DNA of 64,000 nt from Beroe forskalii (Eukaryota > Ctenophora > Nuda > Beroida > Beroidae): assembly GCA_011033025.1 (NCBI GenBank), contig WFMF01000098.1, forward strand, positions 372,001 through 436,000. Direction: 5' to 3'. Under the pieces are notes generated by a model that did no database searches, was not told the DNA's origin, and was given only the letters and a program-made list of their open reading frames with translations. This document shows positions 1-64,000 of the stretch, piece after piece. Positions within the stretch are counted from its first letter, which is position 1, and every line of letters begins with the position of its first letter. Made by a program: the position numbers and the translations under genes.

Positions 1-604
1 GTCCAAGTGCCAATTCACTTTTGAGTTCCATTTAGTCTGTCCCATTTGTCCCTGTCCCAATCTTAAGTTTGGGACAATTAGCTAATTAGGACAGTACAGA
101 GCACATCCTGGGAGAGACTTTTTACGGTACATATTCCTGCCAAAAGATCCTCTAACAAGAAAAAACTGGGTCAAAAGAATGAAAAGGGACCTGATGACCT
201 GGAAGCCCAGTCAAAGTACTAAGATTTACACTGGCTATAGTGATCCAGTCAATACAGATTGAATTTACTGTTTAAAAGTTTAAACTGTTCATTTTGTCGC
301 ATATAGCATCTGTTTTTTGCAATTTTTTGGTTGGTGAATCAAATGATATAAATTAATGTCGTAATTATGCGGGTGAAAAGTGGGACGTAGCACCAATACT
401 GTAATTATAATGCAATTAGCCTCGCTGTATCGCTAGCGTACTGTTGTTGATATTGATATGCAGCGCAGGGTGCTGTATTGCTGCAGAAAGCGGAATCTTT
501 GGGGGCTCTAATTAGGGTGATGCAATTAAGCACACGCCGCAAGATATACATAGGCGTGATCCACAAGTGATCTGCTACTATTTTAGGCAAAGTTGTTTTT
601 TTCG
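1..604. other. no gene recognised
   Basis: AT-rich sequence with short ORFs only. None of them shows a recognisable domain, a good splice context or a compositional bias that would mark coding DNA. I see nothing else in it. Confidence 0.5.
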
Positions 605-1245
605 CGTCATGCACCTTTAACATAGGCCCTTTTAATTTTTCATTACATTTTCAGAATTCTCATCAACATACCTATCATGTCCCAAAATATCAAAGATATT
701 TGACGTAAAATACTGACCCTTGATTTTTTTAAAAGGGCCTATGTCAACATAGGCCCCAGAATTTTATGTCATTATACCTTCCCATGAAACTTAGAAAGGG
801 GCCTATGTTAACATAGGCCCCCATATTTTTCGTGGTTTAAGTTTGTTTCGTTGCGTAGAAAGGTCCTAAGTAAACATAAGCCTTACTTTTTCATTAAAAT
901 TTTTGAAACATAAAAAGGGCCTATGTTAACATAGGCCCCCAAAGTCTTACTTTTTCATTAAAATTTTTGAAATATAAAAAGGGCCTATGTTAACATAGGC
1001 CCCCAAAATATTGGAAAATTGGATAATTTGTTGCGTAAAAAGGGCCTATATCAGTTTTTAAGTCCCCACCAAAAATCCTACAAAGAGATCAATGGTAGCA
1101 AATCATCTAATTTCTATGCTGTAGACACTGAAGAAGTAATAGAATTCAAATTCTGATATAATTTCTGAGCATTGTGGCCAATATTCAGTTTTTATCGATT
1201 ATCTCAAAACACGTTTTTTAGACATAGGCCCTTTCTATGTTTAAG
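605..1245. repeat. cluster of GGGCCTATGTT palindromes
   Basis: A family of units carrying AAAGGGCCTATGTT joined to its reverse complement. The 22-bp perfect palindrome with half-site GGGCCTATGTT occurs near 797, 916 and 980; a one-base variant lies near 735 and half-sites lie near 625, 1040 and 1223. Two adjacent units (about 880-1005) share about 60 bp including a TTTTTCATTAAAATTTTTGAAA stretch, so part is a true tandem duplication. The last half-site runs into the 3' end of the peptidase ORF on the minus strand. Looks like a palindromic mobile or satellite unit; its function is unknown. Confidence 0.7.
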
Positions 1246-2824
1246 TGACGATGTGTTTCCAGAGGCGCAGTATCCCTGATCTTTCCAGTACCCACAGTCC
1301 TTCTCATCATCCAAACATTCCTTATCCTGACATTCCGGTCTAGTGTCCCCACTCACACATTCCTTCTTGCAGAAAGCACATGTCAGTTTGCAACCATACT
1401 TTGCTATCGTGAGGTAGTCTGGGTCATTGCACCGATCTAAGTCCTTCATTCTATCACACTCCTCCTTTGGCAAGCCGTCTTCACACTCCTTAGGGGGCAA
1501 GAAGCAGTCTTTCTCCTCCTGGGAACCCGCCATGGACTTCGTGTTCTGGGGACACTTGGTGCACTCCACAGCAGCATAGCTGCTCCATGTGTTGGGCCCA
1601 CACCTCTCGCATCTGTTGCTTGCTTTGGATAGGAAGGTTCCTGGCTGGCACTCAGTGCAGTCCTCTGCATCAGTGGATCCTCTGTTTGCCCATGACCCTG
1701 CACCACAAGGTGTGCAATAGGTTGCCCTGGGGTCGCTATTGTAGCTGTTGATGTCACACTGCTTGCACGTGTCATCAGGTGTCCGGAAGTACCCTGGCCG
1801 ACACTTCACCCCACACTGGTCACACGACATCTTGCAGTTGGTCCTCATGAACTCCACATAAGGCCCCTCGTTGCAGTAGTTGTGTTCACGTGCCCAATAC
1901 GAACAGCTTCCAACATCTGCATACTTAGGGTTGTCATGACAAGCTGGGGTCCTTTCTCCTGAGTCTTTAGGTGCTCTAGGGAAGTCCGGCATGCCATCAC
2001 TGGTGTCCAGGTCCTGGTACTCAAGATACAGAGGCTGCATCATTATCCCACACATGTTGATGCCTTCGCCTCGTAGGATGTTCCCAAAACCATTTCTGCC
2101 CCAGTCAGGCCCCCAGGAGTTCTTTATAGTCCAGTAGTCAGGTGCGTATCCCACCATCATCACCGCATGGTTAATCTGGGCCCCGGCAGGGCATGCGTCG
2201 TACACTCCGTCTTTGTAGAGGAAGAAGGAGCCTTCTTTGTCAGGGTCTCCGTGCATGGCAACACTCAGCGGCATCACGTTCAGTGCTTCCACCATCAGGT
2301 GGTCAAGGTTGACGGGCAACTCCACCCAGTTACCCACTCGGAACTTACCTGTTGGTTGGAGTGTTTAAGGGTCTAAAGCTATAATTGACATGAGTTCGCT
2401 TTTCTGGAAACTTTTAATTATAAGTTACTAACTAATCGTGTTCAGCCAGTGGTGATTCATGTGTGAGGGGGGGGGGAGGTGAAGTGTATGTGTCAGATAT
2501 CTGGATCAAAGGATATGTGTGACTGGATGGCAAGGGCAGATAAGAGGGTGCAATGAGGGAGTGACTTAATGTGAGATTTAGATGAGAGGAATTTACCTGC
2601 CATTGCATTGGGGAACATCCTGTCCAAGTTGCTCTTAGCATGACATGCACTGTCACTCCCCCTGTATTCGTACTCCAGAGAAGTCCCAATACGCTGGTCC
2701 CTCTTCACATAGGCCCAGGCCAGCCGGGCACTGGCTCCAGAACATCCCTTGTTGTCGAAATTGTTTAGGACTCGCTCGTGCGCACAGTCCAGGATTTCTT
2801 GAGGGGACAGTGTCAGCAGACTTC
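1204..2824 (-). CDS. papain-family (C1A) cysteine peptidase with ShK and cysteine-rich modules, 5'-truncated
   Basis: Two exons are visible on the minus strand: 2824-2597 and 2348-1204. Splice sites are clean (acceptor ending TTCAG at 2825; donor G|GTAAAT at 2597/2596; acceptor CAACAG at 2349) and the phases agree. The first exon has the papain middle segment: LSPQEILDC, then GCSGASA, and a paired YEYRG motif. The second holds the catalytic histidine in INHAVMMVGY and the catalytic asparagine in IKNSWGPDWG, then CGI. Downstream comes an ShK module (CHDNPKYADVGSC...CDQC), two GCC2/GCC3-like cysteine-rich repeats (CRPGYF..., CQPGTF...), a second ShK-like module and the start of a third. The exon with the catalytic cysteine and the propeptide is absent: upstream lies a TTAGGG array and then the divergently oriented RCE1 gene. 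The last codons read into the GGGCCTATGT repeat, so the C-terminus is probably repeat-derived. Secreted or lysosomal proteolysis is expected for the family; this copy may be a pseudogene or an assembly-truncated gene. Confidence 0.8.
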
Positions 2825-3021
2825 CTGAACAATGTAGCTTGTTTTATGGCTACAGAATATCGTTTCAAATAAGCAGGTACCTATGATATGATATGAAGCC
2901 GATTGAAGCAGTAAAAGGATCGCTTTGCGATTCAGATAATACTGTATTAAATCAATATGATATTTTATGCTAAAAAGCATCCCTTGCCAATCTTACCAGT
3001 GGTTTTCTTGTAGATCCACTC
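2825..3021. other. sequence between peptidase fragment and telomeric array
   Basis: This is where the missing 5' exons of the peptidase should begin. On the minus strand a possible short exon end with a donor-like ACTG|GTAAGA sits at about 2985-3020, directly against the telomeric repeat, but I cannot match it to the papain family. Confidence 0.3.
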
Positions 3022-3109
3022 TAGGGTTAGGGTTGGGGTTAGGGTTAGGGTTAGGGTTAGGGTTAGGGTTAGGGTTAGGGTTAGGGTTAGGGTTAGGGTT
3101 AGGGTTAGT
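3022..3109 (+). repeat. interstitial telomeric array (TTAGGG)n
   Basis: About 14-15 nearly perfect TTAGGG units, with one GGTTGGGG variant near the left end. The G-rich strand runs left to right, the orientation of a chromosome end whose interior is to the left. It separates the truncated peptidase gene from RCE1. Confidence 0.95.
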
Positions 3110-3197
3110 TAACTGAAATCTTTGATTTTTTTCTTATTCACTCTTATTAAACTTCGATGTTCATGAATTATCTAACCTTCCTCACATATTAGCAGCC

Positions 3198-6100
3198 ATG
3201 TTATTGTATTTTGACCTTGGACTGCTACCCGCAATCTCTTCTGCACTTGGAATAGCTCTGATGTTCGTACTCAGTATGTACATTTGGCCACAGACGTTCG
3301 ATAGGAACCACCCAACCTGTGTCAAACAAAGGTAGATTGTAAAGAAGTTGTACATGAACTGGATGATTTCACCCTGCTGAAATCTTTATTTCGTCTCTTC
3401 ACCCACCTCTCGTTCTCTCAATCTCCTCTCCTTTATACCCCCTCCCTTCTCCCGCTCTCCTCACCTTCCAATCACCTTTTTCTCTTCCCAGGATAGTCAG
3501 CGCACTACTGGTTACCCTTATATCCCCTCTCTCCCTTACCCTCCTGGGCTCCCTCTCATCTAACTCTGACCACAATCTACTGTCTTGGACAGGATTCAGA
3601 GACCCGATCTCTGCTGTTATACCTCTCACACTTACTCTCATATTGTTCTTGGGTAAGTGGGATGGGAACGCGTGTTATTTTAAAAACTGCGCAGTGAAAA
3701 GTCGGCTCTCTAAAAGTTTAAATTTGAAGTTTATGAGCTTGGTGATTTCAAATTGTCATTTTAAATTCTATTCTATGAGATTTATAGTTGTGACTCTGAG
3801 ATAAGCTCAAATGATGTTTACCCAGTTTAAATTTCAGGTCCGTTGTTCCAGTGCTACACTATTGGTGAAAGTATTCTGGCAGATTATGACTCCTACTCAG
3901 ACATTTTACTCATCAGGAACCTGGTGGTCGCCCCAATTACCGAAGAAATAGGTGGGGAAGCTTAACCAGAGTTTGAGCGAGAGGATGTATGACCCTGGCT
4001 AGTGGCTATTGTAGTCACTATTTTTTACATATATATCTTAGGCTTGACTCTGCCTATTGAAGTCATTAGATATATCCATCTTAAACACTTCGCAAATGAT
4101 AAGTTTTCAGATCAAACTTAATTTTCATAATCCAAATTATGCCAATACTTCCCAATTAATAATTATCCTCAATGTCAGTTTTCAGGGGGTCCTTTTTAAA
4201 GGTGCAGTCCGGGTCCGGGATATTGGTCAAAAAATTCAAATTCCTGAATTATAGCTCAAGTCATTAGTCTAGTATCCACCATCACTCCTGCAAACGGAAA
4301 TAGCGCAGAAATAATTGTATCATCCCCTAATTGGCCACTAAAGTTAGCGCGTGTGATCCTTGAGCAGCGTCCTCCCGCAACACATAGCTCGAATTACAGT
4401 GCGTGTGTAATGTACTGCGTAACCTGGTTTGTTTATCTTGTATAATTTACGGCAATTGATTGTTTTCGTTTATTGAATGTTCCATAGGTATTTGTCGGTT
4501 GTCACGATTAATTACATACATTGTACTTTCTCGTTAATTACGTGTAATGTTGTTGTTAATGTACATAATATTATGCCTAACGAATCTTCCCAATCTTATT
4601 TCGAAGTTTGTTGATATGCTTGTATGTATTAATTCCATGTAAATGACGGAATTCAAGCATTTTTTGACTAACAGCGAAGTTTCAGTGTACCATTGGCTAT
4701 TGACACATTTACCAACACATCTTATGCAACACAGGAGTTGACCTTAAACTTTTAAATTGTAACCTTCTAAAGTAGTAGGTACTAAGTGCCAATCGTTCGC
4801 GATTTTAGTGTTTAGTAGTTCTGAGTTCTGTAGTCTAACTGCTTCAGCTTAGTCTCAAAGAAAGATCACAGTAGTCAGTAGTAATTACGAATATTAATTT
4901 TTATGGTACTTAGCCTCATTTATATTTTAGGTATGAACTGTTTAATAAACTAATACAGTAACCAAATTAATGACTTAAAATCTATAGAAATGAATGAAGA
5001 GACTTGTTTGGGAGAGCAGATCGGTGTATGTGAGTTTCCAGATCACCCCTATAGTTCACCAAGTGAGAGTAGAGCACGATGAAGAAATTGAAGATATGAA
5101 TTTTTCCCTTTTCACGATGGAAAATAGAGTAGAATCTACAACTGAAATTGCTAATCAATCAGAACTTACTGTGTCGCATGACCAGAGTGATTCGATAGAA
5201 TTAGACCAGATCAGACCGATGATGGGCAGTCTTCGGATTTGACGTGGTGTAAATGTGGCCATTGCTCATTGTGTCCTCGACTAGAATCTATTTGCTGTCA
5301 TGATAAGCCGGAAATATTGGATGTAATGAGTCCTGGCAAAGAATGTATAACCAATGAAACTTTTTTCCAAGCACAGTTAATGTGTGAAGAGGGTTTACAA
5401 TATAATAGATTTATTTATGCATCCCTTTTGAAAGATGATGCTGCGAGGCAAAAATATTTGAATAGAGACTTCGATAACAGCCTGAAGAGGCACCTATGCT
5501 ACCGAAACTTTTTGGTAATTGCGAACAGAGGGCAACCAATGGGCCGGTATAATAGAATAGTATTGCCACGATGTGTTGTATCGAGAATCCGAGAAAAATA
5601 TCCTGATCCTTTGGGCCACTACACTGGATTTCAATTACATGTGGATGATGCTTGTTGATGAGTTGACATTGTACAATACATATATCTTACACTGTTTGTG
5701 AAAGTAAATTATACACTTAATCATGTAAATTTGTCGTAATATACCGATATTCAAGGTTTATTCGCATAATTGTATCTAATTGTTTCGTAATCACACTGGT
5801 ATTTGTATAGCGCACCTACCTAGGACGCTGCTCAAGCGTGTGCGGCTGTAATTTGATACGCTAATTTTAGCATGATCTAATTAGTTCCGACGCGCGAGAC
5901 CCCGCTACATGTTGTTTATTCACGCCCTACTACCGATTTAGCTAAAGTTGTAAATATCCCGGACTGCACCTTTAATAATACTCTGGGTTGGACTAAGACG
6001 GTTCTGTTACAACCCCTTTTCTTTGGGGTGGCTCATCTTCATCATGGGGTCAGTACTTGGGGAGGACGTTTAGTTTTATTTAGTAACCAAAAACCTTTTC

Positions 6101-9100
6101 AAAAGGAAGGTTTTTAAAGGGGACATTTATAATTAGAATTATTAATGTTCCCTATTAATGTTCCCTATACTCCCATACAAGTTTTATAGGGAGTTTTATA
6201 GGGTGAGTACTGAGTACTTGAGGAGGACGTTTAGTTTTCTTTAGTAACCAAAAACCTTCCCTATTTAAAAGGAAGGTTTTTATAGGGGACATTCATAATT
6301 AGAATTATTAATGTTCCCTATTAATGTTCCCTATAAAAGTTTAATAGGGAGTTTTATAGCGATGGGTATTTTAGTATGCTTATAGTGTAAAACCTATCCC
6401 AATTCCCTACTATTCGGATCCCTGATTAGAAAATTCATATGATATCAACAAAAGGAAACAAATAGCCCGAATGCACAAAAACTCAAATAAACGAATTGAA
6501 TTAGAAAAGTTCATCTTGGGTGTCTTGAAATCACTGGGTGAAGCTTGCCTGATTGTGTGTCTCTAATTCACTGAGTGAAGCTTGCCTGATTGGGATAGAC
6601 AGTTCCCCACTCCTCCTCTTCTTCAGTTTATTCCATGGCTTCTGTTCCTGGCACCACATCATCTTCGTTAGTATCTGGCTGAACCTCGTGATCCTCTATT
6701 CCGTCGTAGTCACAGCATGAGAACCAGAATGTGTCCTTAACGACGAACTTGCAGCCGAAACTCACGGCGGATTTGTCATTTACCTGCGAAGGAGGGGGGT
6801 TAAATTATGGAATAGATTTGCGGAGTTAGTTTCAATTAGGCCTTCCTGGTGCTCGTTTCTGACTATCAAAGGCATAATTGAGCTATATTGCGCACTTGGC
6901 ACCTACACTTCCAGCAAGTTTCACAGTTTCCGGCACTTACGCTTTCAGCAAGTTTTACAGTTTCCGGCACTTACGCTTTCAGCGAGTTTCACAGTTTCGG
7001 GCACGAGAGTGTTCTTGACAAACTTCACTTTGTTGCCCTCCTTGAACTCCAAGCAGAGTGTACCCATGCTGGGGGCTACCCCGTCACAGTTATCATTAGC
7101 CTCAGCGAGCCCCTTGCACCTGCAATGGTTTCTTTAGTTCTTTGTATTCGTAACTGAGTAAATCAATATTTCATACTATTGAAACAAATTTTAAAACAAT
7201 TCCAATTTTATTTTATTTTCAGCGAAGTGTCGGATACTAAATTTTGTCGTCATACTCGATATAACTGCAATTTTGTGAAAAATGTATGGTGTTTTTGTAA
7301 TTAATTATTTTCGCCCCAAAATGCCCACCTGTCCTCAGCGTCATGTCTAAGATCGTTGTTCCATCCCGCAAAACCGAGGTCCTTATGTCCGTCCAGGGTT
7401 CCGTGGTGGTAGTTCTTCCCCACAGCGAAGCCCTCCGCAAGACCGAGCACCACGGCAGACACCAGAAGAAGTTGCATCTTGTAGAGTGAGATAGATTGAG
7501 ATAGAGAGAAGTAGATTGTCAAACGAGTTGTGGAATGAGTTAGAGAGAAATGGAGGGGTTTTTTTATAGTTAAGTATGGATCATGACACACAATTGAATA
7601 TAAATTGTCAACACCCCGATGATTGTTTGGGTGTTGTAGGACATTTTGTTCAAGTATTGTTGAAATTTGTGTTATAATACGACTGAAGATCCTCGCAAAA
7701 TTTATAGTTATTAGTTGAGTAACTTGAGGACGCCAGTTTCTGCAGTTTCAAAAGACTTAAAAGGTAGTATTTCTGGCGGCAGTGACCGTTGGGATTGTTT
7801 CTTTAGTTGTGCTATGGTTCATTTTGGGGAAATATTCCAATATATCTGCATCGAGGAAAGTCCGTACTTACAATTGAAAAGTGAGCACTATCTCAAGTCC
7901 CTCCAATGTCGTTAGTGCTACCTATAACACATTGTTAAAATGTGTGTTACAATTGTTAAGAGATGTTTTAGAGTTTTAGAGCCATATTAAGTTATCCTAC
8001 AGTCTACAAACCCATTTAAGCAGTCTGCAGTGGGATATTTTTTTTTTATTAAATTGCCACACCTTGAAGATGCTATAGCTCAGAAATTTGTGTTATAATA
8101 CGACTGAAGATCCTCGCAAAATTTATCGTTATTAGTTGAGTAACTTGAGGACGCCAGTTTCTGCAGTTTCAAAAGACTTAAGGTAGTATTTCTGGCGGCA
8201 GTGCCCCTTGGGATTGGTTCTTCAGTTGTGCTATGGTTATGAGCACTCTCTCAAGTCCCTCTAATGTCTCTAGTGCTAACAATTAACACATTGTTAAAAT
8301 GTGTGTTACAATTGTTAAGAGATGGTTTAGCTCCATAGACCAATTTTAAGTGGTCTGCAGTGGGATATTCTTCATGAAATTGTCATACCTTGAAGATGCT
8401 ATAGCTCAGACATTTCTATTTCTGGGAATTTATTATTTGGAAAGGGTTCAACACTACTTGATCAAAGCCTAACATCCATGTTGGTTACAGTAATCCAATA
8501 CTAGTGGGCCATTAAGAAAAAATGGCGTGCGAAATCCAAAAAGACGCTTAAAATTGTCTTGTAATTGTGGAATTAATTACAACAATTTCCAGGGGGAATA
8601 CAACTCTTATAAATTACCTTGTGTGTGATTGAATCACTAACAATTGATAAACAATTGATTTAGAAAATCACTGTTTCATTGATAAGACTTCTTCCATAGC
8701 TGCCGAACTGCCCTCCTTTTGGGAGGGCGCCCTCCCATGCCCTCCACTTGCCCTCCTTTTGGACCTTGCCCACCTTTTTGGAGAGCAAATCTGAAAATTT
8801 ACTCAAAATTCTGGAAATTTACCCAAAAAGCACTATCTCGGATCACATTTTTAGTCGTTCCCTAAAAAAAAGGTCACCAATTTCCGAAAATCTACCTACT
8901 AAGCACTATCTCGGATCAATTTTGAAAATTTACCTATCGAGCACTATCTCGAATCAATTTTAAAAATTTACCTACTGTACTGAAAATCGAGAAATTTACC
9001 TTAAATCATAAAAATTTACCTAAAAATCTGGAAATTTACCTAATAAGCACTATCTCGGATTGCGTTTTTGAGGCGTCGACCAAAAAAAAAAAAAAAAAAA

Positions 9101-9976
9101 AAAAGGTCGACACATAAATTCGAGGAATATACTTACGAAATTTGCCCTCCAAGCAATGATATTTGCCCTCCAAAGTGGGGTAAAAAAGTGCCCTCCCAAA
9201 GGATTTTCAAGAGTCGGCAGCTATGGACTTCTTCATAACGTCATCAATTAACTGACGTTAACTCCAATGTCAGCGCCCTAAGTACAAAAACAATGATAAA
9301 TTACTGCCAGAAATCTCTCGGGATGTGTCCTTAAGACTAGTGCTCGATTGCCACTGCGTCTACACCTACTTCACATTTCAGTGTCAGCGACTTATCAAGG
9401 GGGAGGCAGTCGGGAACGTGCTGGCTACCATACTCCTCCAAACTGCCTTCACCTCACTATTTGGGGCTTACTCAACTCTTGTGTTTCTAACTACGGGATC
9501 GGTAAGTGAGATTTAGTGCAGAAAATTGCTGTTTCAAGTTCATCCGTTTGACCGACAACTGTGTAGGATTTTTTTAGAATTTGAATGTGTCAGGAAATTA
9601 TTTCCGTAAAAATAGCTTTATGAATTCACCATTATTTATTATTCTTGATAAGCATGATCATTTTCGTCGCTCATTCCTCAGTTTTCACTGCCATCTCGAT
9701 CTTCTGACACCTTTATCTCGGAGGTGTTTGGTACCTTTTACAAGATGTGAAAATATCAATAATTCCCTATCAATTCTCCAGGTTTTTGGCCCCATCCTCT
9801 GCCACGCATTCTGCAACAGCATGGGTTTTCCCAGCTTTGACACCATCCCTGACTCCCCTCGACCCGTCCTAACCACGGTATTCTACATCATCGGACTGGT
9901 AGGGTTTATGACTTTAACACCGCTTCTGCTGAACTGTGGTAGGTTTAGTGGTAGTTTGTACTGTACTTTGGGATGA
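3198..9976 (+). CDS. RCE1: CAAX prenyl protease 2 (RCE1), multi-exon
   Basis: RCE1 is an ER membrane endopeptidase of the CPBP family that removes the -aaX tripeptide from prenylated CAAX proteins such as Ras. I assemble exons 3198-3331, 3492-3652, 3838-3951, 4179-4201 (23-nt microexon), 5998-6048, 9382-9501 and 9782-9938 or 9782-9976, all with agreeing phases. Diagnostic residues: PLSLTLLGS in exon 2; GPLFQ then RNLVVAPITEEI in exon 3, completed by VFR in the microexon to give the EExxxR catalytic motif; PLFFGVAHLHH in exon 5 (catalytic histidine); FGAYSTLVF in exon 6; FGPILCHAFCNSMGFPSF in exon 7 (second histidine/asparagine motif). Hydrophobic segments throughout fit a polytopic membrane protein. 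The last exon either reads to TGA at 9974-9976 or is spliced at G|GTAGGT (9938/9939) to an exon I cannot find. Donor 5 is weak (GTCAGT). The intron between the microexon and exon 5 is essentially one transposon; another intron contains a complete minus-strand gene and a MITE. Confidence 0.9.
3332..3491 (+). other. RCE1 intron 1
   Basis: Starts GTAGAT and ends with a long C/T-rich tract followed by TCTTCCCAG, a strong acceptor context. It holds nothing else. Confidence 0.8.
4200..5971 (+). mobile_element. TTAA-flanked DNA transposon carrying a P2X7-like domain
   Basis: Termini are AGGTGCAGTCCGGG on the left and the complement (CCCGGACTGCACCT) on the right, flanked on both sides by TTAA (4196-4199 and 5972-5975), as in piggyBac-type insertions; a TA duplication is also formally compatible. 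A second inverted block lies inward: TTGAGCAGCGTCCT at about 4362 and its complement at about 5822, each next to a GCGTGTG-like motif. The element is 1772 bp. I see no transposase, so it should be non-autonomous. Its cargo is the degenerate P2X7-like ORF. It occupies the RCE1 intron between the microexon and exon 5, and its first bases complete the AAG|GTGCAG splice donor. Confidence 0.75.
4990..5658 (+). pseudogene. P2X7 receptor C-terminal (intracellular) domain-like ORF, broken
   Basis: The open part from about 5191 to the TGA at 5656-5658 contains a WCKCGHC zinc-type cysteine motif, CCHDKPE, a long middle segment, CYRNF, then PRCVVSRIREKYPDP and YTGF. These are hallmarks of the cytoplasmic 'ballast' domain of P2X7 and of many invertebrate proteins that carry the domain without a channel. 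No P2X channel segment is present. The upstream part has a plausible ATG at 4990, but stops and frame changes follow (TGA around 5080 and 5190), so the ORF is broken or needs splicing. It lies wholly inside the TTAA-flanked element, which suggests that the domain is transposon cargo. Its molecular function there is unknown. Confidence 0.7.
6054..6385 (+). repeat. two-copy tandem repeat of about 165 bp
   Basis: Two adjacent copies begin near CAGTACTTG-GGAGGACG (6051) and GAGTACTTGAGGAGGACG (6213). Both contain AACCAAAAACCTT, an AAGGTTTTT-type inverted partner, TAATGTTCCCTATTAATG and AGGGAGTTTTATAG. Internal symmetry suggests a hairpin-forming repeat. It follows RCE1 exon 5 directly, in the intron. 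Confidence 0.75.
6628..7477 (-). CDS. small secreted cysteine-rich protein, three exons
   Basis: Exons 7477-7329, 7119-6975 and 6783-6628 join in frame to a 149-residue protein. Splice sites are good: AG|GTGGGC donor and TTGCAG acceptor for intron 1, GC|GTAAGT donor and TTCGCAG acceptor for intron 2. The start ATG at 7475-7477 opens a classic signal peptide (MQLLLVSAVVLGLAEGFA). The mature part has cysteines in CKGL, NCDG, LCLEF, GCKF and SCCD, and ends with an acidic tail before TAA. A TATA box lies about 85 bp upstream of the ATG. I do not recognise the family. It lies antisense within the long RCE1 intron between exons 5 and 6. The exon 2 donor is embedded in a triplicated 34-bp repeat, so extra in-register donors lie just downstream. 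Confidence 0.8.
6898..6999 (-). repeat. 34-bp unit x3 carrying the exon-2 splice donor
   Basis: Three tandem copies (6966-6999, 6932-6965, 6898-6931) of a 34-bp unit whose minus-strand sequence is the last 24 nt of exon 2 plus GTAAGTGCC. Each copy keeps a GT donor: GTAAGT, GTAAGT and GTAGGT. Confidence 0.9.
7562..7568 (-). promoter_or_regulatory. TATA box of the small secreted gene
   Basis: Minus strand reads CTATAAAAAAA, about 85 bp upstream of the start codon of the three-exon gene, a normal distance for a short 5' leader. Inferred from sequence only. Confidence 0.6.
7671..8410 (+). repeat. two-copy direct repeat of about 0.4 kb
   Basis: The block starting GTGTTATAATACGACTGAAG at about 7671 recurs at about 8091 with small deletions. 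Both copies share GGACGCCAGTTTCTGCAG, TCTGGCGGCAGTG, the TTAACACATTGTT-like segment and the GTCTGCAGTGGGATATT end. No coding sense. Confidence 0.8.
8695..9225. mobile_element. MITE with 9-bp target duplication (Mutator-like)
   Basis: Terminal inverted repeats CATAGCTGCCGA (8695-8706) and TCGGCAGCTATG (9214-9225) are flanked by a perfect 9-bp direct repeat GACTTCTTC (8686-8694 and 9226-9234). Nine-base duplications are typical of Mutator/MULE insertions. The 531-bp interior has GCCCTCC motifs near both ends, several copies of GCACTATCTCGGAT with ATTTACC, and an A-rich run near 9085. It encodes nothing. It lies in the RCE1 intron before exon 6. Confidence 0.85.
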
Positions 9977-23531
<13,555 letters not shown>

Positions 23532-24600
23532 CAACCAGTACGTGAACCACGAAACAGCCCGGAAAACCCTGACACATTTTAGCACCAGGGGCACCCCCCC
23601 ATCCTCCCTTCCTCCTCGCTCATTCTAAACGGCCCTCTCCCAACCATAAAGCACCTCCCTGCTCAGAAGACAGGAAGAACAGCAACCAGTATTCCAACCG
23701 GGGAAACAGGCATGTCACCAGTCATTGTTAACTCGGATTTTACGTGCGGGACTGAGAATTTCGTTGCTCAAAAACTGTGATGAATTGTGAGGCAATTCGT
23801 TAATTTTGATAACAGAATAATAGACTTGCTCTAAACTAAATTAGTAATGAGATAACACGTACAATGTGACGAGAAGTGTGTGTATGTGTGTGTATGTGTG
23901 TGTATGTTCGTACGAATGTGTGTACGTGTGGTGCGCGTAGTGACTTTTAACTGTGCGCGTAGGAAATGAGCGAGACATCCAGAGGCCTGCCGTGCGATAA
24001 TATGTGCATTAAAACATGAACAAGATGTAGCCATCTGAATTCACCGTGGTTATCTGCAATGACGCCTACTTAACCTGATTTTCTTGCTATTTCCTACGTC
24101 TGCGAGTTTTTCTAATGAGAGTATGATGCGAGCCGTATGTGAGTTCGAGAACAGTGTGAAATGTGCGTGTGAAGGGAGGATCAAGGAGTGATATTCCCAA
24201 CCGATAATAATGAATACGTGATTGTTTTTGTTGTTTTTATTGTTGTATTATAATATATCATAATATTTAAAATGTTGTTAATTTTATATTTTAAAACATC
24301 GTGGGACTTTCATATTCACTAACGACAATGCATTGACCAATTAATCAATTAGTTAATTAATGATGTTAATTAGTCAATTAATAGCAGTAGTAGAAATAAT
24401 GTAGTAAAATTTGCACGTATTATATAGTAATTTATTAGCTACAAGCGCTGAAATTCATATTTCAAGTCATAAGTAAGTCAAAGTAATTATTACACACATA
24501 GCATTTTATTATAACTTTTATTTAATTAGTACTTTGTTACGAACTTCATTTGTACTCTGATTTTTAACAAGGACCAGATTACAATAAAAAGTGAATGAGT
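23532..24600 (+). other. 3' region of the kinase gene
   Basis: A degenerate repeat of the coding 3' end (CATCCTCCCTTCCTCCTCGC, GCTCAGAAGACAGGAAGAA) recurs at about 23600-23680. A TGTGTATG microsatellite lies at about 23876-23930. AATAAA at about 24582 is a possible poly(A) signal. No ORF of interest. Confidence 0.4.
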
Positions 24601-25726
24601 TTTGAATTCATCCTTTACACTAAATTTTTGGTGGGTTTATCTTTTAAAATCCAAGCCAGACGGAAGGATATGCGCTTTTTTCAGGAGCAAATCTCCATAA
24701 TAATATCAAAAGATTTAACCAATTATTAACATACCTACCAAGTATAATGATTCATGACGTGTAAAGGATTAATTATTCCTTTTTAGCATTGAATTCCCTC
24801 GACTAATCACTTAAATGGACTCAGGAAAGTTGGGACAATGTATCTAAATATCGCAATGGAACTCTATCTTGGAGTCTTTGCACCGTAAAACCAATTAAAT
24901 GTGCAAGAAGTTGAGTTGAATAAGGGACATTAATTATGTTGAAATGAGTAAAACTGATTAGTTTTATTAGCGTATCATTTGTTGCTATGGAAGCTCGTGG
25001 TATTAACCGCGTGACAAGAGCTTTAAAATTGAGCTTGTTTTAAATAATTATCATTATAATTATTATAAGTGCCCCAATTGGGTTCCCGTTTTGATTGATT
25101 TTTATTGGTATAAACGTGTTTTATTTTGAAGTTTTTGACAGTGAAATTCATCCAGCGTTACAGAAGATATTTGCATTGGACGGCTCATGCACAAGCACAA
25201 AATATCACGTACCTAATCAGCAAATATCACGTTATCAGCAAGGGGGATGGTTGTTGAGATTGGCTAGGAATTGATTACGTAATATTTGAGCGGCCCTATA
25301 CTTGGTCAAAATTTATTTAACTGGACCCTAAAGCAGGCGCTTGATGCTCAAGTGCTGAATTAACATACGTCTGCAGCTGTCCAATTAACAAATAATCAGT
25401 TTTGCCCAGAATATGCCCGGTGTGCTAATTACTTAATCACAGATATCGTTTCTGAGTTGAAAGATAAGACATCTCATATTATGTCAATATTATCTAAATC
25501 GGTTATGGTCTTGTGGCCCTTGGGGGAAATGCCACAATAAGCCTGTGCGCGTTTTGTCACAATTTCAGACTTAATCTGAGCGCGCAAAATTTACATGACA
25601 TTTGTGTGTACTAAGTATGTTATCGTAATAAACGTTTTGCGCGGCTTCTTTGCGCGCGCGCGAAAAACTGATAAAGCTTATATTTGTGGCGGCAACTTTT
25701 CAGTTCCATGTTTTCATTTTCTGTTA
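24601..25726. other. no gene recognised
   Basis: AT-rich intergenic sequence; I see no ORF, splice pattern or repeat worth naming apart from a GCGCGCGCG tract near 25655. Confidence 0.5.
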
Positions 25727-26517
25727 CCTTAGTGGTAGAAATTATGATGTGTACTTATTATGACGAATGAAATTATGATCGGTACTAATTATGATGAAAA
25801 AATTTTGGGATAAAAAAACCTTTTTGGCGAACAACCAGTGGAATGAAATTTCATCATTTTTTGACTATTTTACCCGGCCCTTTGAACTTTGAAGCAAAAT
25901 TGTCCAGAATCCTCCGAAATTTGATCAAAAATCATAGAATAAGCCTTGATGCCGGTCATTTTCCGACAAAATCACTTTAATCATGATTTACATCCCTAAT
26001 TGTGCTAACTTCCAACATCATAGTAACTGGGAAGTTAATGTTATGTGAATATCATGCTCGCACATTCACATATTGTTTTTCGACCGATGTTGTCTGTGTT
26101 TTCATTTTGAATCAAATGTAAATTTAGTCTTTGATAAGGTATGGTAGTAAGGTAGCTTATTTGGAGGTTAAGGGCTTGATAATATCAACTAAGTTGAGTT
26201 GAACTTCGTAATTTATGGCAACTCCATGATATGATAGCACCGCTGCACCGCAACCTTCGATTTTGAAAATTTGCTGATTGAAGTTGTATTACAAAGATGT
26301 GAAAAGGGCCTTGGAGCCAATCATAATTTTTGGGCAACATGGTCATCCTGGTTGTTTCAACATGTTTTTTAAAAGTCTAAAGAAGGGTTGAATTTTGAGA
26401 AAGTATAAATTATGATCTGTAGAAATTATGATGTGTAGAATTTATGATGCGTACTAATTATGATCATTTTGCGGAAATAATCATAATTAGTACGCATCAT
26501 AATTTCTACCACTAAGG
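25727..26517. mobile_element. TA-flanked MITE (Tc1/mariner-like)
   Basis: Terminal inverted repeats of about 37 bp starting CCTTAGTGGTAGAAATTATG, flanked by TA on both sides (25725-25726 and 26518-26519). The 791-bp interior is non-coding. The motif GTAGAAATTATGATGTGTA recurs near the right end, so the terminus has been locally duplicated. A 2-bp TA duplication fits Tc1/mariner-type insertion. Confidence 0.8.
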
Positions 26518-26814
26518 TACGTCGCTGTCTCGAGAGTATTGAGTATAAATCCCAGTGTGAGGTGGCTACACGAAGACCTACTACTCTGCTAGATTACAAA
26601 ATCCTCACTGTCCCCAAATTCTCTCAAAGCACAACTGGCACGAAAAGAGACTCTTAAAGTTTTAAACTAACAAACTAGCAACCGTATCCATGAGATTTTA
26701 TCAGATATCGTGTGTGGTTTAAAAAACGCACTGAAATGCAAAAATTCGAAAAGCATGTTTGAAATTTTACATTAATTGCAGCATTAAAATGGAAATCCTT
26801 TGGTTCCCGAGGGG

Positions 26815-27912
26815 TCAGCCCAACCTGCACTCCTTATCTTTAGAACTCTTGTCTACTGGCTCCAGACGTCCCCAATTAGTGGCACTGTCCCACAAGCCGC
26901 AGGTAGGCGCCGTTCTGTCGTAAAACAAATACCCGTCCTCGCCCCAGTCATCTCCCCAGGAGTTCCGGATAATGTACGCCTGCTTATTGTACCCTACGAA
27001 CACCATGGCGTGGTCTGCTGTCTCTTTACACGCCCCCACCGGCGTGAACAGCCCTGCTTTGTACTTCTCTAACTTGGTGTGCTTGGAGTCCAGTCCCGTG
27101 CCGACAGGACCATTACAGATGAGTTTCTGGAACATTTCCTGGTCCCAGCTAACCCTCCCTCGCCAAGCCAGCCGGTATTTGGCTAGGGCGTTGGGGTGCG
27201 ACTGAGCTTTCTTGCACTGTCGGTCTGAGAACACCCAGTTGACGGGGTTGTAGCTGGTCTTTTTCTCGGGGCACGCCTTGTCGGTTGCCAGTCTGCCGGT
27301 GTCGTAGACGTATTTCAGGGCATCCTGCACTCTTCCCCCCGAACCTCTGAAAGTCTTACCATCCTTGTACACGCATTGGTGCAGTTCCTCGATAGAAAGG
27401 CCTTCAAACCTACCCTCGTAGTAAGCTCGTTGCGTCTCTAGAATCACTACACTGGCGTGGGCCCAGCAAGTCCCTTTGATCTGGTTGTGTATCGGCCCCA
27501 GCAACTTCCTATCCCTCCATCCGTCAAATTGCTCCGGAGCATTGAACTTATTCCACTCGAGAACATCCGGCAACCCCTCCAAAGTGTTGCCCTCCTCAGT
27601 TCCGTTTGGTGCCGTAGCACTCATTAAATTCCGCTCTTCTTCCGTCATGTCCGCCATGAAGTTAATCCCTGCCGTCCATGTGAGATCAGCCCTGTTTCGC
27701 AACTCCAGAACCTCCTTTATCTCCTGGAGGAAGAGCTCCAGCCGGACGGGTTTCTGGCATTTCGGACGGTAGTGTCCGTGGGTTTCAAGGTACTCTGTGT
27801 AGAGGGTGTGGAGTTCCTCGGCGTCCTGCACGGCGTCCTGGAGACGGTCTGTTGAGTGGTGATCCGAGAGGAGGAGACCTGGAAGGAGGAGTGATAGAAG
27901 TGGGACGAACAT
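26815..27912 (-). CDS. papain-family (C1A) cysteine peptidase, intact
   Basis: A single-exon ORF of 365 residues. Signal peptide MFVPLLSLLLPGLLLS; an inhibitory I29-type propeptide with the TAGINFMADMTEEE motif (residues about 80-95); mature enzyme starting near residue 130. Active-site residues are all present: oxyanion Gln in HNQIKGTCWAHA, catalytic Cys in TCWAHA, His in DHAMVFVGY, Asn in RNSWGDDWG. TCWA replaces the usual SCWA. The protein should be secreted or lysosomal and activated by propeptide removal. Lack of introns next to a multi-exon relative at 1.2-2.8 kb suggests a retrocopy or a lineage with intron loss; the ORF is fully open, so it is probably functional. Confidence 0.93.
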   Translation of the reverse strand: MFVPLLSLLLPGLLLSDHHSTDRLQDAVQDAEELHTLYTEYLETHGHYRPKCQKPVRLELFLQEIKEVLELRNRADLTWTAGINFMADMTEEERNLMSATAPNGTEEGNTLEGLPDVLEWNKFNAPEQFDGWRDRKLLGPIHNQIKGTCWAHASVVILETQRAYYEGRFEGLSIEELHQCVYKDGKTFRGSGGRVQDALKYVYDTGRLATDKACPEKKTSYNPVNWVFSDRQCKKAQSHPNALAKYRLAWRGRVSWDQEMFQKLICNGPVGTGLDSKHTKLEKYKAGLFTPVGACKETADHAMVFVGYNKQAYIIRNSWGDDWGEDGYLFYDRTAPTCGLWDSATNWGRLEPVDKSSKDKECRLG

Positions 27913-27941
27913 TGTGTGAGGAAAAGGGGAGTTCTTCCGTT

Positions 27942-27949
27942 CTTTTATG
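27942..27949 (-). promoter_or_regulatory. possible TATA box of the peptidase gene
   Basis: Minus strand GCATAAAAGAACGG about 30 bp upstream of the ATG. This would give a very short 5' leader, so the call is tentative. Confidence 0.35.
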
Positions 27950-27959
27950 CATAAAAATT

Positions 27960-28610
27960 TAATTTTATGACAGAGGGAGCTGGAAACTAAAAGGCTGATT
28001 CATTTTTCGTGGATTCATGATAAAATTTGCAAACAGCAGAATTATATTCTGGAAAAATAATGTCACAGGTGGTCATGAAAATTATGTGAGGCGACAAAAG
28101 AAAGCTGTTTTGCTTCATTTGACCCTTTGTTTTAATTTGATTAAGTTCACTGAGTCACTGGATAAATCCAGCTCTCTGATTCGAATACCATCGCAGGTGG
28201 AAGTTTGAGCTTGACAAGTCTGGCATTCCTGTGATGATGTCATGGTGATGGAGTGTTCCTCAGGTGGCCCATTCACTTTCAGTGACTGTTTCACCAAAAC
28301 TTATCATCGCCAAGATGAAGATGAACTCATGAAGCATGTTTAACCAAGCTGTCCATTTTTGAGACCGAGGTTGCGGGCGTGGTCGAAGGACAGCTGTCGC
28401 GGATTAATGCTTATTGATATTTGTAAGTGAATTCAGCCAAGTTATATTCCCATTGATATTTTATCAAGATATTGATAGTATAATTTATTTGGAATTGGAG
28501 ATTCAATGCAATTCAAGTTATATGCAGGATAAGAAGCCCAAAAACCATGAGGATCTCTAATAAGTAAAATGGACCTGCAGTTTTTCCCAGCAATCTTCAG
28601 TGTCACACTT
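27960..28610. other. no gene recognised
   Basis: AT-rich intergenic sequence upstream of the peptidase; short ORFs only. Confidence 0.5.
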
Positions 28611-30045
28611 GCAGCGTAACGCTGTTACAGCAGCGTAACGCTGTTACAGCAGCGTAACGCTGTTACAGCAGCGTAACGCTGTTACAGCAGCGTAACGCTG
28701 TTACAGCAGCGTAACGCTGTTACAGCAGCGTAACGCTGTTACAGCAGCGTAACGCTGTTACAGCAGCGTAACGCTGTTACAGCAGCGTAACGCTGTTACA
28801 GCAGCCTAACGCTGTTACAGCAGCGTAACGCTGTTACAGCAGCGTAACGCTGTTACAGCAGCGTAACGCTGTTACAGCAGCGTAACGCTGTTACAGCAGC
28901 GTAACGCTGTTACAGCAGCGTAACGCTGTTACAGCAGCGTAACGCTGTTACAGCAGCGTAACGCTGTTACAGCAGCGTAACGCTGTTACAGCAGCGTAAC
29001 GCTGTTACAGCAGCGCAGCGTTACAGCAGCGTAACGCTGTTACAGCAGCGTAACGCTGTTACAGCAGCGTAACGCTGTTACAGCAGCGTAACGCTGTTAC
29101 AGCAGCGTAACGCTGTTACAGCAGCGTAACGCTGTTACAGCAGCGTAACGCTGTTACAGCAGCGTAACGCTGTTACAGCAGCGTAACGCTGTTACAGCAG
29201 CGTAACGCTGTTACAGCAGCGTAACGCTGTTACAGCAGCGTAACGCTGTTACAGCAGCGTAACGCTGTTACAGCAGCCTAACGCTGTTACAGCAGCCTAA
29301 CGCTGTTACAGCAGCCTAACGCTGTTACAGCAGCGTAACGCTGTTACAGCAGCGTAACGCTGTTACAGCAGCCTAACGCTGTTACAGCAGCCTAACGCTG
29401 TTACAGCAGCCTAACGCTGTTACAGCAGCCTAACGCTGTTACAGCAGCCTAACGCTGTTACAGCAGCCTAACGCTGTTACAGCAGCGTAACGCTGTTACA
29501 GCAGCGTGACGCTGTTACAGCAGCGTAACGCTGTTACAGCAGCGTAACGCTGTTACAGCAGCGTAACGCTGTTACAGCAGCGTAACGCTGTTACAGCAGC
29601 GTAACGCTGTTACAGCAGCGTAACGCTGTTACAGCAGCCTAACGCTGTTACAGCAGCCTAACGCTGTTACAGCAGCGTAACGCTGTTACAGCAGCGTAAC
29701 GCTGTTACAGCAGCGTAACGCTGTTACAGCAGCGTAACGCTGTTACAGCAGCGTAACGCTGTTACAGCAGCGTAACGCTGTTACAGCAGCGTAACGCTGT
29801 TACAGCAGCGTAACGCTGTTACAGCAGCGTAACGCTGTTACAGCAGCGTAACGCTGTTACAGCAGCGTAACGCTGTTACAGCAGCGTAACGCTGTTACAG
29901 CAGCGTAACGCTGTTACAGCAGCGTAACGCTGTTACAGCAGCGTAACGCTGTTACAGCAGCGTAACGCTGTTACAGCAGCGTAACGCTGTTACAGCAGCG
30001 TAACGCTGTTACAGCAGCGTAACGCTGTTACAGCAGCGTAACGCT
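28611..30045 (+). repeat. 19-bp satellite array, about 75 copies
   Basis: Unit GTTACAGCAGCGTAACGCT, period exactly 19 bp. CAGCGT-A-ACGCTG inside the unit is an inverted repeat with a one-base centre, and GTTACAG/CTGTTAC adds a second symmetry across the unit border. Most units are identical; a G-to-C variant (CAGCCTAACG) clusters at 29275-29480 and 29637-29660, one GTGACG variant lies near 29509, and one partial unit is at about 29012. Confidence 0.98.
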
Positions 30046-30052
30046 AGTACGT

Positions 30053-30074
30053 ATCGGCGCCTATAGGCGCCGAT
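30053..30074. repeat. 22-bp palindrome at the satellite border
   Basis: ATCGGCGCCTA followed by its reverse complement; a shorter version of the same palindrome (GGCGCCTATAGGCGCC) recurs at 30204-30219. The two flank a 130-bp segment beside the satellite. Confidence 0.9.
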
Positions 30075-30284
30075 ATTGATTTCTAGCAATCTATATTCTT
30101 CCTCTTTTTTTCGATGAATTAAGGCAGTCCTGAAGTGGCGAGGATGAGTTTTATAAGCTGAGCTCCGAGTCGATGACCTACATTCATTGGCCTAAATTCT
30201 GTAGGCGCCTATAGGCGCCGATGAATTAAAGTAATCCTAAATTGGCCCGCAACATCGTTGCACGTGCACGGTATGTCTTCAACA

Positions 30285-30445
30285 TTTGGGTCAGGATTAG
30301 GGCTAGGCTTGGGGTTGTTAGGGTTAGGTTAGGGTTAGGGTTGGGGTTCCGGTTAGGGTTAGGGTTGGGGTATGGGGTTAGGGTTTGGGTTAGGGTTAGG
30401 GTTGGGGTTAGGGTCAGGGTTAACCCAAATCCTAACCCAAACCAT
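30285..30445 (+). repeat. degenerate telomere-like TTAGGG/TTGGGG repeats
   Basis: About 20 units of GGGTTA with many variants (GGGCTA, GGGGTT, GGGTTT, GGGTCA), then a short inverted stretch TTAACCCAAATCCTAACCC at the right end. Confidence 0.9.
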
Positions 30446-30917
30446 GGGTGGAGCAGCGCCGATATTGACAGGGGTTTTTTCTTCCTCTTTTTCATGGAGC
30501 CAGGGAAAGTATCCTTTTTCCCGGCTCAAATTTGACAAAATTTTCAACCTCCTTATATAAAATCGCAAATTGTGTCCAGCTTTGAGCCTTAATTACACTT
30601 TTGGCCAATCTATAATTGTGTAAAAATTTGCTTTTGTTATTTCAAGGCTACTTTACCTTGACCAAATAGGATTATGACCATCATTAACCGATACAAACTA
30701 AATTCAGTGTGGTTACTGTAAGTGAACACGACTTTTTCATTTGATAGGCGTTTTACCAATCGGAAATTCAGTTCAATAACACAATATTATGATGTCTTCA
30801 ACCTATTTTTTGATATGCAACATAGAACATGTAGATATTGGTCCGACCTGATTGCTTTAGGAAAACAAACAACCTTGGGACTGGGAGTGGGAAGCTAATG
30901 TTTCATACACACATATC
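30446..30917. other. no gene recognised
   Basis: AT-rich; nothing identified. Confidence 0.5.
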
Positions 30918-31897
30918 ACCAATGGTGCCATTGGTGCCAATGGTGCCACTAAATGGCACCAATGGATCTCCATTGGTACCAATGGTGATTGATGAAATGG
31001 CACCAATGGTGCACCCTATCTCCATTGGTACCATTGGCGATCACCATTGGTACCATTGGCGATCGCCATTGGATACCAATGGTACCATTTAAATGGTGTC
31101 AATGGCGCCATTAAGAAGCGATACTTAAGTCGAGATCACCATTGGAGGGTAGAATCACCAATGGCACCAATGGTGCCATTGGCGACAATGATGCCATTGG
31201 TGCCAATGGCGCCAATGGTACCATTAAAATGGCACCAATGGTGCCATTGGCACAATTGGCACCATTGGTGCCAATGGCACCAATGATAGCAATGGTGCCA
31301 TTTTAATGGTACCATTGGCATTATTGGCACCATTGGCACCAATGGAACATTTGGCACCATTGGCGCCATTGGGATTATTGGTACCAATGGTGCCATTAGC
31401 GCCATTGGCACCATTTAAATTGCATAAATGGTGCCATTGGCTCTATTGCTACCATTGGCACCATTGGTGCCAATGGTGCCACTGGCACCATTTAAATGGC
31501 ACCAATGGTGCCATTGGCGCCAATGGTAAAATCATTGCGATGACGATAGCAATGATTCCAATGGCACCAATAGTGCCATTTAAATGGCACCAATGGTGTC
31601 ATTTTAATGGCACCAATGGTGCCATTTTAATGGCGCCAATGGTGCCATTTAGATGGCACCATTGGTGCCATTTTAATGGCACCATTGGTGCCATTTAGAT
31701 GGCACCATTGGTGGGACCATTGACAATTTGAATTAGTGGCGTCAATGGTGCCAATGGTGCCATCTGCCATTTTGTCAGAAGGTGAAGGGGTCTGACAACG
31801 TCCGCGTCTGACAAGTGCCATGCCATTGGCACCATGACCAATGGAACATTTGACAACATTGGAAGTATTGGTTGCCATGCCTGCAATGGCAAATGGC
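30918..31897. repeat. 9-bp motif array in mixed orientation (ATTGGTGCC/GGCACCAAT)
   Basis: Nearly 1 kb built from ATTGGTGCC-like 9-mers and their complements, kept in a 9-bp register over long stretches. Interspersed ATTTAAATGGCACC palindromic centres. The same DNA therefore reads as open Pro/Met/Leu/Ala-rich frames on both strands; these are artefacts of the repeat. Confidence 0.95.
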
Positions 31898-32808
31898 CTT
31901 ATTGGCCTTATCACTGTGCGCGGCTTAGGAAGTGTTTTTGCAACCGAACCGGACCCCTGGTTGGGGGAACGCGCGCGGCTGAAGCCAGTGGGTCATACAG
32001 AATACCGTAGGCCGCGCCGCGCGCGCAAGCATCTGGTTAAGTTAGATGAACCAAACCTTAAACTTTAAAGCGCTCGATGCACTTTAACTATATTTTTCAT
32101 AGAGACACTTCCCCTAACCAGGTGCGTTGGAGCACACAGTGGCTGCGCTACGCGGAATATGCAAAACAAGGATTTCGCGTATTTGTGTCCTTTCCGCGCG
32201 CGCGCAGAAGTGACCAAATTTCTAATGACCAAAAGTACATGAGATTTTCATAAGTCTGCGATTAAATTTACTCTCAATCCAAGAGGAATGATGGATCTAC
32301 AGTTTCCTGCAAACTAGGTGTTTCTAGCTCATATGGTTGCTGAGCTATGGCCTTTCGAAAATCGCGAAAAATCACCCTTCTCATTTCGCTCATAACTTTT
32401 GAGCACAACAAGGCACACTGGGCACACAAACACCAAACTAAAGCTCAATCTTTCTAGAACAAAATATCCAAAAAATAGTATGTGTGGGACATTGTGGTCA
32501 ATATGAAAACGTTCAATGGAAAAGGGTGAAATTTCGAAATTTGGCAAAAATGGGTCAGGATTTTTGTCACACTATAATGACGCTGCCAAGGCCTCATTTT
32601 CAAATTACATGTTGCGATACATTGAAATCAGAAATATCATTTCAGAAGAATAAAACTTCAATTTCAGTAAATAATTCAGCAAACAACTTCACAACCCATC
32701 CCAAAGGCAAAATAATTACCATTTATCTAAGAGTACGACTTCCGATTTCATTTCCAAACGGGGCCAAATGAGCAAATGGTTGCAAAATGCAAAAGCTGTG
32801 AGTGTGAA
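31898..32808. other. no gene recognised
   Basis: Contains GCGCGCGC-rich patches near 31970, 32020 and 32210. No gene or repeat identified. Confidence 0.45.
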
Positions 32809-33059
32809 CCTAAGGCACCCGTAACGTTCGGTCGGTCGACAGATCGAATGGAATTGGTCGATCGATCAACTCCATTTGAACGAATGATGTGTTTTAATGG
32901 TCCCTGTTGACTTGAATCGTGTTTAAATGAGCAATATTTTGTTGTTTCCCTACTAGCTTAAAGATTTTCCATTAAAAACACATGAGTCGATCAAATGAAG
33001 TCGGTCGATCGAACGGAACCGGTCGATCGACCGACGAACGTTACATGCACCTTATCTTA
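32809..33059. mobile_element. short inverted-repeat element with GTCGGTCGA ends
   Basis: Left end TAAGGCACCCGTAACGTTCG and right end CGAACGTTACATGCACCTTA are imperfect inverted repeats; inward follow GGTCGGTCGA and TCGATCGACC blocks. About 250 bp, non-coding. No clear target duplication. Confidence 0.6.
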
Positions 33060-33385
33060 GATCCATTGATCGTCAGATTTATAAATATAAGTTAAGTGTA
33101 TTTTCCAATGGTGGCCCATTAATAATAATTGGAGTGAATGACCACGAAGATTCACAGCTCCTTGATTTTTACATAACCAAGATATTGATAATGATAACGA
33201 ATCACCATAATGATAAACGTCTTGTTTAACAGTAACTTTAACCTCAAAAGATGCAAATACTTAATTTAAATACGCAACTTTAACTGAAAATTCTGACTTT
33301 TATTGGATACAACAGAATAATTAAAATTGCTCCCGCATTGCAATCATACTCATACAGTTAAATCGTGGGATTCCCATATAGCAAT

Positions 33386-34135
33386 AGGACTTCTGTAGCA
33401 GTGTCAGTAGGACTCCCGTAGCAGCAGGACTCCCGTAGCAGCAGCAGCCCAGGCCCCAGCAGGAATCTCGTAGCAGCAGGACTCCGTAGCAGCAGGACTC
33501 CCGTAGCAGCAGGACTCCCCGTAGCAGCAGGACTCTGACTCCCGTGGCAGCAGGACTCCCATAGCAGCTGGACTACCGTAGCAGCAGGACTCCCGTAGCA
33601 GTGGCAGCAGGACTACCGTAGCAGCAGGACTACCGTAGCAGCAGGACTCCCGTAGCAGCAGGACTCTGACTCCCGTAGCAGCAGAACTACCGTAGCAGTG
33701 GCACCAGGACTACCGTAGCAGCAGGACTCCCCAGCAGCAGGGACTCCCGTAGCAGTGGCAGCAGGAGTCCCGTGAGCAGCAAGACTCCCCAGCAGCAGGA
33801 CTCCCGTAGCAGTGGCAGCAGGACTCCCGTAGCAGAAAGACTCCCCTAGCAGCAGCAGATATACCGTAGCAGTGGCAGCAGGACTACCATAGCAGCAGGA
33901 CTCCCGTAGCAGCAGCAGGACTCTGACTCCCGTAGCAGCAGGACTCCCGTAGCAGTGGCAGCAGGACTCCCGTAGCAGTGGCAGCAGGTCTCCGGTATAG
34001 CAGCAAGACTCCCCGTAGCAGTAGGATTTCCGTGGCAGTGGCAGTAGGATTCCCGTAGTAGTAGCTTAGTAGGAGTAGGATTAGGACTCCCATAGTGGGG
34101 ATTCCCATATCTCGTAGAAGTAGGACTCCCGGTAG
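33386..34135 (+). repeat. GTAGCAGCAGGACTCCC minisatellite
   Basis: About 35-40 imperfect units of 17-18 bp, with higher-order insertions of GTAGCAGTGGCAGCAGG. Open frames on the minus strand are repeat artefacts. Confidence 0.95.
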
Positions 34136-35103
34136 TCTCCCCACAGTATACTCGTGTAACCTGAAAAAAGGTTATCAAAGATTCAAATCATGATATAGGT
34201 TAAAAAATAACAATTGGGTCACGCATTATAAAATCATGATTCAAAAACGTCCATATTGGGCGGCTTTCAATTATATTTATCGAATTATTCTAATACAATG
34301 GATACGGAGCTTACCTGCAATTATACCAGAGTAGGTAAGTAGAAACATGCAACGATTTTGGCTCAATTGGGCGAAAACCATCCTCCCTCGCTTTCAGTTT
34401 CTGATCCGAATTGTTCGTAACCCGTCCAATAAGGCAGATTCGAGCTTATGTCTAAAGCTGATCACTGTCGCACTTGTAGTCGCACGTTATGAGGCATGTT
34501 TCATCTGAAATTCAAAATGTCATAACTTCAGCTATAAAAAGCTTATATACTTATAGCAAGAAAATGATGACAAAATTTCAAAAAATATGATGCATATAGC
34601 CGATATCATAATTAACTTCAAAACGTTAATGCAGATTTTGCAGTAAGTAATATGTGAAAGATTATAATTACGTGCAGATTTTATTTTTAATTGACTATAA
34701 TTAAGCGTTTTCAAATGAACTCAGATAATTCTCAACTTTTCAATGTCACATAGATTTTACCAGTATATTGTCACATAGATTTTATACCAGTAGGTATATT
34801 ATGAATTAAAAACTTACACTTATGCAGTAGATCACCACATATCACCGCAACAGCATGATTTCTTGTTGCTGCCATCATCATCTCCAACACAATATCATGA
34901 AGTCATACTCATACGATATAACTTTTGCTTCACGCTGCAGCCATAAAACTACGGGAAAAATAGGGAAGGTTATATTTCATTTTCTATCTAAAAACCACAG
35001 AATGAAAATATAACTGTTAAAATCTTTAAATGTCAATTGGTTATCAATATCATATAATAATATCATGGGCACTTGATAATCAATCTGCATGGGCGGGGAA
35101 GCG
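34136..35103. other. no gene recognised
   Basis: AT-rich; short ORFs without any recognisable feature. Confidence 0.5.
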
Positions 35104-35111
35104 GGAACGGA

Positions 35112-35272
35112 CATTTCATCACACGACACTTCATCTCAGGACACTTATTATCTCACAATATGTCAGCTCTATGCAAAGGTAAGGGTCTGGGTTAGGGTTT
35201 GGGTCAGGGTTAGGGTTATGGTTAAGGTTAAGGTTAAAAGTGTCCTGAGATGAAATGTCGTGAGATGAGATG
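35112..35272. mobile_element. inverted-repeat element with telomere-like core
   Basis: Ends TCATCACACGACACTTCATC and, on the complementary strand from the right, TCATCTCACGACATTTCATC, both continuing CTCAGGACACTT. The core (35180-35236) is degenerate GGGTTA/GGGTTT/GGTTAA repeat. Confidence 0.7.
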
Positions 35273-35503
35273 CTTATGCACCAAACTCATTTTCTCATTT
35301 CTTCTTTTACATTTTGATCCATTGGATATCCATTGTTTCCATTTCATTATGATTAAGATAAAACCGTAAATCTCAAAGCAATATTGGAGGTTCATTGCAA
35401 AAAACCTGACGTACAGCATATCAAGAGGCATGTATGACGTACCCACAAAACTAAAACCAAAGCCAATCCTAGTAAAGCAGTAATGATCCTTTCAATTGCT
35501 GTA

Positions 35504-35575
35504 GCTGAAAGACTACCTCGTGTGACTCCCTTGCTGCAGCTGCAGCAAGGGAGTCACACGAGGTAGTCTTTCAGC
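35504..35575. repeat. perfect 72-bp palindrome without spacer
   Basis: Half-site starts GCTGAAAGACTACCTCGTGT and ends CTTGCTGCAG; the next 36 bp are its exact complement. Flanks still show partial symmetry (ATTGCTG / CAGCAAT). Confidence 0.97.
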
Positions 35576-36579
35576 AATGCCATTGGCTCACTATGCACCA
35601 ATCAAACTGTATGGAATCTCCACACCCATTGAGCCATTGATTGCTCACCGCGGCATGATTGATGGGGAAGGATGAGGCGATGAACTGCAGCTAATTTCTC
35701 AAGTCCTGCAAGTGCAAAAAAACACCCGATTGGAGGACTCGACTCACGAGATAGTCTGCTTAACATTTGATTGGATGATCCAACTCATTCCAATTTGATT
35801 GAATTAGAGCAATCATGATTTGAGAAACGGGAAAAATTAGAAAGAAAAATAATTCTCAGTAATTTTTGGTGAATGTCTCAATGTGGTCAGACTGTTTAAC
35901 ATATACAGCAAAGTCAGGTACCGAACTATCTAGTGATTCGACGTCATCAATTCACCAATACCATTATAAATCATGAAAATGACGTTGCTCTCACTGGCTG
36001 ACAGAGGAGGATCTAGCTTTCAGTCCGACACTTCAAAAGAAAGCTCACGTGTGGATGATTTAGCAGATGAAGGTGACTAGCTTTTACTATATGAAATGCT
36101 GAGGGCTTACCATGCCGTAAGCTATATTCTATACCACTCATGAAGCTTATCGCGATTATACTTTCTCAAATTGCGCTTTACATCTACGAGTACGATTAAA
36201 CATTAAAACTTTAAGTTTAAGACATTATAGTTTTGGAGAAATTCAAGTATAATATTCAATGATTAACTGTTGGAGCAACAGAGCATTAAGCTGTTGCAGG
36301 CTGCAGCGGAGGATAAAATTAGAATATAGAAATAATTCGATTTGTGGGACATAAAAAGCATAAACAGTGACTTTGCTTTGCAGTCATAATTGTTTGGTTT
36401 CTACTTAGCTGTGAGTGTGAAAGGCCGACTGTGACACACCTGCTACTCAATACTGCTCGAAATTGGAGGGAAATGCTATAAAGATGTGACTGCTATAAGA
36501 TTGTATTTGTTTAATACCCGCATACATTGCAATGTAAAGATGTATTTTAGCTGCTTTGCAATTATACGATGATTATTAT
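35576..36579. other. no gene recognised
   Basis: AT-rich intergenic sequence; no supported feature. Confidence 0.5.
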
Positions 36580-36854
36580 CAATTAATGCTTGCCATCGCA
36601 TGAGTATATTCAAATTGAAATGCCTGAATCACACACAAACTTGGATGAGTCATGAAAATTAAGGTCGAAGGCGAACCCACGACTGAGAACTTGGATCTCT
36701 GCTCACTTGACCAGCTGAGCTCTTGGCAGCTCGGTTGGAAGTTCTCAGTCTGGGTTCAAGCCCGTGGACCTAATTTCAGACTCATTCAAGTTTGTGTGTG
36801 TGTGACTCAGGCATTTCAATTTGAATATACTCATGCGATGGCAAGCATTAATTG
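36580..36854. repeat. fold-back element with tRNA-like promoter boxes
   Basis: Arms of roughly 115 bp: CAATTAATGCTTGCCATCGC at the left and its complement at the right end, continuing through CACACACAAACTTG / CAAGTTTGTGTGTG and GACTGAGAACTT / AAGTTCTCAGTC to a short loop. GGGTTCAAGCCC on the plus strand resembles a Pol III B box; on the minus strand GAGCTCAGCTGGTCAAG followed by GGGTTCG resembles tRNA A and B boxes. This suggests two head-to-head copies of a tRNA-derived SINE. Confidence 0.65.
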
Positions 36855-37170
36855 GATGGTTTGTACATAAGGGTGTATGTATGTAACAGTGTAACACTTG
36901 CAAACCAAATCTCGTTGAGAGAATACGAGATAATCTGCATGTATCGACTGCCAATCATATATAAAAACACCAAATACAAAGTATGAGAATGCCAAGAAAA
37001 TACATTCATGTACGTATGACATTAAAAAAGTGACAGTCGACATATGAATCATTATAATTATTGATTTACGAATTTTACCAATTTATTTACGATCATACGG
37101 CTGACTACAAGAATGAAAGTAATGAATAGGAAATGAACTGTGGACGGCGATCATAATCTACAAGAGATTG

Positions 37171-37521
37171 GCAGTCTTGAACTTCTCCAGCTGGCCACCA
37201 GCTGGTCGACCGGCCAGCCAGTCGACTAGCTGGTGAGCTAACCGGCCGGCTAGTCAGTCAGCCGGTCGGCTAGCCGGCTGGCTAGCCAGTAAGCCAGTTA
37301 GCCGGTCGGCTAGCCGGCTGGCTAGCCAGTTAGCCGGTCCGCTAGCCGGTGAGCCAACCGGCAAGCCGGTGAGCTTACTGGCTACCTCACTTTACCCTTA
37401 CTCCAACACTCCTTTTCCTTCCTTCTCCAAGTCCAAACCCTCCTTTGCCTTCAGCTTCTCGCCGAGAAGCTGAAGCCTTCTTGGCCGGCCAGCTGGTGGT
37501 GTCGGAGAAGTTCAAGACTGC
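37171..37521. mobile_element. inverted-repeat element rich in GGCTAGCCGG
   Basis: Ends GCAGTCTTGAACTTCTCC and its complement, then CCACCAGCTGG and its complement. The interior holds many GCTAGCCGGCTGGCTAGCC units (37240-37380) and a TTCAGCTTCTCG/CGAGAAGCTGAA hairpin with a 1-bp spacer near 37449-37475. Non-coding. Confidence 0.75.
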
Positions 37522-40184
37522 GCAGTGCATGCGTAAAACTAGGGATCAGGTTAGATCAAAGACTTCCTAAGCCCGCATAGGTGTGTGTACGCACCGCGCG
37601 CTTCCTTTCTCACTTCTGAGGAAGCGCTTCGCGCGACGAAAACAGGGGTATACGTGTTTAGCAAAGCAAAGACAAAAGGGACACCAAAAATGATATGGTG
37701 TAATGAAAGCTATGCAAGGACACAGTTATTGAACCAAGCCTGATACATATAACCACTGAATAGCTACAAGAGTACACGGGGGTACTAATGTGAATGATCG
37801 GGCTTGCCTGGATGTATGCACAGGGCGTTTGTGGTCGCTTCCGACAGATTTTTTACTGATATAAGGGTATTGCACCCAAAAGCTCAATCCAATGCAAACA
37901 CAAGCCTCTTTTAGATATACATGAGGCATGAGAATGAGAAGAAAAGCAAGCACAATGACAGGGAACTGCAGGTTGAAGAGGCCCCTTTTTTCAGCACAAC
38001 TGGAGGCATGGGAAATGAAGCAGCTAGGTTTCTGAAGCACTGAAACAATGAAACTGAGCAAGAAGGGTGGGCAATCCTACAGTGACACTGTATCCTTCGT
38101 TAGGAGATGCCTAAGATTTGACCTTCTCGAGACATGTGTTATTTCACTTGGGGGCTATAGAGGCAAACCCAGTGGAAAACATCAGAAATGGACACACTCC
38201 ACCTGAATCTCATACCAAAAACTGACAATTGCCCTTTATACTCTTAGAATTTGTTGTTGAGATATTTTATTGATATGGTTTGATGTCTACGCCATATATT
38301 TTGACGTGGACAAAGGCAAGGGTTTATTGTTCTCTTTAATGGATTCTGACAGGATATGTTTAATAAATTATTGAAATTTTTAAAACTTGGATATTGTTAA
38401 TCATAATTCAGATATTTGTATTAAAAAATCTTTCTTCAAGACATCAATTTGCAAGACTTTTCTCCAACTCTGTACTTGAACACCAACATGTTCTCTTTAG
38501 GTAATGCAATGTGGAGAGCAGTTGGATTCAAGTGAGTCACACCAGATGATTGGTGTGCAGGCATCTTCAGTCCAATACCTACCACAGCTTTTGGGGTGTT
38601 TCAATTGGGAGAGCTTTTTAAGAGGTTGGTCCGCCAGCAGTCACCCCCTGGTACCAGGGGTATAATTCAGATATAATTTTTTATACTGCAAGCAAGGGAT
38701 GAGAAGGAAAAGGGAGACAAATATGAAGAAAATCTTCAGACCCCTCCCTCCCCCCTTGTCTGCAAACATCTGCAACCTGAAATCTCCCCCTCCAGATGTC
38801 CACATTTTAATTCAAAATCTTTTGTGGCAGCATTTTCATGCCCTTTTTCTCAAATATGGTGTCAAAATTGACTTTATAAATGGACTCAATGTCAAAAATC
38901 TAAGTCAAAATTTCTAAAAATTAGACTATTTTCTAGTGAAATGCTAGTCAAATCGACCAATATTTTCATAAATGTGGACTTCCCCATTTGGCATCCCCCT
39001 CCCCTCTACATCTGCAAACGTCTGCATTGGCCAGACTCCCCCCTCTTTGCAGATGTCCTTTATTTATAATTTATGAAAATGGGGATGGCATTATTATTGA
39101 AGATACACATTACAAGTTATGAAGTATCCCTGAAATTGCTTTGTAATGGTTCTTACTTTGTAGCTCCTATATATGAAACAAACTCCTGGCATCTTCAATT
39201 GAATCTGCTAGCCCAGGTGAGTTATACCAGGTATACATTAATATGTTCTTTTTTGCATTCACTTCTCAGAGTTTGTTTCCGGAAAGCTGACACTGGCTCC
39301 AAGCAATCATTGACAAATGAGCTTTTTAATCACTTTAATATGTAGGTTCCAGAATCCAGAAATATGCTCCTTCTTGTAAGAGTGTTGCAATGTATACACC
39401 TCCTTATGTACTATGTATACCTTGTGGCCTGCACTTGGTACTTTGGTGTACCCAAATCATTTGACATGATGAATTTTCAGGTTGGATATTGCACTGAATC
39501 AGCTGTTGATGGAGTTGCACTGTGAGAGACTCTGGAGCTTATAGCTTTTGCTTTTCTGGTGAATATAGTTTTTGGTTATTAAACCATCAACCACTAAGTA
39601 TAGCCTATCAAATTTTATTCCTTGTTTTGGATAGAAAAGAATGAACTCTTTCACTCTACACAACCACAAAGTCTTGTACATTGTATAAATTGCTTTACTA
39701 TTCAGATAACAGGAGCCATGAAAGCCATAACGTGGTCCTGAGTCACAGATATATGCCTCACTAGAGGGTAAGTGTAACATTTTTATGATATAGATGGAGG
39801 CTCCAGCTGAGGGTGTCACTGTCCCAAATGTCCATTACTCGAAAAGGGAATTGGAAAGGGACAAATGCAAATGAAATGCAAAAAAGTGTAAACAAACAAT
39901 GAGAATGAGATAGAATAGATAAACCAGACAAAAAATAACTGCTCTATAAAATCCAATATTTTTCCAAAATTAGGTTCTGTTTTTCGGCAGTGTATAGCAT
40001 TTTTTAACCTCACAATTAATCAATATTCTTATTCAGAAATAACATACCAGGTTCAACCCAGCAACTGTTTCTATGTCACTAAATGTTTGTTCTAAAGATA
40101 AAAAGTCATGCTAAGTGAGATCAAGCTACAGTTGCTTGCTGCATTGAAATCCAATGTTCTTTTGTCTATCATGACTTTTGAGAA
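37522..40184. other. no gene recognised
   Basis: About 2.7 kb, AT-rich. A duplicated pyrimidine-rich motif (CCCCCT...CATCTGCAAACNTCTGCA) occurs near 38745 and 38990. No ORF carries a recognisable domain. Confidence 0.45.
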
Positions 40185-40615
40185 AATAAGCGGTTACATG
40201 TCAAAGTGGTGACCATATACCGCAACTTACATGGTCGAGGAGACAGCTGAGACTATGTAAGTTGGATAATGGACGAGGCGTGCCGAGTTCATTATCGTAG
40301 GTATATGGTCGTAGCTGAGATCATGGAACTGGATTATACCCCAACCCAAAACAGCTAGGACTGACTATTCTATGGCCAAACAACAGTATTTCTTCCCACT
40401 TGGGTCTGACGACCCTCATCCAGATTCTTCCTGACAGGTGACTGCTGGTGGCTACACCCCGCATGCTGCCGCTGTGTGCTGACTGCCTGGGAGGCGGCTC
40501 ACTCTGCTAATCTCGTCCATCCCTCTGATGTGCACATCCCTGCGCCCCACGAGACTCATCCCTCTGACTGCCCCCTGGTGCATCCCAATCCGGACTCACC
40601 CTGTCAACATCAATC

Positions 40616-42124
40616 ATGGAAGTTACTAACCTAGAAACTTACGAAAACTTAATTAAGGAGACTCAAGACATCGATTTGCTCATCAAATTGATTAAGGTCA
40701 TGGAAGACAGGGTTGAGCATCTTTCCAACCCTGGGACTGACGAGGAGGACAACTCAGACGGTCAGATCACTGAGTCTGAGTCTGAGGAACTACCATGCCT
40801 GGACGTGTCACCCCCTCAGATGAGACAGCTGCATGACTTCGTCCAGTTTTCAGAGAACCTGGACTGGATTAGTGGGGACCTTGAGGAAGAACTGCTCAAT
40901 GAAGTAAGGGGTCTCTTTGTTGGCTGTGACAATGGGCAGCTGGGCTACAAGTGGTTAGCCAGGTCAGATCAGCCCTATAAGTTCGGAGGCACCCAACATC
41001 AAGCCTCCCCCATCAACTCCTACCCTCAGATAGATATGCTGATGAGGACACTTAACAGGACCATGGACACTAGCCTGGACTGTTGCCTTGTGTCCTGCTA
41101 TCAGGGAGGAGGTGCTCAGGTCAAACCGCACCAGGACAATGAAAGGGTCATTGATCAGCAGCACCCAATCTGCAATGTTTCACTGGGTGCCTCGAGATCC
41201 ATAGACTTCTACGATCTCACTAGCAGTGCTCCGATCATCACACAGGAGCTGAAGCACAGATCGTTGCTGGTCATGTCTCCTGGGTGCCAGAGCAACCTGA
41301 GACATGGGGTGTCTAGAACAGACACAGGCTCAACGGGGGCTACCAGGTGGTGTCTCTCTTTCAGGAGGCTTGCGGCATCTGACCAAGAGGAACCCCAGGT
41401 CAGTGGTGAGCAGCAGCAGGAGCCACCTATTGCCACACCAGCCTCGCAAGGTGACAGCCAAGCAGACCCCAGTAGGATACCCCTACCAGTGACCAGACGG
41501 GCCATCGTCCCTGCCTTCTCCAGGACTAATGGCAGGAGCCAGGTGGTTTCGATGTCAGAGGTCCCCGAACACCTGATCATTGGGGATTCACTGACTCGCG
41601 GCATCAACATCGCCAACTGCCTCACCATCACCAGAGGAGGAGGAGAGATACCAGACATCATCCTGATGCTACAGGACAACCGGGACGAGCTGCCAGTCTC
41701 AGAGTACGGGCGAATCAAGTCGGTGACGGTATGTGTAGGTACCAATGACCTCAGTGACCTAAACCTATCGCAGCTTAAGATCATGAACGAATATAATAGA
41801 CTTATTAATGAGCTTTTAAAATTGTTCCCTAATGCACGCATCATGATCTTCAATGTTCCCCCTAGAATTTGCCACAGGTTCAATCACCTAGTCAGAATTA
41901 AGTCTTTCAATAACTTTCTGTTTGATTTAGAAATTTCTTTTCAAAGGGTAAAGTTAATTAATGTCTTTTACCAGTATCTGCAGCCTAATGGATTCATTGA
42001 TTTAGGTTTCTTCGTTAGAGATGGGTTGCACATGAATGAGCGTGGTAAGAAACTGATGAAGGAACACATAAGTAGGCATCAGGCAGAACCCTGTGGATAT
42101 CGACCATTTTTAAATGGGCATTAA
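40616..42124 (+). CDS. LINE ORF1: AlkB-like dioxygenase fused to SGNH hydrolase
   Basis: An open 502-residue ORF from ATG 40616. The N-terminus (residues 1-75) is acidic and coiled-coil-like. Residues about 75-250 form an AlkB-like 2-oxoglutarate/Fe(II) dioxygenase: iron ligands H172 and D174 in VKPHQDNE, H230 in LRHGVSR, then TRWCLSFR, matching the conserved C-terminal arginine motif. SLGASRSIDF also fits the family. A Gln/Ser/Pro-rich linker follows (about 255-310). Residues about 318-495 form an SGNH/GDSL hydrolase: IIGDSLT (Ser about 325), VGTND, and DGLHMNERG (Asp/His about 468-471). ORF1 esterase domains are known in CR1/L2-type LINEs; the AlkB half is unusual. AlkB proteins remove alkyl groups from nucleic acids, so repair or demethylation of the element RNA or cDNA is a natural but untested idea. 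All visible catalytic residues are intact. Confidence 0.85.
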   Translation: MEVTNLETYENLIKETQDIDLLIKLIKVMEDRVEHLSNPGTDEEDNSDGQITESESEELPCLDVSPPQMRQLHDFVQFSENLDWISGDLEEELLNEVRGLFVGCDNGQLGYKWLARSDQPYKFGGTQHQASPINSYPQIDMLMRTLNRTMDTSLDCCLVSCYQGGGAQVKPHQDNERVIDQQHPICNVSLGASRSIDFYDLTSSAPIITQELKHRSLLVMSPGCQSNLRHGVSRTDTGSTGATRWCLSFRRLAASDQEEPQVSGEQQQEPPIATPASQGDSQADPSRIPLPVTRRAIVPAFSRTNGRSQVVSMSEVPEHLIIGDSLTRGINIANCLTITRGGGEIPDIILMLQDNRDELPVSEYGRIKSVTVCVGTNDLSDLNLSQLKIMNEYNRLINELLKLFPNARIMIFNVPPRICHRFNHLVRIKSFNNFLFDLEISFQRVKLINVFYQYLQPNGFIDLGFFVRDGLHMNERGKKLMKEHISRHQAEPCGYRPFLNGH

Positions 42125-42287
42125 ATTATTAAATTATTGAAATTTTTCTCTTTAATCTATGATGTTGGTGGTGGGGTGTTTTCGGACTTGGCTACTAGGT
42201 ATCTTCAGTGGTAAATCTTAAAATGAACTAAATTGCTTTTGATACTCAGGTAATCCTGCCCCTTCATTATCAACTGGCTCAACCATC

Positions 42288-44515
42288 ATGGGAGTTTCAG
42301 CACAACATCACAGGCAGGTGACAGGTTTATTCGGAGGAGGGACAGGCCAAAGGAGGAAAACGCAGGATCCTGTAAGTACTTTTTTATCTTACTCTACAAT
42401 TTTGCAATGTATTAGCCTCTCTGCAATTATTAGGCTCATGGAAAATAATGAAAAGCAAGCAAATTGTCTTAGCGAAAATTTGATCTCGGGAGGTGTTTCT
42501 TTATTCTTAAGTCTATTTTTACTCCTACTTAGCTTTACCATTCTAACAGTCAATTCCAGCGACTACCCAAACCGATTAATCAAACAAGTTGCGTTTAAAG
42601 CGGTCGATAGTCAACTATATCTTCTTAATTCGGAAACTAGGATCCTGGTGAACTGGGCTGTCTTAATGACTGTTCTATCAAATAGACTATTTTGTAATTT
42701 ACTGCCGTTTCTAGTTAACAAATCGTCGTCCTACTACCTGAATATATACCAGTATCCACTGTTATATCGACTTCGTCTGATTCGTGTGAAACTTAGGTCT
42801 AAGAATCTAAATATTTCATCATATTTCATCAACACATGCTCGTATTATCTGACGCTCCTAAACTTGACCTTGATAGTTGTTGTAAATCCAAGTATACTTA
42901 ATCCCGGCCCAATGAGTAAAGACCTGTCTGTTGCATACTGCAATGCCCAGGGCTTTATATTGATGTCTAGCATGCGAGGAAAGCAACCAATCTTCCAGAC
43001 TCATAAATTACTTGACTTCCAAAATTTTGTGCACATGAATAAACCAGATATTGTTATTGTCAATGAATCATGGATTAATGAACATATACATAACAACGAA
43101 ATTATCGAAGAAGAATTTTATAAAATGTGGCGAAATGATAGATCTAAGATAGATAAGAAAAAGTATAACAAGGTGGGGGGAGGTGGCGTTTTTATTCTTG
43201 CTAAACAAGGACTTGATATCGAAACTAAGGAAGTTAGTGTCAAAAATCCAGATGGATTACCTGTTCTTTCGATTGAGATCAAATTTATTGATTCTTCCAA
43301 ATTATGTGTCAGTACATTTTATAGATACGACTACTCTAAAAAGGACACTTTAGACTCCATTGAAAAATATTATAGGGAATTATGTAAGAAGTACTCTAAA
43401 ATTGTCATCATAGGTGATCTTAACTTAAGCTCGGTTAAGGACTGGTCCTGCCCTATCTCTACTAACGAGCTTCACAACGATTATATCAAACTTTTCTTTG
43501 AGTTGGGTTTTCAAAACCTTATAAATGAACCTACTCATAAAGATGGAAATACTCTAGACTTACTACTTACGAACCAGCCTGGTCTTATTAAAGATATTTG
43601 CATTACCCCTGATCTAATCTGCCCTTCAGATCATTACTCTATTAAATTCAAAATAAAGAAAAACGTTAATAGGAGGAAAGTTAAAAAGCGTAGAGTGTTT
43701 AACTATAATGAAGCGAATTGGCCTGAACTTGAAAATGAACTTTATGCCCACGACTGGTCAAGCATGTTTAGAACCCTAGGAATCTCACAAGCATGGAAGC
43801 TTTTTAAATCTAAATTGGACATTGCTATGAGGAACCATATTCCTATGAAGTCCGTTAAATTTCGCATAAAGCCACCGTGGTTCGACTCCGAAATTTTTAT
43901 GATGTCTAAAAAGAAACATAAGCTTAGAAAAATTTATAAAAATCTGGATTAGATAGTGATAAAGCATGATGAATTTAAAATCAAATTCAAAAATCGAGTC
44001 CTTGAAAAGAAAAGTGATTTTATTTTAGCTGATCCATGTAATTCTGAACATGTAGGTAGCAACCAGGTCAACAAAAAATTTTGGTCATTCATCAAATCTA
44101 GTACAAAATGTGGACGCATTCCTGAATCTGTACAATATAAAGGCAGATACCGTTCTGAAACCCAGGACCAATGCGATATTTTTAACAAATTTTTCTGTGA
44201 TCAATTTTCCCAGGCAACAAATATGATATTAACACAAGATTTCCGTGCCCCTGAGGAATTCTCTCCTGCGGAAATTTTTGGCTATCTCAAGAATGTCAAG
44301 CCTAGCAAAGCCCCAGGACCGGACGGAATTAGTGGGCACATCTTGAAAAACTGTGCCGGCTCTCTGTGTTTTACCACTTGCACTACTCTTTAATAAGTCT
44401 TACCAGCTTGGAGAGCTGCCACAGGATTGGAAAAATGCTAATGTAGTACCTATTCATAAAAAAGGCAGGAAGGATGACGTTGAAAATTACAGGCCCATTT
44501 CTCTCACAAGCTTAG
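42288..44515 (+). pseudogene. LINE ORF2: APE endonuclease and partial reverse transcriptase
   Basis: N-terminus (42288-42900) has a long hydrophobic stretch (VSLFLSLFLLLLSFTILTV) and ends with NPSILNPGP just before the endonuclease. APE-type endonuclease: SVAYCNAQGF, IVIVNESW, VIIGDLNL (about residue 376), LICPSDHYSI (about residue 446). RT begins with PSKAPGPDGISG, LPQDWKNANVVPIHKKG and ENYRPISLTSL. Damage: an in-frame TAG at 43950-43952 and a frame change near 44365. After PISLTSL (about 44515) the sequence changes to another element, so the catalytic YADD region is missing here. APE plus this RT type fits the CR1/L2/Jockey assemblage; I saw no RNase H. Confidence 0.85.
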
Positions 44516-45410
44516 GGTGTGTTAAAGGCCAAAACTGCAAGTATTACCACCCGAGGATTTGCAGAGACTCACTCACCAAGCGAGAATGTTTCAACAGGGA
44601 CCTCAAATTTGATCACCTCAAATTTACCCACCCAGAAGCAAGAGGAGGCACCTCGGGGATCAGACCCACAGGTTCAAGTCAGCAAAGCTGGGCTGAAGAT
44701 GAGGTTTGACAGCTATGCCTCGCTCACGACCCCTTTTTCCACCAACCATCAAGCAGAGCTACGCCAACGTGGCTCGAGCCGCCCAACCTGTGACAGTAGA
44801 AGAGCCGAGTGCTTTTATTGCAGCTCCCTAGAACATGAAGGAGGGATCATAGGACGAATGTCGGAGAGGATACTGGGCTCAGTCGTCCTGCCTCAATGGT
44901 TCAGGAGCAGATGAGACAGTCTGCACAACCCCCTCAGCGATTCATGCCAGCACAGCCACCCACGGTCTCTAACCGGCCTCCCGACTGCACCCTTCCAGAA
45001 CCAACAGAGCTTCCCAGCTCAGTTTCCAGGCTACTTCTGCTAAACGCAAAAAGTATCTCCCGGCAACCACGGGAGACACGAGATGGAAACTGCCGTACCT
45101 CCAAAGTACCCTGCTAGAGAACAAAAGCTCCCCACCAACACTCTTCTTCAGTATCACTGAGTCATGGCTTCGCCCCCCACTTCACTGATGCACAGGTTGA
45201 AATACCGGGTTGAGCTTCAGATCAGACAGAAAGGAGCGAACAGGAGGTGGATGTATCCCTATACGTGCACAAACAGCTCACAGTTACTGGGAATACAGCT
45301 TCAGGGACAACTACAATAACTTGGTGGTTGTATACATTACATCTCTTCATAAATCTGGGGAGTTTGCCCCATCAAATTCCAAAAATATCTGGTTGAAATT
45401 TTCCCTTTAA
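44516..45410 (+). pseudogene. fragment of a different LINE (CCCH zinc-finger ORF1 and endonuclease start)
   Basis: Begins CVKGQNCKYYHPRICR, followed by a C-F-H cluster, the CCCH-type zinc finger typical of ORF1 proteins of another non-LTR clade. Downstream, in shifting frames, comes an endonuclease-like segment (LLLLNAKSI, FFSITESWL). Many frame changes; clearly decayed. The junction with copy 1 is sharp, suggesting template switching during reverse transcription or recombination. Confidence 0.6.
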
Positions 45411-48400
45411 ACTGATGGCCCCGGGGTTTTTACCCGAAAAAATAAAATTTTCTGGCCCTTTTATCAATGTCCCGAAACTTAAAATTGGAAAAAACCAAGA
45501 AACTTTTACAAATTTTAATAAAGGGAGGACGGGGTTGGAGATTTTTCCAAACCCGGGACTGACGAGAGGGACAACCCCAGACGGCCCAGATCACGGTCTG
45601 AGTCTGGGGAACTCCCATCCCCGGACGTGTCACCCCTGATAAACAGTTGCATGACTGCCCATTTTTCCCAAAAAGGAACCGGGCCCGGATTAGGGGGGAC
45701 CTTGAGGAAAAAACTGCTCAATGAAGTGGGGTCCTTTGTTGGCTGTGACAATGGGCACCCGGGGCTACGGGTTAGCCGGGGATCAGCCCCAAAGTTAGGA
45801 AACCCAACATCAAGCCTCCCCATCAACTCCTACCCTGGGAAGATATGCTGATGGGGAAACCCCTTTAACGGGACCATGGACACTACCCGGGAAACGGTTC
45901 TTTTTCCCTTTCTATCAGGGAGGTTTCAGGTTCCAAACCCCAGGACAATGAAAGGGTCTTTGGGGATCAGCAGAAACCCAATCTGAAAATGTTTCACGGG
46001 GCCCAAACCCTGACTTCTCGATCTCACTAGCAGTCCCCGATCATCACACGGGACCCAAGCACAGATCGTTGCTGGCCCTGTCTCCCGGGTAGAGCAACCG
46101 GGAGACAGGGGGTGTCTGAAAGAACAGGCTCAACGGGGGCTACCAGGTGGTTTTCTTCTTTCGGGGAGGCTTGGGGATCTGCCCCAAAGGAACCCCAGGT
46201 CAGTGGGAGCAGCGGGAAACCACCTATTGGCCACCCCCCAGCCTGGGCAAGGGCAGCCAAGCAGCCCCCAGTAGGATACCCCCCCCATGACCAGACGGGC
46301 CATCGTCCCTGCCTTCTCCAGGACAACAGGAGCCAGGTGGTTTCGATGTCAGGGGCCCCCAAACCTGATTTGGGGATTCACTGACTCGCGGCATCCAACA
46401 TCGCCAACTGCCTCACCATCAAGAGGAGGAGGAGAGATACCAGAATCATCCTGATGCTACAGGACAACCGGAAAAACTGCCAGTCTCAGAGTACCCGGGA
46501 ATCAAGTCGGACGGTATGAAAGGGTACCAATGACCTCAGTGACCAAAAACCTATCGCGGGCTTAAGATCAGAACGGAATATAAAATTTATTAATGAGTTT
46601 TTTAAAATTTTTTCCCCTAATACGCATCATGATCTTCAATTTTCCCCCCTAGAATTTGCCAAGGTTCAATCACCTAGTCAAATTAAGTTTTTCCAATAAC
46701 TTTCTGTTTAAAGAAATTTCTTTTAAAAGGGGTAAAGAAAATGTCTTTTACCAGTATCCCCAGCCAATGGATTCATTGATTTTAAAGGTTTCTTCGTTAG
46801 AATGGGGAATGAATGAGCGGGAAAGAAACTGATGAAGGAACACATAAGAAATCAGGCAAAACCCCCTGGGGATATCGACCATTTTTAAATGGGCATTAAA
46901 TTATTAAAATTAAAATTTTTTCTCTTTAATCATGATGTTGGGGGGGGGGTTTTTCCGGCCCGGGGTATAAGGTATCTTCAGTGGAAACTTAAAATGAACT
47001 AAATTGTTTTTGATTTTTGGTAATCCTGCCCTTCATTTATCAACTGGCTCCAACCATCATGGGAGTTTCAGCACAACATCCGGGCAGGTGACAGGTTTAT
47101 TGGGAGGGGGAAAGGGCCAAAGGAAAAAAACGCAGGACCCCCGGGGAAGTACTTTTTACTTGTTTAAATTTTGCAATGAAATTAGCCTTTTGCAATTTTA
47201 GGCTAAAGGGAAAATAATGAAAAGAAAAAATTGTCTTGGGAAAATTTGACCGGGGGGGTTTCTTTATTCTTAAGTCTTTTTTTACCCCCATTGGCTTTAC
47301 CATTCTAACAGTCAATTTCCCAGCGACTACCCAAACCTTTAATCAAACGTTGCTTTTAAAAGGGCCGTTAAACCATATCTTCAATTCGGAAACTGGGATC
47401 CGGGTAAATGGGCTGTCTTAATGACTGTTCATCAAATAAAACTTATTTTTAAATTTTACGCCTTTTCAGTTAACAAATCGTCGTCCATTCCCTGAAAAAA
47501 ATTAGACCCACTGTTAAAATCGACTTCGTCTGATTGTGAAAACTTGGGTTTCCAAATCAAAATTTTTTCATCATTTTCCAATCAAAAATGTATTATCTCC
47601 CCTAAACGCCCTTTTGAAAAAGGTTGTAAACCCAAAGAAGTTTAATCCCCCCAATGGTAAAGACCTGTCTTTGATTGAAAATGCCCAGGGTTTTAAATAT
47701 TGATTTTCAGCACGGGGAAAAGCAACCAATTTTCCCAGACTCATAAATTTTTGATTTCCAAAAATTTTGTGCATGAAAAAAACCAGAAAAATTTTTTTGT
47801 CAATGAATCATGGTTTAAAGAACATAACAAACAACGAAATTATCGAAGAAGAATTTTATAAAATGTAATAAAAATGGGGGATCTAAGATAGATAAGAAAA
47901 AGAAACAAAGGGTTTTGGGGGAGGTGGCTTTTTATTCTTTTAAACAAGGATTTGGGAATTAAAATTTTAAAAGTTAGTGTAAAAAAATCCAGATGGATTA
48001 CCTGTTCTTTTTGATTGAATCAAATTTATTGATTTTTCCCAAATTATGTGTAAAACATTTTATAGATTGACTATCTAAAAAGGGCACTTAGATTTCCCTT
48101 GAAAAAAATTATAGGGAAAATTTTGTAAGAACTCTAAAAATTGTCATCTGGGGGATCTTAACTTAAAACTCGGTTAAAAGGGCTGGTCCTTTCTCTATTT
48201 AAAGAAATTTACAACGATTATATCAAACCTTTTTTTTGGGTTGGGAAAAAACCCTTTTAAATTTAACCTTTTAAAGATGAAAACCCAGACTTACTACTTT
48301 CAAACCCGCCTGGCCCTTTTTAAAGATATTTCTTCCCCCCATCTAATCTGCCCTTCAGATCATTACTCATTAAATTAAAATAAAAAAAACGTTAATTTGG

Positions 48401-50457
48401 AGGAAAGGAAAAAACGGGAGAGTGTTTCTTTTAATGGGAAAAATTGGCCTGAACTTGAAAATGAACTTTATTACGACTGGGCAAGCATGTTTTAAACCCC
48501 AGGAATCTCACAAAAACATGGGAAACTTTTAAAAACAAAATTTGGGCATTGCCTGGGAGAACCCTATTCCCAAGAAGTCCAAATTAAATTTCCCTTTAAA
48601 AAAACTGTTTCGACTCCAAAATTTTTTTGATGTCTAAAAAAAAAAACATAAGCTTTGAAAAAAAATTTTAAAAACTGGGTTAAAAGTAAAAAGCCTGAAG
48701 AATTTAAAACCCAAAATTTAAAAATCAGTCCTTTAAAAGAAAAAAGGGTTTTATTTTAGAAGGCCCCTGTAAAATTTGAACATGGTAGCAACCAGGTCAA
48801 CAAAAAAAATTTTGGTCATTCATCAAATCTAGTACAAAATGTGGACGCAATTTCCTGAATCTTAAAAAATATAAAAGGCGGCAGATACCGGTTCTGAAAC
48901 CCAGGACCAATGCGATATTTAACAAATTTTTCTGTGATCAATTTTCCAGGCAAGCAATATGATATTAACTTACAGATTTCCCGTGCCCTGAGGAATTCTC
49001 TGCGGAAATTTTTGGCTATCTCAAGAATGTCAAGCCTAGCAAAGCCCCAGGACCGGACGGAATTAGTGGGCACATCTTGAAAAACTGTGCCGGCTCTGTG
49101 TTTTACCACTTGCACTACTCTTAATAAGTCTTACCAGCTTGGAGAGCTGCCACAGGATTGGAAAATGCTAATGTAGTACCTATTCATAAAAAAGGCGGGA
49201 AGGATGACGTTGAAAAATTACAGGCCCATTTCTCTCACAAGCTTAGTAATGAAAAATATTTGAAAAAGTTTACTGCAATATCCTCCATGAAAAATGCAAA
49301 GACAAATTTCTACCCTACAGCACGGCTTTTTGCCTAGTCGCTTATGCACAACACAAATGATAAATTATGTTGGCATTCTTACGTTAAATCTAAATGACAA
49401 AATATCTACTGATGTTATATATTTCGATTTTGCAAAAGCATAATTTGATAGTGTTAATCATGACATAATTTTAGAGAACTTAAATTTTCTTATGGCATTG
49501 ATGGGTACCTACTGAGATTCATTAAAGAGTATCTTAAAAGGAAGGCAACAGTGTGTATCCATTGATGGTTCTCTCTCTCAGGCATGTCCCCAGTTCTGTC
49601 TGGGGGTACCCCAAGGATCTATTTTAGGTCCACTGCTCTTTGTCTTGTTTATTAACGATATAACTGAGGTTATTGATATTTCAACCAAGATTCTTCTTTT
49701 ATGCTGATGATAAGAAAATCTTTAGGCAAATTAACAATGAACACGATCGTAATCTTGCAACAAGATATCAGCTCTCTCCAAAAGTGGGCTGAACGTAATA
49801 AGATGCGTTTCCACCTTGATAAATGCAAGGTTCTCAATTGTAAATTAAGTAATAAGGCATACAGTAATTTTGAATACTATCTCTATGATACGAAACTTGA
49901 CTATACGGATAACGAAAAAGATTTAGGAGTACAAGTTGTCCCGTCTCTAAATGGAATGCCCAGCACAAAAATTACTAAATAAGGCCAGTCAAAAAATTGG
50001 CCTTCTTAGAAGAAATTGCTCCTTCAATAGAAACACCAATCAACGTGGGAATTTTATTTTTAGCCATAATTCGGTCACAGTTTGAGCACTGTTCAAATTT
50101 GGAGGCCAGTACACAAAACAAACATTGATAAGTTTGAAGCCATGCAGAAAAGAGCCGTTAAGTGGATTTTCAGTGAAGATTTTTGCAGCTATACCAAAAT
50201 CAGAATACCTAAAAATTAAAGAATCTAGATGTCCTACCAATGAAGTACAAGTTTGATTATAATGACTTAGTCTTGTTCTATAAGATGTTCAATCATCCTA
50301 GCCCATTTTCAAGTATCCTGGATATCTAAGGAAGAAGCACCTCCCTGACCCAAAATTAACTCGATATACTAGGAGTATGTCATCATCTGATGAACTTCAA
50401 TTAGAATGCTCCATAAAACCTAGAATAGATGTTTATAAAAATTCATATTTCTACACC

Positions 50458-50598
50458 ACCAAAACCGTTGGACGGTTGGTCTAGTAACCCCCCGCTGGTT
50501 TGGATGTGATCAGCCCATTTTGTCTCTTTTCAGGTTCCGTTGTCACATCCAAACCCGCGGTTATTACTAGACCAACCGTCCAACGGTTTTGGTGGTGA
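50458..50598. repeat. fold-back unit A
   Basis: ACCAAAACCGTTGGACGG ... complement, with arms of about 55 bp around a CAGCCCATTTTGTCTC loop; near-identical to the unit at 52128-52270. Confidence 0.9.
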
Positions 50599-50995
50599 TT
50601 TCTTGACAGATGTATGTAGTTTGAACCCATGTTACTTGCCCAAAGGCAGTTTGGACCCACGTAACTTGCCCTCACGTAGTCCGAACCCTCGTTACTAGCC
50701 CACACGCAAAAGTCTAACCCACATAAATCACCCTGAGGAAGTCCAAAACTAAGTTATTCTAACTTGGAATTACTAGAATTGATATATGTCTTAATTTCTA
50801 CAAAACGTCCGTGTGTACTCACGTGCTGAAATATAGCAACCAGATCTAATTTAACGTGCATTAGTCGTATTTGAACTCGGCGTTAACGTAACCAAGTCGA
50901 AAATCCCGTGGCAAATATCAATTTCTTCAAACTCTAATTTCTACAAAACGTCCGCGTGAACTCACGTGCTTCACTAGTCCATCGTATATTTCCCC

Positions 50996-51200
50996 GTTAT
51001 TCGGACCCCCGTTATTCGGACCCCCGTTATTCGGACCCCCGTTACTCGGACCCCCGATATTCGGACCCCCGTTATTCGGACTCCCGTTATTCGGACCCCC
51101 GTTACTCGGACCCCCATTATTCGAACCCCCGTTATTCCGACCCCCGTTATTCTGACCCCCGTTATTCGGACCCCCGTTCGGACCCCCGTTATTCGACCCG
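50996..51200 (+). repeat. 15-bp minisatellite GGACCCCCGTTATTC
   Basis: About 13 copies with small variants (GTTACTC, GATATTC, CATTATTC). A shorter degraded version recurs at about 52303-52410. Confidence 0.95.
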
Positions 51201-52127
51201 CAATCCGATGAAAACTCTATGAGTTGGAGACGTAAAAGTAGCACAAAATAGCATTCTATCACAAAATACGCTATTTTAGTGGTTTTACGCGATTTGAGAT
51301 GACGTCATCAGCACCCAAATAACCTCAAACCAACTTCCAATATAGCCTATAAGACAATTCCGCCTTAGTACAACATACTTTTGACCGGTCTCATCTCAAG
51401 ATAAGCTGCAGTTCTTGACATATCACTCGTTTAAGTTTTTCTCCTAAAATTTTGAAATTGATTTTCACCGTACCTTAGAAAATCGTGTATATCTCGATGA
51501 AAAATCGAGATAGCCCAATGATCCATATGATTTTCTGAAAGCTCTTTAAATTTCCAACTAACGATTTTTCAAAATTTTTGAGCTATCTCCTTTCCTTCTT
51601 GATGAAAAATGCGCACGAAGATGACCTATTTTCGCAATAAAATTTCGCTAAGTTGATGACGTCATAGTGACGTGAAAATGACGTCACCAGAACTTCTCTT
51701 ATAGCCTATAACATTTTCTCATCTTAGATCAACAAAACCTGACCTCGATCATGGCTCTACCATTTCCCGTTCTTGACATCTCATCGTTTTAAATTTGCTC
51801 CCAATTATCATGCTATATATTATATATTATTATATATTATATCACCCTGTGACACTCAAATCTCTAACTTATACCCCTGGCCAGTCTTTTTTTATTACCG
51901 CGGGGGGTTACCGCCCTGGCCAGGGCGGGAATCACCCTGTGACACTCAAATCTCTAACTTATACCCCTGGCCAGTTTTCTTTTTACCGCGGGGGGTTACC
52001 GCCCTGGCCAGGGCGGGAATATATTATTATATATATCACCCTGTGACACTCAAATCTCTAACTTATACCCCTGGCCAGTTTTCTTTTTACCGCGGGGGTT
52101 GCCGCCCTGGCCAGGGCAGGGAATCAC

Positions 52128-52270
52128 CACAAAACCGTTGGACGGTTGGTCTAGTAACCCCCGCTGGTTTTGGATGTGATCAGCCCATTTTGTCTCTTTT
52201 CAGGTTCCGTTGTCACATCCAAACCCGCGGGGGGTTACTAGACCAACCGTCCAACGGTTTTGTGGTGATA
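52128..52270. repeat. fold-back unit B
   Basis: ATCACCACAAAACCGTTGG at the left, its complement at the right; arms of about 57 bp with one or two mismatches. Confidence 0.9.
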
Positions 52271-53980
52271 TCTTGACAGATGTATGTAGTTTAAACCCAT
52301 GTTACTCGGACCCCCGTTATTAGGACCCCGTTATTCGGACCCCCCGTTATTCGGGCCCCCGTCATTTGGACCCCGTTATTCAGACCCCCCGTTATTCAGA
52401 CCCCCGTTAGTCGTATTTAAACTCATTTCAACATAATCAAGTCGAAAATCCCGTGTAAACATAAATTTCTTCAAATCCCCTAATTTCTACAAAACGTCCG
52501 TGTGTAATCACGTGCTGAAATATGGCAACTAGATCTAATTTCACGTGCATTAGTCGTATTTGAACTCATTTCAACGTAATCAAGTCGAAAATCCCGTGTA
52601 AATATCAATTTCTTTAAATCCCCTAATTTCTACAAAACGTCCGCGTCAACTCACGTGCTCCACTAGTTCATCGTATATTTCCCATCCCTATTCACTGCAA
52701 GACATGGAGAAACCATTATCAGTAGACCATCGTATCACAGAATAGGATTACAGTACAATTTTCGTCATAAACGTAATTTCAATCAATTTGCAGTTCAATT
52801 TTAGAAGCCTCCCGACAACAATCTTCGACCGATCGCCCTGAAACTCGTTTTATAGCTAAATCTTAAGGTCTTAAAAGCAGCATATCAAAGTAAAACATAA
52901 TCCGATGAAAACTATTTGAGTTAGAGATGTCCAAAGTAACGCAAAATAGCGTTCTATCGCAAAATACGCTATTTTAGTGGTTTTACGCGATTTTGATGAC
53001 GTCATCACAGCACCCAAATAGACTCAAACCAACTTTCCATATAGCCTATAAGACAATTCCACCTTAGTACAACATACTTTGACCGGTCTCATCTCAAGAT
53101 AAGTTGCAGTTCTTGACACCTCACTCATTTAACTTTTGTCCTATAATTTGAAATCGATTTTCACCGTACCTTAGAAAATCGCGTATATCTCGATGAAAAA
53201 TCGAGATAGCCCAATAATCCGTATGATTTTCTGAAAGCTCTTTAAATTTGCTAAAAATTGTTCCGAAAAATCAGACCGCTATCTCCTTTCCTTCTTGGTG
53301 AAAAATGCGCTCGAAATTAGCCTATTTTCGCTAAAAAAGAAACAAAATTTCGCTAAGTTGATGACGTCATAGTGACGTGAAAATGACGTCACCAGAACTT
53401 CTCTTATAGCCTATAACATTTTCCCATCTTAGATCAACAAAACCTGACCTCGATCATGGCTCTACCATTTCCCGTTCTTGACATCTCATCGTTTTAAATT
53501 TGCTCCCAATTATCATGATATTATTATTATATCTATCTTATTAATCTTATTATACTATCACCCTGTGACACTCAAATCTCTAACTTATACCCCTGGCCAG
53601 TTTTCTTTTCACCGCGGGGGGTTACCGCCCTGGCCAGGGCGGGAACCGTACACATCTACTTTGGAATGAAGTTCCATTGAATATAAGATCTGAAAACTGC
53701 TTAACAACCTTTAAGACTAAACTCAAGGAATATCTCTGGATGAAAGCGGACAGTGAATTTGACTAATTTTAGTTATTGATATCCCTAAACATGAATAATG
53801 AAAGAATAACGATTTGTTGCCAGTGCTTTCCTATGATAAAGGGCGAAAGGTATAGGTAAGGGACAGGAAGAAAGGGAAAAGGTATAATCAAATTTCATTC
53901 TTAGCTTTTTTGCACTGTTATTCAGTGGAGACCGTATAACTAAACTTACACGGTCGCTAAAACAAGCTTGGGAGGGGTAT

Positions 53981-54742
53981 AATAAGCGGTTACATGTCGA
54001 AGTGGTGACCGTATACCGCAACTTACATGGTCGAGGCCACAGCCGAGACTGTGTAAGTTGGATAATGGACGAGGCGTGCCGAGTTCATTATCGAAGGTAT
54101 ACGGTCACAGCTGAGATCATGGAACCCATGGGACTACACGGCCCCCCCTTAGGGGGCCAGGCCCCCCTAGTTTTCAAAAGGCCCCCTCTAGAAAAATCTT
54201 AGGGGGGGCCTTGGCCCTACCTAAGATTTTCTCAAAAATTTGAACATAGAAAGGAAGTGAAAATTTAGGTCATTTAGACAGAAATTTTCCTGAAATTCAC
54301 CTTTTTTAGAGTTGAATCAATGAATAAAATATGATTATTGTTGTATTTCTATGCAAAAGAGTGAAAAGTAGGGCTATGGAAAATGAAAATTTGCTTATGT
54401 AAATTTTGGCCCCCCGTAGTTTTCAAAAGGCCCCCCCTAGAAAAAATCTAGGGGGGCCTTGGCCCCCACTAGCTCGAAAAAGTGTGTAATGGCATGATGG
54501 AACCGGATTATACCCCGACCGGAAACAGCTGGGACCTACTATTTTCTGACCAAACAACAGTATTTCTTCCCACTCGGGTCTGACGACCCTCGTCCGGATT
54601 CAATGCTTAAGTAGATTTTTGAGTGCTCCTTTATAAAATCAAATTTAATTTTAAGCTTTTTTGCACTGTAATTCTGTGAAGACCATATAACCAAACTTAC
54701 ACGGTTGCTAAAACAAGCTTGGGAGGGGTATAATAATGCTTA
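53981..54742 (+). mobile_element. internally deleted LINE copy 3 (5' leader joined to 3' end)
   Basis: Directly follows the 3' end of copy 2. 53981-54600 repeats the leader seen at 40185-40430 (GCGGTTACATGTC, ACGAGGCGTGCCGAGTTCAT, CAACAGTATTTCTTCCCACT). At about 54610 it passes directly to the LINE 3' end (CTTTTTTGCACTGTAATTC ... AAGCTTGGGAGGGGTATAAT), with no ORFs between. A hAT-type MITE is inserted in the leader. Confidence 0.75.
54127..54496. mobile_element. MITE with 8-bp target duplication (hAT-like)
   Basis: Flanked by ATGGAACC on both sides (54119-54126 and 54497-54504). Ends CATGGGACTACAC and, complementary from the right, CATGCCATTACAC. Two G/C-rich blocks AAAAGGCCCCCCCTAG-like lie near both ends as subterminal repeats. 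370 bp, non-coding. Confidence 0.75.
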
Positions 54743-54810
54743 TCTGGTATCTACTGCAGAAAAACACAACCAAATGTGCTTTGCATGTATGTAAATTACC
54801 TGAATTTCAG

Positions 54811-55127
54811 CAGTTAAACGGAGGTGGGATGAAGAGGCTGTTTTAAATCTGATTGCAAGGGATGGGTTTTATATGTAAGTATCAAATAATATGATTGACT
54901 TGAAATTTCATTGAAAGAGAACGATGCTCAATCATTTTATTTAAATAGAAACACGATACATGAAACTTGCTAGAACTCCTTTTGAATTTTTCAAGCTTTT
55001 TTCAAGCACTTTTTTTTGAAACACCTTGATGAGGCTTTAAATTATTTTCAGCGGAGATTCCAGAATGTTGCAGACTTCTGCCGTCATGGCAAACCTTTCG
55101 TGGGGGGAGTTGGCCATTAAGTGCTGA
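54811..55127 (+). CDS. minigene unit A, exons 2 and 3 (first exon not seen)
   Basis: Exon 2 is 54811-54874 (acceptor TGAATTTCAG, donor AT|GTAAGT); exon 3 is 55052-55127 (acceptor TATTTTCAG), ending in TGA 55125-55127. They encode the same peptide as unit B with I for V at the junction (GFYI/GDSRML...). AATAAA at 55223-55228 is a good poly(A) signal, followed by TGTGATGG. No copy of the 7-nt first coding exon precedes it. Confidence 0.6.
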
Positions 55128-55222
55128 CCACAGTTAGTTCGACCGGTCATCCAACCGACCCTTCAAGGCTAGGCACTCGGTTTTCGGCTGATCCTGTGTC
55201 AAGTGTGTGTGCTGCTTGTGGC

Positions 55223-55228
55223 AATAAA
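55223..55228 (+). terminator. poly(A) signal of minigene unit A
   Basis: AATAAA about 95 bp after the stop codon, followed by a GT-rich TGTGATGG. Identical in units B and C. Confidence 0.6.
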
Positions 55229-56080
55229 TGAGTCCGAACATTGTGATGGTTCAAATTTCAAATTCAAATTCAAATTCTCCGTGCAGATGGTCTCATTTGG
55301 AATTGAAATGAAGACATTTTGTCTGAACTCTTCAAGTACTAATGTTACTATTTGTATCGAAGACAATGTTCAATTTGTCGCTGCGAGTATGTAGACATGC
55401 GAAAAGTAGAGCACTCTCTACTACTCTACAATTCTAGGAGAGCATTCTCTCCAACCTGAACATTAGGACTTTGCCACACGATATTTACCAATTAAAATTC
55501 CTTCTGCTTTCAAACAAATGTACTTGATAATACAATAAAATAGCAGACTGTTGATCGAATTCTTGATTGTGACATGAATGGAAGCTGTAGTAGCCAAATT
55601 TCACTTTATAGTATCGGCCTCAAAGTGTTTAAACTTTAATCGCAAACACAACAATCCATAAGCAGAGTATTCTCTGCAAACTCAACAATTCAAGGAGAGT
55701 ATTCTCTCCCGTCCACTACTGGCAACGAGATGTAGAGGAGTTTATCCTGCGGTTTATCGTGTACTCTTTAAGCAGGTTTGTGTGAAATGAGAAATTGAAT
55801 AATTTGTTATTTAGATTTAGTCACTGATGTCAGAGTTACTTTTCCACTCCCTAATACAATACAACTTGACACTTAGAACATAGATCTCCTAATTATGTCA
55901 CTTCGACCCTATTCACCCCATTAAAACCATATAAGAAATTAAAGATAACGGTGTTAGCCTTACTAAATATAATAATTTATAGGAAGAAGAATCCAGTGAT
56001 TGACCCGTGGAAGATCAAGATAAAGCACTGAGACAAGAGAGAAGACGCTCCAAGGATAATTCCTAAATTCACCCAACATC

Positions 56081-56650
56081 ATGGCAGGTGGGATGCATAA
56101 TGAATCGCTTATCTTACAGTTTATGATTTTTCATTTCGTGATTTTTTTACGTCACTCCTCATTGCAATGCACGAGCAAAGGGAAAGGTACACGTGCAGAT
56201 TAACTGCGCGCGCATTCATTTCTGTTAAATGCTGTTTTAAGTACGTTGGTCTGTAAATTTTGATCTGATAAGAATTTATTGATGCTGTAAAATGTAATCT
56301 ATCGTGTTATCTATATGTAAATTACCTGACTTTCAGCAGTTAAACGGAGGTGGGATGAAGAGGCTGTTTTAAATCTGATTGCAAGGGATGGGTTTTATGT
56401 GTAAGTATCAAATAATATGATCGACTTGAAATTTCATTGAAAGAGAACGATGCTCAATCATTTTATTTAAATAGTGATACGATACATGAAACTTGCTAGA
56501 ACACCTTTTGAATTTTTCAAGCTTTTTCAAGCACTTTTTTGAAACACCTTGATGAGGCTTTAAATTATTTTCAGCGGAGATTCCAGAATGTTGCAGACTT
56601 CTGCCGTCATGGCAAACCTTTCGTGGGGGGAGTTGGCCATTAAGTGCTGA
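56081..56650 (+). CDS. minigene unit B, 48-residue protein in three exons
   Basis: Coding exons 56081-56087 (ATGGCAG, 7 nt), 56337-56400 and 56575-56650 join in phase. The predicted protein starts MAAVKRRWDEEAVLNLIARD and ends with NLSWGELAIKC. All splice sites are near consensus: G|GTGGGA, TTTCAG, GT|GTAAGT, TTTTCAG. An in-frame TAA 24 nt upstream supports the start. The first exon begins after an acceptor-like TTTATAG (55982), so there is an upstream non-coding exon or a trans-splice site. AATAAA at 56746. I do not recognise the protein: small, helical, no signal peptide. The whole 1.5-kb unit is tandemly duplicated. Confidence 0.6.
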
Positions 56651-57603
56651 CCACAGTTAGTTCGACCGGTCATCCAACCGACCCTTCAAGGCTAGGCACT
56701 CGGTTTTCGGCTGATCCTGTGTCAAGTGTGTGTGCTGCTTGTGGCAATAAATGAGTCCGAACATTGTGATGGTTCAAAATTCAAATTCAAATTCAAATTC
56801 TCCGTGCAGATGGTCTCATTTGGAATTGAAATGAAGACATTTTGTCTGAACTCTTCAAGTACTAATGTTACTATTTGTATCGAAGACAATGTTCAATTTG
56901 TCGCTGCGAGTATGTAGACATGCGAAAAGTAGAGCACTCTCTACTACTCTACAATTCTAGGAGAGCATTCTCTCCAACCTGAACATTAGGACTTTGCCAC
57001 ACGATATTTACCAATTAAAATTCCTTCTGCTTTCAAACAAATGTACTTGATAATACAATAAAATAGCAGACTGTTGATCGAATTCTTGATTGTGACATGA
57101 ATGGAAGCTGTAGTAGCCAAATTTCACTTTATAGTATCGGCCTCAAAGTGTTTAAACTTTAATCGCAAACACAACAATCCATAAGCAGAGTATTCTCTGC
57201 AAACTCAACAATTCAAGGAGAGTATTCTCTCCCGTCCACTACTGGCAACGAGATGTAGAGGAGTTTATCCTGCGGTTTATCGTGTACTCTTTAAGCAGGT
57301 TTGTGTGAAATGAGAAATTGAATAATTTGTTATTTAGATTTAGTCACTGATGTCAGAGTTACTTTTCCACTCCCTAATACAATACAACTTGACACTTAGA
57401 ACATAGATCTCCTAATTATGTCACTTCGACCCTATTCACCCCATTAAAACCATATAAGAAATTAAAGATAACGGTGTTAGCCTTACTAAATATAATAATT
57501 TATAGGAAGAAGAATCCAGTGATTGACCCGTGGAAGATCAAGATAAAGCACTGAGACAAGAGAGAAGACGCTCCAAGGATAATTCCTAAATTCACCCAAC
57601 ATC

Positions 57604-57610
57604 ATGGCAG
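57604..57610 (+). other. orphan first exon of the minigene
   Basis: ATGGCAG|GTGGGATG as at 56081, with the same 5' flank, at the end of unit B. No exon 2 follows within the unit, since the repeat ends at about 57765; the next exon 2 is 5.9 kb away at 63518. Confidence 0.5.
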
Positions 57611-57879
57611 GTGGGATGCATAATGAATCTCTTATCTTACAGTTTATGATTTTTCATTTCGTGATTTTTTACGTCACTCCTCATTGCAATGCACGAGCAA
57701 AGGGAAAGGTACACGTGCAGATTAACTGCGCGCGCATTCATTTCTGTTAAATGCTGTTTTACTTGCATCATACACGCAATATGGTTGATGGCGTTCAACT
57801 TCTGATCCGAAACTGGAATTATGCACCTTCCAGGCATGTTTTTGGTATGTATTCAAAAACCCTATAGGCACCAGGGTAC

Positions 57880-58255
57880 CGTGCGCAATAAATTATTACG
57901 CACTGGAGTGCCAAATTCAGGATTTATTACGCACTGTAGGTCATAATAATTTATTATGGTGCAGTGGAACAGTGCGTAATAATTTATTTCGCACAGTCGA
58001 CCCAGTTGTAGCTTCATATCATAAATTAAAACATTTCCTTGTGTTTGAAATTATCCCCTTTTTTACGAGTAATTACGGTGCATAATTCAGTAATCAGTTT
58101 AATAACTCGTAAAAAGTGCTAACCTCTGCAATAAAAACCTCGGCCTTCGGCCTCGGTTATTAATGCGATATAACACACTCGGGCCTTCGGCCCTCGTGTG
58201 TTATATCAAGGTTAGCAATTTTTACTCGTTACTAAACCCTTCAATATCAGTGTGA
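57880..58255. repeat. inverted repeats and two GGCCTTCGGCC hairpins
   Basis: GTGCGTAATAA/TTATTACGCAC motifs alternate at 57877-57995. At 58087-58230 GTAAAAAGTGCTAACCT and AGGTTAGCAATTTTTAC form an outer stem around two hairpins, ACCTCGGCCTTCGGCCTCGGTT and ATAACACAC-TCGGGCCTTCGGCC-CTCG-TGTGTTAT. Confidence 0.8.
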
Positions 58256-58640
58256 AAAGGGAATGAATGCGATTGAAATTATTATTTTTCTTGGGGTCCT
58301 TGTGATGATATATAGCTATATAGGCTAGAAGGAGTACCAGCATTCCTTATTTTGTATCGTGAACATTCCAAATTGATACCAACGTGCTTTGATAGCATTT
58401 ATAGCTATAATTTCAATCTAATCAGATATTCCTCAATTGTCACTCAATCAGACTGTTTTGTTAATGAATTGGCCGATGTAATGAACGATGCCATAAACTT
58501 AAACATGACCGGGAGAAACCGTCTAGTCAGAAGTGAAATATGATCCAAGGATGGAATATCATGACAGCAGCTGGTTGATGCCAATGGGGGTGGCAAGTTT
58601 AGTATACCGGACAATGGGGGAGCCAAAATGCCTCCCCTTA
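58256..58640. other. no gene recognised
   Basis: AT-rich; short ORFs only. Confidence 0.45.
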
Positions 58641-60592
58641 ATCTTGGTAAACATCATAACAGAGTTAACCATACCCAGGCTCGCCCTACACTTGGGCTAA
58701 CCTCTAATCACGGGCTCCCCTATACACCGCTCCCCTTAATCTTGGGCGTACCCACATCCCTTGGTCTCACCCCTAAACAAGGGATCGCCCATACCAGACT
58801 CGCCCTTATCCTGGGCTATACCGCGTATGGGTCCACCCTACCTTGGGCTCCCCCTCGCTTTAAATATGGGCTCACCTCCGTTATATTGGGCCACCCCATC
58901 CACTCACCCCATGCCCTCCCCCCCCCCTAGTTTGGGCTCCGCCATGATCAAAACCCGAACTAGCTCCGTATTAACTCGGGCTCCCTCATGATAACTCGGG
59001 CTCCCCCTACTAACTCGGGCTCCCCACCCCCCTATTGACTCGAGCCCCCCCCCCATATTAACTCGAGCTCCCTCATACTAACTCGGTCTCCCACATACCA
59101 ACTCGGGCTCACCCATACTAACTTGGACTCTCCATGATAATTGATAATTTGGGCTCCCCCTTGATAACTCGGGCTCTCCCCCATGTTGTGTCGGGCTCCC
59201 CCCGTATTAACTTTGGCTCCCCCACACTTTTTGGATCCCTCATACCAACTTGGGCTCCCCCGTACTAAATTGGGCTCCTCCATACCAACTTGGGCTCCAC
59301 CGTACTAACTTGGGCTCTCCCCAGGCCCGTAATTCCTGGGGGGACAGGGGGGACTAGTCCCCCTCAGTTTTTTGGAAGATTGCTGGAAAAGTACTCAAAA
59401 TTCAATAAAAAATCTAATTTTTTTAAAAGATTTCGCCTGTGGCGGGCATCTTTGCCACTTAATGGCTCTACAAAATTTTCATGTCCCCTCCAGTTTTTCT
59501 TTTCGATTTACGGCCCTGGCTCTCCCGTACTATCTGGGGCTCCCCCAAACCAATTCGGGCTCCCCCATACCTACTTGGGCTCCCCCGTACTAACTTGGGC
59601 TCTCCCGTACTATCTGGGGCTCCCCCGTACTAACGTGGGCTCCCCCCATTTTTGTGCTCCCCCATGCCAACTTGGGCTCCCTCGTAGTATCAGGGCTCCC
59701 CCATACTATCTGGGCTCCCCCATACTAAGTTGAGCTCCACCGTACTATCTGGGCTCCCTCATACTAAGTTGAGCTCCACCGTACTATCTGGGCTCCCCCA
59801 TACCATCTTGGGCTCCCCCGTACTATCCGGGCTCCCCCATACCATCTTGGGATCCCCCGTACTAACTTGGGCTCCCCGTACCAAATTGGGCTCCTCCGTA
59901 CTATCAGAGTATCAGGGTTCCCCCGTACTATCTGGGCTCCCCCATACTAACTTGGGCTCCCTCGTACTAACTTGGGCTCCCCGTACTAACTTGGGCTCCC
60001 CCGTACTAACTTGGGCTCCCCCGTACTAACTTGGGCTCCCCCGTACTATCTGGGCTCCCCCGTACTGCCTCGAGCTCCCCCATGCAAACTTGGTCTCCCC
60101 CGTACTATCTGGGCTCCCCCGTACTATCTGGGCTCCCCCGTACTATCTGGTTTCCCCCGTACTATCTGGGCTCCCCCGTACTATCTGGGCTCCCCCTTAC
60201 TATCTGGTCTCCCCCGTACTATCTGGGTTCCCCCATACTATCTGGTCTCCCCCATACTATCTGGGCTCCCCCGTACTATCTGGTCTCCCCCATACTATCT
60301 GGGCTCCCCCGTACTAACTTGGGCTCCCCGTGCCAACTTGGGCTCCCCCGTACCAACTTGGGCTCCCCCGTACTATCTAGGATCCCCCGTACTATCTGGT
60401 CTCCCCCATACTATCTGGTATCCCCCGTACAATCTGGTCTCCCCGTACTATCAGGGCTCCCCCATCCCAACTTGGGCTCCCCCGTATTAACTCGGGCTCC
60501 CCCGTACCAATTCGGGCTCCCCCGTACCAACTTGGGCTCCCCGGTACAATCTGGGCTCCTCCGTACTATCAGGGCTCCCCCGACCCCCCGTA
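58641..60592 (+). repeat. minisatellite GGGCTCCCCCGTACTATCT / GGGCTCCCCCGTACTAACTT
   Basis: About 2 kb of 19-20-bp units. The left part (58660-59300) is degenerate, the right part (59520-60590) much more regular, with ACTATCTG and ACTAACTTG unit classes interleaved. All long frames are repeat-derived (SPVLSGLPHT-type). Confidence 0.95.
59322..59518. mobile_element. hAT-type MITE in the minisatellite
   Basis: Ends CAGGCCCGTAATT and AATCGATTTACGGCCCTG-type complement, flanked by an exact 8-bp duplication GCTCTCCC (59314-59321 and 59519-59526). CAGG(G)...-type ends with an 8-bp duplication are characteristic of hAT elements. 197 bp, non-coding. Confidence 0.88.
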
Positions 60593-60679
60593 CTATACTT
60601 TCATACTTTCATAATGTATGCTCATTTCTTGGTCATGAGATGACGCACTACGATAATCTCATGATTTGATCAATTCATT

Positions 60680-61301
60680 AAAAATTCAATTCATAAAAAA
60701 TTTAATTTTGACTTCAAAGAGAGCATTATTCTACATACATGGCTTGTTCACAATACTTATTTTAAATGCGGAGATATAACCTTAATTCAAAAAATTGGTG
60801 TCCCAATGGGAGATAATCAAGCGCCTTATCAAACAAATTTAGTTTTATATAAAGATGAATTTGTTTTCATTGAAAATTTATGCAGAAAAAAGAAACTTCA
60901 CGTTGCTAAACTTTTTAATTATACCCATCGGTTTCTGGATGATATAAACCCTAAAAATAACTTTGGCTATTTTGAACGTTACAAGGACAGCATTTATTCA
61001 CCAGGACTAGTAATCAACAAGGAAAATGCTGATAATAGCCGTACCTCCATGCTAGAAATTGACATGATGATTGACTCTAATTCTAATAGGTACCTTTACA
61101 ACCTTTCTTTATGATAAAAGAGACAAATTTGGTTTTCCCATTGTTAAATATCCATCTGTTAAAAGTAATATACACAGCACGACTGTCTATAATGTCTTCC
61201 TAACACAAGTTATACGATACGCACGTGTATGCAATGACCTTAAATACTTCCTAATATCCTTAAAATCCTTGTTTTCCACCATGGAATCCAAAGGCTGTTA
61301 A
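60680..61301 (+). pseudogene. Penelope-like reverse transcriptase fragment
   Basis: Two frames in order: IGVPMGDNQAPYQTNLVLY, then KLFNYTHRFLDDINPKNN (RT motif with catalytic DD), ENADNSRTSMLEIDMMI, and after a frame change near 61090 TFLYDKRDKFGFPIVKYPS and QVIRYARVCND. This order of IGxPMG, YRxxDD, LYDKRDxFxF and QxxRYxR is typical of Penelope-like and related RTs in animals. The N-terminal RT part and the GIY-YIG endonuclease were not found. Confidence 0.75.
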
Positions 61302-62500
61302 AAGGCATATCCTTCTAAAGAAACTTTTCAAATTCTAACAAAAAAGAATATTTTACAGAAATACAATATACTGCCAAATTTCAATGTTACTTACTTCACT
61401 TTATCTCATTACCTTAAAACATGAAATAGTTTGAACTTTAAATCATTAAATTTACTAAATTCTTTTTGTAATCGACTTCATATAACTCATACCACGTACT
61501 CTCCTGCTTCTTCCAACTTCAAATATTTTTATAAAATTTTTAAAAATTAGATCTTGTCGGCGACGCCAGCCTACTCCTATAATTTGTCTCCAAATCTTTA
61601 TTTATACATTCATATCAATTCTTGAGGTATCTTCCCACCAGGCGCCAGCCTGGTCTACAAAATTGTCTACTATTCCTTTTATCTTAATTCCTGAGGTTTT
61701 CAGCTCATCCTCCCTATTCTCATAAATTGCCTTATTTATTGCCTCTGTGATTATTTATTTATTACCAATCATTGAATCTTTATACCTCTTGTTACCTTTT
61801 TTGAACTTTTGATGATGAAAGTAACTCGTGTAAAGTAATGGTACCGACGGTATGTTTTTCGTAGCATGAAAAACCATTTAAAACATCCTTTTCATGGAAA
61901 CAAGGGTTTCTTTCTAAGTTTTGGTTACAGTCGGGATGGATACAGTACAGTGTACTCATTGTCTGTTTCCATGGCCCCCGGGGTGTATGGTTTATTGGGC
62001 TAGGGGCCGAAAAAACCGCGTGTGGTACACTTTGTACTGCACAATCACCCTGCCCAACTGATGACCCGTTTTTAGCCCAGAGCATCTCATACCTTTTCAG
62101 GCCTTAAATTATTATTAAACTCATATAAATTACTTGCTAGTTGAATGTATGAATGACAAAAATTGACCTTTATGTAAAAATTAACTTAGATTTTTGTTAC
62201 TCTTGAATGCATGATTTTAATTTGCATATTTATACCTATATTTTAATTATAAATTTACCTTAAACCCCCAAGACATGACATGGTCTATTCGCTGCAACTT
62301 TGTACTGTGTTTTATAGATTACAAATTATACATGATTTGATTAAAGTTAAGATCGCTTTTTAATAGCGATACCAACTGTTCCAGTCGTATCATTCAAACT
62401 TAAGTTCTAAAATTAATTTTGTCATCGTAAATTATTGAGAGGGTACTATTGAAGTATTGTCTATTTGAAGTATCGTCTATTTATAATCTATGATTTTATG
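61302..62500. other. no gene recognised
   Basis: AT-rich, perhaps the 3' part of the RT element up to about 61790 (CGGCGACGCCAGCC and CCAGGCGCCAGCC repeated 75 bp apart). Nothing else supported. Confidence 0.4.
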
Positions 62501-62559
62501 AATTTTGAGAGAGAAGCAGAAATTTATCCAATATCCACTTCTTCGAACGACGCAAGTCC

Positions 62560-63000
62560 GTGTGTGTTTCTAACTCAAAAAGTGTGTAGGTACACACTGT
62601 ACGCAGAACACAGCCGTGTAATAGGTTGTGTGTAGGTACATTAATTATCTCATTAAGTTCGTCATGAGAAAATCTCACAGAAAATATGCATATGGAACCA
62701 AGAGCAAATATCTCACCCAAATATCCGACTAATTAGCATTGGTGCCTGATCTAATCAAGGTATCAATTACCGCAAATATTCGAGTACAGCAGAGAAAATC
62801 TGTAAACACGTTGACAGATATTTTCCGCGGATATTTGCCCGAATATCCCAGAAATTCGACTCGAATTTTTACTCGAATTTCCTCTCGCGGATATTCGAGT
62901 AAAAATTCGACTAAAAATATGCATATGGAACAAGGGTGTAAAGTACTATAGTAGTCGAACGGTGTACACAAGACACACCCTGTACAGAACAAGCACACAT
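62560..63000. repeat. hairpin-rich non-coding segment
   Basis: A perfect 17-bp inverted repeat CGAATTTTTACTCGAAT / ATTCGAGTAAAAATTCG with a 14-bp loop lies near 62858-62905; ATATGCATATGGAAC occurs at about 62685 and 62917 as a direct repeat. Confidence 0.6.
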
Positions 63001-63496
63001 TACCTTATATGGTAATAATAAAAAATGCTTGTTTACACAAAACAAAAAAGCGCATAACTCAGCCGTTTTTTGAGCAATTTTGATCAAATTTTCAGGATAT
63101 TACGGGCTAGATATTACCAATATAATCCTGGAGTAGCTAACATTTTTGACCTCCAGAAATTGAGATATGACAAATAAACTGGTGTTTTTTTTTAAAGTTA
63201 CCGCTTAATAAGTGGCTTTTCGGTCATAACTCCGCTTCTGGAGCTCAAAAATGAATCTAAACTTCACTGAGATGTTGCTTATATCTAGCTCTAAATATCC
63301 TGAAAGTTTCATTAAGTTTGCTCAAAAAACCTCGGAGATATGCACGTTTTTGTAACGCAAATACAAAGGTCGCATAGATTTACATTTAAAGTTGTAAGTC
63401 ATAACAGACACATGATATAAAACGCGTGTAGAACACGACTCTACGCATATAGTACTACCCTTTAAATCGGTCAAAACTTGTCGTGAGACTACTATA
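63001..63496. other. no gene recognised
   Basis: AT-rich, no feature supported. Confidence 0.5.
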
Positions 63497-63517
63497 TGTA
63501 AATTACCCGACTTTCAG

Positions 63518-63831
63518 CAGTTAAACGGAGGTGGGATGAAGAGGCTGTTTTAAATCTGATTGCAAGGGATGGGTTTTATGTGTAAGTATCAAATAATATG
63601 ATCGACTTGAAATTTCATTGAAAGAGAACGATGCTCAATCATTTTATTTAAATAGTGATACGATACATGAAACTTGCTAGAACACCTTTTGAATTTTTCA
63701 AGCTTTTTTCAAGCACTTTTTTAAACACCTTGATGAGGCTTTAAATTATTTTCAGCGGAGATTCCAGAATGTTGCAGACTTCTGCCGTCATGGCAAACCT
63801 TTCGTGGGGGGAGTTGGCCATTAAGTGCTGA
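63518..63831 (+). CDS. minigene unit C, exons 2 and 3
   Basis: Exon 2 63518-63581 and exon 3 63756-63831 encode the same peptide as unit B (V at the junction), with AATAAA at 63927-63932. The copy is interrupted by the window end; its own first exon would lie upstream, for instance the orphan at 57604, which is far away. Confidence 0.55.
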
Positions 63832-64000
63832 CCACAGTTAGTTCGACCGGTCATCCAACCGACCCTTCAAGGCTAGGCACTCGGTTTTCGGCTGATCCTG
63901 TGTCAAGTGTGTGTGCTGCTTGTGGCAATAAATGAGTCCGAACATTGTGATGGTTCAAAATTCAAATTCAAATTCAAATTCTCCGTGCAGATGGTCTCAT

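Follow-up and report, generated by a model that had tools for sequence, protein, structure and literature searches.

An ORF1 combining AlkB-like dioxygenase and SGNH hydrolase domains in a LINE of the ctenophore Beroe forskalii

Layout of the locus

We analysed a window of 64,000 nucleotides from Beroe forskalii (contig WFMF01000098.1 of assembly GCA_011033025.1, positions 372,001 to 436,000 of the forward strand), in which an uninterrupted open reading frame of 502 codons lies at 40616-42124 on the plus strand, ahead of a broken second frame and of another copy of the same region. The features are as follows.

40616..42124, plus strand: ORF1, AlkB-SGNH fusion protein of 502 aa (reading frame and Pfam; five more full-length copies in the genome)
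40631..40726, plus strand: N-terminal helices, aa 6-15 and 19-37, possible coiled coil (structural model, low to middling confidence)
40823..41377, plus strand: AlkB-type Fe/2OG dioxygenase domain, aa 70-254, with H172, D174, E176, H230, R244 and R250 (Pfam, model, alignment, dN/dS)
41381..41530, plus strand: disordered linker, aa 256-305 (pLDDT <50; dN/dS 0.68)
41528..42097, plus strand: SGNH/GDSL hydrolase domain, aa 305-494, with S325, G341, N377, D469 and H472 (Pfam, model, alignment)
42288..43952, plus strand: first part of ORF2 of the window copy, leader and endonuclease, ending at an in-frame TAG
42288..42911, plus strand: ORF2 leader of about 208 aa, containing hydrophobic segments and closing with NPGP
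43005..43634, plus strand: AP-type endonuclease (EN) domain (PF03372, E=3.3e-8)
43956..44515, plus strand: N-terminal part of the reverse transcriptase (RT), then broken off by other sequence
45524..49246, plus strand: second, error-rich copy of the AlkB-SGNH-EN-RT start (82% DNA identity to 40702-44515)
49247..50455, plus strand: remaining RT and C-terminal region with frame shifts, cut short by an inverted-repeat insertion

A preliminary description, made from the sequence alone, had read this frame as a LINE ORF1 in which an AlkB-like dioxygenase precedes an SGNH hydrolase, and the domain searches bear this out. Pfam places 2OG-FeII_Oxy_2 (PF13532) at aa 111-250 with E=1.2e-16 and 61.9 bits against a cut-off of 31.2, and Lipase_GDSL at aa 369-485 with 24.1 bits against a cut-off of 23.6, Lipase_GDSL_2 scoring 29.0 bits, under its cut-off of 32.9. 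The predicted structure contains both folds, including the double-stranded beta helix of AlkB, the nearest matches being ALKBH2/ALKBH3 and SGNH esterases, with ALKBH5 and FTO also among the fold matches. Neither a missing AlkB profile match nor a missing AlkB fold, which the preliminary description had named as refuting its reading, was seen. The motifs listed in the preliminary description all occur at the residues given there: the HxD...H iron triad is H172/D174/H230, the arginine motif RWCLSFR spans R244-R250, and the SGNH motifs are GDSLT from G323, GTN at G375-N377 and DGLH up to H472.

The ORF2 leader ends in NPG in 27 of 27 chosen ORF2s and in NPGP in 26. Canonical 2A sequences usually carry D(V/I)Ex before NPGP, whereas the residues at this place are mostly PSIV, and we did not read the leader as a canonical 2A. 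Signal sequences of 2A-like type that serve both targeting and recoding have been described, as far as the consulted part of the source shows (PMC4981915), and a hydrophobic leader with NPGP would suit a membrane-linked particle.

Other sequences interrupt or surround the element. The stretch at 44516-45400, wedged into the RT, looks by eye like another LINE-like fragment with a Cys/His-rich portion, the pieces submitted to Pfam giving no match, and 50456-50595 looks by eye like an inverted-repeat, MITE-like insertion at the break of the RT frame. A repeat is common to 40185-40427, just upstream of ORF1, and 53981-54601 (93% and 87% identity). Elsewhere in the window, 12604-19044 holds Ty3/Gypsy-type frames that match RT, RNase H and integrase, together with an 18-nt tandem repeat coding for EVEQEA-like units, and frames for papain-family cysteine proteases lie at 1204-2337 and 26815-27912 (minus strand), one of them with ShK and ephrin-receptor-like repeats.

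Dispersed copies and linkage to ORF2

The host assembly (216 Mb, 1134 contigs) contains 88 matches to P0001. They include six full-length uninterrupted copies of ORF1, 94-100% identical and located on six contigs, which answers the call of the preliminary description for further copies; the remainder comprises one partial copy (94%), copies in a degraded state and numerous AlkB reading frames of divergent sequence. Twenty genome stretches were scanned with profiles built from the alignments. In L009 and L013, ORF1 is followed by an uninterrupted EN-RT ORF2 of 1202 aa; in L010, L011 and L014 the order is the same but ORF2 is broken, and L012 carries ORF1 with no ORF2 close behind. The element copies are 92-98% identical over about 6 kb, and their homology runs through ORF1 and ORF2 and ends near 7160-7183 of the oriented L009 stretch. 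From these genome copies, it is practically certain that the frame is the AlkB-SGNH ORF1 of a LINE.

In Pfam at E<=0.001, the ORF2s of L009 and L013 matched EN and RT and nothing else, and no RNase H was found in P0017 and P0019 at E<=0.1; EN and RT without RNase H are the arrangement of the CR1/L2/Jockey superfamily. An esterase ORF1 ahead of an EN-RT ORF2, seen in the window and whole in L009 and L013, is likewise that of elements with a type IV ORF1p.

Selection was estimated from the 15 pairs of the six copies, summed although the pairs are not independent. The dN/dS ratio was 0.160 for ORF1 as a whole, 0.170 for AlkB, 0.116 for SGNH and 0.675 for the linker; both domains are thus under purifying selection.

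The linkage extends beyond these copies. Among the 14 divergent AlkB stretches, six (L018-L022 and L024) carry EN and/or RT behind the AlkB frame, and eight (L015-L017, L023 and L025-L028, with L023 and L028 near contig ends) gave neither with these profiles. At the scale of the genome, PF13532 has at least 150 matches, all above the cut-off (150 of 189 candidates scored), part of which must be cellular ALKBH genes. When these were compared with the best 150 of 2862 RVT_1 candidates, at least 28 of the 150 AlkB matches had a same-strand RT within 6 kb downstream, against 0.3 expected by chance, at distances of 2.9-5.6 kb (median 3.3); two had an RT upstream and one had an RT on the other strand. 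With scoring limited to 150 RTs, this count underestimates the pairs. Separately, L023:257-3212 (G000:C257) is a 791-aa AlkB frame with a weak PHD-finger match, overlapped by a next frame that has a PHD finger.

The dispersed copies and the EN-RT linkage place the fusion within the element, as the preliminary description had concluded, but its own reason, a second window copy preserving the region in degraded form, does not hold. The copy exists, and its differences look like read errors of homopolymer type rather than decay. Of 258 isolated substitutions relative to the first copy, 246 equal a neighbouring base, and relative to L009 the count is 238/281; real copies compared with L009 give 33-46% (L013 104/226, L010 19/58, L011 29/64, first window copy 45/105), and five runs of a random simulation gave 133-151 of 290-337. 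We therefore rejected neutral decay: differences between the two window copies are about equal over codon positions (86/96/87 in ORF1, 118/134/137 in ORF2), but the substitutions copy the neighbouring base far beyond both references. The stretch 45381-49246 is probably unpolished assembly, and a copy so rich in errors is not usable as evidence.

An AlkB domain also occurs in a DNA transposon. At L026:2177-9900 (G000:C847), a Helitron has a 2026-aa frame made of SGNH (11-170), AlkB (246-376), DUF6570 and Helitron_like_N (1752-1952), with a frame containing a PIF1 helicase behind it; among the genome's 20 Helitron_like_N matches, it is the only one with AlkB in the same frame. The 1169-aa frame of L025 is 60% identical to L026 in its SGNH-AlkB part. 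As a second Helitron it is unsupported, since it shares only the first ~400 residues with L026 and the rest has no Helitron match.

Catalytic residues and affinities of the AlkB domain

Among 5.8 billion proteins searched, 15 relatives were found, and a profile search gave 14 relatives among 7994 scored candidates, one of them new (P0137); none carries a functional name. The alignment has 16 rows (query and 15 relatives). Of 16 family members, 15 match PF13532 and 10 match PF13472 at E<=0.01. H172, D174, E176, H230, R244 and R250 are invariant in all 16 rows, and the same H, D, E, H, R and R, together with the AlkB tyrosine, are kept in 21 of 21 AlkB frames examined in the host genome. Because H172, D174, H230, R244 and R250 are kept in every row, the AlkB motifs are not due to chance. 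The 2OG-binding tyrosine is present in 15 of 16 rows (histidine in P0003). On the SGNH side, S325 is found in 15 of 16 rows, the exception being P0016, which has no SGNH domain; G341 is kept in 15/15 rows and D469 in 12/15. N377 and H472 are each kept in 15/15 rows, counts that include chance residues of P0016 and of P0015, respectively, the latter ending inside the SGNH domain. From its residues and the selection acting on it, the AlkB domain is very likely to be catalytically competent.

For 12 rows, leaving aside the incomplete P0006, P0011, P0015 and P0016, mean pairwise identity is 0.38 in AlkB, 0.44 in SGNH and, from 46 of 66 pairs, 0.18 in the linker; for aa 3-38 it is 0.35. AlkB and SGNH distances are correlated across these rows (Mantel r 0.79, p 0.0001). 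When the ORF1 and ORF2 alignments were run against collections of viral contigs and genome contigs, no relatives turned up. Contig sizes of the 16 ORF1s were compared with those of 120 of the 442 ORF2 relatives, and no ORF1-ORF2 pair emerged, the nearest sizes being 4978 and 4977; the P0009 contig (6417 nt) could hold an ORF2, and none of that size is among the 120 listed.

Taken as a single sequence, ORF1 has ALKBH2 (1.5e-4) and E. coli AlkB (~9e-4) as its best solved relatives. The family profile matches ALKBH3 (1.3e-15), ALKBH2 (9e-15), E. coli AlkB (3.7e-6) and a DNA 6mA demethylase (1.9e-4), and ALKBH5 and FTO are absent from its 39 matches at E<=0.1. ORF1 is thus like ALKBH2 and ALKBH3 in fold, in the HxDxE...H and R-x5-R motifs and in sequence profile, the invariant E176 aligning with the E of the HxDxE shared with both. 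It differs in the Asn-x-Tyr of ALKBH2/3, which serves 2OG binding: the position two before the tyrosine is S in 10 rows, T in four and A in two, with no Asn in the 16, and T in nine, S in eight and N in four of the 21 genome frames. ALKBH2 and ALKBH3 are cellular repair enzymes that act on m1A and m3C, and the profiles point to this type of repair over m6A, making the m6A marks also proposed in the preliminary description a less likely target. A tree of 31 AlkB rows is unrooted and contains no outside AlkBs, and is therefore silent on the origin of the domain.

Possible roles and comparison with known systems

The protein is an esterase-type ORF1p with AlkB set between the N-terminal helices and SGNH, belonging to one member of a large AlkB-bearing LINE set in this genome. 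We propose that the ORF1p would multimerise through its N-terminus, that the AlkB domain would bind element RNA and/or new cDNA and clear it of methyl lesions on the Watson-Crick face (m1A, m3C), at which the reverse transcriptase would otherwise halt, and that the SGNH domain would tie the particle to lipids. Reverse transcriptases are stopped by methyl groups on the Watson-Crick face, so that the likeliest role would be to bind and repair the RNA or cDNA of the element, and we lean, with some reserve, towards removal of m1A/m3C-type lesions from element nucleic acid by the LINE AlkB. Against this reading stand the replaced Asn before the 2OG tyrosine (absent from the 16 rows, present in four of 21 genome frames), the eight of 14 divergent stretches that gave neither EN nor RT with the profiles used, and the additional fold matches to FTO and ALKBH5.

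Other readings were weighed against this one. The frame might be a host gene that chances to precede a LINE, as some AlkB matches of the genome have no EN/RT nearby by the profiles used and the 150 must include cellular genes; this reading is all but refuted by six full-length copies that are nearly identical yet lie at different loci (a whole ORF2 following two of them), by homology that runs to a shared 3' end and by 28 AlkB-RT pairs in a single orientation among the best 150 RTs. It is unlikely, though deserving of consideration, that AlkB is an m6A/6mA eraser that evades surveillance by removing a host mark from the RNA or DNA of the element. The same was proposed for an orchid Ty3/Gypsy AlkB with in vitro activity, according to the part consulted of PMC9289625; a 6mA demethylase is among the sequence matches (1.9e-4), ALKBH5 and FTO are among the fold matches, and the uptake of the domain by a DNA transposon, the Helitron, would agree with a mark on DNA. 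The profile is nevertheless ALKBH2/3-like and free of ALKBH5 and FTO at E<=0.1, E176 falls on the E of the HxDxE of ALKBH2 and ALKBH3, and the m6A writer METTL3 helps, rather than hinders, human L1 in the portion seen of PMC7873242.

We also regard as rather improbable that AlkB is mainly a structural nucleic-acid binder replacing the RRM or zinc knuckle of other ORF1ps, with catalysis secondary. Esterase ORF1ps do miss a known RNA-binding domain (PMC3905857, in part), but the H, D, H, R and R metal/2OG residues are invariant in 16/16 rows and 21/21 genome frames and therefore exceed what binding alone would require. The lesion-repair proposal retains a binding function: the domain would offer an answer to which part of esterase-type ORF1ps binds nucleic acid, and the LINE might use it to bind its RNA or DNA, or to clear them of lesions, while copying itself. 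AlkB could also be a standard tool of transposable elements here, in a radiated LINE set (in ORF1, mostly with SGNH) and in the SGNH-AlkB polyprotein of the Helitron, two element classes that would erase a host methyl mark or a copying-blocking alkyl lesion; we hold this wider proposal a little short of even. If true, LINEs and one Helitron carrying their own AlkB would point to methyl marks or alkylation damage as a genuine obstacle that transposition faces in this host.

The ORF1 types named in the consulted part of PMC4120745 are esterase, PHD, RRM and zinc-knuckle. The esterase type, with ZfL2-1 as an example, has a coiled coil followed by a linker and an SGNH domain that binds lipids, and no structural RNA-binding domain is known in it (PMC3905857, part consulted). 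The words AlkB, 2OG and oxygenase are absent from the main text of PMC4120745, as are AlkB and dioxygenase from that of PMC3905857, and the portions consulted of these two papers and of PMC9289625, PMC7915175, PMC12846837 and PMC4981915 report no AlkB in a LINE ORF1. None of the open-access papers listed by our searches appeared to contain such a report, in keeping with the preliminary description's view of the layout as non-standard; what is already known, from the part of PMC9289625 consulted, is AlkB in an orchid retrotransposon.

By the portions seen of PMC3905857 and PMC4120745, the Beroe element resembles CR1/L2 LINEs with a type IV ORF1p, such as ZfL2-1, in its N-terminal helices, linker, C-terminal SGNH domain and EN-RT ORF2, and differs from ZfL2-1-like ORF1ps by an extra whole AlkB domain at the position of the linker, between helices and esterase. 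Plant RNA viruses (flexi- and closteroviruses) also have AlkB in the replication protein of a parasite, and their domains are among the fold matches to the ORF1 model; there, unlike here, AlkB sits in RNA virus replicases. Viral AlkB domains demethylate RNA in vitro, and so does the AlkB of the Phalaenopsis Ty3/Gypsy element, on m6A (PMC9289625, consulted in part). That orchid element, likewise a retrotransposon encoding AlkB, is the nearest precedent; as described in the same portion of that source, it is of the plant LTR type and carries AlkB in an additional ORF, with no SGNH fusion described, whereas the Beroe LINE carries AlkB within ORF1, fused to SGNH.
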